Source: Actinomadura sp. HBU206391 (GTDB taxonomy: Bacteria; Actinomycetota; Actinomycetes; Streptosporangiales; Streptosporangiaceae). From it: DNA of 64,000 nt. Below, in pieces: positions 1 through 64,000 of the stretch (position 1 is its first letter; every line of letters starts with the position of its first letter). The position numbers and the translations under genes are program-made. A model generated the notes under the pieces. That model was given only the letters and a program-made list of their open reading frames with translations, was not told the DNA's origin and did not search any database. The DNA lies in contig NZ_JABVEB010000010.1 in the NCBI RefSeq assembly GCF_014323665.1, forward strand, positions 1 to 64,000. Reading direction: 5' to 3'.

Positions 1-11
1 CTTTGTCATGC

Positions 12-85
12 TGGAGCGGGTGACGGGAATCGAACCCGCGCTATTAGCTTGGGAAGCTAATGTTCTGCCATTGAACTACACCCGC
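12..85 (-). tRNA. tRNA-Gly (anticodon CCC)
   Basis: Read on the minus strand, a 74-nt cloverleaf can be drawn: 7-bp acceptor stem beginning GCGGGTG, a GTTC/GAAC D stem, an anticodon stem TTAGC/GCTAA around loop TTCCCAA, and a T arm with GGTTCGATTCC. The anticodon is CCC, which reads the glycine codon GGG. The 3' CCA is encoded in the DNA. It is transcribed away from dcd. Confidence 0.95.
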
Positions 86-184
86 GTCGTCGCCTGCTGA
101 AGACGACCGCCCGCACATGGTACCGGAACCTGGCCCCACCGCGAGACCCGCGCGGTACGGCCGCGAGTGGTCCGCCGGACCCGG

Positions 185-190
185 TAGTTT
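185..190 (+). promoter_or_regulatory. -10 element of a probable leaderless dcd promoter
   Basis: TAGTTT fits the actinobacterial TAnnnT -10 pattern and lies 6 nt before the GTG start of dcd. This is the spacing expected if transcription begins at the start codon. No Shine-Dalgarno sequence precedes the GTG, and no clear -35 is seen. Confidence 0.55.
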
Positions 191-196
191 TCTGAC

Positions 197-775
197 GTGC
201 TGCTCTCCGATCGCGACATCAGAGCCGAGCTGGAGTCCGGACGGGTCAAGATCGACCCGTACGACCCCGGCATGGTCCAGCCGTCCAGTGTGGACGTCCG
301 GCTGGACCGCTATTTCCGGGTGTTCGAGAACCACAAGTACCCGCACATCGACCCGGCCGAGGAACAGGCCGACCTGACCCGGCCGGTCGAGGTCGAGGGG
401 AACAACGACGCGTTCATCCTGCACCCCGGTGAGTTCGTCCTCGCGTCGACGTACGAGATCTTCGCGCTGCCCGACAACATCGCGGCACGGCTGGAGGGCA
501 AGAGCTCGCTCGGGCGGCTCGGGCTGCTCACGCACTCCACCGCGGGCTGGATCGACCCGGGCTTCAGCGGCCACGTCACGCTGGAGCTGTCGAACGTCGC
601 GACCCTGCCGATCAAGCTGTGGCCGGGCATGAAGATCGGCCAGATGTGCCTGTTCCGCACGAGTTCGCCGGCCGAGCACCCGTACGGCTCCGAGAAGTAC
701 GGCTCGCGCTACCAGGACCAGCGCGGCCCGACCCCCTCCCGCTCTTACCTCAACTTCCACCGTACGAAGGTCTGA
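197..775 (+). CDS. dcd: dCTP deaminase (probably dUMP-forming)
   Basis: This 192-aa protein deaminates dCTP on the route to dUMP and dTTP. It has the trimeric dUTPase/Dcd fold signatures: a GKSSLGRLG block, the [11 protein letters not shown] block carrying the nucleotide-binding residues, and the VTLELSN strand. The close resemblance of these blocks to the mycobacterial enzyme suggests a bifunctional dCTP deaminase/dUTPase, but that is inference. The start is GTG with no ribosome-binding site; a TAGTTT -10 lies 6 nt upstream, so the mRNA is probably leaderless. The gene is single and is followed after 13 nt by an uncharacterised gene. Confidence 0.96.
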
Positions 776-788
776 CCGCGAGGCGGCC

Positions 789-1472
789 ATGCGACTCTCC
801 ACGCGACGCCGTGAGACGCCCGTCCCCACCCTGCAACTGCCCGAGGGCGCCGGTGCCGACGAGGTCGAACCGCTGCTTCGGCGGTACGACCCGGACGCCC
901 GGCGCAGGCGGCGCCGGATCAGGGTGGCCGGGCCGGTCACGGTGATCTGCGACGGTGAGACGCTCAGGGTGAGGGGCGGGGGGCACCGGCTGGCCAGGGG
1001 TCTGCACCATCACCTCGGCGGTACGTGGCTGGTCGCGCCGCCCGAACCCGGAGAGCACGACGAGCAGATCGAGGACATGCTGCGGATCTATGTCCCGCGC
1101 AAACTGCTGCCCGCCGAGCCGGCGATGCTGCTGCGGCCCTTTCTGCCGGGGGTGGCGATCCGGGAGGACGCCGCGCTGGGGCTCTTCTGGTTCAACGACG
1201 AGGACAGCGAGCTGACGATCTCGGCCCGTGATGTGGACGCGGCCGACCGGGGACCGCTCGCCGCGGCGCTCGGGCAGTTGGCACAGGCCGACGCTTTGTA
1301 CGAGTGCGGGATCGACGACGTTCACGGACCCACGGAGAAGAGCGCCGAGCAGGCCTGGCGCATCGCGCGGGCCTTCGAGGAAATGGGCGGTGTACCGATC
1401 GACCGGTACGGCTTCCGCGTCGCCCGCGCCTCCGACCTCCTGACCCGCCGATCAGGCCTGACGACGCCCTGA
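789..1472 (+). CDS. hypothetical protein
   Basis: I do not recognise this 227-aa protein. It is soluble, with no signal peptide or membrane segment. It has an Arg-rich N-terminus (RRRRRR near residue 40) and several aromatic/acidic stretches such as LGLFWFNDED near residue 130. It lies 13 nt after dcd on the same strand and may be cotranscribed with it. The ATG start gives a reading frame with normal GC-rich third positions throughout, so I accept it as coding. Confidence 0.75.
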   Translation: MRLSTRRRETPVPTLQLPEGAGADEVEPLLRRYDPDARRRRRRIRVAGPVTVICDGETLRVRGGGHRLARGLHHHLGGTWLVAPPEPGEHDEQIEDMLRIYVPRKLLPAEPAMLLRPFLPGVAIREDAALGLFWFNDEDSELTISARDVDAADRGPLAAALGQLAQADALYECGIDDVHGPTEKSAEQAWRIARAFEEMGGVPIDRYGFRVARASDLLTRRSGLTTP

Positions 1473-1758
1473 GCAGCACAAATCGGGAAGACCTCTGGTG
1501 TGACGCAGGCCACCCAAAGATGAAATTTTCCCCAATTAACGATAATTTTCAACAGACGCATGACCGAGTCGTTCGGTTGACACGCGATTTTGTGAGCTGA
1601 GTCACAACGGTCGTGGTCGTGCCGAGATCGCGCTCTTTATAAGAAGAAGCACTTCGGCGTCGTACGGGGGTACGCGCCGCGGTGAGTTTCGACCGCGCGC
1701 TCCCGGCCGGGGGCGGGTCATCCGCCAGGGTTTGGCGCGGTCCAACCGAAAGGAGATC

Positions 1759-3003
1759 GTGTCCCGACTCCGCGCACAAAACGTGTCCAAATTGTTCGGC
1801 CGCAAAGCCGAAGAGGGTGCCCGCCGCCTGGCCAAGGGCGCCACGGTCGACGAGATCCGCGAACTGGGCGTGACGCCCGCGGTCGTCGACGCCTCCTTCG
1901 AGGTGGATGAGGGCGAGATCTTCGTGGTCATGGGCCTGTCGGGGTCCGGGAAGTCCACGCTGATCCGCATGCTGAACGGCCTCCTGCCGCCCACCTCCGG
2001 CCATGTCGAGATCGACGGCACCGACATCAGCGGCCTGGGCGGCAAGGCGCTGCGCGCCGTCCGGCAGGCCAAGGTCAGCATGGTCTTCCAGCATTTCGCC
2101 CTGTTCCCGCACTGCTCGGTGCTGACGAACGCGGCGTACGGCCTGGAGGTTCAGGGCGTACCGAAGGGCGAGCGGGAGAAGAAGGCCAAGGAGTTCCTGC
2201 GCCTCGTCGGCCTCGAAGGCTGGGAGGACAGGCTCCCCGGCCAGTTGTCCGGTGGGATGCGGCAGCGGGTCGGGCTGGCCCGAGCGCTCGCCGCCGAAAC
2301 CGACATCCTGCTGATGGACGAGGCGTTCAGCGCCCTCGACCCGCTGATCCGGCGGGAGATGCAGGATCTTCTGCTCGAACTGCAGGCCGATCTCGGCAAG
2401 ACGATCGTGTTCATCACCCACGACCTCAACGAGGCCATGCGGATCGGCGATCGCATCGCGGTGATGCGTGAGGGCAGCATCGTGCAGGTCGGAACGGCCG
2501 AGCAGATCCTCACCGACCCGGCAAGCGGTTACGTCGCCCAGTTCGTGGCCGACGTGGACCGGACCCGGGTGCTGACCGCGGCCTCCGTCATGGAGCGTCC
2601 GCTCGCCACCGTGGCCTCGACGGACGGCCCGCAGGCGGCACTGCGGACCATGCGGGAGAGCCAGGCCTCCGCCGCGTACGTGGTGGACGGCGATCGCAGG
2701 CTGGTCGGAACCGTACGCGCGGACGCGGTCGCCGAGGCCGGGAACGGCGACGGCGCCGTGCTCGACGGGCTCATCGACAAGGGCATGAACCCGGTGGCCC
2801 CCCACACCGCCGTGGCCGAACTGTTCACCCGATGCGCGGAGAGCCCGCTGCCCGTACCCGTGACCGACGAGTCCGGCACGCTGCTCGGTGTGATCCCCCG
2901 CGTCAGGCTGCTGGCGGCGCTGGGCGCCGTCAACGGCGAGACCGCCGCGAGCACCGAATCGCTGCAGCGACGTGGAGAGGAGGCCACCAGTGTCGATGCC
3001 TAG
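1759..3003 (+). CDS. glycine betaine/proline-type ABC transporter, ATP-binding protein
   Basis: This is the ATPase of a ProV/OpuAA-type osmolyte importer. Visible elements are Walker A GLSGSGKST (near residue 60), the signature LSGGMRQRV, Walker B ILLMDEAFSALD, the switch histidine in FITHDLNEA, and a C-terminal tandem CBS region (from about residue 270), which in this family senses ionic strength or a nucleotide. I place the start at GTG 1759 because AAAGGAG sits just upstream; an in-frame TTG at 1732 is possible but has no ribosome-binding site. The 286-bp AT-richer stretch before it (1473-1758) probably holds the operon promoter; TTGACA at 1577 has no convincing -10 partner. The stop overlaps the permease start. 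Confidence 0.92.
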   Translation: MSRLRAQNVSKLFGRKAEEGARRLAKGATVDEIRELGVTPAVVDASFEVDEGEIFVVMGLSGSGKSTLIRMLNGLLPPTSGHVEIDGTDISGLGGKALRAVRQAKVSMVFQHFALFPHCSVLTNAAYGLEVQGVPKGEREKKAKEFLRLVGLEGWEDRLPGQLSGGMRQRVGLARALAAETDILLMDEAFSALDPLIRREMQDLLLELQADLGKTIVFITHDLNEAMRIGDRIAVMREGSIVQVGTAEQILTDPASGYVAQFVADVDRTRVLTAASVMERPLATVASTDGPQAALRTMRESQASAAYVVDGDRRLVGTVRADAVAEAGNGDGAVLDGLIDKGMNPVAPHTAVAELFTRCAESPLPVPVTDESGTLLGVIPRVRLLAALGAVNGETAASTESLQRRGEEATSVDA

Positions 3004-3853
3004 GATCAACGTCGGAACCTGGTTCGAGAACGCGGTCAACTGGCTGACCGACAACCTCTCCTGGCTGTTCGACGCGATCGGCAGTGCGGTCGAGGGCACG
3101 GTGAGCGGCCTGGGCGAGGCGTTGCTGTGGCCGCCCGCACTGGCGCTGATCGCCGTGCTGGCCGTCCTCGCGCTGTGGCTGCGGGGGTGGCGCTTCGGCC
3201 TGTTCACGCTCCTCGGCCTCGGCCTGATCGACAGCATGGAGCAGTGGGAGCCGGCGATGGAGACGCTGGCCCTGGTGCTCGTCGCGAGCGTCATCTCGGT
3301 CGTGCTCGCCATCCCGCTCGGCATCGCCGCGGCCCGCAGTGACGCCCTGAGCCGCCTGCTGCGCCCCGTGCTCGACCTCATGCAGACGATGCCGGCGTTC
3401 GTCTACCTCATCCCGGCCGTGTTCTTCTTCAGCATCGGGCCCGTGCCCGGAGTGGTCGCGACGGTCGTGTTCGCGCTGCCCCCGGGCGTACGTCTCACCG
3501 AGCTCGGCATCCGCGGTGTCGACCGCGAGGTGGTCGAAGCCGGCGAGGCGTTCGGCTCCTCTCCGCAGCGGATCCTCACCCGAATCCAGCTGCCGCTCGC
3601 CATGCCGACCGTCATGGCCGGCGTCAACCAAGTGATCATGCTGGCGCTGTCGATGGTGGTCATCGCCGGCATGGTCGGCGCCGGAGGCCTCGGCAATGTC
3701 GTGCTCGACGGCATTCAGCGCCTGGAGATCGCCACGGGCTTCGAAGGCGGACTCGCCGTCGTCATCCTGGCGATCTTCCTTGACCGGATCACCTCGTCAC
3801 TCGGTGACCGGTCGGCCGTCGCGCGTGCCGAGAAGGCGTCGGCGCGCGCCTGA
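2990..3853 (+). CDS. glycine betaine/proline-type ABC transporter, permease
   Basis: Membrane permease of the ProW/OpuAB class. A hydrophilic N-terminus is followed by about six hydrophobic segments. The EAA-type cytoplasmic loop is recognisable (VEAGEAFGSSP...ILTRIQLPLAMP near residues 180-200). GTG 2990 is chosen because GAGAGGAGG ends 6 nt before it; an upstream in-frame GTG at 2972 overlaps that site. The first 14 nt overlap the ATPase gene, so translation is probably coupled. It works with the ATPase before it and the binding lipoprotein after it. Confidence 0.92.
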   Translation: MSMPRINVGTWFENAVNWLTDNLSWLFDAIGSAVEGTVSGLGEALLWPPALALIAVLAVLALWLRGWRFGLFTLLGLGLIDSMEQWEPAMETLALVLVASVISVVLAIPLGIAAARSDALSRLLRPVLDLMQTMPAFVYLIPAVFFFSIGPVPGVVATVVFALPPGVRLTELGIRGVDREVVEAGEAFGSSPQRILTRIQLPLAMPTVMAGVNQVIMLALSMVVIAGMVGAGGLGNVVLDGIQRLEIATGFEGGLAVVILAIFLDRITSSLGDRSAVARAEKASARA

Positions 3854-3915
3854 CGGTCACTGTTCTGGGCGCCTGCGGGCGCCCAGCGTCCTGTAGTCGA
3901 ATGGAAGGACAGCTT

Positions 3916-4824
3916 GTGCGTTTTCGGCGCAACAGCCTCACGAAAGTAGCGGCCGTCGCCCTGTCGCTCACGCTCGCCGCGACCGTAACCGCGTGTGGTG
4001 GTGACAGCGGCGGGTCCAAGAGCGGCTCGGGGTCGGAGAGCAAGGAGATCACGATCGGGTGGGTCTCCGGCTGGGACGAGGACCTCGTGGCCACCTACCT
4101 GTGGAAGAAGATCCTGCAGGACAAGGGCTACAAGGTCGAGCTGAAGAACCTGGACACCGCCCCGCTCTACGCCGGCATGGCCAAGGGCGACATCGACGTG
4201 TTCCTCGACAGCTGGCTTCCCATCACGCACGAGGACTACTGGAAGCGCTACGGCGACCGGCTCGAGAAGCTCGGCGTCTGGTACGACAACGCCAAACTGA
4301 CGATCGCGGTGCCGAACTACTCGGATCTGAAGTCGCTCGAGGACCTCAAGGGCAAGGGCGCCCAGTACGACGGGAAGATCTTCGGCATCGAGGCCAGCTC
4401 GGGCCTGCAGCGGGTCTCGTCGACCAAGATGCTGCCCGGTTACGGGATCGACAAGGAGTTCAAGGTCGTGCCGTCGTCGACGGCGGCGATGCTGACCGAG
4501 CTGAAGAAGGCGACGGACGCCCAGAAGCCGCTCGTCGTCACCCTGTGGCGCCCGCACTGGGCGTACGCCTCGCTGCCCATCCGCGACCTCGCGGACCCGA
4601 AGGGGACCATGGGCCAGGCCGAGGAGATCAACATCGTCGGCCGTAAGGGCTTCGGCAAGGACCACGCCGAGGTCGCGGGCTGGCTGAAGAAGTTCAGGAT
4701 GGACGACAAGCAGCTCGGCTCGCTCGAGGACCTCGCGATCAACAAGTACAAGGGCCAGGAGGACAAGGCCGTCGACGAGTGGGTGAAGGCCAACCCGGAC
4801 TTCGTCAAGAGCATCACGGGCTGA
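3916..4824 (+). CDS. glycine betaine/proline-type ABC transporter, substrate-binding lipoprotein
   Basis: An OpuAC-type binding protein (302 aa from the chosen start). It has a lipoprotein signal: basic MRFRRNSLTK, a hydrophobic core, then the lipobox LAATVTAC with Cys near residue 26 and a GGDSGG linker. The mature part carries the quaternary-amine binding-protein pattern, including the aromatic-rich WLPITHEDYW stretch and TLWRPHWAYA. GTG 3916 is preceded by GAAGGA at the right spacing; ATG 3901 lacks a site. The gene lies 62 nt after the permease and ends the operon at a strong terminator. The exact ligand (betaine, proline, choline or other) is not determined by the sequence. Confidence 0.92.
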   Translation: MRFRRNSLTKVAAVALSLTLAATVTACGGDSGGSKSGSGSESKEITIGWVSGWDEDLVATYLWKKILQDKGYKVELKNLDTAPLYAGMAKGDIDVFLDSWLPITHEDYWKRYGDRLEKLGVWYDNAKLTIAVPNYSDLKSLEDLKGKGAQYDGKIFGIEASSGLQRVSSTKMLPGYGIDKEFKVVPSSTAAMLTELKKATDAQKPLVVTLWRPHWAYASLPIRDLADPKGTMGQAEEINIVGRKGFGKDHAEVAGWLKKFRMDDKQLGSLEDLAINKYKGQEDKAVDEWVKANPDFVKSITG

Positions 4825-4853
4825 TCCGTACGCCCTGAAGAAGCGCGACGAAA

Positions 4854-4881
4854 GGGCCGCCCGGCCAGAACCGGGCGGCCC
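4854..4881. terminator. bidirectional hairpin terminator
   Basis: A perfect 11-bp stem, GGGCCGCCCGG/CCGGGCGGCCC, with a 6-nt loop lies between the convergent ends of the binding-protein gene (4824) and the Fe-S oxidoreductase gene (4920). There is no T tract, as is usual in high-GC actinomycetes. Confidence 0.8.
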
Positions 4882-4919
4882 ATCGCGTGTCAGTGCCGGG
4901 GCCAGGCCCGGACCGAGTG

Positions 4920-7067
4920 CTACTCGGCGGCGACGGACTCCTTCTCCGGCGCGCGGCCCTCGCCCTTGATGGACTTGATCAGCAGCTGCGAGACGTCGAC
5001 GACCTCGAGCGACTCCTTGGCCGCGCCGGCGTTCTTCTTCTCGTTGATCGCGTCGCCCAGCATGACGAGGCAGAACGGGCAGGCGGTCGAGACGGTGTCG
5101 GGGTCGGTCTCCAGCGCCTCGTCCACGCGTTCGGTGTTGATGCGCTTGCCGATCCGCTCTTCCATCCACATCCGGGCGCCGCCCGCGCCGCAGCAGAACC
5201 CGCGGTCTTTGCAGCGGTGCATCTCCTTCGTCTGGACGCCCGGGACCTTGGCCATGATGTCGCGCGGCTGCGCGTAGACCTTGTTGTGCCGGCCCAGGAA
5301 GCACGGGTCGTGGTAGGTGATGTTCTCCTCGATCGGGGTGACCGGGGTGAGCCTGCCCTCCTCGACCAGCGCCGCCAGCAGCTGCGTGTGGTGGACGACC
5401 TCGTACTGGCCGCCGAGCTGCGGGTACTCGTTGGCGAGCGTGTTGAAGCAGTGCGGGCAGGTCGCCACGATCTTCTTGACGCCCGCCTCGTTGAGCGTCT
5501 CGACATTCTGCTGCGCGAGCATCTGGAAGACGAACTCCATGCCCAGCCGGCGGGCCGGGTCACCGCTGCAGGCCTCCATCGGGCCGAGCACCGCGAACTT
5601 CACCCCGGCGATGTGCAGCAGTTCGGCGACGGCCTTGGTGGTCTTCTTGGCCCGGTCCTCCAGGGCGCCGGCGCAGCCGACCCAGAACAGCCACTCGGTG
5701 TCTTCGGAGATCTTGTCCTCGACGACCTGGACCTCGAAGTCGAGATCCCCGACCCAGTCGAGACGCTTGGTCTCGGACATGCCCCAGGGGTTGCCCTTGT
5801 TCTCCAGGTTCTTGAGCATCACGCCGGCCTCGGACGGGAAGCTCGACTCGATCATCACCTGGTAGCGCCGCATGTCGAGAATATGGTCGATGTGCTCGAT
5901 GTCGACGGGGCACTGCTCGACGCAGGCTCCGCAGTTGGTGCAGGACCAGAGCACGTCGGGGTCGATGACGCCATTGACGTCCTCGCTGCCGACCAGCGGC
6001 CGCGCGGCCTCGGCCAGCACGTCCTCGGGCAGGTTCTCGCGCTCGGCGTCGGTCGCCAGGAAGAAGGGCGCCTTGGCGAAGGCGTGGTCGCGCAGGTCGG
6101 TGATCAGCATCTTGGGCGACAGCGGCTTGCCGGTGTTCCAGGCGGGGCACTGCGACTGGCAGCGGCCGCACTCGGTGCAGGTGGCGAAGTCGAGGAAACC
6201 CTTGAACGTGAAGTCCTCGATCTTGCCGCGGCCGAAGGTGTCCTCGTCCGGGTCGGCCTCCTCGAAGTCGAGGAGCTTGCCCTTGCTCATCATGGGCTGC
6301 GCGGGGCCGAGGCCGTCCGGGCGGCGCTTGAACATGACGTTGAGCGGCGCGAGGAAGATGTGCAGGTGCTTGGAGTGCACCACGATGATCAGGAACACCA
6401 GCATGACGCCGATGTGCAGCAGCAGCCCGATCGACTCCAGGATCTCGTTCGTGTCGTGACCGAGCCCGTCCAGCACGCTGCCGACGGCGTGTGAGGCGAA
6501 CGCGCCGTCGCCGTACGGGAAGTTGCCGGTCGCGACACCGGCGCCGCGGAACAGGAACATCGTCCAGATCACGTTGAAGATCATGAACAGGATGAGCCAG
6601 GCGCCGCCCACGTGCGAGCCCTCGAACCGGGAGGCGCGGTCGAGCCTCTTCGGCGAGTTCTTGATCCGGATGATCGCGAAGGCGATCAGGCCGAGCAGCG
6701 CCGCGACGGCGATGAAGTCCTGCAGGAAGCCGAGCGCGTCCCACTTCCCGACGAGCGGGATGTGGAAGTCCAGCCCGAAGATCAGCGCTCCGTACGCCTC
6801 GAGATAGACGGTCGCGAGGATGAAGAACGCCCACATCACGAAGAGGTGCGCCAGGCCGGGGCCGGTCCACTTGAGCAGCTTGCGCTGCCCGAAGACCTCG
6901 ACCACCTGGCCCTTGACGTCGTCGCCGATGTTCTCCTTGACCGAGGCGACCCGCGTCGGGTCCGGCTGACCGCTGCGGATGAGCCGGTAGAGGAACAGCA
7001 CCCGCCGACCGGCGAACGCGAGGGCGACCGCCGTTCCGGCAAGCCCAATGATCAACCTGAGAACCAC
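4920..7067 (-). CDS. membrane-anchored (Fe-S)-binding oxidoreductase, heterodisulfide-reductase-like
   Basis: A 715-aa membrane electron-transfer protein. The N-terminal third has about five to six hydrophobic helices of the nitrate-reductase-gamma/HdrE type. It is followed by two 4Fe-4S motifs, CTECGRCQSQCP and CTNCGACVEQCP, then two CCG domains (CPHCFNTLANEY, DPCFLGRHN, RGFCCGAGGARMW). This layout matches the actinobacterial Fe-S oxidoreductase group that includes M. tuberculosis Rv0338c; electron donor and acceptor are unknown. The GTG start is preceded by AGGAGG at 8 nt. It is a single gene, transcribed toward the ABC transporter terminator. Confidence 0.9.
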   Translation of the reverse strand: MVLRLIIGLAGTAVALAFAGRRVLFLYRLIRSGQPDPTRVASVKENIGDDVKGQVVEVFGQRKLLKWTGPGLAHLFVMWAFFILATVYLEAYGALIFGLDFHIPLVGKWDALGFLQDFIAVAALLGLIAFAIIRIKNSPKRLDRASRFEGSHVGGAWLILFMIFNVIWTMFLFRGAGVATGNFPYGDGAFASHAVGSVLDGLGHDTNEILESIGLLLHIGVMLVFLIIVVHSKHLHIFLAPLNVMFKRRPDGLGPAQPMMSKGKLLDFEEADPDEDTFGRGKIEDFTFKGFLDFATCTECGRCQSQCPAWNTGKPLSPKMLITDLRDHAFAKAPFFLATDAERENLPEDVLAEAARPLVGSEDVNGVIDPDVLWSCTNCGACVEQCPVDIEHIDHILDMRRYQVMIESSFPSEAGVMLKNLENKGNPWGMSETKRLDWVGDLDFEVQVVEDKISEDTEWLFWVGCAGALEDRAKKTTKAVAELLHIAGVKFAVLGPMEACSGDPARRLGMEFVFQMLAQQNVETLNEAGVKKIVATCPHCFNTLANEYPQLGGQYEVVHHTQLLAALVEEGRLTPVTPIEENITYHDPCFLGRHNKVYAQPRDIMAKVPGVQTKEMHRCKDRGFCCGAGGARMWMEERIGKRINTERVDEALETDPDTVSTACPFCLVMLGDAINEKKNAGAAKESLEVVDVSQLLIKSIKGEGRAPEKESVAAE

Positions 7068-7225
7068 TGTTCCGTCCTCCTGGGGGTACGGGCGTCGCTG
7101 TCAGCGTAGGGCTCGCGACTGACTGCTGCGCATACGGCCCCCGAATACTACTCGGTAGTAGCTTCTGCTTCCATGCCCTGAATACCCGAGGTAACACGAC
7201 CTCATCCGCATCGTCGCACGCCGAA

Positions 7226-7272
7226 ACGGCCGGGTGCGGTGCGAGCCCCCCGCTCGCACCGCACCCGGCCGT
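7226..7272 (-). terminator. strong hairpin terminator after the first sigma/partner module
   Basis: A perfect 21-bp inverted repeat (7226-7246 with 7252-7272, loop CCCCC) lies about 50 nt beyond the stop of the minus-strand gene at 7326. It also separates that gene from the start region of the Fe-S gene. Confidence 0.8.
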
Positions 7273-7325
7273 ACACCCCGGCCGTGGCCGTCATTCGACC
7301 TGGACGACCGCCGAGCCGCTGGAGA

Positions 7326-8522
7326 TCAGCGGGGCGGCGAGGCGACCCACTCGTCGGTCACGATGGTGGTCGAGTTCCACACCGAGCCTGCGGGCATGCC
7401 CGCGGTCGTGCCGGCCGGCTTCACCGCCACGATGTCCGAGCCCAGTGCCCGCCCGGTCGCGTCGTCGATGATCAGCCGGCGCTGCTGGACGCCGCCGGCC
7501 TTGGTGTTCTCGACGATGGCGACTGCGCTGCCCGCCCGTCCCTGGCCGTCCTTGACCGTGCCCACGGACTCGACCGTCTTGAGGTTCGCGAGCATCCTGA
7601 ACGCCGCCGCGCGGACCTTCGGGGTGATCGGCATGTCGGTGATCAGCCCACCGGCGACCGTGAACAGCCACTGATCGGAGGACATCTTCTCGCTGGTGGA
7701 CTCGGTGCCGTGCCCGTCATAGGACGCGAGCAGCCAGGCCTTCAGCCGCGCCGGGTCCGTGGGCAGGCCGCGCAGATCCTTCATAGTGACGTTGCGGCCG
7801 AGCCAGAACACCTTGTCGCCGTCGGTCAGCGGGGAGTGGCTGACGTGCGCGGGCTTCCGGGTCGCGTCGGTCGTGACGACGAACTTCTTCAAGCGACCCT
7901 TGCCCTGGGGGCCCTTGACCGTGGGCAGCTCGATCGTGAACTTCGTGGGAGAGCCGGCCCGCTGCCACGCCGCCTCGTCGGCGGGGCTCGCCGGCCGGGC
8001 GCCGAGGTTCTGCTCGCGGCTCCACTGGTCCTGCCCCGTGGCACGCGGCGTCCAGCCGTCGGAGCGGCTCTCGGTGTAGATCGTGTAGCCGTCCGCGGCG
8101 GAGCCGATCCGGTAGTAGTTGCGGCTGAGCCGTGTGGAGTGCCAGTACGCCCCGGCCTGCTCCGGCTGCCCGGCCGAGCGCTCCGCCGCCGCGAGCAGCA
8201 CCGTACGGGCGTCGAGCTTGACCGCGGGGCTCCCCGACGCGGGCGGCGCCTGCCTCCCGGTCCCCGCGTCGTCGGCCGGACCGCTGACCGTGGTGGTGAC
8301 CACCAGTGCGGCCGCGGCCGCCGCGCCCACCAGGCCGAGCCCCCACATCGGCCATGCGATCTGACGCCGCGTGCCCTTGGCCCGCACGCCGTCCGTCCCG
8401 CCGGTCGCGCGAGATCCCATCATCGCCCGGGACAGCTCAGTGCTCCTGGTGACCTGGTCGACCTCCCTGCCCGGATCCAGCTCCTCGGGACGCGCCGCAG
8501 CCAGCCTCTTGATGACGCTCAT
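7326..8522 (-). CDS. CU044_5270-family membrane protein, partner of ECF sigma (module 1)
   Basis: A 398-aa protein with a cytoplasmic N-terminus of about 50 residues beginning MSVIKRLAAARPEELD, one transmembrane helix near residues 57-78, then a large extracytoplasmic domain. That domain contains the ARTVLLAAAE block and late motifs (a DLRGLPTDPARLKAWL segment, a RLIIDDATGRAL segment) shared with three further proteins in this window. Its ATG overlaps the sigma stop in ATGA, so the two are translationally coupled. A membrane-anchored control of the sigma factor is a reasonable inference from topology and pairing, but no ZAS zinc motif of classical anti-sigma factors is visible. Confidence 0.85.
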   Translation of the reverse strand: MSVIKRLAAARPEELDPGREVDQVTRSTELSRAMMGSRATGGTDGVRAKGTRRQIAWPMWGLGLVGAAAAAALVVTTTVSGPADDAGTGRQAPPASGSPAVKLDARTVLLAAAERSAGQPEQAGAYWHSTRLSRNYYRIGSAADGYTIYTESRSDGWTPRATGQDQWSREQNLGARPASPADEAAWQRAGSPTKFTIELPTVKGPQGKGRLKKFVVTTDATRKPAHVSHSPLTDGDKVFWLGRNVTMKDLRGLPTDPARLKAWLLASYDGHGTESTSEKMSSDQWLFTVAGGLITDMPITPKVRAAAFRMLANLKTVESVGTVKDGQGRAGSAVAIVENTKAGGVQQRRLIIDDATGRALGSDIVAVKPAGTTAGMPAGSVWNSTTIVTDEWVASPPR

Positions 8523-9070
8523 GACATTTCCTTTCCTGCGACCTCTCCGGCGATCCGCACCCGGGGATGTACGGCCCTCGCGGGCGGGTTGTCGTCAATG
8601 GCCTGGATGAGCCGCTTGCGCGCGCGGTGCAGCCGTACGCGCAGCGCGGTGGGCGAGCACCCGACGACGCGGGCGGCGTCGCGCGGGGTCAGGCCCTGCC
8701 AGGCCACGAGGATCAGGACTTCGCGATCGTCTTCCGGCAGCGCGGCCATGGCCCGCAGCACCGAGAGCCGTTCGGCCACATGCTCGGCGATGTCCCCCTC
8801 GGCGCCGTCGGTCCAGATCCTCAGCTCAGCGTTGAACGACTCCCGCCGCGCCTCGGTGCGGAAGTTGTCGCGCAGCACGTTGCGGGCGACCCCGAGCAAC
8901 CACGGCAGCGGCGGCTCCGGCACGTCGTCCAGCCGCCGCCAGGCGATGGCGAACGTCTCACTGACCACCTCGTCGGCGATCTGCCGACCAGCCCGGCTGA
9001 CCGCAAAGGCCCATACGCGCTGCCGGCAGGCGTCGTACATCTCGGTGAAGCGATGTTCATCGTCGGTCAC
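8519..9070 (-). CDS. ECF RNA polymerase sigma factor (module 1)
   Basis: A 183-aa sigma-70 family protein with region 2 (ADEVVSETFAIAWRRL and PWLLGVARNVL) and region 4 (LPEDDREVLILVAWQGLT followed by a helix-turn-helix ending RVRLHRARKRL). The GTG start has GGAGGAG 6 nt upstream. It forms a two-gene operon with the downstream membrane partner through a 4-nt overlap. About 105 nt upstream of the start is a copy of the dispersed word CAACTGCATGATCACG (9175-9190). It is more divergent than the sigma factors of the other modules. Confidence 0.93.
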   Translation of the reverse strand: MTDDEHRFTEMYDACRQRVWAFAVSRAGRQIADEVVSETFAIAWRRLDDVPEPPLPWLLGVARNVLRDNFRTEARRESFNAELRIWTDGAEGDIAEHVAERLSVLRAMAALPEDDREVLILVAWQGLTPRDAARVVGCSPTALRVRLHRARKRLIQAIDDNPPARAVHPRVRIAGEVAGKEMS

Positions 9071-9169
9071 CGCCTGCTCCTCCGTCCATCCCGGTGTGCT
9101 CTGTCACCGGGTAGTGGTCCGGGGACGGCGATCGTTACCGAGTATCCGCACGCGGCTCGGCACGCGGCC

Positions 9170-9190
9170 GCGAACAACTGCATGATCACG
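9170..9190. repeat. dispersed intergenic word, copy 1
   Basis: The sequence GCGAACAACTGCATGATCACG lies between the end of module 2 and the start of module 1. Its 16-nt core (9175-9190) recurs exactly at 15837-15852 and 48128-48143, and inverted at 48160-48175. The distance to the sigma start at 9070 is about 105 nt, almost identical to copy 2. Confidence 0.8.
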
Positions 9191-9254
9191 CCGGTCGACC
9201 TGGCGTTCGCGGTGGGACGAGAGGCTCTCGGCGCCGTACGGCCTGGTCAGCCGA

Positions 9255-10352
9255 TCAGCCGGATCGCCCTTCACGCAGCCGCGGCCTCTCGTCGGTCCAT
9301 CCGAGACTCAAGATAACCTCGCTGCGTATCACCTGGTCGGCGGCACCCCGGGTCCCCATTCGGACCCGCTCGATGGCGAGCGGCAGGCCGGTCTCGGAAT
9401 CGATGATCAGTCGTTCCGTGATACCGCGGTCCTCGCCCGTCATCGAGACGGCCTGGCCGGATCGGCCGAGGACGTCCTTCACCGAGCCGTGCGAGCGCAC
9501 CCCCGGCAGTGCGGCCATCATGCGGTACGAGGCCGCCCGTACCTCCGCTGACACCGGGAGCCTGGAGAGCAGCGCCGTCCCCATCTCGAAGAGCACGATG
9601 TTCCGGTCGATCTTGGCATTGCCCCCTGAGAGGCGCTTGATCAGCAACACCTTGAGCCGCGCGGGATCGCTGGGGAGCGCACGCGCCTGGGTGATGGTCA
9701 GCATGGAGTTGCCGAGGCGGCCCACCCCGTACCTCTCAGGCATCTTCGAGGCGGCGGCCGGCCTCATCTTCGGCACCGCGCAGGACCGCTTGGTGAGCAC
9801 GCATTTCGAACCCGGCACGGGAAAGCTCGTCGGTGACCCGTCCCGCCGCCACGCCTCGGCGTCCGCCGCGGTGGCCGGACGCGTTCCGAGCTCCTGGCCG
9901 AGCAGCCAGGTCGATTCGGCGGCGTCACTCGGAATCCACGTCTCGGAGGTGCGGCGCTGCTCCAGCACATACGTACGACCGGGCGCGGGGTTCCGTTCGG
10001 CCTCCACGGTGCGGACGTGCCAGTACGCGCCCTTGGTGGGAGCCGTCTCCGCCCTGGTCGCCGCCGCGAGGAGCACGGTCTGAGCGGACGCCGGCGTGGC
10101 CTTCGCCCGTACGTCGGACGTACCGGCCGGTGTGCCGGTGCCCGAGACGGCCATGGCCACCGCCACCGCGGCTCCCGCCGCCGTGAGGCCGAGGCCGCCC
10201 GTCAACAAGGTGATCTTGGGTTTGCGGCGCGCGCTCATCCGGCCCGCCGGGGTACGCGCGGCGGCTCGAAGCCGATCGCGGCCCGCGGCCGCGACGGCAT
10301 CCGACGGCGCCGGCTTGTCGAGCAGAGAGTTGATCATCTGCAGCTCATCCAT
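9255..10352 (-). CDS. CU044_5270-family membrane protein, partner of ECF sigma (module 2)
   Basis: A 365-aa paralogue of the module 1 partner. It starts MDELQMINSLLDKPAP, has a single transmembrane helix around residues 50-70, then an extracytoplasmic domain with the SAQTVLLAAATRAE block, an ALPSDPARLKVLL segment and the late ERLIIDSETGLPLA block. The ATG at 10352 has AGGAGG upstream and overlaps the sigma stop by 8 nt (ATGGATGA), so translation is coupled. A longer in-frame extension upstream only shadows the sigma gene. Function is inferred from pairing and topology only. Confidence 0.85.
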   Translation of the reverse strand: MDELQMINSLLDKPAPSDAVAAAGRDRLRAAARTPAGRMSARRKPKITLLTGGLGLTAAGAAVAVAMAVSGTGTPAGTSDVRAKATPASAQTVLLAAATRAETAPTKGAYWHVRTVEAERNPAPGRTYVLEQRRTSETWIPSDAAESTWLLGQELGTRPATAADAEAWRRDGSPTSFPVPGSKCVLTKRSCAVPKMRPAAASKMPERYGVGRLGNSMLTITQARALPSDPARLKVLLIKRLSGGNAKIDRNIVLFEMGTALLSRLPVSAEVRAASYRMMAALPGVRSHGSVKDVLGRSGQAVSMTGEDRGITERLIIDSETGLPLAIERVRMGTRGAADQVIRSEVILSLGWTDERPRLREGRSG

Positions 10353-10932
10353 CGGTGGAGACCTCCTCGTGAAGCGCGGCGCGCAGTTTCTTCCGGGCCC
10401 GGCTGAGGCGGGGGCCGACGGTTCCGTACGGGATGCCGAGAGCCTGCGCCACCTCGTCGTGGGTGAACTGGCCCAACGCCACGAGCAGCACCACGTCCCG
10501 CTCCTTCTGCGGCAGCCCGGCCAGAGCACGCGCGAGGTGCGGGTGGAAGCCCTCGGCGGTCACCCACGTGACGACCCGGTTCTCGTGGCTGTCGACCGCC
10601 GGTTCCGGGCCCGTACGGGCGAGCGCCCGGTAGTGCCGCGTCTCCACCCGCCGGTGCTGGGCGACCTGGTTGGTGGCGATCCCGAAGAGCCATGGCCGGA
10701 GGGCTCCCCGCGCCGGGTCGAACCGGTCGCGCTTGCGGAACGCGATGAGAAACGTCTCGGCCGCGATGTCGTCTGCGACCTGGGTGTCGAGCCGTCCCGC
10801 GATGTAGCGGTGGATATCGCGGAAGTAGCGGTCGTAGACGGCAGTGAAGCGGTCCGGATCCCGCCGGTACTCCCGTACGAGCTCGGCATCGTTCACGTGT
10901 TCCGCCGCGTCGACGTCGGCCAAGGCGGTCAC
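10345..10932 (-). CDS. ECF RNA polymerase sigma factor (module 2)
   Basis: A sigma-70 family protein (195 aa from GTG 10932). Region 2 shows DDIAAETFLIAFRKRDRFD and WLFGIATNQVA; region 4 shows LPQKERDVVLLVALGQFT and PYGTVGPRLSRARKKLR. GTG 10932 has a purine-rich GGAGAG at proper distance; an earlier GTG at 10977 would add 15 residues. It is coupled to its membrane partner downstream. Its region 4 is nearly the same as that of modules 3 and 4, so promoter specificity may overlap. Confidence 0.9.
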   Translation of the reverse strand: MTALADVDAAEHVNDAELVREYRRDPDRFTAVYDRYFRDIHRYIAGRLDTQVADDIAAETFLIAFRKRDRFDPARGALRPWLFGIATNQVAQHRRVETRHYRALARTGPEPAVDSHENRVVTWVTAEGFHPHLARALAGLPQKERDVVLLVALGQFTHDEVAQALGIPYGTVGPRLSRARKKLRAALHEEVSTDG

Positions 10933-11210
10933 GTCCTTCTCTCCGTCATGCGGGCACCTTCCGGGTGAGACGACCACTCGTCACCCGTACTCCGTCGCAA
11001 TCTCCGATCCCTTTCGCAGGCACCTCCTCGCAGCGCCGAGGTGCGCCGGAAAGAGTTCGGTCCCGAAACTCCGGGCGGCCTCGGCGGTGATCTCACGAGA
11101 ATGTCTGGATTACCGGCCGGTGCCGTGGGATTGTCGCGATTGCGGCGACCGGCCGTGCGATCGGAGTCCGGATCCGACGGTGCGATGCACCACCATTCCG
11201 AGGAGCGTGC

Positions 11211-12755
11211 ATGCGATCGCCTGGACGGATGATCATCGCCGGTGGGCTGGTCGTCGTGCTGCTGGCCATCGGCATTCCCTTGTACGCGTGGTCGCGCGGC
11301 GAGAAGGGCAGCCCCGAGCAGCTCTCCCGCGAGTACTTCAGCGCGTGGAGGCAGGGCGACCTCGAACGGATGCAAGGGCTGGCCGCCGACCCTCCGCTCG
11401 ACTTCCTCGGGCAGCACAGGGCCCTTTCCCGCGGCCTGTCGGTGACCTCGATCAGCCTCACTCCCGGTCCGGTGATCCGGGACGGCGAGAACCGGGCGCA
11501 CCTCGACTTCGAGGTGCGGCGGAACCTGTCCGGACGCGGCACCTGGAGCTATCGGTCGGCGCTCTGGCTCGGTGTGGCCGACGGTCGGTGGAAGGTCCTG
11601 TGGACGCCGGCCGCCCTGTACCCGGGCCTTCGGAGCGCCGCGACCTGGTCGCTGCGAGAGATCAAGGCGCCGGCCACCCGGTTGGTCGCACGTGACGGAA
11701 AGCCGCTGCCCGAAGGCGGCACGCTCGGACCGTACATCGCCGAACTCACCGACCGCTTCGGCGGCGACGAGGAGGACGACGAGCCTGGCTGGGCCGTGGA
11801 GTACCGGGAGAACAACGGGCCCGCACAACGGGTCAAGGTCTTCGGCGGACGCACCGGCAAGAAGGTCCGCACCAGTGTGGACACGCGGTGGCAGAAGGCC
11901 GCCGAGCAGGCGGTGAACGGCTCGTCCAAGCCCGCGGCCATCGTGGCCCTCCGGCCCTCCACCGGAGAGGTCCTCGCGGTGGCCGACGAACTGGGCGGCC
12001 GGAACGCCTTCCTCGGTCTGTATCCGCCCGGCTCCACGTTCAAGGTCGTGACCGCCGCGGCCCTGCTGTCGGACGGGATGGCGCCGGGCAGCAGCGTGAA
12101 CTGCCCGGGCACGGTCGTCACGTCTCAGCGCACGGTGCGCAACCACGACGGGAGCACCCTCGGCAGGACCGCGTTGCGCAACGCGTTCGCCCAGTCCTGC
12201 AACACCACCTTCGCGAGCCTCGCGGTCGAGCGGCTGCGCGCCGCCAAGCTGACGGACGCCGCCCACCGGTTCGGATTCGGCGGGCCGATCACCCCGGGCG
12301 TGGGCGCCGCCCGTGGCGGGTTCCCCGAGCCGGACGGCGACGCCGAACTGGCCGAGGCGGCGTTCGGGCAGGGCAAAGTGCAGACCAGCCCGTTGATGAT
12401 GGCGATCGTCGCGGCGGCGGTCGCGGACGGCACTTGGCGGTCACCGCGCATGGTGGACACGGCGATGATCCGGAGGGTCGGGGATCCGGTGCAGAAGGCC
12501 CACCCGGTGGAGGGCGCCGCGGCGCTGCGCACGATGATGCGGGCGGTGGTGACCGACGGCACCGCGGCGCGGGCCGGGCTGCCGGCCGGCACGGCGGGCA
12601 AGACCGGCACCGCCGAACGGGTGGACGGCGCGTCACACGCCTGGTTCATCGGTTACAAGGGCGACTTGGCCTTCGCGGTTTTCGTCGAGGGCGGCGGCTC
12701 CGGGCCCACGGTCGCCGCTCCGCTCGCCGCCCGATTCCTGCGCGCCGGCCGATGA
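11211..12755 (+). CDS. class B penicillin-binding protein with NTF2-like N-terminal domain
   Basis: A 514-aa peptidoglycan D,D-transpeptidase. It has an N-terminal membrane anchor (residues 7-26), then a MecA_N/NTF2-like domain (SREYFSAWRQGDLERM), a linker, and the transpeptidase domain. The three active-site motifs are present: SxxK as STFK (near residue 281), SxN as SCN (near 331) and KTG as KTGT (near 464). It acts outside the membrane on cell-wall peptides. It stands alone on the plus strand between sigma/partner modules 2 and 3, which fits an envelope-stress neighbourhood. It lacks PASTA domains and the long N-terminus of FtsI, so it is probably non-essential and specialised. Confidence 0.92.
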   Translation: MRSPGRMIIAGGLVVVLLAIGIPLYAWSRGEKGSPEQLSREYFSAWRQGDLERMQGLAADPPLDFLGQHRALSRGLSVTSISLTPGPVIRDGENRAHLDFEVRRNLSGRGTWSYRSALWLGVADGRWKVLWTPAALYPGLRSAATWSLREIKAPATRLVARDGKPLPEGGTLGPYIAELTDRFGGDEEDDEPGWAVEYRENNGPAQRVKVFGGRTGKKVRTSVDTRWQKAAEQAVNGSSKPAAIVALRPSTGEVLAVADELGGRNAFLGLYPPGSTFKVVTAAALLSDGMAPGSSVNCPGTVVTSQRTVRNHDGSTLGRTALRNAFAQSCNTTFASLAVERLRAAKLTDAAHRFGFGGPITPGVGAARGGFPEPDGDAELAEAAFGQGKVQTSPLMMAIVAAAVADGTWRSPRMVDTAMIRRVGDPVQKAHPVEGAAALRTMMRAVVTDGTAARAGLPAGTAGKTGTAERVDGASHAWFIGYKGDLAFAVFVEGGGSGPTVAAPLAARFLRAGR

Positions 12756-12775
12756 GCTCCCGCGCGCCCGCCGAT

Positions 12776-12801
12776 GCGCCCGCCCGCGGTGGAGCGGGCG
12801 C
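12776..12801 (+). terminator. hairpin terminator after the penicillin-binding protein gene
   Basis: An 8-bp stem, GCGCCCGC/GCGGGCGC, with a 10-nt loop begins 20 nt after the stop codon at 12755. Confidence 0.55.
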
Positions 12802-13209
12802 CGATCGCCGCCGTGCGCAACACACCGCGAGGGCCAGACGGTAGTACTCGGCGACAGGGTTACTGCTGAGGGGACGCGGATGGTGGACAGACGGGTTGAT
12901 CTTCGCGAGCGGGCTTGATGCGACGAACACCGGCTACGCGCTTACCTCCCGCGAGCTCGCCCCCGTGCTGCAGAAGGGCCGGACCGCCGTCCGACCCGTG
13001 TCGACCCAGAGCTGCTCCGCCTGACGCTTCGCGCAGCGCCGGTCGCCGGGCGGTGACGGATGACCACGACGGCGAGTACGGCCGCCGGCGTGCTCTCATT
13101 CCCGACATCCCAATCTGGACATTTCTTACTTTTTGGGATTTCATAGCGCAAAATCCCCCCATGTGGTCTGTCTCGTCGGCAGCCGCATCGCGCCATCCGG
13201 AGGACCCGA
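12802..13209. other. non-coding stretch with a 7-bp inverted repeat
   Basis: I see no supportable gene in these 408 bases. Near the right end the GC content falls, and ATCCCAA (13107-13113) is mirrored by TTGGGAT (13133-13139) around a 19-nt spacer. This lies about 70-100 nt before the C39 peptidase start, so it may be its promoter or operator region. Confidence 0.4.
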
Positions 13210-13899
13210 GTGAAGAGGTGGACCGCGCGCGCCGCCATGGCCCTCGCCGTGGCGGCCGGAGCCGCCGGCGTCGTCCAGACGGCCGCGCCACAGACCGCGA
13301 CCGCCGCCACCACGGCCACACCCCCCGGGTCAGTACGGTCCCCCCTATGGACCGCGCCGGATCCGGCGACCGTCACCGCGCCGCCGTCGTACCGGCTCAC
13401 GCTCCAGGGGCAGTACCAGCGGACCGACTACTACTGCATGCCCGCCTCGGCTTCGATGAGCCTGTCGACCTTCGGTGTGAAGGTGAAGCAGGCCAAGCTG
13501 GCCAGAGCAATGCGGACCACGACGACCGGGACCAGGGACGTCAACGCGATCCCCGTGCTCAGGTCCTACGTCAAGTCGCTCGGCTACAAGTACACGGCGG
13601 TCCCGGGCCTCACCGGCCGTCCCAAGGCCCTGATGAAGCGCGTCGCCTACGACGTCGGAATGCTGCACCGGGCACCGAACATCGACGTCTGGATGGAGAT
13701 GCTGCCCTGGAACAAGGGCGAGATCTACGGCACCAGGGTCGGCCACATCATGGTGGTCTACGGGTACGACCAGAAGAAGGGCACCATCACCGTCTTCGAT
13801 CCGTGGAAGCCCACCGGCGGCACGCATACCCTCTCGGCCGCGACCCTCGCCGACACGCTCCAGGACGACGGCAGCATCCACTACATCTCCCGCATCTGA
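13210..13899 (+). CDS. secreted C39-family (papain-like) peptidase
   Basis: A 229-aa exported protein. An N-terminal signal (KRW, then an Ala-rich hydrophobic stretch, cleavage probably near QTATA) is followed by a cysteine-protease-like domain. The likely catalytic residues are Cys in YYCMPASASM (near residue 77), His in GHIMVVYGYD (near 178) and Asp in VFDPW (near 197). The GTG start is preceded by GAGGACC. It is a single gene closed by a strong terminator. The substrate is unknown; the architecture resembles free-standing C39-like domain proteins rather than bacteriocin-exporter peptidases. Confidence 0.85.
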   Translation: MKRWTARAAMALAVAAGAAGVVQTAAPQTATAATTATPPGSVRSPLWTAPDPATVTAPPSYRLTLQGQYQRTDYYCMPASASMSLSTFGVKVKQAKLARAMRTTTTGTRDVNAIPVLRSYVKSLGYKYTAVPGLTGRPKALMKRVAYDVGMLHRAPNIDVWMEMLPWNKGEIYGTRVGHIMVVYGYDQKKGTITVFDPWKPTGGTHTLSAATLADTLQDDGSIHYISRI

Positions 13900-13912
13900 C
13901 GTTCGAACCGTC

Positions 13913-13952
13913 GCACCCCCCGTACCCGCCGACCGGCGGGTACGGGGGGTGC
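13913..13952. terminator. bidirectional hairpin terminator
   Basis: A perfect 19-bp inverted repeat (13913-13931 with 13934-13952) lies between the convergent ends of the C39 peptidase gene and the module 3 partner gene. Confidence 0.85.
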
Positions 13953-13977
13953 GCTCGCGGAGGGGGATCCGGCCTCG

Positions 13978-15129
13978 TCAGGGACGCGCGCTGAGGCTGT
14001 TCACCCAGCCCATGGCCTCGTAGGCCATCGACAACTGCACTCCGGATCGCCCGCGGTCGTCGACGCCGAACGCCTGGTAGGCCAGCAGCCGCCCGGTCGC
14101 CGGATCGATGATGAGCCGTGCCTCACCGGGCCGGCCCTTCGCGTCCATGGACCGCTTGTCCGAGCCCTGTGCCCTGGACAGGGCGACGCCGGGCCGACCG
14201 AGCGGGTCGGTGACCTTCCCGATCAGCCGGATGCCCTCCTGCTCGGCCAGTACGCGGTAGAGCGCGGCCTTGGTGCCCGGCGTGATGGGGCCGGCGAGCA
14301 GGTCTTGTGCGGTGCTCCACACGTACGACGCGTAGCTGCCCTGGAGCGGGAACTTCGGGTCGCCGGTATCGGCCTTGTACCGCTTGCGCAGCTCGGCGTT
14401 CAGCCCGGTGGCGTCGGTGGGCAGCTTGGCCAGCTCGCGCATGCCGACCTGCTTCTGCCCGATCATGAAGCGCATCGGCTCGTCGTAGTTGTTGACATGC
14501 GGCTTGGCCGGCACCCATCCGAGCGACGGCGATCCCATCGCCTTCCACTTCGCCTCATCGGCCGGGGAGGCGAACGTGTACTTGCGGTCGATCCCGACGA
14601 TCGTACGAGTGCGGTCGCCGGCGTCCCTGGCGGTCCAGCTCTCCTGAGTGTGCGCGACGGTGGCCGAGAAGGACGGTTCGGCGATCCTCCGCTTCCGATC
14701 CCCGACGCGGGTGCCCGCGGGCACCCGCTTCGCACCGTCCTTGCCCGCGACCGGGCCCGCGCCCTGGACGGTGCGCTCCCGCGTGTACCAGTAGCGCCCG
14801 ACCGTGGCCTGGGCGCGCTCGGCCTTCTGCGCGCTGGCGAGCAGGAAGCTCCGCGCGTCGGCGGGCGCCTCCGGCGCGACCGTGGTCACGGGCCCGGCGC
14901 CGTCCGCACCGCTGAGCGCGACGACCGCGCCCACGGAGAGCACGCCCACCGCGGTCACTCCGGCGAGCAACAGCGCGGGGCGCGGGAACCGCAGGGCTCT
15001 GGCGCCGCGGGCGGTCTCGGCGTCGGCGAGCCGGTTCTGGATCCTCGCCCGCAGGTGCGGCGCGGGCGGAACCTCCCCGTACAGTTCGCGCACGATCCGG
15101 ATGTCGTCGTTCATCGTCGCCTCATCCAC
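13978..15129 (-). CDS. CU044_5270-family membrane protein, partner of ECF sigma (module 3)
   Basis: A 383-aa paralogue of the other partners. It has a short cytoplasmic segment (DDIRIVRELYGEVPPAP), one transmembrane helix near residues 52-72, then an extracytoplasmic domain with the SFLLASAQKAE block, a KLPTDATGLNAELRKRY segment and the LIIDPATGRLLAYQ block. GTG 15129 overlaps the sigma stop by 8 nt (GTGGATGA), as in module 2; ATG 15114 is an alternative start. It ends at the shared terminator with the C39 gene. Regulatory role is inferred from the fixed pairing. Confidence 0.85.
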   Translation of the reverse strand: MDEATMNDDIRIVRELYGEVPPAPHLRARIQNRLADAETARGARALRFPRPALLLAGVTAVGVLSVGAVVALSGADGAGPVTTVAPEAPADARSFLLASAQKAERAQATVGRYWYTRERTVQGAGPVAGKDGAKRVPAGTRVGDRKRRIAEPSFSATVAHTQESWTARDAGDRTRTIVGIDRKYTFASPADEAKWKAMGSPSLGWVPAKPHVNNYDEPMRFMIGQKQVGMRELAKLPTDATGLNAELRKRYKADTGDPKFPLQGSYASYVWSTAQDLLAGPITPGTKAALYRVLAEQEGIRLIGKVTDPLGRPGVALSRAQGSDKRSMDAKGRPGEARLIIDPATGRLLAYQAFGVDDRGRSGVQLSMAYEAMGWVNSLSARP

Positions 15130-15733
15130 GATGTGGTCCTTCCTGGTCGTGCATGGGATTGGCGCCGCCGAGCGCCTCGCGCAGCTTTCTTCTGGCCCGG
15201 TTCAACCGTGAGCCGACGGTTCCGTACGGGATCTGCAGCGCGGCCGAGATCTCGTCATGGCTGAACCCGGCGAGGGCGACGAGCAGCAGCACATCGCGGT
15301 CTCCCTTGTTCAGCGAGGCGATGGCGCCCGCGATCTCCGGTCGCAGACCTTCGGCGCTGACCCGCGCGGCGACCCTCTCCTCGGGCCCTTCGGCGGCGTC
15401 GGGATCCGGTCCGCGGCGCCCGAGCGCGCGCAGCGCGCGTACCTCGGTGCGGCGGTGCTTGCCCACGAGGTTCGTGGCGATGCCGTACAACCAGGTGCGT
15501 ACGCTGCCCCGAGCGGCGTCGTAGCCGGCCCGCTTGTGGAACGCGGTCAGGAACGTGTCGGCGACGACGTCCTCTGCCGGTCCCGGGCCGAGGCGGCTCG
15601 CCACATATCTGTGGATCTCCGCGAAATGGGCATCGAAGATCTCACCGAAGCGCTCGGGATGTCGACGGGATTGTTCGATCACGGTGGAGTCGTCCGTATG
15701 CGGCGGGTCGCTGACCCGGCGCATGACGGTCAC
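15122..15733 (-). CDS. ECF RNA polymerase sigma factor (module 3)
   Basis: A sigma-70 family protein (203 aa from GTG 15733). It has region 2 (EDVVADTFLTAFHKRAGYD, WLYGIATNLVGKHRR) and region 4 (LNKGDRDVLLLVALAGFS, PYGTVGSRLNRARRKLREAL). GTG 15733 follows GGGAGC by about 7 nt; ATG 15724 is possible. It is coupled to the downstream partner. A copy of the dispersed word (15837-15852) lies about 104 nt before the start, the same relative position as in module 1. Confidence 0.9.
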   Translation of the reverse strand: MTVMRRVSDPPHTDDSTVIEQSRRHPERFGEIFDAHFAEIHRYVASRLGPGPAEDVVADTFLTAFHKRAGYDAARGSVRTWLYGIATNLVGKHRRTEVRALRALGRRGPDPDAAEGPEERVAARVSAEGLRPEIAGAIASLNKGDRDVLLLVALAGFSHDEISAALQIPYGTVGSRLNRARRKLREALGGANPMHDQEGPHRG

Positions 15734-15831
15734 GAGGGGCTCCCGTTCATCGGTTGCCTTTCCGTGGCGGATGGGCGGTCGCCTGTGTATCACCCGATCC
15801 GCCGATCTGCTTTCACGGGCACCATGCGAAT

Positions 15832-15852
15832 GCGAGCAACTGCATGATCACG
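15832..15852. repeat. dispersed intergenic word, copy 2
   Basis: The sequence GCGAGCAACTGCATGATCACG lies in the short gap between the broken module 4 partner and the module 3 sigma gene. It shares the exact 16-nt core with copies at 9175, 48128 and (inverted) 48160. Confidence 0.8.
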
Positions 15853-15895
15853 GCGGGGCGAAGGCGGCTCGATCGTCAGCCTCCTCGCGGTCGGA

Positions 15896-17055
15896 TCATT
15901 TCGGCGGGGGCGGCTTCGTGTCGGTCCAGACGGAGCGCAGCGTCGCCCGGTAACTCAACAAGGTGCCGGGCTTCTCCTCGTCCTTCTTACCCGGCGTCAC
16001 CAGATGCGCCGGCTGGCGAGCCGTTCACCGGTCTCGGCATCGAAGAGGAGCTCCTCTCGGATGACCGCCTCGGGGTCGAGGTTGTAACCGGGCCGCAGGC
16101 CGGTCAGCGCCACTCCGGGCCGCCCGAGCGGGTCCGTCGTCCGGCCGACCGACTCGATGCCGGGCTGGTCGGCGAGTACCCGGATGAGCCCCGCGAGCGC
16201 CTTGGGCGGCAACGACCGGTCCAGAACATCGTTATCGGTCCACACGAGCTTGGCACCCGCAGTGGCCTGCTCTCCCTCGCCCATGATGTGATCGGCCATC
16301 CGTTGCCAGTAAGGGACCATCACGGCCGCCAGTTTCTTCGGATCCGCCGGGGGCTCCGCACCGTTGAACGGATCCCTGGGCGAGTTGATCAGCATGTTCC
16401 CGCCGGGCTTACCGCCTCGGTCCTTCCTCCAGGGTGTGCCATGCGTCTTGTAGAGATGCCTCGGGGCCTGCGGGTGCGGGAACGTGCTCGGCGAGCCGGC
16501 GCGCCGCCATGCGGCCGCGTCCTTGGCCGTCAGCGGACGGGTCGGCAGGTCACGCCCCCAGGAGGCCGACCCGCCTGCCTTCTCCCTGGCGCTCCAGGCG
16601 TAGTACTCGTGGCAGGCGTGCATCACGTAGTTCCCCGTCCTCGCACGCACGGGCACCGAGTTGCAGGATCGGTAGTGGACGAGCCGGTAGCGCTTCATCG
16701 GCCGCATCGCCGCCTGGTCGGCCGCGGCCAGCACCATCTGCTTGGAGGTGCCCGGCACCGGCGGAGACGTGGCGTGCGGGCCGGCGTCCTCTCCGCCCGG
16801 CACGACGAGCACGGCCACTACGGCCGCGGCCACTCCTGTCGCCAGCACTCCCAGCACGACCGGGCGCGCGCGCCGGGCCGGCCGGTCCGCACGCCGTGCG
16901 AACCGGCGCCGGTCACGACGTACCGGAACCGGCCCGGCGACATCGTCCGGCCCGGTCATCCGGGCGCGCGCGAGCGCGACGACCTGAGGCGTGGGCGCCG
17001 GCGGCTCGTCGTACAGGTCCCCCACCATCTCGATTTCGATCTCGATCTCGCTCAT
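15896..17055 (-). pseudogene. CU044_5270-family partner (module 4), frameshifted near its C-terminus
   Basis: From ATG 17055 the frame encodes a paralogue of the other partners (starts MSEIEIEIEMVGDLYDEP, one membrane helix near residues 65-85, QMVLAAADQAA block, late ELLFDAETGERLASRR block) but hits TGA at 15997. The adjacent frame continues from there with a LVTPGKKDEEKPGTLL segment and then LRSVWTDTKPPPPK to a stop at 15896. That tail matches the expected family C-terminus (compare GWTDERP in the module 2 partner). A net one-base loss around 16000-16010 explains it. The first codon overlaps the stop of the broken sigma gene (ATGA). A sequencing error is possible. Confidence 0.8.
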
Positions 17056-17484
17056 CGGCTCGCCCCTCCCTCGTCGAGCAGCGGATTGACGCCGCCCAGT
17101 GCCTTGCGCAACTTCTTTCGAGCCCGGCTCAATCTGGATCCGACAGTGCCGAAGGGCACGTTCAGCGCCTGCGCCACCTCCTCGTAGTTGAAGCCGGCCA
17201 GCGCCACGAGCAGCAGCACGTCGCGCTGATCGGCCGGCAACCGGGCCACCGCCTCCGCCAGCGGTCTCCTGGCCCGCTCGGCGCTCACCCTCGCGGCGAC
17301 CCGGTCCTCGTGCCCGTTCAGTGACCCGGTCGAGGCGTTCGAGCGCCCGGAGTTTGCGCAGCTCGTCGCGCAGGTGCCGGCCGATGAGCCTGGTGGCGAT
17401 GCCGTACAGCCAGGGGCGGGCGTTGTCCCGGCCGAGGTCGTACGCGTATGAGGCCTCGTCACTGACGTGGACAGCGGTCAGCCG
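17052..17484 (-). pseudogene. ECF sigma factor (module 4), N-terminally truncated and frameshifted
   Basis: The remaining part of a module 2/3-like sigma gene. One frame gives LTAVHVSDEASYAYDLGRD then ARPWLYGIATRLIGRHLRDE (end of region 2). A second frame takes over at about 17315-17335 and gives HEDRVAARVSAE followed by a complete region 4 (LPADQRDVLLLVALAGFN, PFGTVGSRLSRARKKL). Region 2.1 and most of 2.2 are absent: upstream sequence belongs to the DUF418 gene and a 14-bp tandem repeat. Two lesions make it very unlikely to yield a working sigma factor unless the assembly is wrong here. Confidence 0.8.
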
Positions 17485-17504
17485 TTGTTGTCCGAACCCC
17501 CGGA

Positions 17505-18785
17505 TCACCTTCCCCTGTTTCCCTGCCGCTGTTTCCCTGCCGCGCCCTTCGACCGGGGGGCGTAGATCAGGCGGCGCAGCACGACCTCGGCGGGCCCGCG
17601 GCGGTCGGCGCGTTCCAGCGCGTACGCCCCGGCGGCGACGACCAGCCAAACGCCCACGGCGAAGAGGACCATGGTGGCGCTGCTGAGATTCGCGCCGAGA
17701 AGACCCAGCCCCCAGGCGGCGAGCAGCGGTGAGAAGACCAGCGAGTGGCTCAGGTAGGACGGCAGGGAGCGCTTGCCGACGGCGGCGATCGCGATCACCG
17801 GTCGGCTCTCCGTTACCCGCCGAGACATCGCGTGCGCGGCCAGCGCGAGGCACGCCACGTAGCCGAGCCCGCAGGGGATTCCGGTGAGGCCCCGGAGCTG
17901 CGACAGCACGCCCTCCTCCGAGACCGCCGCGGGCGGTACGTCCAACACGCCGAGGTGGGCGAGCGCCGCGGGCAGCCCGCCCAGCCAGCCGATCGTGATC
18001 CCGATGACCGCCGTCCACCGCAGCAGCCGGAGATGGTCGTGCGGCTCCTCCAGGATGCGCCGCCGGGCGGCCCAGAACCCCAGCAGGAACTGGGGCGCCG
18101 TGACCGAGAAGATCCCGCCGACGAACGTCACGAACAGTCCCGTCTCCAACCGGGTCCGCGCGGCGGCGAAAACGTTCTGCTCGCCCGAGGCGTAGACCTC
18201 GGTCGTCGGCGGTGCTCCCGCGTTGCCGACCGCTCCGAGATCGCCGGTGACCGCGGCCCCGATCGCCTCGGCGGCGAAAAAGATCGTGAGCCCGGCCGCG
18301 ACCGCACTCCACACCAGCAGGGTGCGATCGGAGCGCCGAAGGAACAGCCAGCCCAGGAGCAGGCCCACCACGCCGTACGAGCCGACGATGTCCCCGGCCA
18401 TCAGCAGCGTGGCGTGCAGGAGGCCGAAGACGATCAGCCACAGGCTGCGCCTGCGCAGCAGCCGCACCGCCGCGCGTTCCTCCGCCCCGGCCGCCGTCTG
18501 GCGCAGGTAGAGCTGCATCATCCCGTAGCGAAAAGGAACGAGAACAGCGGATAAACGCGCAGGTCCAGCATCGTGATCATCAGGAACTGCGCCGTACGGT
18601 CGAGGAACGCCCCCTCGTACGGATGCCACCCCGACGGTCCCTGCCGCGCCGCGTACAGATAGAAGACGGTGTTGGACAGCACGATCAGCAGCAGCATGAT
18701 GCCGCGCCAGGTCGGGGGCGAGCGCCCGCTCGGCCGCCCGCACGGGGCCACGCGCGACGGTGGAACGTTCGGTGATTCCTCGCAT
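17505..18785 (-). pseudogene. DUF418-family membrane protein, frameshifted twice
   Basis: The product is a DUF418-type polytopic membrane protein of unknown function. The frame from ATG 18785 gives AERALAPDLAR; it then switches near 18700-18708 to a second frame giving GIMLLLIVLSNTVFYLY through YPLFSFLF; it switches back near 18522-18530 to give YGMMQLYLRQ and the rest (SLWLIVFGLLHATLLMAGD, about nine membrane helices, end LRRLIYAP). The junction FLF/YGMMQ fits loss of a single G from an original FLFGYGMMQ. The two shifts nearly compensate. Either the gene is inactive or the assembly has local indel errors. Confidence 0.75.
17515..17542. repeat. 14-bp tandem duplication at a gene-decay junction
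   Basis: CTGTTTCCCTGCCG occurs twice without spacer, at 17515-17528 and 17529-17542. It sits exactly where the DUF418 C-terminus meets the truncated sigma remnant, which suggests that slippage or a deletion endpoint shaped this junction. Confidence 0.8.
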
Positions 18786-19189
18786 GGTCCGACGCTGGGA
18801 ACGCCCCTGGGGCGTGACATCGGCCACTCGGCCACGTCGCACCGACGGAAGTCGAAGAGGCGAGTCCGGGGGGCGGAAATCGACCGCGAACCGGCCTGGG
18901 AGTTCGGGAACACCGCAGTGGCCTCGCGCGTTGGAGCGGGTGTCAGCAAAGTTGCGTCACATACACTCAAGTCATTTGACAACAGTCGGGCGACAGGGCA
19001 ATCTTTCGACTGCATGGCTGAACCCGCGAGCGGGCGGGCCGCGCCGGAACCGGGGAGCGAGAAAAGCCCACGAGGAAGACGCCGCCACCGGCCCCCGCGA
19101 GCAGTCGTGCCGGAGGCAACAGACCGACACAAGGCACAGCGGCCGCCACCCCGCGGCGGCCGGGCTACACATCGACGGAGGACGAGCTA
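18786..19189 (+). promoter_or_regulatory. dnaK upstream region with HspR-type (HAIR-like) operator and -35 box
   Basis: No gene is seen in these 404 bases. GTTGCGT (18951-18957), 7 nt, then ACTCAAG (18965-18971) matches the HspR operator CTTGAGT-N7-ACTCAAG in one half exactly and 5 of 7 positions in the other. TTGACA (18976-18981) just downstream may be the -35 box; the -10 is unclear. The HspR gene lies at the end of the operon, consistent with autogenous repression as known in Streptomyces. Confidence 0.6.
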
Positions 19190-21055
<1,866 letters not shown>

Positions 21056-21149
21056 GCGAACCCACCAACCGTGAGGTGAGGAGCGGGGCGAGCCGTCCAC
21101 GACGGCATGCCCCGGTCCGCCTCCCCGAGTCCGCGGGTGAGGAGGAGAC

Positions 21150-21860
21150 GTGACGGAGCGCCAGCCGGATCAAGAACACGACGGCCCGGTCATCCGCGAC
21201 AATCGGCGGATCGATCCCAAGACCGGCCAGGTCCGGGACACGGCGACGGCGCCCAGCGGCTCGACGCCGGCTCCCCCGGCCGAGCAGGTCGACGATTCCA
21301 CCGAGGGAGCCGAGGTGGCCAAGTTGAAGTCCCAGTTGGCGGAGCGCACCACCGATCTGCAGCGCCTGCAGGCCGAGTACGCCAACTACCGCAAGCGGGT
21401 CGAACGCGATCGGGTGGCCGTTCGCGAGCAGGCGCTCGCGAACGTGCTCGCCGAGTTGCTGCCGGTGCTCGACGACATCGGCCGGGCCCGTGACCACGAG
21501 GAGCTCACCGGCGGCTTCAAGTCCGTCGCCGAGGCCCTCGAGGCGGCCGTCGGCAAGCTCGGCCTGGTGCGGTTCGGGGAGAAGGGCGAGCCGTTCGACC
21601 CCACGGTGCACGAGGCGCTGATGCACTCGTACTCTGCCGATGTGACCGAGCCGACCTGTGTCGACGTCCTGCAGCCGGGCTACCGGATCGGCGAGCGCGT
21701 CATGCGGGCCGCCAGGGTCGCGGTGGCCGAACCCGACGAGGACGCAGCCGCCGGAACGGGCGCGCCTGCGGCCGCCGGCGCGGGCGAGGACACCGGCGCC
21801 GGCGTGGCCTCGGATACGAGCGCCGACGCCGACACCAACGCGGCGGGCACCGAGAAGTGA
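21150..21860 (+). CDS. grpE: nucleotide exchange factor GrpE
   Basis: A 236-aa nucleotide exchange factor for DnaK. A charged disordered N-terminus is followed by a coiled coil ([25 protein letters not shown]) and the GrpE head domain with the signature region ending [11 protein letters not shown]. The Ala/Asp-rich tail is typical of actinobacterial forms. GTG 21150 follows GAGGAG. The gap to dnaK is 94 nt and to dnaJ 73 nt. Confidence 0.96.
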
Positions 21861-21933
21861 TTCAGTCCGGGCGGTCCCGGTCCCCCGGGGCCGCCCGGAC
21901 GACGAGAACCCGGCAATCGAAAAGAGAGGCGCC

Positions 21934-23094
21934 GTGAGCACCAAGGACTTCCTGGAGAAGGACTACTACAAGGTCCTCGGCGTCTCCAAGACCGCCGGCC
22001 AGGACGAGATCAAGAAGTCCTACCGCAAGCTCGCGCGGAAGTATCACCCCGACGCGAACAAGGGCGACAGCGAGGCCGAGGACCGGTTCAAGGAGATCTC
22101 CGAGGCCTACGACGTCCTGTCGGACGACAAGCGGCGCAAGGAGTACGACGAGGCCCGGAAGTACGGTGTCGGCGGCTTCCGCTCGCAGCCGGGCGGCGGT
22201 TTCGGCTTCGACCTCGGCGACCTGTTCGGCAACCAGCCCGGCCAGGCCGGAGGCGCCGGTGAGCGGATCGGCGACATCTTTGGCGGGCTGTTCAACCGGG
22301 GCGCCGGCACCCGGCAGACGAGCCGGCGGCCCAGGCGCGGCGCCGACGTCGAGTCCGAGGTGACGCTGTCGTTCGGCGAGGCCCTCGACGGCATTACGAT
22401 GCCGCTCCGGCTGACCAGCGAGGCCGCGTGCGCCGGCTGCCGCGGCACCGGCGCCAAGGCGGGCACCGTGCCGCGCGTCTGCCCGTCGTGCGAGGGCACC
22501 GGGCAGGAGAATCGCAACATGGGCAGCTTCTCCTTCGCCGAGCCGTGCCAGGAGTGCCGCGGCCGCGGACTGGTCGTCGACGACCCGTGCCCGATCTGCC
22601 ACGGCAGCGGCCGGGCGACCGGCACCCGTACCATCCAGGCCCGTATCCCGGCCGGCGTCTCGGACGCCCAGCGGATCCGGCTCAAGGGCAAGGGCGCTCC
22701 CGGTGAGAGCGGCGGGCCGGCCGGCGACCTGTACGTCGTCGTCAAGGTGGCCCCGCACAAGGTGTTCGGACGCAGCGGCGACAACCTCACCATCACCGTG
22801 CCGATCACGTTCCCCGAGGCCGCGCTGGGCGCCGAGATCAAGGCGCCGACCCACCGCGGCCAGCCGGTGACCCTGCGGATCCCGGCCGGCACGCCCAACG
22901 GCCGTACGTTCCGGGTGCGCGGCCGCGGCGCGACCCGACGCGACGGTTCCAAGGGCGACCTGCTCGTCACGGTCGACGTGCAGGTGCCGCAGAAGCTCGA
23001 CGACACCACGCGTGAGGCGCTGGAGCGGCTGCGCGCCTCGGGCAGTGGTGACGACCTCCGCAGCGAACTGCTCCAGTTGGCCAGGGAGGGATGA
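21934..23094 (+). CDS. dnaJ: molecular chaperone DnaJ (Hsp40)
   Basis: A 386-aa DnaJ. It has the J domain with KYHPDANKG (HPD motif), a Gly/Phe-rich linker ([13 protein letters not shown]), four zinc-binding CxxCxGxG repeats ([32 protein letters not shown]) and the C-terminal substrate-binding domains. GTG 21934 follows AAAGAGAGG; the longer upstream frame overlaps grpE and is not coding. Its stop overlaps the first possible hspR ATG. Confidence 0.97.
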
Positions 23095-23099
23095 ACGGC

Positions 23100-23537
23100 A
23101 TGAACTTCGCAGACGACTCTCCTGTCTACGTCATCTCGGTCGCGGCACAGTTGTCCGGTCTGCACCCGCAGACCCTGCGGACCTATGACCGCATGGGGCT
23201 CGTCTCACCGGGCCGTACGGCCGGCCGCGGCCGCCGCTATTCGACGCGCGACATCGAGATGCTGCGCGAGATCCAGCGGCTGTCCCAGGAAGAGGGCATC
23301 AACCTCGCCGGGATCAAGCACATCCTCGAACTCCAGCGCGAGGTCGCCCGGCTGCGCGACGAGGTCGCCCGGCTTCATTCGCTGATCGGCAACCTCGGCA
23401 ACGAGCTGGAGTCGACCCGGGCCGTCGCCGCAAGACTGGCCAAGCTGCGGCACGACCCGGACCCGGGCGGGCGCGATCTCGTACCGATCCGGCAGACCAG
23501 CGTCGTGCTGTGGCGGCAGACGGGCGACAACCCGTGA
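23100..23537 (+). CDS. hspR: heat-shock repressor HspR (MerR family)
   Basis: A MerR-type DNA-binding protein (145 aa). The winged helix is at residues 10-75 (VISVAAQLSGLHPQTLRTYDR), then a coiled coil (ELQREVARLRDEVARL). HspR represses the dnaK operon by binding HAIR sites, with DnaK as co-repressor in Streptomyces. I prefer ATG 23100 because AGGGAGG (23083-23089) is then well spaced; ATG 23091, overlapping the dnaJ stop, is too close to it. A matching operator half is present upstream of dnaK. Confidence 0.93.
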   Translation: MNFADDSPVYVISVAAQLSGLHPQTLRTYDRMGLVSPGRTAGRGRRYSTRDIEMLREIQRLSQEEGINLAGIKHILELQREVARLRDEVARLHSLIGNLGNELESTRAVAARLAKLRHDPDPGGRDLVPIRQTSVVLWRQTGDNP

Positions 23538-23695
23538 TCGGCCGGCCCGAACCGGCGGGGCCCGGATCGGCACAGCACGGATCGGCAGAGCGCGAATCAA
23601 AGAACGTGAATCGGTAGTACAGGGCGGGCCGAGCGTCGCGGCCGATCAGGTCACGACCAAGGGTCCGCGCCACAGGGGACAGGGAGGGGACAGGC

Positions 23696-26302
23696 GTGGA
23701 CTACAAGCTGACGCAGAGAAGTCAGGAGGCCGTGTCCGCCGCCGTCCGGCGGGCGGCCACCAAGGGTAACCCGCAGGTGGAGCCGGTCCATCTGCTGGTG
23801 GCGCTGCTCGGCCAGGCCGACGGCATCGCCGGCCCCCTGCTCGAGGCCGTCGGCGCCGACGGGCGGGCGCTGCGCCGCCAGGCCGAGGAGGCTCTGGCCG
23901 CCCTGCCCAAGGCCGCGGGCTCGACGGTCGGGGCGCCGCAGTACTCCCGCCCGTGGCTCGTCGCCATCAACACCGCAGCCAACCGCGCCAAGCAGCTCGA
24001 GGACGAGTACGTCTCCACCGAGCACCTGCTGGTCGGGCTGGCCGACAACGAACGCGACACCGCCGGCGCGCTGCTGCGCAAGGCCGGAGCGACTCCGAAG
24101 GCCCTGCTGGACGCGTTCGAGAAGGTCCGCGGCCATGCCAAGGTGACCAGCGAGAACCCCGAGGACACCTACCAGGCGCTGGAGAAGTACGGCGTCGACC
24201 TCACCGAGCACGCCCGTGAGGGCAGGCTCGACCCGGTGATCGGCCGCGACGCCGAGATCCGCCGGGTCGTGCAGGTGCTCAGCAGAAGGACGAAGAACAA
24301 CCCGGTGCTCATCGGCGAACCGGGCGTCGGCAAGACCGCCGTCGTCGAGGGCCTGGCACAGCGGATCGTCGCCGGCGACGTTCCCGAGTCGCTGCGGAAC
24401 AAGCGACTGGTCTCGCTCGACCTCAGTGCCATGGTCGCCGGCGCGAAGTACCGCGGCGAGTTCGAAGAGCGGCTCAAGGCCGTACTGGGCGAGATCAAGC
24501 AGAGCGACGGCCAGATCATCACGTTCATCGACGAGCTGCACACCATGGTCGGGGCGGGCGCGGCCGAGGGCGCGATGGACGCGGGCAACATGCTCAAGCC
24601 CATGCTGGCCCGCGGTGAGCTGCGCATGATCGGCGCGACCACGCTCGACGAGTACCGCGAGCGGATCGAGAAGGACCCCGCGCTGGAACGCCGGTTCCAG
24701 CAGGTCTTCGTCGGCGAGCCGTCCGTCGAGGACACCATCGCGATCCTGCGCGGGCTCAAGGGCCGGTACGAGGCGCACCACCAGGTGCAGATCGCCGACT
24801 CGGCGCTGGTCGCCGCCTCGACGCTGTCCGACCGGTACATCACCGCGCGGTTCCTGCCCGACAAGGCCATCGACCTGGTCGACGAGGCCGCCTCCCGGCT
24901 GCGGATGGAGATCGACTCCCGCCCGGTCGAGATCGATGTGCTGCAGCGTGCCGTCGACCGGCTGAAGATGGAGGAGATGGCGCTCTCCAAGGAGTCCGAC
25001 GACGCCTCCAAGCAGCGACTGGAGCGGATCCAGCGGGATCTCGCCGACAAGCAGGAGCAGCTCAACGCCCTCGTCAGCCGCTGGGACCAGGAGAAGGCCG
25101 GGCTCAACAAGGTCGGCGAGCTCAAGAAGCGGATCGACCGGTTGCGCGGTGAGGCCCAACGCGCCCAGCGCGACGGCGACCTCGAGACCTCAGCCCGCCT
25201 CACGTACGGCGAGATCCCGGAGCTGGAGAAGGAACTCGCCGCCGCCTCCGAGGCCGCGGAGAACCGCGAGGCCATGGTCAAGGAGGAGGTCGGCCCCGAC
25301 GACGTCGCCGAGGTCGTCTCGTCGTGGACGGGCGTGCCCGTCGGCCGGCTGCTCGAGGGCGAGACCGGCAAGCTGCTGCGGATGGAGGACGAGCTGGGCC
25401 GCCGGCTCATCGGCCAGTCCGCGGCGGTCGAAGCCGTCTCGGACGCCGTACGGCGGGCCCGCACGGGCATCTCCGACCCCGACCGGCCGACCGGCGCGTT
25501 CCTGTTCCTCGGCCCGACCGGTGTCGGCAAGACCGAGCTGGCCAAGGCCCTCGCCGACTTCCTGTTCGACGACGAGCGGGCCATGACCCGGATCGACATG
25601 AGCGAGTACGGCGAGAAGCACTCCGTCGCCCGGCTGGTCGGCGCCCCGCCCGGCTACATCGGTTACGAGGAGGGCGGGCAGCTCACCGAGGCCGTCCGGC
25701 GCCGTCCGTACGGCGTGGTGCTCCTCGACGAGGTGGAGAAGGCCCACCCGGAGGTCTTCGACATCCTGCTGCAGGTGTTCGACGACGGACGGCTCACCGA
25801 CGGCCAGGGCCGTACGGTCGACTTCCGCAACACCATCCTGATCATGACGTCGAACCTTGGCTCGCAGTTCCTGGTCGATCCGACGTTGGAGAACGGCGTC
25901 AAGCGCGATGCCGTGATGACCGCAGTGCGCAAGAGCTTCAAGCCCGAGTTCCTCAACCGGCTCGACGACGTCATCATCTTCGACGCGCTGACCACCGACG
26001 AGCTCACCCGGATCGTCGATCTCCAGGTGGACCGGCTGGCCGCGCGGCTGGCCGACCGGCAGCTGGCGCTGACCGTCACCGAGGCCGCGCGTGAGTGGCT
26101 GGCGGTCACCGGCTACGACCCGGTGTACGGTGCCCGCCCGCTGCGCCGTCTCGTGCAGAGCGCGATCGGCGACCGGCTCGCCCGCTCGCTGCTGTCCGGC
26201 GAGGTACGCGACGGGGACGAGGTGGTCGTCGACCTCGACGAGGCCGCCGACGCCCTCACCGTCGGGCCGGCGCAGCCCGCTGCGGTCTCGTTCGACAAGT
26301 AG
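23696..26302 (+). CDS. clpB: ATP-dependent disaggregase ClpB
   Basis: An 868-aa Hsp100 chaperone. It has an N domain with two Clp repeats, NBD1 with Walker [11 protein letters not shown] (near residue 207), the middle coiled-coil domain (about 405-530), then NBD2 with Walker [11 protein letters not shown] (near 607) and the sensor-2 region GARPLRR. It works with DnaK-DnaJ-GrpE to dissolve aggregates, and its position after hspR fits joint heat-shock control, but I found no clear HAIR site in the 158-nt gap before it. GTG start with AGGGAGGGGA upstream. Confidence 0.97.
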
Positions 26303-26319
26303 CGCTGCTAACACACACT

Positions 26320-26399
26320 CCAGCGCCGTTCAGTGTCGGGAAACGCACCACGAAGTCGCCCGTCCGTGGTTCGTTCGCCGACACTGAACGGCGTTCTGG
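26320..26399. repeat. 80-nt imperfect inverted repeat after clpB
   Basis: CGCCGTTCAGTGTCGG (26324-26339) pairs perfectly with 26378-26393, and the similarity continues inward and outward with few mismatches (CCAG at the left edge, ACCACG on the inner side). The whole 80 nt can fold into one long hairpin. It may terminate clpB and the convergent gene at 26416, or be a small repeat element. Confidence 0.65.
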
Positions 26400-26415
26400 G
26401 CTCATCCGGCGGAGA

Positions 26416-27042
26416 TCATCGGGCGGAGAAACGTGCGCTCGGCCCGCCGCGCAGCCGCCCCTCCGGCAGGCTGCGGCCGCACAGCACGAGCAGCAGATCC
26501 TGGGCGGCGCCGCTCAGCGGCGCCCCCGACCCGTAGGACCAGTCCAGGTCGTCGGCACGCAACTCGATGCCGTCCAGATCCACTCCGAAGTACTTGACCT
26601 GCTTCGGGCGAACGCCTCGCAACACGATGCCCAGCCGATCCTCGGGGACCTTCCGGGCCAGGCCCAGAGCGACCGTGATGTCCAGACCATGGATCACGTC
26701 GTGGGACAGAGCGCCCTCGAAACCGCCCCCCGGTGGCTTCCACGGGTGCGTCGCGTTCTCGCGCAGCGAGCCGAGGAGTTCCTCGGCCGGCAGTAGTGCC
26801 GCGTCGCGGCGGGCGGACCGGTCGGCCATCCGGTCGAAGTTCCCCCGCGCTCGTACGAGCTGCCACAGAAAACCGGGCAACGAGGACCGAAACGGCATGG
26901 TCATGTGCGCCACGACCTCGCGTACCCGCCACCCGGCGCACAGCGACGGCGCGTCCCATCGCTCGGCCGGCAGTTCACCCAGCAGGGCCGCGAGGTCCCG
27001 GCGCTCGGCCGCGATCGCCGCTCGTACATCCGTGTCCCGCAT
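26416..27042 (-). CDS. maleylpyruvate isomerase N-terminal domain (DinB-like) protein
   Basis: A 208-aa protein of the TIGR03083/MDMPI_N type. The N-terminal four-helix DinB-like fold carries WDAPSLCAGWRVREVVAHM, whose His is the first metal ligand of the family, and SHDVIHGLDI supplies the later His pair. Such proteins are mycothiol-dependent enzymes of mostly unknown substrate. ATG 27042 has GAGGAGG 6 nt upstream. It is a single minus-strand gene facing clpB. Confidence 0.85.
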   Translation of the reverse strand: MRDTDVRAAIAAERRDLAALLGELPAERWDAPSLCAGWRVREVVAHMTMPFRSSLPGFLWQLVRARGNFDRMADRSARRDAALLPAEELLGSLRENATHPWKPPGGGFEGALSHDVIHGLDITVALGLARKVPEDRLGIVLRGVRPKQVKYFGVDLDGIELRADDLDWSYGSGAPLSGAAQDLLLVLCGRSLPEGRLRGGPSARFSAR

Positions 27043-27312
27043 TCGATGCCTCCTCTCGCGGATCCATCGGCACGGATCCGCCCTCGCCCCCACCGACGAA
27101 CGGGCCGCCCGCCGACCGACATCGTCACGGCACCGTCATCGGGCCGCCGGGCCGCCGGGCCGCCCGGCCGTGAGGGCCGCGCGTGCGCGATCCGGACCTG
27201 AAGGCCGAGGCCGTTCTCGACCGGTGCGAATGACGGCTTGACGCCCGCCCCGGGTCACCGATCTGCTGACGGATGGATTCCGACAACGAGCGGATCGGTC
27301 TGAGGGAGTGGC

Positions 27313-28320
27313 ATGGACGACTTCATCGCGGGGCTGCCCAAGTGCGAACTGCACCTGCACATCGAGGGCACGCTGGAGCCGGAGCTGAAATTCCGGCTGG
27401 CCGAGCGCAACGGCATCGAACTTCCGCACGCGACGGTCGAAGAGGCGCGTGCGGCGTACAGCTTCGACAGCCTCACCTCGTTCCTGGTCGGCTACTACGA
27501 GAGCATGGACGTCCTGCGAACCGAGCCGGACTTCTACGATCTGGCGTACGCCTATCTCGCCAAGGCCGTGTCGCAGAACGTGCGCTACGCGGAGATCTTC
27601 TTCGATCCGCAGGCGCACACGTCGCGAGGCGTGCCCTTCGACATCGTGATCCGCGGGCTGCGGCGGGCGATCCTCGACGCCGAGCGTACGCTCGGCATCC
27701 GAGCGCAGCTCATCATGTGCTTCCTGCGCGACCTCTCCGCGGGGTACGCCATGGCGACGCTGATGGAGTCGCTCCCGTACCGGGAATGGATCGTGGGCGT
27801 CGGGCTCGACTCCGACGAGCGTGGCAACCCTCCCGTCAAGTTCGAGCAGGTCTTCGCCCGTGCCCGGCAGGAGGGTTACCTGCTGACCATGCACTGCGAC
27901 GTCGATCAGGAGAACTCCGTCACGCACATCCGGCAGTGTCTCGACGTCATCGGCGTCGACCGCATCGACCACGGGGTGAACGCGCTCGACGACTCGTCAC
28001 TGGTCGAGGAGATCCAACGGCGCGGGCTCGGCTTCACCGTCTGCCCAGTCTCGAACGGCTTCGTCACCGACGGGATCAAGGCCGAGGAGATCCGGCGCAT
28101 GCTCGACCTGGGCCTGCGGGTCACCGTGAACTCCGACGACCCGGCCTACTTCCTCGCCTACGTGACCGAGAATCTGCAGGCGGTGCACCAGGCCCTCGAC
28201 CTGACCACCGGCGACCTCGCCCGGCTGGAGCAGAACGCCTTCGAGATCAGTTGGCTGCCCCGTGCGGTCAAGGACGGCTACCTCGCCGAACTCACGGACT
28301 ACACCCGAACCCAGGGGTGA
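27313..28320 (+). CDS. adenosine/adenine deaminase-family amidohydrolase, variant active site
   Basis: A 335-aa TIM-barrel aminohydrolase of the ADA family. Metal ligands are visible: HLHIEG at the N-terminus (residues 14-19), the second-half His in MHCDVDQEN (near 197), and VNSDDPAYF (near 276) with the terminal Asp. The segment FFDPQAHTSRG is typical of the adenine-deaminase/aminohydrolase branch. The usual HAGE motif, whose Glu is catalytic, is replaced by HCDVDQEN. It is often annotated adenosine deaminase; the true substrate may be another 6-aminopurine. The ATG start follows GAGGGAGTGGC. Confidence 0.85.
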   Translation: MDDFIAGLPKCELHLHIEGTLEPELKFRLAERNGIELPHATVEEARAAYSFDSLTSFLVGYYESMDVLRTEPDFYDLAYAYLAKAVSQNVRYAEIFFDPQAHTSRGVPFDIVIRGLRRAILDAERTLGIRAQLIMCFLRDLSAGYAMATLMESLPYREWIVGVGLDSDERGNPPVKFEQVFARARQEGYLLTMHCDVDQENSVTHIRQCLDVIGVDRIDHGVNALDDSSLVEEIQRRGLGFTVCPVSNGFVTDGIKAEEIRRMLDLGLRVTVNSDDPAYFLAYVTENLQAVHQALDLTTGDLARLEQNAFEISWLPRAVKDGYLAELTDYTRTQG

Positions 28321-28339
28321 CGATCCCGCAGCCCCGTCG

Positions 28340-28361
28340 GAACAGAACGTCGACCCGGCCG
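28340..28361. repeat. 22-bp direct repeat, left copy, flanking the HNH gene
   Basis: A 22-bp word beginning GAACAGAACGTCGACC is identical to 30758-30779. It begins 19 nt after the stop of the deaminase gene. Confidence 0.9.
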
Positions 28362-28409
28362 GGGGCTACATCCGGGACGGCTCTAGCGGGGACCGAGGGT
28401 GCCGTTGTT

Positions 28410-30497
28410 TCAGGCGGCCCAGAGGGGTGGTGTTCCGGGTGGGCTGTGTTCGTGGATTTCGCGGCCGTCTGGTGCGGTGGCGGTGGTGCTTCCATCGGGG
28501 TCGAGGCGTATCTCCCAACCCCAGCTGTGCACGGCGATGAGGTGGTGGAAGCTGCACAGCGTCAGCAGGTTCCACAGTTCGGTGGGCCCGTCCTTCGACC
28601 GTGGGACGATGTGATGGACCTGCGACAGCGACGCCGGATGGTCACACCCGGGGAAGCGGCACCGCTGGTCTCGGCGCCGCACCGACCTTTCCAGCGCGGC
28701 AGGCACGGTCTTGTCGTCTTTTCCGGCGTCGAGGACGATGCTCGGGCCGGCGAGTGGGCGGTCGAGGAGGCGGGTGCGTAGGTACGAGGCGAGCCCGCGG
28801 GGCCCGGAAAGAACTTGGATGGCCCAGCGGAGCATCCCGGCCTGCAAACGGGAATAGCTGCCTGCATCCAACGGTCGCCGTGCATGCAGGCAGCTACCCG
28901 GATCGCATCCGCATCCGATGTCAGTGCAGGTGGCGCCCGTCGTGGACTGCGGTAAGCAGTGGGTGAGCCATTGGTCGGTCATGGCGTTAAGGGCGTCGTA
29001 GTCGATGTCGGCGGTCACGGTGGGGGTGATGGTCGAGTCGCAGGCGAGTGCGGCGGCCAGGGTATTGCTGATGGCGCCGATGCCCTCCAGCACCGCGCCC
29101 TCGTCCAGTCCCGGCAGTCTCGGCTGAACCGGACCCGGCGGGCGCATCGACCGGTCGGCATCGGACGCACCGACCCGTTCACTGCCGAGTCCACTGCCCG
29201 CATCAGGGACGAGTCCATCGTAGGCGCGGACGAGGTGACCGCCTTCACGGCCATCGGCCGGTCCGGCGTCCAGGCCATCGACCGGCCTGGTGCCCGGTTC
29301 GGTCACCTGGCCGGTGTCGGAGTCGGTGTCGGAGTCCGACTGAATGCCGCGCTGGGTCGTTTCGGTGTCGGCTTGTGCGTCGCCCTCGGCGTCGGTCTGG
29401 TGCGCATGGCCGTTATCCGGATCGGTGTTCACACCGGTGCCGGTCTCGGCGTCGGCCTGGATGCCGTCTGCGGATGCCGACCCGGACGGCGACCCGGACG
29501 CCGACCCGGACGGCGGCTCAGACGGCGGCTCAGACGGCGGGTCGTTCGTACGGCCGTCGTCGTGGAGGAAGAGGTCGTTGGTGGTGTCGCCGTGGAAGCG
29601 GCGGCGGGCCAGGTTGGCGGCGGTGTGCTCTATCCATTCCCGTTCGGCTTGGCGGGAGCCGGGGAGGTTCCGCAACGTGGCCAGGTCCATGTCGACCTTC
29701 ACCTGCGGCTTGGACCCACCACGTTCCGGAAGCAGATCGGAGGCGGCCAAGCGGCGCATGGCCTCGACCAGGGCGTCGTGGCGGCGCTGTGTCTTGGTGC
29801 GGGTGTCTTCCGGGCCTTGCCTCACCGCGAGCGCCTCGATCACCGTCTCGGCCAACGCCGTTCCCTCGGCGGTCAGATCCCCATTGAGCCGACCCACCCC
29901 ACCCAAAGTCTTCGACAGCGTCAGGTTACGTTCGGCATCCCGCCGGGCCTCCTCATCCTCCAGGCCATTCGGACGGAGCCGGCGGAGAGCGGCGTTGTGG
30001 ATCTCGACCAGATCACCGAGTTCGGCGCCGGAGCGGGCGGCCTCGGTCAAGATGTCCTCGACAGTGTCGCGGTCGGCCGGTTCGAAGGCCTTCACCAGGT
30101 CGGTGATCGACTGACCCACCGACTCGGCCACCTGCCCGTCGGAGAGAGACTGGTGGACGTGCGCGTGACCAAGCTGCCGCAACGACCACCCCACCGCCCG
30201 CCGACCCGCGGCCGGCGTACAACGGGTGAACCTCGCCAACCACGCCCCCACCGAACGCTGCCCATCCGCAGCGGGGCCATTGGCGGCATGGAACGCACCG
30301 ATCAAGCTCGCGTATGCGGCACTTTCCTTGGCCTGCAACCGCGACCACGCCTGTAATAACTCGGCCTGCGTCGACACCGGCAAAGTCGGCAGATCCTCAC
30401 CATTCAGGAAATCCCACGCCGCCTCCACCATCGCCAACGCCTCCACCGCACATGACGGCGAAACCACAGCACAAGGTTCAGACACCAGTGGCTCCAA
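28410..30497 (-). CDS. DUF222 / 13E12-type HNH endonuclease
   Basis: A 695-aa protein. The N-terminal DUF222 region is helical (about residues 15-290). A long low-complexity stretch follows (about 310-430; repeats of SEPPSEPPSG and many Asp, Thr, Gly). A second globular part leads to the HNH nuclease domain near the C-terminus (RCRFPGCDHP, LSQVHHIVPRSKDG, NLLTLCSFHH). This is the architecture of the 13E12 repeat family, common in multiple copies in actinobacteria. The gene and an AT-rich leader lie exactly between two perfect 22-bp direct repeats, suggesting insertion as a unit. Confidence 0.9.
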   Translation of the reverse strand: MEPLVSEPCAVVSPSCAVEALAMVEAAWDFLNGEDLPTLPVSTQAELLQAWSRLQAKESAAYASLIGAFHAANGPAADGQRSVGAWLARFTRCTPAAGRRAVGWSLRQLGHAHVHQSLSDGQVAESVGQSITDLVKAFEPADRDTVEDILTEAARSGAELGDLVEIHNAALRRLRPNGLEDEEARRDAERNLTLSKTLGGVGRLNGDLTAEGTALAETVIEALAVRQGPEDTRTKTQRRHDALVEAMRRLAASDLLPERGGSKPQVKVDMDLATLRNLPGSRQAEREWIEHTAANLARRRFHGDTTNDLFLHDDGRTNDPPSEPPSEPPSGSASGSPSGSASADGIQADAETGTGVNTDPDNGHAHQTDAEGDAQADTETTQRGIQSDSDTDSDTGQVTEPGTRPVDGLDAGPADGREGGHLVRAYDGLVPDAGSGLGSERVGASDADRSMRPPGPVQPRLPGLDEGAVLEGIGAISNTLAAALACDSTITPTVTADIDYDALNAMTDQWLTHCLPQSTTGATCTDIGCGCDPGSCLHARRPLDAGSYSRLQAGMLRWAIQVLSGPRGLASYLRTRLLDRPLAGPSIVLDAGKDDKTVPAALERSVRRRDQRCRFPGCDHPASLSQVHHIVPRSKDGPTELWNLLTLCSFHHLIAVHSWGWEIRLDPDGSTTATAPDGREIHEHSPPGTPPLWAA

Positions 30498-30757
30498 CGC
30501 AGGTGAGGGGTGGAAGTGGGTCGGATGCTTACGACACCTAATCTATCGCACTGATGTTCGAATGGCAATGGGAAATCGATGAATCCAAAGCTCCGGCAAC
30601 GCAGCTCGTTTAATCTAATTGGCGCATATTGCCACAAATGCACCAACGTATATATTTTGCACGTAGGCGAACGCGCTTGGCACATGGCTGCATTACCGCC
30701 ACGGTCATCACGGTGGAGGCCTCGGCGCGGCCGCCCGACGAGCGTGGACCGCGAAGT
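30498..30757. other. AT-rich leader upstream of the HNH gene
   Basis: About 30500-30670 is strikingly AT-rich for this genome (for example CGTATATATTTTGCACG at 30647-30663). It probably contains the HNH promoter. It lies inside the direct-repeat-bounded segment. I see no gene in it. Confidence 0.6.
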
Positions 30758-30779
30758 GAACAGAACGTCGACCCGGCCG
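30758..30779. repeat. 22-bp direct repeat, right copy, flanking the HNH gene
   Basis: It is identical to 28340-28361 in the same orientation. It ends 2 nt before the stop codon (30782-30784) of the minus-strand zinc-ribbon gene. Confidence 0.9.
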
Positions 30780-30781
30780 AG

Positions 30782-31309
30782 CTACGCCCAGCAGTCGAAG
30801 TTCCAGTGTTCGGGCAGCATGGCGCCGCACAGGTCGCAGAAGAAGTAGCGGTCTTTGACCACATTGCGCTCACCGCACCCCGGGCATCGGCGGAACAGCA
30901 GCTTGTCGGTGAAGTCGCCCGGGTGCGGCAGGCCGGCCCGTTCGAGGGCGCCCGCCACCGCGGGCCAGCAGTCGGGGTCGGGGCAATAGCCCGTCGACTG
31001 ATTGCTGACCTGGGCCACCGACCACTCGCCGGCCGTACCCGCGAAACGCACCTCACCCGCGGCGAGTACGTCCCGGCCGCCCGCGCACGCGACGTGCTCA
31101 CTGCGTCGTGGCGCCAGCCGGAGCAGCCCATCGAGGCCGACGACGAACGTGAACGGCTCGTCGAGATCCTGGACGCCACCGCGACCCTTCAACCACCGGT
31201 CGAGATCCGCCTGGCAGCCGATGACGACGGCCTCGCCACCGGGACGGACCTCATCGGAGAGTTCGGCCGGACCGACGTAGCGGTACCGGCGCCGGGGGCC
31301 TCCGGCCAC
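30782..31309 (-). CDS. zinc-ribbon protein of unknown function
   Basis: A 175-aa soluble protein that I cannot assign. The N-terminal half is a mixed alpha/beta region (YRYVGPAELSDEV, AVVIGCQADLDRWL). The C-terminal end carries a zinc ribbon, CPGCGERN...FCDLCG, and a further Cys pair in YCPDPDCWPAV. GTG 31309 follows CGAGG by 7 nt, and the gene starts 20 nt after the dioxygenase stop, so the two probably form an operon. The 22-bp repeat abuts its 3' end. Confidence 0.75.
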   Translation of the reverse strand: MAGGPRRRYRYVGPAELSDEVRPGGEAVVIGCQADLDRWLKGRGGVQDLDEPFTFVVGLDGLLRLAPRRSEHVACAGGRDVLAAGEVRFAGTAGEWSVAQVSNQSTGYCPDPDCWPAVAGALERAGLPHPGDFTDKLLFRRCPGCGERNVVKDRYFFCDLCGAMLPEHWNFDCWA

Positions 31310-31329
31310 AGGGACACCTCGACTCCCGA

Positions 31330-32064
31330 TCAGCCCGCGATGAGTCGGACGGGATCGTAGTCCAGCCAGGGATCCTGCAGGAACTCGCGCCAGCGCGGGT
31401 CGTGGCCCGACCGCTTGACCCGGAAGTACAGAGCCCGGCGTACGGCATCGGAGGTGTTCCCGCCGATGTTGTGGCCGAGCAGATAGTGGGCGAGCAGCAC
31501 GTCGCCGGCCCGGCCGTGGATCCGCTCGGGCTCGGGGAGCGTGATCGGCGGATAGCCGGCCGCTTCGAAGAACGCGTCGGGGCCGTGCCCGCGGAAGTAC
31601 TCCGCGTGGGTCAGATGGGTGCCCGGCCACACCCACAGGTTCCCCTCGTCGTCGCTGAGCTGGCCCGACATCAGCACCCCGACGAGCATCGTGAACGTCC
31701 CTGGGCGGCCGTCCGGCTCGCACGGCGAACCACCGTCGAGGTGGTGCGAGCCGGGTCGGTGCGGGAACGGAGGAATGTTCAGGGCGATCTGTACCTGCCA
31801 CGGCACGTCCAGGGTGCCCGGGCCGGTCAGCGCCTCGGCCGTCGAGAAGACCGGGGTCTCCGTCAGCACGTTGAGCAGCGATGGCGCCTTGTCGGTTTCC
31901 GGAAAGTAGAAGTGCGGGCCGCGAACACCGGCACCCGGCGGATCACGCTCGATCGTCTCGTCGATGAACTGCGACGCGGCCGTCACCAGCTCCGGCGGCA
32001 CGGCCTGCGGCAGCAGGAGGAACCCGCGTTCGGCGAAGTCCTTCAGCTGTGATGAGCTCAGCAC
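31330..32064 (-). CDS. phytanoyl-CoA dioxygenase-family Fe(II)/2-oxoglutarate oxygenase
   Basis: A 244-aa PhyH-type oxygenase. The iron-binding triad is visible as HHLDG (His and Asp near residue 105-107) and HNIGGN (distal His near 208); the 2-oxoglutarate-binding Arg is probably in RRALYFRV. The natural substrate is unknown; PhyH enzymes hydroxylate lipids, amino acids or natural products. I choose GTG 32064; no strong ribosome-binding site is present and longer in-frame starts exist. It is followed by the zinc-ribbon gene. Confidence 0.82.
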   Translation of the reverse strand: MLSSSQLKDFAERGFLLLPQAVPPELVTAASQFIDETIERDPPGAGVRGPHFYFPETDKAPSLLNVLTETPVFSTAEALTGPGTLDVPWQVQIALNIPPFPHRPGSHHLDGGSPCEPDGRPGTFTMLVGVLMSGQLSDDEGNLWVWPGTHLTHAEYFRGHGPDAFFEAAGYPPITLPEPERIHGRAGDVLLAHYLLGHNIGGNTSDAVRRALYFRVKRSGHDPRWREFLQDPWLDYDPVRLIAG

Positions 32065-32235
32065 CCTGTCGACACTAGGTCGACCATTCGGCGATCGCGA
32101 ACGATTATCCGCACGCCCGCCACGCCACGCCGTGCCATTCCACACCACGCCAACCTCCGCCGGACGACCCGCACGGGTCGCACGGGTCGCACATTCGACG
32201 GCCGACAAGGGCGGTCGCGGCGCACGTCGCGCCGA

Positions 32236-33030
32236 TCAGGACGTGATGTGCCGGAGGGTGTAGTCGGCGGCCGCGTAGTCGCCGCCCTGCGGCCCCGGCC
32301 CGGCGAAGAACGCGTCGGCTTCGGGGAACCGGTCGGCATAGCGCTCGGCGTCGTCCTGTGGTGTGTAGCCGATCTCGTCGGGCAGTTTCCAGAAGCGGCG
32401 GGAGTTGGCCGAGACGGCGTAGTGCACGGCGAAGCCGGCCTCGGGCGCGGTCAGCGAGGCCAGCACGATGCCGGCGCAGTCGCGCGGGCTCAGCCACGTC
32501 GCCAGGTGACGTACCTCGTTCGGCTCGTCTTCGAGGCTGCCGATGCGCAGGCACACCACGCGCAGGCCGAACTTGTCCGCGTACAGCCGTGCCAGCGCCT
32601 CGACGGCGACCTTGCTGACGCCGTACATGCCGTCGGGCCGCGGCGGCATCTCTGGCGACACCGTCTCGGAGGTCGGGTAACAGCCGGTCAGCCGGTTGCT
32701 GCCGGCCAGCACCACACGCCCGACGCCGGTACGCCGTGCCGCCTCCAGAACATGGTGAGTACCGAGCACGTTGCCGTGGAGCAGTTCGGGGAGCGGAGCC
32801 TCGTCGGCGACGCCCGCGAGGTGGATCACCGCGTCGGCCCCCTCGACGACCTCTGCCACGACCTCGGCGCTCGACAGGTCGACCTGGCGTACGACTTCGA
32901 CGGGCGACTCCGCGGTCAACGGCGCTCGGTCGACCAGGACCAGCCGTTCCACCTCGGCGCGCAGCGGGGCGCGCAACGCGGACCCGACCAGCCCGGCGGC
33001 GCCTGTCATGACCACGGTTCCAAGAGACAT
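32236..33030 (-). CDS. NAD(P)-dependent epimerase/dehydratase (extended SDR)
   Basis: A 264-aa extended short-chain dehydrogenase. The nucleotide-binding glycine motif TGAAGLVGSAL is at residues 9-19, NAD-fold features DLSS and VIHLAGVA follow, and the catalytic YGVSK is near residue 132. It resembles the uronate-dehydrogenase/NAD-epimerase group in length and in the RIGSLEDEP stretch; substrate is not determined. ATG 33030 is chosen over an upstream in-frame start at 33039. It is a single gene. Confidence 0.85.
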   Translation of the reverse strand: MSLGTVVMTGAAGLVGSALRAPLRAEVERLVLVDRAPLTAESPVEVVRQVDLSSAEVVAEVVEGADAVIHLAGVADEAPLPELLHGNVLGTHHVLEAARRTGVGRVVLAGSNRLTGCYPTSETVSPEMPPRPDGMYGVSKVAVEALARLYADKFGLRVVCLRIGSLEDEPNEVRHLATWLSPRDCAGIVLASLTAPEAGFAVHYAVSANSRRFWKLPDEIGYTPQDDAERYADRFPEADAFFAGPGPQGGDYAAADYTLRHITS

Positions 33031-33160
33031 GGCGGGCACTCTGCCACCCGCCGCCGACAGAACCGAAGAGAAGCGGCCGCTCAGGAAGATACCGGGCGCT
33101 TCAGGGGACCAGCCGCTGAGCGAACCGCGCGTACAGAACCGCGCGTACAGAACCGGGCGC

Positions 33161-33727
33161 TCAGAGGAACAGTTCGGCGAGGCGCGGAAGGCGCCTGCGC
33201 ATCTCGTCCTCGTCCTCGAAGTCCCAGTTCTCGCCCGTCGGCGGTTCGAGACGTCCGGGCCGTGGCAATGCCTCGTGATAAGCGTCGTAAGAGTCGGTCT
33301 CGCCCTGCCGGCGGCCGTAGGCGATGCGCGACACGTAGTTCATGCCCTCGCAGCCGATCCAGCCCTTGTCGTCGTGGGCCATCCGGTTCACGACGGGCAG
33401 CTCGGCGAGCGAGTCGGGATCCTCCAGCGCCCGCGTGAACGTGTCGCGTCCGAGGAGGATCAGACCGGCACGGAAGTCCATGAAACCGTCGTCGCCGCAC
33501 CCTCCCTCGATGAGGTAGGCCGCTCCCCACAGCGAATACCGATAGGCCGAACTCCATATTTCGGAGAACGTCCCCCCGAACGCGATGATCTGCTCCGGGG
33601 GAAGCGCGGCGAGCTGGTCGACCAGGTGGGGAACGAGCGGGTCGTTCGGCGGGTCACGGTCGTCGGCGCGGTCCCCCGCCGATGCTCTCGCGCGCTCGAC
33701 GAAGCCCCACCACGCGTCGATGTCCAT
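33161..33727 (-). CDS. DUF4240 domain-containing protein (copy 1)
   Basis: A 188-aa protein with the DUF4240 pattern: MDIDAWWGFVERARA at the start, then IIAFGGTFSEIWSSAYR, AAYLIEGGCGDDGFMDFR and LILLGRDTFTRALEDPDSLA. The function of this family is unknown. ATG 33727 has GGAGG 8 nt upstream. It is strongly similar along its whole length to the protein at 35438-35995, so the two arose by duplication. Downstream (33105-33155) are short repeats such as CGCGTACAGAAC, twice in tandem. Confidence 0.85.
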   Translation of the reverse strand: MDIDAWWGFVERARASAGDRADDRDPPNDPLVPHLVDQLAALPPEQIIAFGGTFSEIWSSAYRYSLWGAAYLIEGGCGDDGFMDFRAGLILLGRDTFTRALEDPDSLAELPVVNRMAHDDKGWIGCEGMNYVSRIAYGRRQGETDSYDAYHEALPRPGRLEPPTGENWDFEDEDEMRRRLPRLAELFL

Positions 33728-33906
33728 CGCGGCCCTCCAGCGAGATCGGCCCCGCAGCGATGCCGGTCCGTGGATCCCGTCGCCAGGGCTACGGCACACC
33801 GTACTCCACATGGTGATCTTGCATGCGCCCTCCACCCGGGAACGGGCGTCCTACCCGCCGCGACGGGCGGAGCAGGCCTCGTCAATCGGCGATGAGGGCC
33901 TGACGG

Positions 33907-34125
33907 CGGCGGGGCGGGTGAGAGCAACTGGTCGTACAGCTGCAGGATCTGCAGCCAGTCCCCGGCAGTGGCCGGCACGTCGCTGTGGACGGCGTTGATC
34001 GCCGCCTGGATCTGGTACGGGCGGGGCCGGTCACGCCGGAGACACCGCCGTACGATCTCCTGGCACACGGCGACGAGGCTTCGATCCAAGCGACCGCGGT
34101 CCTGGTCGGCACCTCCGAAGGGATG
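33907..34125 (-). pseudogene. remnant of an ECF42/SigJ-like sigma factor
   Basis: A fragment of about 70 codons reads ADQDRGRLDRSLVAVC, RRCLRRDRPRPYQIQAAINA and DWLQILQLYDQLL. This is the C-terminal DUF6596-type extension found only in large ECF sigma factors of the ECF42/SigJ-like group. Regions 2 and 4 and the rest of the C-terminal domain are missing on both sides, so this is a decayed piece between DUF4240 copy 1 and the lipase-like gene. Confidence 0.7.
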
Positions 34126-34177
34126 CCATCCCGCGTCACCGTGCCTACGGTCGCCGATGGCCGGCAGCGGTCGGGCG

Positions 34178-35290
34178 CTATTTCTCGTCCCCACAGGTGC
34201 GCAGGAACGTCCCTCCCTGGCCGAGATGGTTGGTGACGAGGTAATCGGCGCCGGCATCCTGCTGGGCGCGCCACCATGCCCGCTGGGCACTTCGATCGCA
34301 CTTCTGCGCCCAGGGTCGACGCGGGCAGGAGGCGAACTCGCCCGGCGACTTGTTGCTGCCGAGCCGTTTCGTGCCGTCGGGCCCTCCCCAGATCCGCACC
34401 TTCAGCCCGGCGTCATGCGCCCTCCGCACGACTTCGTTGAACGCCTCCTGCTCCGATTCACTGATCTTGCCGTTCTTGTCCCGGTCGGCGCAGTCGGCCC
34501 AGGCGCCGTTCAGCATGGTGTAGTGCTTCGCGCGTTCCCGGTCGTACCGCGGGTTGGCCGGATCGAGTTCCAACGGAAGCGAACAGTCCTTGCCCAAGGT
34601 GCCGTAGAAGAAGACCCCTGGCGGCTGCTTGCCCATGCTCGCTCCCGGAGTGCCGTCCGGGATGATCACGTGTACGCCGGGAGGCAGCCCGCGGGTCTCA
34701 TCGAGGATCTTCTGATAGACACTGTCATCGCCGTGCTTGACCTCCAGGATGAGCTCGAACGGCTGGTCACGACCCTGGTAGATCTGTCCCCCGTTCTTCG
34801 CGGCCCGCGCAATGAGCGGGTCGACGTAGACGTCGCGGAGCGTTCCCCGGGACCGGTCGGTTTCATCATGCTTGAGCTGGAGCCGGCCGTTCTCGTCGAG
34901 CCAGACATCCGGTTCGACGCTCGTCGCGCCGTTGCCGAGCGCGTCCTCGAGCGGGTTGGCGTTCTCGTAGTCGTTGTGGGCGTGGAGGCGCTCGACCCAC
35001 GCGCCGCCGGGGTCTGGGGTGCAGACGGGTTTCGGAATCGGCGGCCGGGAGGGTGATCTGTCCGGTATCGCGGCCGCACCCGGCAGCTCCACGCGGCCGG
35101 AGTCCCCAGCCCGCAAGGCCGGACAGTCCGCGCCGGCCACCCTGCAGATCGCGGACTCGCAGGCGGCCACCACCTTGGCGCCGACATCGCTGACCAGCAC
35201 GGCGCTGGAGATGAGAGCGATGAGAGCGACCACCGCGATGTACTCGATCGGACCCGAGCCTTGCTCGCGAGGCGTTGTCGATCGTCGCAT
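34178..35290 (-). CDS. exported PI-PLC/AIM6-like phosphodiesterase with pilin-like N-terminus
   Basis: A 370-aa protein. The N-terminus (RREQ-like, GSGPIEYIAVVALIALISS) resembles TadE/Flp-type type III signal segments: a short basic head, Gly, a Glu five to six residues later, then one hydrophobic helix. After a Pro-rich linker comes a TIM-barrel phosphodiesterase domain with HAHNDYENANPLEDAL and a HDE motif, as in the AIM6/glycerophosphodiester-phosphodiesterase relatives. It probably acts outside the membrane on phosphodiesters or phosphoinositides. DKNGKISESE near residue 285 resembles an EF-hand-type calcium loop. ATG 35290 chosen; 35299 possible. Confidence 0.75.
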   Translation of the reverse strand: MRRSTTPREQGSGPIEYIAVVALIALISSAVLVSDVGAKVVAACESAICRVAGADCPALRAGDSGRVELPGAAAIPDRSPSRPPIPKPVCTPDPGGAWVERLHAHNDYENANPLEDALGNGATSVEPDVWLDENGRLQLKHDETDRSRGTLRDVYVDPLIARAAKNGGQIYQGRDQPFELILEVKHGDDSVYQKILDETRGLPPGVHVIIPDGTPGASMGKQPPGVFFYGTLGKDCSLPLELDPANPRYDRERAKHYTMLNGAWADCADRDKNGKISESEQEAFNEVVRRAHDAGLKVRIWGGPDGTKRLGSNKSPGEFASCPRRPWAQKCDRSAQRAWWRAQQDAGADYLVTNHLGQGGTFLRTCGDEK

Positions 35291-35437
35291 GTGACCCAAG
35301 GGTGGCTATCGGGAATCGGCCGGCGGGGACTCGTGGCTTCTTCTTCAACGATGTCAGGGTGCGTGCACGATCGGGCAGAGACCCAGGACCCAATCCGGGC
35401 CCAAGCCGGGAACCCGGACGCTCAGGGAACCGGACGC

Positions 35438-35995
35438 TCAGAGAAACAGCTCGGCGAGTCGAGGAAGGCGCCGGCGCATCTCGTCGTCGTCCTCGAGATC
35501 CCAGCGCTCGCCCGCCGCCCGGTCCGGCCATCCGGGGGTGGACATCGCCGCGTCGTAGGAGTCGGTCTCACCCTGTACGCGTTCGTACGCCGTGTGGGCT
35601 GCGTGGTTCATGTCCTCACAGCCGATCCAGCCCCCGTCGCCATCGGCCATTCGGATCACCACGGGCAGGTCGGCCAGCGAGTCGGGATCGTCGACCGCGC
35701 GGGTGAAGGTCGTACGGCCGAGCAGGATCAGGCCGGCGCGAAAGTCCATGAAGCCGTCGTCGCCGCATCCGCCCTCGATGAGGTAGGCCGCCGCCCACAG
35801 CCGCCACTGGTGAGCCGAGCGCCACACCTCGGAGAACCGCCGCTCGAACGCGATGATCTGATCGGGCGGCAGGGCGACGAGCAGATCCACCAGGATGTCG
35901 ACCAGCGGATCATCGGGCGAATCGCGGTCGTCGGCCCGTTCGCCGGCGGCCACACGCGCTCGCTCGATGTGGCCCCACCACTCGTCGACGTCCAT
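35438..35995 (-). CDS. DUF4240 domain-containing protein (copy 2)
   Basis: A 185-aa paralogue of the protein at 33161-33727, sharing AAYLIEGGCGDDGFMDFR and the C-terminal EMRRRLPRLAELFL. ATG 35995 is chosen because GGAGG lies 8 nt upstream and it aligns with the start of copy 1; ATG 36019 would add eight residues. Function is unknown. The intergenic sequence just downstream (35357-35417) recurs in altered form at 36773-36833. Confidence 0.85.
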   Translation of the reverse strand: MDVDEWWGHIERARVAAGERADDRDSPDDPLVDILVDLLVALPPDQIIAFERRFSEVWRSAHQWRLWAAAYLIEGGCGDDGFMDFRAGLILLGRTTFTRAVDDPDSLADLPVVIRMADGDGGWIGCEDMNHAAHTAYERVQGETDSYDAAMSTPGWPDRAAGERWDLEDDDEMRRRLPRLAELFL

Positions 35996-36181
35996 GGCGT
36001 CGGCCTCCACGTCGCTCATCCCCTCATCGGAAGTCGGCGGTCAGGGCTGTGGCCCGGCTCGTCACCGGGGCCGCCGTCGGCGATCATCTCGCGCCGGTGA
36101 TCGGCCACACGGAGGGCTGTGCGACGAGCATGTGCTCTCCAGCGCCTGCTTGGCCGTCACCGAAGGATCGTCGTTTCGCCG

Positions 36182-36715
36182 TCAACCGCGTTCGAGATGG
36201 ACGCGACCACCGCTGAAATGCCGGATGGCTTGGTCCAAGCGGTCTGACAAGGCGATCGAATCGCGGAAATCGAACCAGAACTCCGCTCCATGCCGAGCCG
36301 CGCTGGCCCGCAATCGAGCCGCATGCAGAGGATGACCGCCCACCAACTCGTCGGTATCGCATATCTGGATCATCAGGTACCGGGAATTGGCCTGTAGGAG
36401 CCATATGCGGCGCACCTGATCCCAGGGGATCATCAAGTCGTATCCGCCGGGCGAGTCGAACGCCCGGACGCGGATACCTTCGATGTTGAGCACCGGTGGG
36501 TGCCGCAGCCTGGCCTCCACCCTCCGAAAGAGGTACAGCGCGACGAGCAGCGGTACGCAGAGCATCACCGGGAGCAAGGCATACCCCGCTCCGGAGGCCA
36601 AAGTCATGGGGACCAGCGTCACCAGCGACAAGAGAATGCAGGCCACGAGCAGTGCTTGGATCGTGCGCACTCGCGAGAGGCTCACGGGGATCCGGTACTC
36701 GTCGGCGGTGTGCAT
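36182..36715 (-). CDS. small membrane protein with PH-like domain
   Basis: A 177-aa protein. Two adjacent hydrophobic helices lie at residues 18-42 and 45-65, then a soluble C-terminal domain (VLNIEGIRVRAFDSPGGYDLMIPW...) with the beta pattern of bacterial PH-like/STM3941-type proteins. Function is unknown. No ribosome-binding site is seen; TAGACT (36722-36727) lies 6 nt before the ATG, so the mRNA is probably leaderless. Confidence 0.75.
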   Translation of the reverse strand: MHTADEYRIPVSLSRVRTIQALLVACILLSLVTLVPMTLASGAGYALLPVMLCVPLLVALYLFRRVEARLRHPPVLNIEGIRVRAFDSPGGYDLMIPWDQVRRIWLLQANSRYLMIQICDTDELVGGHPLHAARLRASAARHGAEFWFDFRDSIALSDRLDQAIRHFSGGRVHLERG

Positions 36716-36721
36716 CGCCGC

Positions 36722-36727
36722 AGTCTA
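36722..36727 (-). promoter_or_regulatory. -10 element of a probable leaderless promoter
   Basis: On the minus strand this reads TAGACT (TAnnnT), 6 nt before the ATG at 36715, with no Shine-Dalgarno sequence in between. Confidence 0.5.
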
Positions 36728-36857
36728 ACGATGGCCCCCGTTCGAGTTACTCGATCGGGCCCGAGCCATGCGCGTGCGTACACAGTGGGGCCCAGAGACC
36801 CAGACCCCGATCCGAATCCATGCCGGGAACCGGGCGAGCGCGCTGGGAGCGGACGCT

Positions 36858-37439
36858 TCAGCTCGACGGGATCTGGTCCGGTTCCCTGTGATGGCACCAC
36901 GTCAGGAGGCTGACGCGGCGACCGTCGCGCTCCTTGATCACGGGGTGGTCGCCGGTGAGCCGGAAGCCGGTCGCGCGGGCGACGGCGACGCTGGCCAGGT
37001 TCTCCGGGTCGATCCGCAGGACGACCCGGCGCATCGCCAGCACGTCGTAGGCGTAAGCGGTCATCAGCTCGACCGCCCTGGCCGCCAGCCGTTGCCGACG
37101 GTGCCGTGCGCCGATGCCGTAGGCGAGTTCCACCTCATGGTCGTCCGCATCGGGGCGGAAGAGCAGGATCTCGCCTTGAGCGTTCCGCCCGTCGCTCGTG
37201 ATCGCGAGCTGGATGCCCCGACCGGCGGTGCGATCTTCGCGGGCCTTGGACAGGTAGGCCTGTGCGACCGCGAGGTCGAACGGCGAGGACAGCGGCGTCC
37301 AGCGGTGGATCTGTGGCTCGTCGAAGAGCTCGACCAGCACCGGCAGATCGTCGTCCGCCCATTCCCGCAGGTGGAGCCCATTACCCGAGATCTGGATGGC
37401 AGGAGGAAAGCCGTTCTCTGTGCTGTCCTGTGCCGTCAT
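36858..37439 (-). CDS. GNAT-family N-acetyltransferase
   Basis: A 193-aa acetyltransferase of the RimJ/RimL type. It has the early LHLREWADDDLPVLVELF block, VELAYGIGARHRRQRLAARAV (acetyl-CoA pyrophosphate loop, here RHRRQRLA) and the late DPENLASVAVARATGFRLTG block. The acceptor is unknown. It is a single gene next to a DUF397/Scr1-type regulator pair. Confidence 0.88.
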   Translation of the reverse strand: MTAQDSTENGFPPAIQISGNGLHLREWADDDLPVLVELFDEPQIHRWTPLSSPFDLAVAQAYLSKAREDRTAGRGIQLAITSDGRNAQGEILLFRPDADDHEVELAYGIGARHRRQRLAARAVELMTAYAYDVLAMRRVVLRIDPENLASVAVARATGFRLTGDHPVIKERDGRRVSLLTWCHHREPDQIPSS

Positions 37440-37500
37440 GGGCCGATCCTGCCCAGGTTCGACACTGGAACGTCAAATCCGCCGAGTCGCTCTGACGGCG

Positions 37501-37686
37501 TCAGCCCCGCTTGATCTTCGTGGTGAAGGCGCGCCAGGCCTCGGGCTCGAACGTCAGGGCCGGTCCGTCCGGGTTCTTGGAGTCGCGGACGGCCACGACC
37601 CCGAGCCGCGTCGCCACCTCGACGCAGTCCCCGCCATTGGGACCACTACGGCTGCTCTTCCGCCAGACGGCATCGGTCAGGTCCAT
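37501..37686 (-). CDS. DUF397 domain-containing protein
   Basis: A 61-aa member of the small actinobacterial DUF397 family, with the hallmark WRKSSRSGPNGGDCVEVA and VAVRDSKNPDGPALTF. These proteins are normally encoded directly after an XRE/Scr1 regulator and act with it, as with WhiJ-associated pairs in Streptomyces. Here the start overlaps the end of that regulator gene by 10 nt, but the regulator is broken. Confidence 0.92.
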   Translation of the reverse strand: MDLTDAVWRKSSRSGPNGGDCVEVATRLGVVAVRDSKNPDGPALTFEPEAWRAFTTKIKRG

Positions 37687-38461
37687 TTCTCGTCCGCCGT
37701 TCTCCTGATGAGTTGCAGGGACTCACGCTGGGGCAGAGCACACGCCTGGATGGATTCCCAGAGATCGGTGAGGATCTCAAGGTCCTCTGGATTGCGTGCA
37801 AGCTCGCCTCGTACGGCCGTTTCTACGTACGCTACCTCACCGTTTCCGGCTTTGAGAGAGGCGATTACGAAGGGGCTGAGGGTGCCAGGATGCACCCCAT
37901 GCGGGACCACTCGAATGGTGATCCGAGGGGATGACGCAGCCTCGATCAGTTACTCAAACTGCTTCCGCATGGTCTCGGTGTCCCCGATGGGGCGCAGCAG
38001 CACGGCCTCATCCAGCACGCACCGCAACTTGGGCGGAGGCGGCTCTCTCTGGCCAGAAGCTCCTGTCGCTCCAGCCGGGCCGCGACCGCCTCTTCGTCGC
38101 CGTCCAGTACCGCGTGGGCGTAATCCCTGGTCTGCAGTAACCCATAGACCACTGATAGCTGGAACGTACGCAGAACGGTGGCCTGGGCTTCGATCTTGGG
38201 CCATTCGCCGAACCAACTCGGGAAGCGGTCGGCCTTGCGCCAGTCCAGCAGCCGCGACAGCGCACCGCCGGTGTTGAGCGCCTCATCACAGATCTGTGCG
38301 AAGTCGGCCGAGGCGGGCAGCTGACCGGTCTCGATACCGCTGATCAGCGACTCGCTGAAATGGATGAGCTCCCCGAGCCGGGTCTGGGTGAGACCGGCCG
38401 CGAGCCGGTAATGCCGCAGTTCACGACCCCAGATCGCCTGCGGGCCGTACGGTTCGGTTAT
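37677..38461 (-). pseudogene. Scr1/XRE-family regulator (DUF5753), three disabling changes
   Basis: A helix-turn-helix region (IWGRELRHYRLAAGLTQTRL) and a DUF5753/Scr1 region (VVYGLLQTRDYAHAVL, PPPPKLRCVLDEAVLL, VVPHGVHPG, QESLQLIRR-like end) are all recognisable. The gene is broken in three places. The likely start is ATA at 38459-38461, after GGAGG, where ATG is expected. An (AG)4 run at 38043-38050 shifts the frame, fitting gain of one AG. An in-frame TAA is at 37950-37952 between RKQFE and LIEAA. The partner DUF397 is intact. Confidence 0.85.
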
Positions 38462-38625
38462 TTTCGATCCTCCGCGTCCGAGTTCAAGCGCTCCAAGGCC
38501 GCGCGGTCGACCCCCAAGCCCATTTCACTTCGTGACGAAACTCCTACGGAAAGTAGCTTGCACTGGTCACGCTGGGGTTCCACGCCGATCGCGGAAAGTG
38601 CGAGGCGCAGCGACAACTCGAAGCC

Positions 38626-39417
38626 GTGAACACGGCCCGCCGGTCACTTCGGCAGCTCACCGGCGATGCCCGACGCCAGACCGCATCCGTCCTCGCGGCC
38701 CTCGACGACCAGACCAGCAAACTCATCCAGCAGGTACGCAGCCTCAAGTCATCCGAGAGCAGCCGCGCCCGATCGGCTGGTGAGGCACGTGGGCGACCAC
38801 TCCCCGATCTTCCAGGCGACACCTCCGACCTCATCCGGCGAGTCCTCAGCGAAGCCGAGCCGCCGACCGCACCGCCAACGCCGACGCCACCACGGCCCGT
38901 ACACCAGCCCCCTGCCGCCCGGACACCCGTCACCACCGTTCACCCGGTGAAGCCCAGGACGACCGTGGCACCTCCGAGGCCGAGGCCGGAACCGGTGAGG
39001 GTCATCTCACGAGGCAGAGCATCGGCCCCGCCCACGAGCGAATCCCGCCGCTCGGCCGGCGGACCGTCACGCCTTCCCGCTGCGGGGATCCGCACGTGGC
39101 CTGACGATCCACGGCAGGCTCCAGAAGATCGGGCACGCCGCCTCGTCCCTGGCGACGGCTCCAATCCCGGTCGCCGACGCGAGCCCGATCGCATGGGCCC
39201 GGACGGCCGTCCGCCCGATCCTCCCGCCACGGACGGCCACTCGAGCCCACCGGTGGACGTTCTCGGAGACGCTCGCGGATGTTGCCCCGGAGGCATGGGA
39301 CGGAACGTCCGTCGCGACCGGCGGGGCACGGGCGCAAAATGCGTTGCCAGCGACTCCAGCGGTCGTCACCCTTACCGGAACGGCAGGGGAAGACCGGAAC
39401 CCCCACGAAGGGAATGA
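38626..39417 (+). CDS. hypothetical protein, helical N-terminus and Pro/Arg-rich tail
   Basis: Weakly supported. The first 60 codons give a plausible amphipathic helical segment (RRSLRQLTGDARRQTASVLA, DQTSKLIQQVRSLK), and coding-like sequence in the same frame begins before the GTG (LGFHADRGKCEAQRQLEAV). A Pro-rich region follows. The last 80 codons look less protein-like, and another frame may take over there. I do not recognise a family. The 957 bases between the broken regulator and the RNA ligase hold nothing else that I can support. Confidence 0.35.
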   Translation: MNTARRSLRQLTGDARRQTASVLAALDDQTSKLIQQVRSLKSSESSRARSAGEARGRPLPDLPGDTSDLIRRVLSEAEPPTAPPTPTPPRPVHQPPAARTPVTTVHPVKPRTTVAPPRPRPEPVRVISRGRASAPPTSESRRSAGGPSRLPAAGIRTWPDDPRQAPEDRARRLVPGDGSNPGRRREPDRMGPDGRPPDPPATDGHSSPPVDVLGDARGCCPGGMGRNVRRDRRGTGAKCVASDSSGRHPYRNGRGRPEPPRRE

Positions 39418-39418
39418 C

Positions 39419-40534
39419 ATGTCCACGCTGCGGGTCACCGCGGAACGGCTGACGATCCACCCCCACGACAATGCGGACGCGCTCGAGCTTGCGCAGGTCG
39501 GGCTCTACCGGGCGGTCGTCGCCAAGGGCGAGTACAACACCGGCGACTGGGCGCTCTACATTCCCGAAGGCTCACTGCTGCCCGACGACCTGATCGAGGA
39601 ACTCGGCCTGACCGGCAGGCTGGCCGGCTCGCAGAAGAACCGGGTCAGGGCCGTACGGCTGCGCGGCGAGCTCTCGCAGGGCATCGTGTGCAGTCCAAAG
39701 GCTGTGGACGACGTCGACCTGGCCGCAGCGCACGCGGAGGGCCGGAACTTCGCGGCCGACCTCGGAGTCACGAAGTGGGTGGCGCCCATTCCCGTGCACA
39801 TGGCCGGTGAGATGCTCCCCGCGCCCGACCTGATCCCGTGGATCGAGATCGAGGACATCAAGCGCTACCCCGCCATCTTCGAGCCCGGCGAGCCGGTCGT
39901 GGCGACAGAGAAGGTGCACGGCACGGCGTGCCTGTTCACCCTGGCGCTCGACGAGCGTGGCACCGCCTCGAGCGACGACGGCTCGGTGCCGGGCGACTAC
40001 TTCGTCTCCTCCAAGGGGTTCGGCTCCAAGCGGCTCGCCATCGCGCACGCGGACACGAACCTGTACTGGCGCGCGATCGAGAGCTACGGCGTGCCGGCCG
40101 TGGCCGCCCGGATCGCCGAGTTGTTCGACACCGAGCGGGTCGGCATCTTCGGCGAGGTCTTCGGCAAGGGCGTACAGGACCTGGGCTATGGCGCGTCCGG
40201 TGGCGGCGAACGGCCCGGCTACGCCGTCTTCGACATCGCCGTGCAGGTGCCCGGCATCATTCGCTGGCTGGACCCCGGCGAGCTGGCCGACGTGCTCGCG
40301 AAGATGGAGCTGCCCGCCGTACCGCGCCTGTACGAGGGGCCGTACGACCAGGCGGCGCTCATGGAGCTGGCGACCGGCCACGAGACCGTCTCGGGCACGT
40401 CCGCGCACCTCCGCGAGGGACTGGTCGTCAGGTCGGCCACGGGTCGCTACAGCTCGGTCACCGGCGGCCGCGCCATCGCCAAGTTCGTGTCCCCGGCCTA
40501 CCTCACCCGTAAGGGCGGCACGGAGTACGAGTGA
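39419..40534 (+). CDS. RNA ligase (ATP), Rnl5/DRB0094 family
   Basis: A 371-aa ATP-dependent RNA ligase of the Deinococcus DraRnl type (TIGR02306-like). The N-terminal OB-like domain comes first (LRVTAERLTIHPHDNADALE). The adenylyltransferase domain follows with motif I EKVHGT (Lys near residue 168 is the nucleophile), motif IV-like LREGLVVR and motif V-like IAKFVSPAY. Family members seal nicks in RNA or 3'-OH/5'-PO4 ends with a DNA or RNA template. ATG 39419 follows GAAGGGA by 6 nt. It is a single gene followed by a PhoD-like gene. Confidence 0.88.
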   Translation: MSTLRVTAERLTIHPHDNADALELAQVGLYRAVVAKGEYNTGDWALYIPEGSLLPDDLIEELGLTGRLAGSQKNRVRAVRLRGELSQGIVCSPKAVDDVDLAAAHAEGRNFAADLGVTKWVAPIPVHMAGEMLPAPDLIPWIEIEDIKRYPAIFEPGEPVVATEKVHGTACLFTLALDERGTASSDDGSVPGDYFVSSKGFGSKRLAIAHADTNLYWRAIESYGVPAVAARIAELFDTERVGIFGEVFGKGVQDLGYGASGGGERPGYAVFDIAVQVPGIIRWLDPGELADVLAKMELPAVPRLYEGPYDQAALMELATGHETVSGTSAHLREGLVVRSATGRYSSVTGGRAIAKFVSPAYLTRKGGTEYE

Positions 40535-40709
40535 CGACGCCGGAGGCATCCTCGGCGGAGCGTCTGACGGGGCGAGAACCCCGGGCGCTCCGCCGACCGG
40601 CCGAAGATCATCGCGCGTGGTCGGTGGCCTGAACGCGACGTGAACGCGGGCGACGGCTCCAATCCCGTACCCCCCGGCAGGTGGACGCAGCCGCCTGGGT
40701 CGGATAGAG

Positions 40710-42314
40710 ATGCCCTCTATGACGCGTTTGGTGCTAGGCCCCCTGCTCCGCCATGTCGACGACCGTGCCGCAACGGTCTGGGTGGAGACCGAACAGCCGT
40801 GTGAGGTGCGCGTTCTCGACTCCACGGCGCACACGTTCACTGTGCACGGTCACCACTACGCCCTCGTGGAGATCGACGGGCTCGAGCCCGGCTCGGACAC
40901 CCCCTACGAGGTCGCGCTGGACGGTGAGAAGGTCTGGCCCGAGCCGGAGTCGAACTTCCCGCCCAGCCGGATCCGCACGATCGACCCCCGCGACGAACTG
41001 CGGATCGCGTTCGGATCGTGCCGCCGGTCGCCTGCGGCCGAGACCGCCTACGGGGTCGACACGCTGATCGCGTACGCGCACCGGCTCGCCGACGGCGGCG
41101 AGAGCGTCAACTGGCCCAGCGTGCTGCTCATGATCGGTGACCAGGTGTACGCCGACGAGCTCGGCGACAAGATGCGGAAGTTCATCACCGAGCGGCGCGG
41201 CGACGAGGCGCCGGAGGGCGAGCTCTCCGACTTCGAGGAGTACTGCCACCTCTACCAGCTCGCATGGGGCGAGGACGAGGCGGTGCGATGGCTGCTCTCC
41301 ACCGTGCCGAGCCTCATGATCTTCGATGACCATGATATCCGCGACGACTGGAACACCTCGCACACGTGGCGCCAGGAGATGTGGTCGCAGCCGTGGTGGG
41401 AGAAGCGCATCGTCGGCGGGCTCGGCACGTACTGGATCTACCAGCATCTCGGGAACCTCTCTGCCAAGGACCGGGCCGAGGATCCGCTGTACGCGAAGCT
41501 GCGGGCGGCCGGCGACGGCGGTGAGTTGCTGGACGAGTTCGCCGAGTGCGCCGACAAGTCCCCCGAGACCACCCGCTGGAGTTACGCGCACGACTACGGC
41601 GACACCCGCCTGATCGTGGTCGACAGCCGCAGCTCCCGCGTGCTCACCCCGGACCGGCGGGCCATGCTCGACGACGGTGAGCTCACCTGGTTCGAGGAGC
41701 AGTGCGCGGGCGACTTCGACCATCTGCTGATCGGCAGCTCCCTGCCGTACCTGCTGCCCGCCTCAATCCACCACGCGGAGGCCTGGAACGAGGGGGTGGC
41801 CGAGGGCGCCTGGGGCCGGCGGGCGGCGCGCCTCGGCGAGAAGATCCGGCAGGGCGCCGACCTGGAGCACTGGGCGGCGTTCGAGAGATCGTTCCGTACC
41901 GTCGCCGAGGACATCATCAAGGTGGCCGGAAGAGAGCAGGGGAGCGCACCGGCCAGCATCGCGTTCCTGTCCGGCGACGTGCACTACTCCTATCTCGCCC
42001 GCGTCACCGCGCCCTCGATCGGGACCCCGGTCTCCCAGGTCGTGTGCTCACCGCTGCGCAATCCACTGGAGCGGAAGTTCAAGTTCGCCCAAAAACTCGC
42101 GTGCAACGGCGTCCTCACCGGAATGCTCAGGTCACTCGCCCGCAGCGCCAAGGTCCCGAGGCCACCGCTCAGGTGGCGGATCACCAAGGGACCGTGGTTC
42201 GACAACGCGATCGCGACGGTCAAGATCAGCGGCCGCGTCTCCATGGTCATCTGGGAGACGCCCGACGCGGATACCTCGCTGACCGAGCTGGGCCGCGCCG
42301 AACTCTCGGCGTGA
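40710..42314 (+). CDS. PhoD-like (alkaline phosphatase D family) metallophosphatase
   Basis: A 534-aa PhoD-superfamily protein. An N-terminal fibronectin-like domain (GPLLRHVDDRAATVWVET) is followed by the metallophosphatase core: FGSCRRSP, MIGDQVYADE, IFDDHDIRDDW, and LSGDVHYSYLARV near the C-terminus. There is no signal peptide or twin-arginine motif, so it is probably cytoplasmic, unlike secreted PhoD. Substrate is unknown. ATG 40719 is a second possible start. Confidence 0.88.
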   Translation: MPSMTRLVLGPLLRHVDDRAATVWVETEQPCEVRVLDSTAHTFTVHGHHYALVEIDGLEPGSDTPYEVALDGEKVWPEPESNFPPSRIRTIDPRDELRIAFGSCRRSPAAETAYGVDTLIAYAHRLADGGESVNWPSVLLMIGDQVYADELGDKMRKFITERRGDEAPEGELSDFEEYCHLYQLAWGEDEAVRWLLSTVPSLMIFDDHDIRDDWNTSHTWRQEMWSQPWWEKRIVGGLGTYWIYQHLGNLSAKDRAEDPLYAKLRAAGDGGELLDEFAECADKSPETTRWSYAHDYGDTRLIVVDSRSSRVLTPDRRAMLDDGELTWFEEQCAGDFDHLLIGSSLPYLLPASIHHAEAWNEGVAEGAWGRRAARLGEKIRQGADLEHWAAFERSFRTVAEDIIKVAGREQGSAPASIAFLSGDVHYSYLARVTAPSIGTPVSQVVCSPLRNPLERKFKFAQKLACNGVLTGMLRSLARSAKVPRPPLRWRITKGPWFDNAIATVKISGRVSMVIWETPDADTSLTELGRAELSA

Positions 42315-42500
42315 GCGGACCAGCCGTGTACCGTCGCTCCCGCCCATACTCCATACTTTCCTGGAAGAGTGACGAATCGCCGTATTGGCTTACGGCCGTT
42401 TGAGACTTCACTACGCTATGGATGCCCGGGGTCCTTCGATGGCTCGCGTCTACCGCTCAGTGGGTCGAGATGGTCTCGTGTTGACGAAAGGCGGTGTCGC

Positions 42501-43661
42501 GTGGATCGCAGCGCGCTGTTCGTAGATGCCGGCTACCTGCTGGCTGACGGCGCGATGGCGGTGCACGGAACCCGCCATCGGGAGACCGTGTCGTGGGACT
42601 TCGGTGGGCTGCTCCAGCTGCTGAGCAACCTGACCCGTGAGCGCACCGGGTTGCCGCTGCTCCGCTGCTACTGGTACGAGGCCACGATCGAGGGCCGCCG
42701 TGCCTCCGAGCACGAGGCACTGGCCGACCTGCCGGGCCTGAAGCTGCGTCTGGGACGCATCCGGCCCGGCCGCCGTGAGGGCGTCGACACCGAGATCCAC
42801 CGCGACCTCACCACGCTGGCCCGCAACGGCGCCATCGCGGACGCGGTCGTCGTCAGCGGCGACGAGGACCTCGCCCAGGTCGTCTCCGACGCCCAGGCCC
42901 TCGGCGTGCGGGTGACGCTCGTGCACGTCTCGGTCGACGGCAACTGGACCATCTCGCGGGTGCTCCGCCAGGAGTGCGACGACCTCATCGAGATCGGGGC
43001 CGGCCATCTGCGGCCGTACGTCAACGCGCTGACCGGGGCCGACAGCTCGTCCGGCCCGCTGTCCAACGGCCACTCGACGCCCGCGAACTCGCCGATCGGC
43101 CCGCTCAAGACCGGCCCGCACAGCGGCCCTCCACCCGGGTCGCCGATCACCGGCCAGCCGCACCGGTCGCACATGTCCATCCCGGCACGTGTCGGTCCGC
43201 CGTCGCACACCGCCACCGGTGCACCGCCGAACCCGTCGACCACCGGACCGATGCACGCCGCGCCGACCCCCGCGCAGACGTCGGCGCCCGTACACTCCCA
43301 GGCTCCGTCGCACTCGCAGAACCTCGGGTCGCAGTACATCTCGCCGCCGCCACAGCAGCACGGCCCCTACACCGGCCCTCAGCAGATCGCCCCGGTGCCC
43401 GTACAGCAGAACGCGCCGACCCTGTCGGACGCGGTCAAGTCCGCGCACCAGGAGGGCCAGGACTTCGGCGAGTCGGTCGCCAGGGACGCGCCGGCGCTGT
43501 GGCTCGAGGCGGTGCTCGCCCGCAAGCCCCGGATGCCCTCCGATCTCGAGGCCAGACTGCTGCAGGGCTCCTCACTGCCCATCGACTTCCTACTCCACGA
43601 CGAAGTGCGACACGCGCTTCGGCGGGGGTTCTGGGACGCACTCGAACGTTCCCGACGGTAG
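42501..43661 (+). CDS. NYN-domain (PIN-like) protein with Pro-rich linker
   Basis: A 386-aa protein. The N-terminal NYN domain (about residues 1-185; ALFVDAGYLLADG, GVDTEIHRDL, DAVVVSGDEDL) carries the acidic residues of PIN-like ribonucleases, so RNA cleavage is likely. A long Pro/Ser/Thr-rich disordered region follows (about 190-320). The C-terminal segment (GESVARDAPALWLEAVLA, FLLHDEVRHALRRGFWDAL) forms a small helical domain. GTG 42501 follows AAAGG and gives an N-terminus ending in the strand VDAG. It lies two genes from an RNA ligase. Confidence 0.85.
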   Translation: MDRSALFVDAGYLLADGAMAVHGTRHRETVSWDFGGLLQLLSNLTRERTGLPLLRCYWYEATIEGRRASEHEALADLPGLKLRLGRIRPGRREGVDTEIHRDLTTLARNGAIADAVVVSGDEDLAQVVSDAQALGVRVTLVHVSVDGNWTISRVLRQECDDLIEIGAGHLRPYVNALTGADSSSGPLSNGHSTPANSPIGPLKTGPHSGPPPGSPITGQPHRSHMSIPARVGPPSHTATGAPPNPSTTGPMHAAPTPAQTSAPVHSQAPSHSQNLGSQYISPPPQQHGPYTGPQQIAPVPVQQNAPTLSDAVKSAHQEGQDFGESVARDAPALWLEAVLARKPRMPSDLEARLLQGSSLPIDFLLHDEVRHALRRGFWDALERSRR

Positions 43662-43716
43662 AAAGTGCGGAATTCCGATCATCCGTAATCGCCCGCTTCG
43701 CCGGGCGACTGGCGGG

Positions 43717-43722
43717 TAGCGT
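43717..43722 (+). promoter_or_regulatory. -10 element of a probable leaderless promoter
   Basis: TAGCGT (TAnnnT) lies 7 nt before the GTG at 43730, and no ribosome-binding site is visible. Confidence 0.5.
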
Positions 43723-43729
43723 CTAGGGC

Positions 43730-44299
43730 GTGACGCATGTTACGGAAGACGATCTCGACGACCTGGAGTTCGACACACTGCGCACCGGCGATCACACGTC
43801 GGCCGCAGAGCGACTCGCCACGCTGGCGGAGACCGTGTCGGGTGGGGTGTCCAGGGCAAAGGTGCTGCTACGCGCCGGCGAGCAGTGGCAGCACGCGGGT
43901 GATCATGCCAAGGCGGCGGTCCTCTATCGGCAGGCGATAGAGGACGGAGGCGAGACGTACGGGGATCCGCGCGCCTATCTCGCCGACGCCCTCTTCGAGC
44001 TGGGCCGCAAGGATGAGGCGCAGTCGCTGGTCGAGGAGATCCGTGCCGACGTCCCAGGCGATCCCGAGGTCTATCGCACCGTCGCCGAGGTGCTCTACGA
44101 GCAGGGCGATGTGTCGGGCACGTACGAATGGGCCACGGCCGGAGCCGACGTCGTACTCGCCATCCGCGACCGGGGCGACCGGAGCTCGGCCGAGGACAGC
44201 CTGGAGGCGCTGCTCCGGCTCCGCTACCGGGCCCGGGTCGACCTGGGCCAGCCCGAAGACGACTACGACACCCTCTTGGACGACCTCCTCAAGAACTAG
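43730..44299 (+). CDS. tetratricopeptide-repeat protein
   Basis: A 189-aa helical repeat protein. TPR-like helices run from about residue 20 to 150 (RAGEQWQHAGDHAKAAVLYRQAI, YLADALFELGRKDEAQSLVEEI, EVLYEQGDVSGTYEWATAG). No enzymatic domain is seen; it is probably a protein-interaction scaffold in the cytoplasm. The gene converges with the hydrolase-like gene at 44319. Confidence 0.82.
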   Translation: MTHVTEDDLDDLEFDTLRTGDHTSAAERLATLAETVSGGVSRAKVLLRAGEQWQHAGDHAKAAVLYRQAIEDGGETYGDPRAYLADALFELGRKDEAQSLVEEIRADVPGDPEVYRTVAEVLYEQGDVSGTYEWATAGADVVLAIRDRGDRSSAEDSLEALLRLRYRARVDLGQPEDDYDTLLDDLLKN

Positions 44300-44318
44300 C
44301 GAGCGGAGCAGGCGCCTC

Positions 44319-44948
44319 TCAGAGGGCCGCGATGAGGTTCCGCAGAGCCTGTGCGGTGCTGACGGGGTCCTCGCCCTGCCCGCCCGCCAGTTCACGCACC
44401 GGCCAGCCGCGTAGCCTCGCCTGGCGGGCCTGCAGCTCGTACGGCTCGGACGTTCGCAGATAGCCGCAGGGGGCGTCCGGCCAGTCTCCCCGCAGTTCCC
44501 CGGGTGCCGGGAACTCCGCGTCGACGAAGACATAGCCGCCCACCGTGCGATGCGCCGCCCGCTGCGCGAGGCCGAGCGACGGCAGCAGGGCGCCGGCGGC
44601 GTTGTGCGCGACCAGGACGAGCGGCTGAGCGGGCAGGTGCGCCGTGATCTCCATGGCGGCGCGGGCGACATAGCGACCCGTGCTCGGCGGCCGCTGAGCT
44701 CGGCTGTGATCGCCCCCATGGGCGTGGTCGTGATCGGTGCCGTGAGCGTGGCCGTGATCAGTGTTGCGAGCGCGGCCGTTGGCGACGCCTTGATCGGCCC
44801 TGTGCACGTAGCCATGATCGGCGCTGTCGTCACGGAGGTCGGGGACGACGACATCGGTCCCGTAGGAGCGGAGCGTCTCAGGGATCGCTCCCCAGACCGC
44901 CGCGGTGGCGAGGGGGCCGTGCAGGAGGACCAGCGTGCCGGGCGTCAT
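44319..44948 (-). CDS. alpha/beta-hydrolase-fold protein with His-rich insert and Asn at the nucleophile position
   Basis: A 209-aa protein with an alpha/beta hydrolase core: LVLLHGPLATAAVWG (oxyanion region) and LVLVAHNAAGALLPS (nucleophile elbow). The elbow normally reads HSxxG; here Ser is replaced by Asn, so serine-hydrolase activity is not expected. Between residues 43 and 80 an insert of repeated Asp-His-Gly-His-Ala-His units (DHGHAHGTDHDHAHGGDH) could bind metal. The gene starts 51 nt from pyrE on the opposite strand. Confidence 0.75.
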   Translation of the reverse strand: MTPGTLVLLHGPLATAAVWGAIPETLRSYGTDVVVPDLRDDSADHGYVHRADQGVANGRARNTDHGHAHGTDHDHAHGGDHSRAQRPPSTGRYVARAAMEITAHLPAQPLVLVAHNAAGALLPSLGLAQRAAHRTVGGYVFVDAEFPAPGELRGDWPDAPCGYLRTSEPYELQARQARLRGWPVRELAGGQGEDPVSTAQALRNLIAAL

Positions 44949-44986
44949 GGTCCAACCCTGCCATTACCCCGCCCAGGCGCCCCGCA

Positions 44987-44992
44987 TAGGCT
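44987..44992 (+). promoter_or_regulatory. -10 element of a probable leaderless pyrE promoter
   Basis: TAGGCT (TAnnnT) lies 6 nt before the GTG at 44999, with no Shine-Dalgarno sequence. Confidence 0.55.
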
Positions 44993-44998
44993 TCGTGC

Positions 44999-45535
44999 GT
45001 GACCGATCGCGAGGACCTGCTGAACGCAATCAAGAGCAAGGCCGTCGTGCAGGGCGACTTCGTCCTGTCGTCGGGACGCAGGGCGTCCTGGTACGTCGAC
45101 CTGCGCCGCATCACGCTGGACGGAGCGTCGGCTCCGCTGGTCGGCCGGGTCATGCTCGATCTCACCGCCGACCTCGACTACGACGCCGTCGGCGGGCTCA
45201 CGCTGGGCGCCGACCCGGTCGCGACGGCGATGCTGCACGCGGCCGCCGCCCGTGGACGGCTTCTCGACGCGTTCGTCGTGCGCAAGGCGGACAAGGTCCA
45301 CGGGCTGCAGCGGCGCATCGAAGGCCCGGACGTGGCCGGACGGCGTGTACTCGCCGTCGAGGACACCTCGACGACCGGCGGCTCGGTGCTCACCGCCGTC
45401 GAGGCTCTGCGTGCCGCCGGGGCCGAGATCGCGGGAGTCGCGACCATCGTCGAGCGCGGCGCGGCCGATCGCATCCGCAGTGAGGGCCTGGACTACCGCT
45501 CGGCGTTCACCCTGGAGGATCTCGGCGTCGCCTGA
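44999..45535 (+). CDS. pyrE: orotate phosphoribosyltransferase
   Basis: A 178-aa type I phosphoribosyltransferase converting orotate and PRPP to OMP in pyrimidine synthesis. It has the LSSGRRASWYVDLRR block and the PRPP-binding motif VLAVEDTSTTGGS (near residue 120). Its length is typical of actinobacterial PyrE. GTG start without a ribosome-binding site, so probably a leaderless transcript from TAGGCT at 44987. It stands apart from other pyr genes. Confidence 0.95.
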   Translation: MTDREDLLNAIKSKAVVQGDFVLSSGRRASWYVDLRRITLDGASAPLVGRVMLDLTADLDYDAVGGLTLGADPVATAMLHAAAARGRLLDAFVVRKADKVHGLQRRIEGPDVAGRRVLAVEDTSTTGGSVLTAVEALRAAGAEIAGVATIVERGAADRIRSEGLDYRSAFTLEDLGVA

Positions 45536-45575
45536 GCCGGGCCGTACGGCGTCGCCGCAGGAGGGCGATCCGCGC

Positions 45576-45625
45576 GATCGATCCGCGCGCGGATCGATCC
45601 GTACCGCGTTGATCCGTACCGCGTT
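45576..45625. repeat. 24-bp palindrome and 15-bp tandem duplication after pyrE
   Basis: 45576-45599 is a perfect 24-bp palindrome (half-site GATCGATCCGCG). Overlapping its edge, GATCCGTACCGCGTT is repeated at 45596-45610 and 45611-45625. It may terminate pyrE. Confidence 0.7.
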
Positions 45626-45724
45626 GACCTGTCCGACGGTCGCACCTACGGCGGTGCCGCACGGCCGAAGATCGCTCGGGTTCCGGCCTGGCCGCGATCG
45701 AGCCGGCCGGGCGGTCAGATCAGG

Positions 45725-46198
45725 TCACTGTTTGGCCACGTGCCACTGGCCTCTCTTACCCGGCCTGCTCTTCGCCTGCCGCTTACCGTAGATGTACACG
45801 TCCACAGCGCTGCCGTCGGTGACGACGACATCCAGCGGGGCTTCGTCGTACTGCCGGATGTCTCCGGTATTCAGTACGCCGTCCTCGAGCACCTGAGAGG
45901 TGTTCCCGGAGACGGTGACGTACACCCTGGTCGGCGCGCCGGTCACCTTGATCACAAGCGATTGCTGGGTGGCAATGCTCGATCTCGCTGGAGAACTGGC
46001 GGATTTGGTCCGAGCCGAGGCATCGGACTTGCCGGTTGCCGGAGTCGCCTGAGGGGTGCTGCTCGGTGCCGCATCCGAGGTGAGCGCGCCGAAAAGCGCG
46101 AGCCCACCAACGATGAGGAGCACCAGAGCAAGCACCACGGCGAGCACTGCGATCATTATGCGCGCGTGACCGCGAGGATCCGGCCGATGACGTCCCAC
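45725..46198 (-). CDS. single-pass membrane protein with RodZ-like (DUF4115-type) C-terminal domain
   Basis: A 157-aa protein. One transmembrane helix lies at residues 14-38, then a Ser/Thr/Ala-rich linker and a beta-rich extracytoplasmic domain (LVIKVTGAPTRVYVTVSG, LNTGDIRQYDEAPLDVVV, AVDVYIYGK). The domain resembles the DUF4115 C-terminal domain of RodZ, without the cytoplasmic HTH. The GTG start lies 10 nt after the DedA stop, so the two are probably cotranscribed. Confidence 0.72.
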   Translation of the reverse strand: MGRHRPDPRGHARIMIAVLAVVLALVLLIVGGLALFGALTSDAAPSSTPQATPATGKSDASARTKSASSPARSSIATQQSLVIKVTGAPTRVYVTVSGNTSQVLEDGVLNTGDIRQYDEAPLDVVVTDGSAVDVYIYGKRQAKSRPGKRGQWHVAKQ

Positions 46199-46207
46199 AT
46201 GGGGAGG

Positions 46208-46909
46208 TTAGCGGGAACTGTCACCACTCAGCGACGGACGCGACGCTTCCGAGTCGTTCTTCTCCGGATCGTTGCCACCAGAACGCCGTCCCCGTAGGAC
46301 CTCACGGAGTACTGGAACGATCGAGGCGAGCACCGCGAGAGCCACCACCGGAAGCACGAACTTGTCGATGCCCTCGACGCGATTGCCCAGGTAGTGGCCG
46401 AGTAGGACGATCGACTCGGTCCAGATGATCGCGCCGACGACGTTCCAGATGAAGAACCGGCGGGCGCTCATCTCGAGCATTCCGGCGAGCGGGTTCAGAA
46501 AAGTCCGAACCACCGGGATGAAGCGGGCGAGCACGACCGCCTTGGCGGGGCCGAACTTGTTGAAGTAGTGCTCGGCCTTGTCGACATGTTCCTGTCGGAA
46601 CAGCCGAGAATTCGGACGTTCAAACAACTTACGACCATAACGGGCACCGAGATAGTGGCCGAACTGCGCGCCGGCGATCGCGAAGAACGGCGCCGCGATC
46701 AGCAGCATGGGCAGTGAGAGCGGTTCGATCCCCACCCCCTTCGCGCCCGACACGGTCGTGAAGAGACCGGCGCTGAAGAGGAGAGTGTCGCCGGGCAGGA
46801 AGAACCCGATCAACAGACCTGTCTCAGCAAAGATGATCAAGAGAATTCCGACCACGCCGAAGGCGGTGATGAGCGAGGTCGGGTCCATCCAATTCACGGC
46901 GAGATCCAC
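46208..46909 (-). CDS. DedA-family membrane protein
   Basis: A 233-aa member of the DedA/SNARE-associated family, which flips lipid carriers or maintains the envelope potential. It has the family block ETGLLIGFFLPGDTLLF, then GARYGRKLFERPNSR and ARFIPVVRTFLNPLAGM, with about five hydrophobic segments. I choose GTG 46909; the longer frame upstream is Ser/Arg-rich and not protein-like. It is divergent from fbaA, with a shared 180-nt promoter region. Confidence 0.9.
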   Translation of the reverse strand: MDLAVNWMDPTSLITAFGVVGILLIIFAETGLLIGFFLPGDTLLFSAGLFTTVSGAKGVGIEPLSLPMLLIAAPFFAIAGAQFGHYLGARYGRKLFERPNSRLFRQEHVDKAEHYFNKFGPAKAVVLARFIPVVRTFLNPLAGMLEMSARRFFIWNVVGAIIWTESIVLLGHYLGNRVEGIDKFVLPVVALAVLASIVPVLREVLRGRRSGGNDPEKNDSEASRPSLSGDSSR

Positions 46910-47089
46910 ATCCCGAGCGTACCCGCCAGCGGGGCACGTTTCCGCCCGACGTGAACTTCGGGATACTGGGACGGAGGGCGACACCCTGCGCCCGTCTTGT
47001 GCTGCCTGGAGCCTCACTGCATGGGAGCGCCGGCGCGCTGAAGTCGTGCCGGCCGGCACTGTGGACAAGCGCTAGAAAGGATGTTGAAG

Positions 47090-48112
47090 ATGCCGATCGC
47101 GACCCCAGAGGTCTACGCGGAGATGCTCGACCGCGCCAAGCAGGGCGGCTTCGCCTATCCCGCGATCAACGTGACCTCGAGCCAGACCCTCAACGCCGCG
47201 ATCCGCGGCTTCGCCGAGGCGGAGAGCGACGGGATCGTCCAGGTCTCCACCGGTGGCGCCGATTACCTGTCCGGCTCCACGGTCAAGGACATGGTCACCG
47301 GGGCCACGGCCCTCGCCGAGTTCGCCCGGGTGGTCGCCGACAAGTACCCGGTGAACATCGCTCTGCACACCGACCACTGCCCGAAGGACAAGCTCGACAG
47401 CTTCGTCCGGCCACTGATCAAGATCTCCCAGGAGCGGGTCGCGCGCGGCGAGGCCCCCCTGTTCCAGTCGCACATGTGGGACGGCTCGGCGGTGCCGCTC
47501 GACGAGAACCTCGAGATCGCCAAGGAGTTGCTCGAGGAGTGCGCCAAGGCGAAAATCATCCTCGAGATCGAGATCGGCGTCGTCGGCGGCGAGGAGGACG
47601 GCGTAGCCCACGAGATCAACGAGAAGCTCTACACCACCACGGGTGACGCGCTGGCGACCGCCGACGCTCTTGGCCTGGGCGAGAAGGGCCGCTACATCCT
47701 CGCGGCCACCTTCGGAAACGTGCACGGCGTCTACAAGCCGGGCGCCGTGAAGCTCCGCCCCGAGGTGCTCAAGGAGATCCAGGAGGCCGTCGCCGGGAAG
47801 TACGGCAAGGAGGCCCCGTTCGAGCTGGTCTTCCACGGCGGCTCCGGCTCGTCACTTGAGGAGATCCGCGAGGCGCTCTCGTACGGTGTCGTCAAGATGA
47901 ACATCGACACCGACACGCAGTACGCCTTCACCCGCCCGATCGCCGACCACATGTTCCGCAACTACGAGGGCGTGCTGAAGGTCGACGGCGGCGTGGGCAA
48001 CAAGAAGCAGTACGACCCCCGCTCGTACGGCAAGAGCGCCGAGGCCGGCATGGCCGATCGCGTGAAGACCGCCTGCGAGAACCTGCTCTCCGCCGGCACC
48101 AGGATCAAGTAG
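47090..48112 (+). CDS. fbaA: class II fructose-bisphosphate aldolase
   Basis: A 340-aa zinc aldolase that splits fructose-1,6-bisphosphate in glycolysis. It has the zinc ligands in LHTDHCPKD and EIEIGVVGGEEDG, plus GNVHGVYKPG and the phosphate-binding VFHGGSGSS and MNIDTD. ATG 47090 has AAAGG at 9 nt; ATG 47081 is too close to that site. It is followed 10 nt after the stop by a 21-bp inverted repeat containing the dispersed word. Confidence 0.96.
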   Translation: MPIATPEVYAEMLDRAKQGGFAYPAINVTSSQTLNAAIRGFAEAESDGIVQVSTGGADYLSGSTVKDMVTGATALAEFARVVADKYPVNIALHTDHCPKDKLDSFVRPLIKISQERVARGEAPLFQSHMWDGSAVPLDENLEIAKELLEECAKAKIILEIEIGVVGGEEDGVAHEINEKLYTTTGDALATADALGLGEKGRYILAATFGNVHGVYKPGAVKLRPEVLKEIQEAVAGKYGKEAPFELVFHGGSGSSLEEIREALSYGVVKMNIDTDTQYAFTRPIADHMFRNYEGVLKVDGGVGNKKQYDPRSYGKSAEAGMADRVKTACENLLSAGTRIK

Positions 48113-48122
48113 CCGGCCAAGC

Positions 48123-48180
48123 GCGTACAACTGCATGATCACGCCAGCGAATCTCCTGCCGTGATCATGCAGTTGTACGC
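48123..48180. repeat. 21-bp perfect inverted repeat containing dispersed word copies 3 and 4
   Basis: 48123-48143 (starting GCGTACAACTGCATG) pairs perfectly with 48160-48180 across a 16-nt loop. Each arm contains CAACTGCATGATCACG or its complement, also found at 9175 and 15837. The position just after the fbaA stop suggests a terminator function, but the same word elsewhere is not part of a hairpin. Confidence 0.85.
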
Positions 48181-48227
48181 GAGGGCTCGTCCGACACCCC
48201 GCGAGACCCCTCACGGCCGGTGGATGA

Positions 48228-48256
48228 ATTGCGTCATGCAACTCGGCGCCTACCAT
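48228..48256 (+). promoter_or_regulatory. HxlR gene promoter with overlapping ATTG-N7-CAAC operator
   Basis: -35 TTGCGT (48229-48234), 16-nt spacer, -10 TACCAT (48251-48256), then 6 nt to GTG 48263: a leaderless promoter. ATTG-N7-CAAC (48228-48242) overlaps the -35. The same pattern occurs twice before the next gene. Confidence 0.6.
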
Positions 48257-48262
48257 GAAGGC

Positions 48263-48709
48263 GTGCTTCCCCGGACGTACCAGACCCAGAACTGCTCGAT
48301 CGCCCGAGCCCTCGAGATCGTGGGCGATCGATGGACGATGCTCGTCATCCGCAGCGCCTTCGAGGGCGTGCGACGCTTCGACGACTTCCAGACCGCGCTG
48401 GGCGTAGCCCGGAATGTACTGACCGACCGCCTCGGGCGGCTCTGCGACGAGGGCATCCTGCGGCGGCATCGCTATCAGGAGCGACCGGACCGCTATGAGT
48501 ACCGCCTCACCCGCAAGGGTGTGGAGCTCTGGCCGACGATGATGTCGCTCATGTTGTGGGGCGACCGGCACTACGCGGAGAACGGTCCCCCGGCGCTCAT
48601 CACCCACCGCGGCTGCGGCGGCGGACTCACCCGGGGTCTGACCTGCGACGCGTGCGGCGCGTCTCTCCAGCCGACCGATGTCGAGGTATTCCCCGGCCCA
48701 GGAGCCTGA
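48263..48709 (+). CDS. HxlR-family transcriptional regulator
   Basis: A 148-aa winged-helix regulator. It starts LPRTYQTQNCSIARALEIVGDRWT, the usual HxlR opening, with Cys in NCS (a redox-sensing position in some HxlR proteins), then the recognition region FQTALGVARNVLTDRL. The C-terminal tail CGGG...CDACG has a zinc-ribbon-like Cys arrangement. GTG 48263 aligns with the family start and fits a leaderless transcript; longer in-frame starts exist. Probable self-regulation and control of the acetyltransferase downstream are inferred from shared operators. Confidence 0.88.
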   Translation: MLPRTYQTQNCSIARALEIVGDRWTMLVIRSAFEGVRRFDDFQTALGVARNVLTDRLGRLCDEGILRRHRYQERPDRYEYRLTRKGVELWPTMMSLMLWGDRHYAENGPPALITHRGCGGGLTRGLTCDACGASLQPTDVEVFPGPGA

Positions 48710-48718
48710 AAAACAAGG

Positions 48719-48765
48719 GTTGCGTCACACAACTAACCCGTGTGGAATAGGTTGCATGAAACAAC
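48719..48765 (+). promoter_or_regulatory. two GTTG-N7-CAAC operators and promoter of the acetyltransferase gene
   Basis: GTTG-N7-CAAC occurs at 48719-48733 and 48751-48765. TTGCGT (48720-48725) and TGGAAT (48743-48748) make a -35/-10 pair with a 17-nt spacer. The first operator covers the -35 and the second covers the expected start site, an arrangement suited to repression. Confidence 0.55.
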
Positions 48766-48768
48766 TCG

Positions 48769-49428
48769 ATGCGTCACACCGACGTGCGTGAGGCCCTGCA
48801 GCGCCCGGACGTACGGCATCCGGACGTACGGCATCCGGACGTGCGGGACGCCACGCCGCGGGCGAACGTGGTGCTCGGCGACCTGAGGATGCGGCCGTAC
48901 GGCGTCGCCGACCGCGACCGGCTGCGCCGGATGTCCACGGTCTTGTCCCCGCAGAGCCTCTACACGAGGTTCTTCGCGGGCACCCCGCAGATCCCGGAGA
49001 TGTACGTCCGAGCTCTGCACGCCCTCGACCACTGGAATCACGACGCGCTGGTCGCGATGATCGACGACGAGATGGTCGGGATCGCGGAGTACGTACGCGA
49101 CCGTGCGGACCCGGAACGCGCCGAGATCGCGGTGCTGATCGCCGATCACTGGCAGCGGCACGGCGTCGCCAGTTGCCTGATCAGGTACCTCGCACGCCTC
49201 GCCGAACGGCGCGGCATCACCGAGTTCAGCGCCGACGTCATGCTCGGCAACGCCGCCGCGTTGGCCGCGATCCGCGCCGGCTGGCCGGCCGCCCGGCCAC
49301 AGCGGGACGGCGGGGCCGCCCGGTTCCGCCTGCCGCTGCCGCAACCGGGCTCGGGCCGCGGGGAACGGTCACGTGATCACGAGGGGATCGAACTGGTTCT
49401 GGAGCTGCTGGGATCGCAGTCCCGGTGA
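48769..49428 (+). CDS. GNAT-family N-acetyltransferase, probable HxlR target
   Basis: A 219-aa acetyltransferase. The N-terminus has tandem HPDVR units encoded by 15-bp DNA repeats (about 48803-48845). The GNAT core follows: MRPYGVADRDRLRRM, AEYVRDRADPERAEIAVLIADHW (beta4), QRHGVASCLIRYLARLA (acetyl-CoA loop RHGVAS). Substrate is unknown. It lies 59 nt after the HxlR gene, with the same operator pattern upstream, so it is probably regulated by it. Confidence 0.82.
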   Translation: MRHTDVREALQRPDVRHPDVRHPDVRDATPRANVVLGDLRMRPYGVADRDRLRRMSTVLSPQSLYTRFFAGTPQIPEMYVRALHALDHWNHDALVAMIDDEMVGIAEYVRDRADPERAEIAVLIADHWQRHGVASCLIRYLARLAERRGITEFSADVMLGNAAALAAIRAGWPAARPQRDGGAARFRLPLPQPGSGRGERSRDHEGIELVLELLGSQSR

Positions 49429-49496
49429 GCCTCGCTCACGCGGTCGCCTTGATCGCTGCGGGCCGTGCCGGTTGACCGCTGTCGTCATCGTCGCCC

Positions 49497-49502
49497 TACG
49501 AT
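49497..49502 (+). promoter_or_regulatory. -10 element of a probable leaderless promoter
   Basis: TACGAT lies 7 nt before ATG 49510. TTGACC at 49472-49477 could be the -35, with a rather long 19-nt spacer. Confidence 0.5.
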
Positions 49503-49509
49503 GGGCGCC

Positions 49510-49917
49510 ATGACCCACAATCTGCTCGGCGGGCCGCCTCCGACCGAACTCCCGGAAAACGTCGAGGCACGCGAAGCGCTGGACAGCGGTGTCGATCCGG
49601 TCGAGGTGGCTGCTCGCTTCCCCGAGTATCCGGACGCATGGGCCAGACTCGCCGACCGCGCATTCGACGGCGGCAACGTCATCGAGTCGTACGCCTACGC
49701 CCGTACGGGCTATCACCGTGGACTCGACCAGCTCCGCCGTGCGGGCTGGAAGGGCCACGGGCCGATCCCGTGGGAGCACGCCCCCAACCGCGGCTTCCTG
49801 ACCGCCCTGCACGCGCTCGGCCGAGCGGCCGGTGCGATCGGTGAGGACCACGAGGCGGAGCGATGCAAAACGTTCCTGCGTGACAGCAGCGCCGCCGCCG
49901 CGGAGGCCCTGTCCTAG
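49510..49917 (+). CDS. DUF3151 domain-containing protein
   Basis: A 135-aa member of the actinobacterial DUF3151 family, with LLGGPPPTELP at the start, then ARFPEYPDAWARLADRAF, SYAYARTGYHRGLDQLRRAG and VPW-like IPWEHAPNRGFL. Function is unknown; the gene is conserved next to purA or fba in many actinobacteria. ATG 49510 is preferred over ATG 49501, which overlaps the -10. Confidence 0.9.
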   Translation: MTHNLLGGPPPTELPENVEAREALDSGVDPVEVAARFPEYPDAWARLADRAFDGGNVIESYAYARTGYHRGLDQLRRAGWKGHGPIPWEHAPNRGFLTALHALGRAAGAIGEDHEAERCKTFLRDSSAAAAEALS

Positions 49918-50008
49918 GGAGCACGCCGGTTTCTTCGCACCGGATGTCCGGGTACCATCGGATCGCAAGAGGCCCCGGTCGTGCTTGCGACCAGGGTCTT
50001 CGTCGTGA

Positions 50009-51307
<1,299 letters not shown>

Positions 51308-51450
51308 TCCCCTTCTCCACCGGTCAGACATGATCACTCGCACGGCCACCGCAGGCATGGGACGGGTGTCCACCTTCGCGCCCCTTGATGTTGCCGTAGT
51401 CGTAACCGGCGTATCGGGGAAGTGTTAATCACGTTGCGTAACGCTCCGGT

Positions 51451-52485
51451 GTGCCCACTGAGACACCACTGCGCGCACTCCGAACTGGCGGCGTAGCAAG
51501 GAGAAGAACACTGCGGGACCGGGTCGAAGCGCACGGCCACAGAGGCTCGCGCGGCCTGCGGCCGGAGAACACGCTTCCGTCGTTCGCGCATGCCCTGGCC
51601 ATCGGCGTGGACGTCATAGAGCTCGACGTGGGCCTGACGGCGGACGGCGTGGTGATCGTCAACCACGACCAGGCGCTGTCGCCGATGATCGCCCGCGACA
51701 CCGCACCCAGCCGGCCGGGCGATCCGATGTTCCCCTATGTCGGCAGGTCCGTCCGCGATCTCACGCTCGCGCAGATCAAGACCGTTGACGCGGGGATGCG
51801 GCGCCCGTGCGACACCGATCCCTTCGTGCTGACCCAGCTGCCGATCGTGGGCACCCGCATGCCGACGCTCACCGAGGTGTGCGACCTGATCGACCGGCTC
51901 GGCGCGCACACCCCCGACCTGGCCGTCGAGATCAAGACCGACCCCGGGTGGCCGGACGACGAGGTGGCACGCCTGGTCGAGGCGGTCGCGAAGATAATGG
52001 ACACCTGCGGCCTGACGCGGCGGACCCGGATCCTGGCCTTCGACTGGCGGGTCCTCGCCCACGCTCGGAGCCTCGCGCCGCAGGCCGCCCGCAGGGTGGC
52101 CCTGATCGAGCACGAGACGCTCGAGGCGGGCTCGGCGTGGCTGGCGGGGATCACTCCTCCGGAGCCGGGGACCGAGACCACCACCGGTCCCCTCGACGCC
52201 GCCGCGTGGACCGGCCTGCTCAACGGGGCGATCTCGGTGGGGGCCACCATGCTGTCACCCGAGCGAACGCTCACCGGGCCGGAGCTGATCGGCGAGGCGC
52301 ACCGGCTTGGGTTGCCCGTCACCGTCTGGACGGTGAACGAGCCGGTCGAGATGGCGCGCCTCATCGACCTCGGCGTGGACGGGATCGTCACCGACTATCC
52401 CGACCGCCTGCGCGCCGTGATGGAGGCTCGCGGGCTGCCGCTCCCGCCGCGCCACCGCGCCCGCAAGCCCGTAAGCAGCCTCTGA
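51451..52485 (+). CDS. glycerophosphodiester phosphodiesterase
   Basis: A 344-aa GDPD-family enzyme hydrolysing glycerophosphodiesters to glycerol-3-phosphate and alcohol. Catalytic and metal residues are visible: HGHRGSRGLRPENTLPSF (His, Arg, Glu, Asn) and IELDVGLTADGVVIVNHDQ (Glu, Asp, His). The VWTVNEP block near the C-terminus is typical. No signal peptide is present, so it is probably cytoplasmic. GTG start with no clear ribosome-binding site. It converges with the CorA gene. Confidence 0.92.
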   Translation: MPTETPLRALRTGGVARRRTLRDRVEAHGHRGSRGLRPENTLPSFAHALAIGVDVIELDVGLTADGVVIVNHDQALSPMIARDTAPSRPGDPMFPYVGRSVRDLTLAQIKTVDAGMRRPCDTDPFVLTQLPIVGTRMPTLTEVCDLIDRLGAHTPDLAVEIKTDPGWPDDEVARLVEAVAKIMDTCGLTRRTRILAFDWRVLAHARSLAPQAARRVALIEHETLEAGSAWLAGITPPEPGTETTTGPLDAAAWTGLLNGAISVGATMLSPERTLTGPELIGEAHRLGLPVTVWTVNEPVEMARLIDLGVDGIVTDYPDRLRAVMEARGLPLPPRHRARKPVSSL

Positions 52486-52521
52486 GTCACCTGAACCGTG
52501 ACGTGCCTGAACCGTGACAAC

Positions 52522-52561
52522 GGTGTGTTCGGTGGCCCCTCACAGGGCCACCGAACACACC
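52522..52561. terminator. bidirectional hairpin terminator
   Basis: A perfect 17-bp inverted repeat (52522-52538 with 52545-52561, loop CTCACA) lies between the convergent phosphodiesterase and CorA genes. CCTGAACCGTGAC is duplicated just before it. Confidence 0.85.
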
Positions 52562-52605
52562 ACAAGCCCGGGCCCCAGCCACAAGCCGGGTCGCGACCGG
52601 GGCGC

Positions 52606-53706
52606 TCAGAGCCAGCCGTTGCGGCGGAAGCCGCGATGGAGCAGCAGACACGACATCCCGATGAGGCACATGACGACGGGATAGCTGAAGGCCCACCCCA
52701 GCTCGGGCATGTGCGTGAAGTTCATGCCGTAGATCCCGGCGATGGCGGTCGGCACCATCAGGATCGCGCCCCAGGCGGAGATCTTGCGCATGTCCTGGTT
52801 GTCGTCCACCGTCACCTGGGTCATGTGCGCCTGCAGGATCGGGTTGAGCAGTTCGTCGCAGGACTCCACCTGCTCCTGGACCCGGGTGACGTGGTCCTCG
52901 ACGTCGCGGAAGTACTCCCGGATCTCGGTCGGCACGAACCGCCGGCCGGCCAGCGTGCGAAGCGGTGACGCGAGCGGCCCGACGGCCCGCTTGAGGTGGA
53001 TGACCTCGCGCTTGAGGCGGTAGATGCGGCCGGCCTCGTTGCCGCGCTCGGGCGAGAAGACCGCCTCTTCGACCTCGTCGATGTCCTGCTGCACGCCGTC
53101 GGCGACGCACATGTAGTCGTCGACCACACGGTCGGCGACCGCGTGCACGACCGCCGCCGGCCCGAGGGCGAGCCGCTCGGGGTTGGCCTCGAGCCGCCGC
53201 CGCACCGGGCCCAGCTCGCCATGTGCGCCGTGGCGTACGGTCACCACGAAATCGGGACCGCAGAACACCATGATCTCGCCGGTCTCGACCGCCTCGACTC
53301 CGGAGGCGCGGCCGACATAGCCGACGGTCTTCATCACGAAGAACTGAACGCCGTCGTACCGCTCCAGCTTGGGCCGCTGGTGTGCGTGGATGGCGTCCTC
53401 CACCGCGAGCGGGTGCAGGCCGAAGACCTCGGCGAGCCGCTCCAGTTCGGCGGCGTCAGGGTCGTGCAGACCGACCCAGACGAAGCCCTTCGGCGAGGCC
53501 GCGCCGGCATCGGGCTCCGCCCGCACCAGTCGTACGGCCTCGGTGAGGTTGTCGACGGGGACCCTGTGACCGTCGACGTACGCCGCCCAGTCGATGATCG
53601 CGGAATCGCGGTCGGGCCGGATGGAGACGGCCGGACGCGCGGGACGGCCGAGCGGCTTGAACAGTGCCTTGGTTGCGATGCCTGGGCGCACCCGGGTCAT
53701 GGCCAT
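52606..53706 (-). CDS. corA: CorA-family magnesium/cobalt transporter
   Basis: A 366-aa pentameric divalent-cation channel. A long cytoplasmic N-terminal domain is followed by two C-terminal membrane helices; the GMN signature is present as IYGMNFTHMPEL (near residue 328), the ion-selectivity loop. ATG 53706 follows AAGGAG at 7 nt; ATG 53700 is also possible. It is a single gene. Confidence 0.95.
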   Translation of the reverse strand: MAMTRVRPGIATKALFKPLGRPARPAVSIRPDRDSAIIDWAAYVDGHRVPVDNLTEAVRLVRAEPDAGAASPKGFVWVGLHDPDAAELERLAEVFGLHPLAVEDAIHAHQRPKLERYDGVQFFVMKTVGYVGRASGVEAVETGEIMVFCGPDFVVTVRHGAHGELGPVRRRLEANPERLALGPAAVVHAVADRVVDDYMCVADGVQQDIDEVEEAVFSPERGNEAGRIYRLKREVIHLKRAVGPLASPLRTLAGRRFVPTEIREYFRDVEDHVTRVQEQVESCDELLNPILQAHMTQVTVDDNQDMRKISAWGAILMVPTAIAGIYGMNFTHMPELGWAFSYPVVMCLIGMSCLLLHRGFRRNGWL

Positions 53707-54128
53707 TGGGGGGCTCCTTCCCCGCCGGCCGGCCGCGCTCGCACGCGCCCAAATCATGAGCCGGGCTCAGCTGGGCTGGACCCTACGAATGAAGGGGGTG
53801 CGCGAGGAGGGCTCGGCCGGACGCCGAATAGAGGCGGACGGACCAGTCCGGTCGGGACTATGGGGGACCTCGGCGGTACTACTAGGATCACCGGTACCCA
53901 TTCCGGCCACCTCCCTTCAGGGCTAGGCGTCAGAGCACAAGCTGCGCGAGCATCGTCAGATTATCACCGCGCGATGGGGTCCCCCTGCCGATCAGCCGTT
54001 TCCAGGCCTGCGCGCCCACCGGACGTCACCGCCGATTCACCTGGTCATGACGAGGGCGTCACAGCCGGGGCGGCGGCCGAAACCCGACGCGAGGCGCCGA
54101 GGCCGGGAGCCCGATAGGGTCAGGTCGC
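53707..54128. other. intergenic region between corA and purD
   Basis: I see no gene in these 422 bases. It must hold the divergent promoters. TAGGGT (54115-54120), 8 nt before the purD GTG, fits a leaderless -10 for purD. Confidence 0.45.
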
Positions 54129-55379
54129 GTGCGAGTTCTCCTCCTAGGATCCGGCGGTCGCGAGCACGCCATCGCCCGCGCCCTGCGTCTCGATCCCGCA
54201 GTCACCGCCCTGCACTGCGCTCCCGGCAACGCCGGCACCGCCGACATAGCCGACAACCACGTACTCGATCCGACCGATCCGGTCGCGGTCGTCGAACTGG
54301 CCAGGCGGATCCGCCCCGAACTCGTCGTGATCGGCCCCGAGGCGGTGCTGGTCGCCGGGGTCGCCGACGCGGTCCGCCAGGCCGGGATCCCGTGCTTCGG
54401 GCCCGACGCGGCGGCCGCGAAGATCGAGGGGTCCAAGGCGTTCGCGAAAGAGATCATGGAGGCGGCCGGCGTCCCGACGGCCGCGGCCCGGGTCTGCGAG
54501 TCCGGTGACGAGGTGAGCGCCGCCCTCGACCTGTTCGGCCCGCCCTACGTGGTCAAGGACGACGGGCTCGCGGCCGGCAAGGGCGTCGTGGTCACCGAGG
54601 ACCGGGCCGCCGCCGAAGAGCACGCCGCCGCGTGCGGACGCGTGGTCATCGAGGAGTACCTCGAAGGTCCCGAGATCTCGATCTTCGCACTCAGCGACGG
54701 CACGCACACCGTGCCGATGCTGCCCGCGCAGGATTACAAGCGCGCCTACGACGAAGACCGGGGTCCGAACACCGGCGGGATGGGCGCCTACACGCCGCTG
54801 CCATGGGCGCCGGCCAGCCTCGTCGACGAGGTGATGTCCACGGTCGTGCAGCCCGTGATCGACGAGTTGCGTCGCCTTAAGACGCCGTACGTGGGCGTGC
54901 TGTACGCGGGACTCGCCCTCACACCGGCGGGCGTCCGCGTGGTGGAGTTCAACGCGCGGTTCGGTGACCCGGAGATCCAGGTCGTCCTCGACCGGCTGGC
55001 CACCCCGTTCGGCACCCTGCTGCAGACCTGCGCGATCGGCGGCCTGCAGGAGGGCTTGCGGCTGGAGTGGACTCCGGGAGCGGCGGTCAACGTCGTCGTC
55101 GCCGCGGAGAACTACCCAGCGGATCCGGTGAAGGGCGACGTCATCGCCGGAATCGAAGAGGCCGACGCCGTGCCGGACGCCTACGTTCTGCACGCGGGCA
55201 CCACGTACTCGGACCGGCTGCTGGTCGCCGCCGGCGGCCGGGTCCTCAACGTCATCGGCACCGGCCCCGACCTCGCGGCCGCCCGCGCGACCGCGTACGA
55301 GGCGGTCGACAAGATCCGCATGCGCGGCATGCGCTACCGCACCGATATCGCGGCGAAGGCGGCGGCGACGCCGTCCTGA
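54129..55379 (+). CDS. purD: phosphoribosylamine-glycine ligase
   Basis: A 416-aa ATP-grasp enzyme making glycinamide ribonucleotide, the second step of purine synthesis. It has the N-terminal VLLLGSGGREHAIA, IEGSKAFAKEIM, the ATP-binding DDGLAAGKGVVV and the GGMGAYTPLP and EFNARFGDPE motifs. The GTG start has no ribosome-binding site; a probable leaderless -10 lies at 54115. purB follows after one intervening gene. Confidence 0.97.
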   Translation: MRVLLLGSGGREHAIARALRLDPAVTALHCAPGNAGTADIADNHVLDPTDPVAVVELARRIRPELVVIGPEAVLVAGVADAVRQAGIPCFGPDAAAAKIEGSKAFAKEIMEAAGVPTAAARVCESGDEVSAALDLFGPPYVVKDDGLAAGKGVVVTEDRAAAEEHAAACGRVVIEEYLEGPEISIFALSDGTHTVPMLPAQDYKRAYDEDRGPNTGGMGAYTPLPWAPASLVDEVMSTVVQPVIDELRRLKTPYVGVLYAGLALTPAGVRVVEFNARFGDPEIQVVLDRLATPFGTLLQTCAIGGLQEGLRLEWTPGAAVNVVVAAENYPADPVKGDVIAGIEEADAVPDAYVLHAGTTYSDRLLVAAGGRVLNVIGTGPDLAAARATAYEAVDKIRMRGMRYRTDIAAKAAATPS

Positions 55380-55475
55380 CCGTGTCACCCCTCGGCTGAC
55401 ACCCCCCTCAGCCGACACCACGTCACGCAGCACCGCTCACGACACCGCTGATCGTGGGCGAGATGGAAGGCCGCC

Positions 55476-56639
55476 ATGATCTCCCCCACCCGGCCGGTCG
55501 AGGACGTTTATCGCGTCACGACCCTGGAGCTCTTCTTCGATCTCGTCTTCGTCTTCGCCGTCACCCAGCTCACCGGCGTGCTGGCCGACGAACTGTCACC
55601 GCTCGGCGTGCTGCAGGTCGTCGCCATGTTCGGGGTGATGTGGTGGATCTACGGCGGCTACGCCTGGCTCACCAACACCCTCACCCCGACCACCACGACC
55701 AGGCGCCTGCTCCTGCTGACCGGCATGGCCGGGTTCCTGATCATGGCGCTGGCCACGCCCGGCGCCTTCAAGGACACCGGTGTGGCGTGGGGGATCGGTT
55801 ACCTCATCGTGGTGCTGGTCCACGCCGGCCTCTACGTACAGGGCAACTCGAACATCCTGCGGGTGCTCCCCGCCAACCTGCTCGCCGCGGCGCTCATCAT
55901 CATCGCCGGGCTGCTGGACGGGGCGGCGGTCCGCGTCCTGTGGATCGCCGCGCTGCTCATCCCGATCGCGATGCCGTACATCGTGCCGGCCGGCGGCCGC
56001 TTCCTCATCCAGCCGACCCACATCGTCGAGCGGCACGGACTGCTCGTGATCATCACGCTGGGCGAGACGATCATGGCGATCGGGATCGGCGCCGAAGGCC
56101 TGACCGTCGACGCCGAGCTGGCCATGGCGGCGGTGCTCATCCTCGCCCTCGTGGCCGGCCTGTGGTGGGTCTACTTCGACCGCGACGACGAACGCGCCGA
56201 AGAGACGCTGAGCGCCGTGGACGACGGCACCCGGACGCAGCTCACCATGTTCGGCTACTTCTACGCGCACATCCCCATCGTGGTCGGTGTCATCGTCATG
56301 GCGGCCGGCGTGAAGAAGGCCGTCGGGCACGCCTGGGAGCCGCTGCACGGCGGCCCGGCCATCGCCCTCGCGAGCGGCGTGGCCCTCTACCTCGCCGGCC
56401 AGGTGCTGTTCCGCCGGATCATGCGCATCGGCCCGTCCCGCATCCGGACCGCCGCCGTTCCGGTCGCCCTCGCCACCATCCCGATCGGTCTGTGGACGGC
56501 CGCGGCCGAGCTGGTGGCTCTCACGGTCGTGGTCGCCGCCACCCTGGTCGCGGAACGCCTCGCCGCCACCCGTGCGGCGACCGCCGAAGCCAGGGGTGTA
56601 CGGCGGGACGACTCCGACCTGCGAGAATCGGGAGCGTGA
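55476..56639 (+). CDS. low-temperature-requirement protein A (LtrA) family membrane protein
   Basis: A 387-aa polytopic membrane protein with the LtrA family opening TTLELFFDLVFVFAVTQLT and about ten hydrophobic segments, including ERHGLLVIITLGETIMAIG and FGYFYAHIPIVVGVIVMA. The biochemical role of the family is unknown. ATG 55476 follows GGAAGG. Its stop overlaps the purB start (GTGA), so it is cotranscribed with purB. Confidence 0.92.
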   Translation: MISPTRPVEDVYRVTTLELFFDLVFVFAVTQLTGVLADELSPLGVLQVVAMFGVMWWIYGGYAWLTNTLTPTTTTRRLLLLTGMAGFLIMALATPGAFKDTGVAWGIGYLIVVLVHAGLYVQGNSNILRVLPANLLAAALIIIAGLLDGAAVRVLWIAALLIPIAMPYIVPAGGRFLIQPTHIVERHGLLVIITLGETIMAIGIGAEGLTVDAELAMAAVLILALVAGLWWVYFDRDDERAEETLSAVDDGTRTQLTMFGYFYAHIPIVVGVIVMAAGVKKAVGHAWEPLHGGPAIALASGVALYLAGQVLFRRIMRIGPSRIRTAAVPVALATIPIGLWTAAAELVALTVVVAATLVAERLAATRAATAEARGVRRDDSDLRESGA

Positions 56640-57946
56640 TTGATCGGTACACCCTCCCTGAGATGGGCCGCGTCTGGAGTGACGCGCACAAATACGAGCT
56701 GTGGTGCCAGGTCGAGACCCTGGTGGTCGAGGCACACGCGGAGGCCGGCACGATCCCGGCCGACGTCGTGGAGCCCGTCCGCAAGGCCCCTCCGCCCACG
56801 CCCGAGCGGGTCGACGAGATCGAGGCCGTCACCCAGCACGATGTGATCGCGTTCCTGAGCGCGTGGGCGGACAACACCGAGCCACGCGAGGCCGCGGCGT
56901 ACGTCCACTTCGGCATGACCTCGTCGGACCTGCTCGACACGGCGCTGGCGGTGCAGTTGGTCGAGGCGACCGACATCCTCCTGGCCAAGGCCGACGCCCT
57001 GGTGGCGGCGCTGCGCGATCACGCCCTGGAGCACCGCGGCACCCTGCGGGTCGGCCGTACGCACGGCATCCACGGTGAGCCGGACGTGTGGGGGCACCGG
57101 GTCGCCGACTTCGCGTTCGCGATGGCGCGGTCGCGTGACCGGCTCAGGCGGGCGCGCGAGGCCGTCGGCGTCATGGCCATCTCGGGCTCGGTCGGCACGT
57201 ACTCGAACATCGACCCCGCGGTGGAGCGGCACGTCGCGCGCGAGCTGGGGCTCAAGGCGGCCGACGTGTCCACCCAGGTCGTCATCCGCGACGGCATGAG
57301 CGAGTGGGTCGGCGCCCTGGCCATCATGGCGACGGTCTGCGAGGCCATCGCGCTCGAGGTGCGGCACGGCCAGCGCACCGAGGTGCGCGAGTTGTGGGAG
57401 CCGTTCGGCAAGGGCCAGAAGGGCTCGTCTGCCATGCCGCACAAGAAGAACCCGATCCTGTCCGAGCGGATCTGCGGCCTCGCGCGCGTCGTACGAGGTC
57501 AGATCGTGCCGGTCATGGAGGGCATCCCGCTCTGGCACGAGCGCGACATCTCACACTCCAGCGTCGAGCGAGTGGCGCTGCCGGACGCCTCGGTCACCAC
57601 GGACTACCTGCTGCACCTCACCACCCGGCTGGTCTCCGGTCTCGTCGTCGACGCCGACCGGATGCGGGCGAACCTGGACTCGACCGGAGGCCTGATCTAC
57701 ACCTCCACCGTGCTGCTGGAGCTGGTCGAGGCCGGCATGTCGCGCGACGACCAGGCCTATCCCCTCGTGCAGAAGGCGGCGATGGAGACCTGGCGAACCG
57801 GCGTGCCGTTCCGCGAGACGCTGCGCGAGCACGCCGCACAGGCGGGCCAGACGCTGGACGAGGCGCGGCTCGACGAGGTGTGCCGTCCGGAGCGTTTCGT
57901 CGAACGGCTCGGCCCGGTCTTCGACCGCCTCAGCGCCCTGCGCTGA
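56636..57946 (+). CDS. purB: adenylosuccinate lyase
   Basis: A 436-aa fumarase/aspartase-superfamily enzyme that acts twice in purine synthesis (SAICAR to AICAR and adenylosuccinate to AMP). It has VHFGMTSSDLLDTA, the catalytic His in GRTHGIHGEP, and the mobile signature loop GSSAMPHKKNP (near residue 266). GTG 56636 overlaps the LtrA gene stop by 4 nt, so translation is coupled. Confidence 0.97.
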   Translation: MIDRYTLPEMGRVWSDAHKYELWCQVETLVVEAHAEAGTIPADVVEPVRKAPPPTPERVDEIEAVTQHDVIAFLSAWADNTEPREAAAYVHFGMTSSDLLDTALAVQLVEATDILLAKADALVAALRDHALEHRGTLRVGRTHGIHGEPDVWGHRVADFAFAMARSRDRLRRAREAVGVMAISGSVGTYSNIDPAVERHVARELGLKAADVSTQVVIRDGMSEWVGALAIMATVCEAIALEVRHGQRTEVRELWEPFGKGQKGSSAMPHKKNPILSERICGLARVVRGQIVPVMEGIPLWHERDISHSSVERVALPDASVTTDYLLHLTTRLVSGLVVDADRMRANLDSTGGLIYTSTVLLELVEAGMSRDDQAYPLVQKAAMETWRTGVPFRETLREHAAQAGQTLDEARLDEVCRPERFVERLGPVFDRLSALR

Positions 57947-57958
57947 GTGCTGGGCGGT

Positions 57959-59011
57959 TCAGCCCACCACCTCACCGGTCTCGTTGCCGCGACCGTCCCT
58001 CATGACGGACGGCTCGATCTCGATGACCAGGCCGGGCATTGAGGGGACGGGATAGCGACCGGCCTGGGAGCGCAGCGCCCCGATCAGATCGTCGGCCGCG
58101 GCCGCCGGGACGCTGACCTCGAGGATCTCGTCGTCGACGGGCTCGACCGCGAACCGCTCACCGGGCACGAAGCGGACCGCGCTGTTGTCGCTGTGAACGA
58201 CCAGTGTGCCGCCGCGCGGCAGCCGGGCGGCCAGCTCCCTGCCGATGTTCGGCGCCGGCAGCGCGCCGAAGCGCAGCGTGGCCGCGCCGCCGGGGCAGTC
58301 GTCCAGGGTCCAGTCGGCGACGGCCACGAGCAGCATGTTGCCGGCGGGCCCGTCGCGCTCGGTGCCGGCCCGCACCGCCGCGGCGATGTCCGGATCCGAC
58401 AGCAGCGAGTCGCGGTCGAGGTCGGTGACGCACAGCGGCATCCGCGGCCCGAGCGTCTCGACCAGCTGGGCCGACCCCCAGCCGCGCGCGGCCTCGTACT
58501 CGTCGAGGGTCAGGCCGACGACCTGCAGGAACTGCAACTTCCCGTGCACGGTGGAGATCTCACCGAGCTCGGGGTCGAGAACGAACGTGATCGCCTGGAT
58601 CGCCGAATCCGGTCGCTCGGCGGCGATCGGCCCGTTGGCCTTCATCGTGTGGCCCGCTTCGAACCAGTTCCCGGACTGGAAGACGTACCTGGCGAGGTTC
58701 TGCAGGAAGTTCGCCGCCCATACCGGCGGCTCGGTCTCGGATGGCCGGCGGGCAAGACGGAAGGTGAACTCGAAGCCCCAGCCGGACTCGTCGGCGTTGT
58801 CCGATTCCTTCTCGTACAGCTCGGACATGCCGTAGCCGATGAAGTGCCAGTGCGGCACCGGCTCGGTACGCGGATAGGCGCTGATCCCGTCGAGCGGGTC
58901 CGGCCCGCCGAGCGCCCACTTGTGCAGCGTCCCCCAGTGCATGGGCTCGGCGTCGCCGTAGATCCGCTGGAGCGTGGTGTCGATCGCCGCCCAGCCCGCC
59001 GCCTCAGTCAT
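57959..59011 (-). CDS. suppressor-of-fused (Sufu) domain protein
   Basis: A 350-aa protein with the bacterial Sufu domain in the N-terminal half: IDTTLQRIYGD, PLDGISAYPRTEPVPHWHFIGYGMSE, GFEFTFRLARR, and FQSGNWFEAGHTM. The C-terminal half is an additional uncharacterised domain. Some bacterial Sufu proteins serve as immunity proteins against toxins, but no toxin gene is nearby, so the role is open. It converges with purB. Confidence 0.85.
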   Translation of the reverse strand: MTEAAGWAAIDTTLQRIYGDAEPMHWGTLHKWALGGPDPLDGISAYPRTEPVPHWHFIGYGMSELYEKESDNADESGWGFEFTFRLARRPSETEPPVWAANFLQNLARYVFQSGNWFEAGHTMKANGPIAAERPDSAIQAITFVLDPELGEISTVHGKLQFLQVVGLTLDEYEAARGWGSAQLVETLGPRMPLCVTDLDRDSLLSDPDIAAAVRAGTERDGPAGNMLLVAVADWTLDDCPGGAATLRFGALPAPNIGRELAARLPRGGTLVVHSDNSAVRFVPGERFAVEPVDDEILEVSVPAAAADDLIGALRSQAGRYPVPSMPGLVIEIEPSVMRDGRGNETGEVVG

Positions 59012-59284
59012 CGTGCCGGCCGCCGCATCGCCCGTTGGCCAGGGTGTTTCCCGAATCGCTCATGCCCGGAGAACTTAGTAGACCCCTCACGAACCTTTGG
59101 TCGGAAATCCGGATCTAAATGACCAAGTTGTCCTCATGACGGGACGAGCCGGTCAACCCAGAGGTCACCCGGTGCGATACTGGTGATCGCGCGTGCCTCG
59201 GCGCGCCTGGCACTCATGACCCGCCGACCTGCTCGGGCGGGCAGATAGTCCGGAAAACCCGCATCTTAAGGAGTACAGGCGGAT

Positions 59285-60574
59285 ATGAGCATGGGCCACG
59301 AGGTTCGTTATCGCGTGCGTGGGGGCCGCCAGCTGCGCGGCACAGTCTTCGTCCAGGGCGCCAAGAACGCCGTACTGCCGATGATCGGCGTATCGCTGCT
59401 CGCGGCGAAGGGCCGCACGGTGCTGCGGAACGTTCCGATCATCGAGGACGTGCGGCGGGCGGTCGAGCTGGCCCAGGCCATCGGCGCCAAGGCCGAGCTG
59501 CACGAGGCCGAGCGCACCCTGGTCATCGACGCCTCCACACTGAGCAGTCCGGTGCTGCCGGCCGAGATCGCCTCGCGCTTTCGCGGCTCGTTCCTGTTCG
59601 TCCCGGCACTGCTGCACCGGCTCGGCGAGGCGGTCATCGAAGGCGTCGGCGGCTGCAATCTGGGCAGCCGCAACCTGGACTTCCACTACAACGGCTTCAA
59701 GCGGATGGGCGCCACCGTCACCGAGCAGGTGAGCGGCGAAGAGGGCTCCATCCACATCAAGGCGGGCGAGCTGCGCGGCGGCACCCTCTACCTCGACACC
59801 CCCTCGCACACGGGCACCGAGAACCTGCTGATGGCGGCGGCGCTCGGCAAGGGCACCACCCTCATCAAGAACTGCGCGCTCGAGCCCGAGGTGCTCGACG
59901 TCATCGAGCTGATGAGCCGGATGGGCGCCAAGATCAAGGGCGGCGGCACCGGATTCATCACCGTGGAGGGCGTCGACGAGCTCACCGCGGTCGAGCACAC
60001 CGTCATGCCCGACCGGATCGACGCGGGCGTGTTCGTCATGGCCGCCGCCATCACGGGCGGCGAGATCAGCCTGGTCGGCGCATCGCTCGAGCACCTCGGC
60101 GTCGCCGCCGACAAGCTCGAGCAGATGGGCGTGGAGTTCGCCCAGCACGGCGCGGTGCTCCAGGTCCGGCGCAAGCGACCGCTGCGGCCCATCAACGTCG
60201 TCACCGACGAGTACCCGGGCTTCGCGACGGACCTGCAGTCGCCCATCATGGCCGTTTCGTGCCTCGCCGACGGCCCGAGTTACATCTACGAGCGCATCTT
60301 CGACGGCCGGTTCAAGCTGGCCGAAGAACTGACCAAGATGGGCGCCGACATCGACGTGGACGGCAACCGGGCGAAGGTGCACGGCGGCGCCTCGCTGACC
60401 GGCGCCGAGGTCGTCGCCCATGACCTGCGTACGGGCAGCGCCCTGGTCCTGGCCGGGCTGGCCGCGCAGGGGGAGACGACGATAACCTCCGCGTACTACC
60501 TCGACCGGGGTCACGCGCACATCGCCGAGCGGCTCTCGATGCTCGGTGCCGATATCGAACGCGAGGTCGTCTGA
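59285..60574 (+). CDS. murA: UDP-N-acetylglucosamine 1-carboxyvinyltransferase
   Basis: A 429-aa EPSP-synthase-fold enzyme catalysing the first step of peptidoglycan precursor synthesis. It has GAKNAVLPMIG (Lys/Asn substrate contacts) and the active-site loop EGVGGCNLGSRNLDFH. The loop Cys is present (position of E. coli Cys115, the fosfomycin target; mycobacteria have Asp). Other features are DRIDAGVFVMAAAITGG and DLRTGSALVLAGLAAQG. ATG 59285 has AGGCGG and a more distant AAGGAG. A MurA paralogue with a specialised role cannot be excluded. Confidence 0.92.
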   Translation: MSMGHEVRYRVRGGRQLRGTVFVQGAKNAVLPMIGVSLLAAKGRTVLRNVPIIEDVRRAVELAQAIGAKAELHEAERTLVIDASTLSSPVLPAEIASRFRGSFLFVPALLHRLGEAVIEGVGGCNLGSRNLDFHYNGFKRMGATVTEQVSGEEGSIHIKAGELRGGTLYLDTPSHTGTENLLMAAALGKGTTLIKNCALEPEVLDVIELMSRMGAKIKGGGTGFITVEGVDELTAVEHTVMPDRIDAGVFVMAAAITGGEISLVGASLEHLGVAADKLEQMGVEFAQHGAVLQVRRKRPLRPINVVTDEYPGFATDLQSPIMAVSCLADGPSYIYERIFDGRFKLAEELTKMGADIDVDGNRAKVHGGASLTGAEVVAHDLRTGSALVLAGLAAQGETTITSAYYLDRGHAHIAERLSMLGADIEREVV

Positions 60575-60598
60575 CCTCTCTGACCTGACCGAAAGGCT

Positions 60599-60635
60599 CG
60601 GGCCGTAATGGGTGGATCGACCCCATGACGGCCCG
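60599..60635 (+). terminator. hairpin terminator after murA
   Basis: A 14-bp stem with one mismatch (60599-60612 with 60622-60635) and a 9-nt loop begins 25 nt after the murA stop. The rest of the 375-base gap before the next gene holds no supportable gene. Confidence 0.75.
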
Positions 60636-60949
60636 ATGTCCTGAGGTGGGCCCTTGCGCGCCTTTTGTCGTACCGGTTTGATCCAGGGGTGACTTCGGAC
60701 AGGCTAAGACACCAGATCGTGACTGGCCGGATGGTGACAAATTACTGGCTTAGGGCTCCCATAGGTTAGTTTTTTGCCGCACTCTTGATTCGGTTTCGCG
60801 TCGGGGCGTCACGTCTAGTGGTCCTGATCCGATCTGCCCGATGAGAAACGAATCGCACGGGAACTGCGGTGCTTGGCCAGAAGGCAGGGGCAACGAGCCA
60901 TGAGTCAACCGTTGGGCAGAGCCTACGCTCACGCGGAAAGCGAGCTCCC

Positions 60950-62278
60950 ATGACGGGGCCGAGGTCGGGGTCAGTGGGCCCCGACCTGACCATCGGCGTC
61001 GTGGGGCCGCACGACCTCGTCGAGCGGGTCATGCTCATGGGCCATGGCCCGACGCCGGTGCCGAGCCGGCTGGTGGCGGCGGCCTACCGAGACGAGCAGG
61101 AGGCCGCGGACAAGGTCGTGCGCCTGGGGACCGGCGTCGACGTCTGCCTGTTCGCCAGCCCGGTGCCGTACGACTTCGCCCGCAAGGCCGGCGTGCTCAC
61201 CATGCCCGCGACCTACGTCCCCCTCAACGGTGCGGCTCTGCAGGGCGCGCTCCTGCGGGCGGCGCTGGACGACCGGTTCGACCCCTCCAAGGTGAGCATC
61301 GACGTACTCGGCCGCGCCGAGGTCGAAGAGGCCTACAGCGAGATCGACCTGGGCACCGAGCACGTGCACCTGCGCGAGGAGGCGGCCGGGCCGGGCACCC
61401 TCGCCGCCTTCCACGAACGGCTCTGGCGCCGCGGCGCCACGACGGTCGCGATGACCTGTGTGCACGCGACCGCCGAACGCATGGAGCTCGGCGGGGTGCC
61501 GACCATCCGGGTGCGCCCCACCGGTGCCGCCATCCGCAGCGCGCTGCAGACCGCGGCGCTGCTCGGCGCGCACCACCGGCTGGAGGAGTCACAGCTCGTC
61601 GTCGTGCTCGTCGACGTGCCCACGTTGCGCGAGACCCCGCGCAGAGTCACCCCGCGCTACTGGCGGGACGAGCTCAAGCTGGCGCTGCACCGGGTGCTGC
61701 TGCAGGAGGCGCACCGGATGAGCGCCTCGGTGTGGCCCTTGGACGATCACAGCTATCTGATCATCGCGACCCGCGGTTCCGTCGCCGGCACCACCGACGG
61801 GTTCCGTACGCCGCCGTTCGTCGAGCGCGTGCGCGACGAACTCGGCCTGGCCATCGAGGTCGGGATCGGCATGGGCCGCACGGCCCAGGAGGCCGAGACC
61901 CATGCCCGGGCCGCCCTGGCCAGGGCGCAGACATCCCAGCGGGCCCAGGGCTTCGCACTCGACCGCGACGGCCGTGCGCTTGTGCCCGCCCCGCGCACGC
62001 CGCCACGCACCCAACCGCAGATCAAGCCCAAGGGACTGGAGATCCTGGCCAGGCTCGCCGACCGACTCGGCGACCAGGACCAACCGCTCATCGTCGACGC
62101 CGAGAACGCCGGGAAGATGCTCGGCGTGACACCGCGCACGGCCCGCCGGCTGCTGCGCACATTGGTCGAAGAGGGGCTCGCCTGGCCGCTCCCGCCCAAC
62201 CGGACGCCACAGCCGGGCCGCCCGCGGCAGCTCTACCGGCTGATCGTCGAGAAGCTGGGCCCCAAGACGACCACCTGA
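60950..62278 (+). CDS. putative transcriptional regulator with C-terminal HTH
   Basis: A 442-aa protein. The N-terminal region (about 1-180) begins DLTIGVVGPHDLVERVM. The central region (about 240-330) is GGDEF/GTP-cyclohydrolase-III-like (ELKLALHRVLLQ, IEVGIGMGRTAQEAETHARAALARAQ) but lacks a recognisable GGDEF motif. The C-terminus has a winged-helix part (ENAGKMLGVTPRTARRLLRTLVEEGLAWPL). Regulator families of this layout are described in actinobacteria without known ligands. ATG 60950 is chosen; an upstream in-frame start at 60869 is less likely. Confidence 0.72.
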   Translation: MTGPRSGSVGPDLTIGVVGPHDLVERVMLMGHGPTPVPSRLVAAAYRDEQEAADKVVRLGTGVDVCLFASPVPYDFARKAGVLTMPATYVPLNGAALQGALLRAALDDRFDPSKVSIDVLGRAEVEEAYSEIDLGTEHVHLREEAAGPGTLAAFHERLWRRGATTVAMTCVHATAERMELGGVPTIRVRPTGAAIRSALQTAALLGAHHRLEESQLVVVLVDVPTLRETPRRVTPRYWRDELKLALHRVLLQEAHRMSASVWPLDDHSYLIIATRGSVAGTTDGFRTPPFVERVRDELGLAIEVGIGMGRTAQEAETHARAALARAQTSQRAQGFALDRDGRALVPAPRTPPRTQPQIKPKGLEILARLADRLGDQDQPLIVDAENAGKMLGVTPRTARRLLRTLVEEGLAWPLPPNRTPQPGRPRQLYRLIVEKLGPKTTT

Positions 62279-62473
62279 CGTCACTCTTGTTGAAGCGAAC
62301 AACTTTTGAAACTTCAGCAACTTCGTCAACCACCACGAAATGTCGTGCGTCTGACTCAATGTGGTTCGTTTTTCACGAACCGTCGAGCATGTGAGTTCTC
62401 TCGGCTATAGCGTCGGCAGCCATCTCGTAAGCGGTCCGGCGATACGGCGGGTGACCAGGAGAAAGGGGACCAA
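62279..62473. promoter_or_regulatory. AT-richer leader of the kinase gene with small inverted repeat
   Basis: 62279-62400 is unusually AT-rich for this genome. GGTTCGT (62363-62369) pairs with ACGAACC (62375-62381). GTTGAAG and CTTCAGCAAC (62290-62327) also suggest pairing. This may contain the terminator of the preceding gene and the promoter of the kinase gene. Confidence 0.4.
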
Positions 62474-64000
62474 ATGTCCCTTGAATGGACGGTTTCCGGT
62501 TATACGAACGTGCGAGAGCTGGGAGAAGGCTCCGCCGGCCGGGTCATGCTCGCGGTGCACAGCGAAACGGACACGCCAGTAGCGATCAAGTACCTGTCCG
62601 CCCGGCTGTACAACGACACGGAGTTCACCGAGCGGTTCCGCGACGAGGCGCGACTGCTCTCCGAGATCGACGACCCCAATCTGGTCCGATTCTTCGAGTA
62701 CGTCGAGACCCGTTACGGCGCCGCGATCGTGATGGAGCTGATCAACGGCATCAGCCTCGCAGACCTGATCAAGGCCGAGGGCGAGACCGGGCCGGAGGCC
62801 GCCCTCCTCGTGCTCAAGGGCTCGCTGCTGGGGCTCAACGCCGCGCACCTCGCCGGCGTGGTGCACCGGGACTTCAAGCCCGGCAACGTGCTCGTGCGCG
62901 GCGACGGCGTCAGCAAGCTCGCCGACTTCGGCATCGCCGTCCGGGCCGGCGAGAACGTACCGGCGGCCGGCACGCCCGCCTACATGGCACCGGAGCAGTG
63001 GCGCGGCGTCCCGGTGTCACCGGCCACCGACGTCTACGCCGCCACGGCCGTGTTCTACGAGTGCCTCACCGGAGAACGTCCCTTCCCGGCCAAGACGCTG
63101 CCCCAGCTCGCGGTCGCGCACCGCAACGCGCCGATCCCGGTCGACCACGTGCCGCAACCGCTCCGCGATCTGGTGTTGCAGGGGATGGCGAAGGACCCCG
63201 CCGACCGGCCGGCCTCCGCAGCGGAATTCCTCGGCCGGCTCGAGGCGATCGCCCTCGCCGAGTACGGCACCGAGTGGGAGGAGGAGGGTCGTAACCGCCT
63301 CGCCGAGCGGGCGGCGATCCTCGCCCTGCGCCTGCCCTCCTCTGGAAAAGAGGGCCAGGGCGCGACCGCGCTCGCCGTGACCGAGCTGGGCACGATGGCC
63401 CGGATCGGGCAGAAGGTCATGCGCCGCGGCCTGGTGGCCACCACCGCGGCCGTGGTCGCGGTCGTCTTGGTCGGCAGCAGCGTGGCCGTCTACGCCGCCA
63501 ACCGCGGCGACGGCAAGCCCAAGAAGCCGCCGCTCGCCGGCCCATCGGTGCCTGGCGACCCCTCCGCCGGCCCGTCGGTGGACCCGTCCGGCGACCCGAG
63601 CACAGAGCCCTCGCCATCACCGACCGACACGTCGCCGAGCCCGGCCGTGCCCGTGCTCGACGACACCACGCCGGCGGACGGCGGCGACCCGGCCGGGCCC
63701 GCACCGGGCGGTGGGCCGGCGCCGCGGATCGAGCCGGGCCGACCGGTCATCGTCGACGACGACGACGACCCACCGTCGGAGGAGCCACCGGCGACGAAGG
63801 CGACCAACGTCGCCATCAACTCGTGGAGCCGTGGAGAGTCGCGGACCACGGGAACCGTCTCGTTCACTGTCGAGGCCAGTGGCACCGGGTCGATCACGAT
63901 TACAGTCTCGTACTCCTCCGGCCAGACACACACGTTCACTCGCGAGGGCTCGACTAAGTACGAACTCACCGATTCAGGGACCTTCGAGTCGAGCTGTGAG
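62474..64000 (+). CDS. serine/threonine protein kinase (3' end outside the window)
   Basis: At least 509 codons, still open at the window edge. The Hanks-type kinase domain spans residues 8-270: Gly loop LGEGSAGRV, catalytic Lys in VAIKYL, catalytic loop VVHRDFKPGNVL, DFG in LADFGIAV, and activation-loop end GTPAYMAPEQ. A transmembrane helix follows (near 320-340: VATTAAVVAVVLVGSSVAVYA), then a Pro/Ser/Asp-rich extracellular linker and the start of a beta domain (about 440 on). This is a PknB-type membrane kinase without visible PASTA repeats. ATG 62474 follows GAAAGGGGAC. Confidence 0.93.
   Translation, partial: MSLEWTVSGYTNVRELGEGSAGRVMLAVHSETDTPVAIKYLSARLYNDTEFTERFRDEARLLSEIDDPNLVRFFEYVETRYGAAIVMELINGISLADLIKAEGETGPEAALLVLKGSLLGLNAAHLAGVVHRDFKPGNVLVRGDGVSKLADFGIAVRAGENVPAAGTPAYMAPEQWRGVPVSPATDVYAATAVFYECLTGERPFPAKTLPQLAVAHRNAPIPVDHVPQPLRDLVLQGMAKDPADRPASAAEFLGRLEAIALAEYGTEWEEEGRNRLAERAAILALRLPSSGKEGQGATALAVTELGTMARIGQKVMRRGLVATTAAVVAVVLVGSSVAVYAANRGDGKPKKPPLAGPSVPGDPSAGPSVDPSGDPSTEPSPSPTDTSPSPAVPVLDDTTPADGGDPAGPAPGGGPAPRIEPGRPVIVDDDDDPPSEEPPATKATNVAINSWSRGESRTTGTVSFTVEASGTGSITITVSYSSGQTHTFTREGSTKYELTDSGTFESSCE

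Follow-up and report, generated by a model that had tools for sequence, protein, structure and literature searches.

Identical 22-bp direct repeats around a DUF222-HNH gene of Actinomadura sp. HBU206391, most likely a mark of its recent relocation next to the same neighbour

We analysed a stretch of 64,000 nucleotides from the genome of Actinomadura sp. HBU206391 (hereafter the window), in which a nuclease gene of the DUF222-HNH type lies between two identical 22-mers. Most likely, the arrangement is a scar that remained when this gene recently changed its place next to one and the same neighbour. Our preferred explanation, which we put forward tentatively, is that a one-gene unit (28362-30757) moved locally and recently by break-repair copying combined with non-homologous joining. 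The locus offers an unusually clear trace of a possible route by which DUF222-HNH genes spread. The host genome (G000) was compared with those of two congeners, namely Actinomadura alba strain HBUM206468 (G001) and G002, a Streptosporangiaceae metagenome-assembled genome. The features of the locus are as follows.

27313..28320, + strand: adenosine deaminase gene, left neighbour (stop codon at 28318-28320); located elsewhere in G002, close ortholog not found in A. alba
28340..28361, no strand: left 22-bp direct repeat; exact match, unique in the genome save for its partner
28362..28409, no strand: spacer of 48 nt from the left repeat to the HNH stop codon; similarity to A. alba begins at about 28403
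28410..30497, - strand: DUF222-HNH (13E12-type) gene, 695 aa; PF02720 and PF01844 above cut-off, ortholog in A. alba, start codon as given by the ORF tool
30498..30757, - strand: AT-rich leader (putative promoter region) of the HNH gene, 260 nt, recognized by composition; part of it aligns with the A. alba leader
30546..30561, - strand: TCGAACATCAGTGCGA, a LexA/SOS-box-like site that differs at one position from the mycobacterial LexA box TCGAAC(N4)GTTCGA (PMC4181829)
30758..30779, no strand: right 22-bp direct repeat; exact match
30782..31315, - strand: zinc-ribbon gene, right neighbour (stop codon CTA at 30782-30784, 5' limit approximate); 80% identical protein in A. alba

The 22-mer GAACAGAACGTCGACCCGGCCG is present in the window as two exact copies in direct orientation (28340-28361 and 30758-30779), as described in the initial annotation. 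The distances given there, 19 nt from the deaminase stop codon to the left copy and 2 nt from the right copy to the zinc-ribbon stop codon, agree with the sequence, and the copies enclose nothing but the HNH gene, its leader and the 48-nt spacer. A third exact copy was found neither in the 8.24-Mb host genome, which is a draft of 586 contigs, nor in 150 genomes of the family, and the next-best matches in the host genome had 3 mismatches. Furthermore, the 22-mer had no match in 100 dinucleotide shuffles of the window, even when 3 mismatches were allowed, and it was absent within 5 mismatches from the A. alba and G002 stretches examined. When 854 kb of the host genome were scanned, the pair was the sole isolated exact direct repeat of at least 22 bp with a spacing of 0.3-6 kb, the remaining exact direct repeats of at least 22 bp being tRNA genes, dispersed hairpins, and tandem paralogs or coding sequence. 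By a simple composition estimate, the probability that intergenic stretches of 300 nt and 100 nt share an exact 22-mer was about 3e-8. The repeat pair exceeds chance. A draft of 586 contigs may raise the suspicion of an assembly artefact; however, the pair lies inside a 91-kb contig that is syntenic with A. alba on both sides of the repeat, and with chance made negligible by the shuffles, the repeat scan and the composition estimate, a chance repeat or an assembly artefact is hardly credible. As a separate observation, contig C1 of the host genome carries an exact 439-bp direct repeat at 95430 and 97780, 2350 bp apart.

The enclosed protein contains a DUF222 domain (PF02720, 49.6 bits against a cut-off of 24.4) and a C-terminal HNH domain (PF01844, 25.6 bits against a cut-off of 21.4), in which the Cys-His motif is apparently intact. 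The gene is a member of the 13E12/DUF222-HNH family, as judged from its domains, the number of copies and the SOS box. Three other identities were considered and rejected: a phage or plasmid carrier gave weak HNH-domain matches, a defence system gave a marginal match to DpdF, and the match to IscB, far below the IscB cut-off, reflects the common HNH fold. The leader had been described initially as foreign in composition. Its AT-richness is real, yet usual among the DUF222 genes of the host: an AT-rich stretch of this type near the frame start, with at most 51% G+C over 100 bp (a value reached only by the lowest 5% of blocks in the window), was present at 11 of the 16 other host DUF222 loci. 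In addition, a predicted LexA box with at most one mismatch was located near the start at 9 of 17 host DUF222 loci, compared with 10 of 2000 random 400-bp blocks. Given the predicted SOS box and the AT-rich leaders usual for host DUF222 genes, the leader is most plausibly a damage-inducible promoter region that belongs to the HNH gene itself and includes a predicted LexA site. In Mycobacterium tuberculosis, several probable 13E12 genes are part of the LexA regulon, and the family has mobile-element characteristics (PMC5005354). The REP13E12/13E12 family of that species is like the gene studied here in its DUF222 and HNH domains, its multiple copies, its LexA/SOS control, which is predicted for the present gene, and its suspected mobility (PMC5005354, PMC4181829, PMC10589994). 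On the other hand, the window copy differs in lying within an exact 22-bp direct repeat and in having an ortholog that is repositioned in a congener; neither feature was found described for the family in the open papers searched.

A single unit flanked by perfect direct repeats is what a site-specific or transposase-type insertion would leave, with the 22 bp as att core or target duplication, and the initial annotation had called the pair att-like. However, neither a transposase nor a site-specific recombinase was found in the unit, where DUF222-HNH is the sole enclosed gene, and no terminal inverted repeat pair was found at 28362/30757. The 22-mer is also missing from the other DUF222 loci and from all relatives searched. 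An att-like site was rejected on account of the unique 22-mer and the lack of a recombinase, and we regard an insertion of either type as very unlikely.

The ortholog of the HNH gene in A. alba has 84-88% DNA identity in aligned pieces, and ClpB and the epimerase gene have 87% and 88%, respectively. Since the ortholog is at ordinary genus divergence, a recent import of the window gene from outside was rejected. The gene order in A. alba is ClpB, zinc-ribbon, HNH and epimerase, the stop codons of the first two being 5 nt apart, and no flanking repeats were found at the HNH ortholog. In the window the HNH gene adjoins the zinc-ribbon gene on the 3' side, and in A. alba on the other side; because the same zinc-ribbon gene is flanked on opposite sides, the HNH gene, as judged from gene order, has shifted its place relative to this neighbour within the genus. 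The ClpB-epimerase interval is variable in the genus, with two genes in A. alba and five in the window (26303-32235), where a DinB-type gene, the deaminase gene and a PhyH gene are extra. In G002, the deaminase gene adjoins a phoD-like gene, and the contig with ClpB stops just beyond ClpB. We infer that the move is probably younger than the split of the two species, since two intergenic 22-mers would be unlikely to stay identical across such divergence; even for sequence that diverges only as much as coding DNA, the chance of 22 bp staying identical is about 5% (0.87 to the power 22). The initial annotation had proposed insertion or recombination of a 2.4-kb unit. The moved unit is largely borne out by the A. 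alba ortholog across the zinc-ribbon gene and by DUF222 genes that come and go (see below), whereas the att-like pair and the foreign leader that belonged to the same proposal are not.

Under the break-repair explanation, the DNA would first break at the 3' terminus of the zinc-ribbon gene, and the HNH enzyme itself may have made this cut in the course of DNA damage. The HNH gene and 22 bp of the target would then be copied onto one of the two ends from a template already carrying the gene there. Non-homologous joining would connect the copy to the second end, where the original 22 bp would still be present. The length of the repeat would be set by the break position, giving 22 bp in the window and about 430 bp at contig 312, a second locus described below. 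In this series we infer the break, its cause, the template and the joining. Break repair is favoured because it gives direct repeats of variable length, because Ku, required for end joining, is encoded in the host genome, and because it fits SOS control. The observations that speak for it are the unique exact pair enclosing the HNH gene alone, the A. alba ortholog without repeats, contig 312 and the predicted SOS box. Against it stands that an empty junction, with deaminase and zinc-ribbon genes, a single 22-mer and no HNH gene, was found in no genome searched; neither congener has a deaminase/zinc-ribbon junction.

Because no empty site is available, and because the A. alba order is convertible into that of the window by one duplication and two deletions, tandem duplication followed by differential loss is a real rival, and the main one of break repair at the window locus. 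Specifically, an ancestral block in the A. alba order, made up of the zinc-ribbon and HNH genes and the 22 bp flanking them on the 3' side, would have been doubled in tandem. Deletion of the zinc-ribbon gene from the first copy and of the HNH gene from the second would then have left the left 22-mer as the remaining edge of the doubled block. No special mobility is needed for this conversion, and tandem gene duplicates are common in the host genome. However, the one duplication and two deletions would have to stop exactly at the 22-mer, and the spacers hold no convincing remnant of the lost genes: in about 160 comparisons, the short GC-rich matches were taken as chance, the exceptions being the epimerase flank, which was expected, and the leader itself. 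Duplication and loss would furthermore leave unexplained why a diverged 3' end has replaced the native one at contig 312. We consider this course of events possible, if somewhat unlikely.

A search for other host DUF222-HNH genes with direct repeats of their own, as suggested in the initial annotation, yielded one, on contig 312, while the other loci had none. In contig 312 (G000:C312, 2832-5800), the 3' end of a sensor-kinase gene has been replaced, and the DUF222-HNH gene lies between the displaced native and the diverged replacement 3' ends. The displaced end is frameshifted, has a C-terminal tail of the A. alba type and is followed downstream by the native DNA; the replacement end, which has a different sequence, is fused to the kinase and completes the gene. 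The counterpart in A. alba is an undisturbed sensor-kinase gene with one 3' end and without a DUF222 gene. Identity of the kinase to A. alba was mostly 89-96% from 5660 upwards and 77-86% per 100 bp below, towards the 3' end, and when followed in 50-bp steps it dropped from 48/50 to 38/50 at 5648, near the end of the displaced copy (about 5597). Among sites with the same base in two of the three sequences, the pairing of the displaced copy with A. alba led (51 vs 34 and 24), even though the displaced copy is broken. Such a pattern would result from single-crossover or one-sided recombination with an imported kinase 3' end and HNH gene. Target DNA that may have been co-converted flanks the insertion at contig 312; no foreign block is apparent in the zinc-ribbon gene of the window. 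Note that contig 312 also limits the case for break repair, since it is a single further example and its repeats, in contrast to the short identical pair of the window, are long and have diverged.

Alternatively, an HNH fragment might have been captured at a staggered break in the window, where nicks about 22 nt apart would be filled in and Ku-dependent end joining would leave 22 bp duplicated. The presence of Ku and an exact duplication without inverted ends agree with such a capture. However, a 22-nt stagger is long, the source fragment would come from next door and contig 312 would be unexplained, and we judge the capture quite improbable.

Homing normally leaves no flanking repeats, both ends being repaired by homology. 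The genes described here are like free-standing HNH homing endonuclease genes in that a lone nuclease gene lies beside conserved genes and is present or absent among relatives, with flanking target DNA at contig 312; unlike in homing, repeats are present. Some integrative elements insert at the 3' end of a gene and replace that end. As in those elements, the native 3' end at contig 312 is displaced, the replacement completes the gene, and direct repeats flank the unit. However, only one gene and no integrase are present here, and the repeats of contig 312 are diverged target, not an identical att core.

DUF222 matches numbered 20 in the host genome, 18 in A. alba and 12 in G002. In the A. alba stretches that match the flanks of ten other host DUF222 loci, no DUF222 gene was found; since 0/10 of the compared sites are occupied, DUF222 genes appear to be often gained and lost between these genomes. 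At the contig 24 locus, A. alba has no DUF222 gene and appears to retain leader-like sequence, which looks like loss, and this locus was rejected as empty-site proof of insertion. Flanking direct repeats of more than 15 bp were present at two of about 40 DUF222 loci in the three genomes, namely the window (22 bp) and contig 312 (about 430 bp). Flanking repeats were therefore rejected as a general feature of DUF222 loci, and a target duplication of a fixed length typical of DUF222 genes, also considered at the outset, finds no support in these numbers. Because most DUF222 loci are without flanking repeats, DUF222 genes, if they insert, would usually leave none.

More broadly, DUF222-HNH (13E12) genes might be autonomous one-gene mobile elements. 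Once induced by DNA damage, they would cut next to a conserved gene and insert a copy of themselves by one-sided recombination and end joining, so that the target is either duplicated over a variable length or has its 3' end swapped; we hold this general proposal to be unlikely. Many actinobacteria carry repeated copies of 13E12/DUF222-HNH genes, whose mobility has been suspected, while junction-level evidence was not found in the papers searched. Specifically, we found neither flanking duplications nor replaced target 3' ends described for this family in the open papers searched, subscription journals being mostly outside that search, which is no proof of novelty. The two junctions in one genome, one of them with an HNH-free relative, provide concrete target sequences for cleavage and insertion tests. 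If true, break repair would tie the movement of genes, and changes at the 3' ends of host genes, to the SOS response.

Other repeats and hairpins were also observed. An exact isolated 19-bp direct repeat, GGCGACGGCTCCAATCCCG (39151-39169 and 40649-40667), flanks an RNA-ligase gene (39419-40534) of the window; the RNA-ligase gene and its phoD-like neighbour are present in A. alba, and the 19-mer is absent at the aligned place. Two 300-bp stretches (33282-33581 and 35550-35849) are 78% alike; they probably represent paralogous genes that flank a phosphodiesterase-like gene. Directly past the ClpB stop codon, a strong hairpin (26324-26393) has 29-nt arms that are 90% complementary. A similar hairpin is present in A. 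alba (L129) at a site matching contig 575, and the post-ClpB hairpin looks like a dispersed terminator-like element. Finally, a dispersed sequence with the core TGCATGATCACG, which often forms a hairpin, was located at 9161, 15823 and 48114 of the window, at 46828 of G000:C543 and at 191 of G000:C124.
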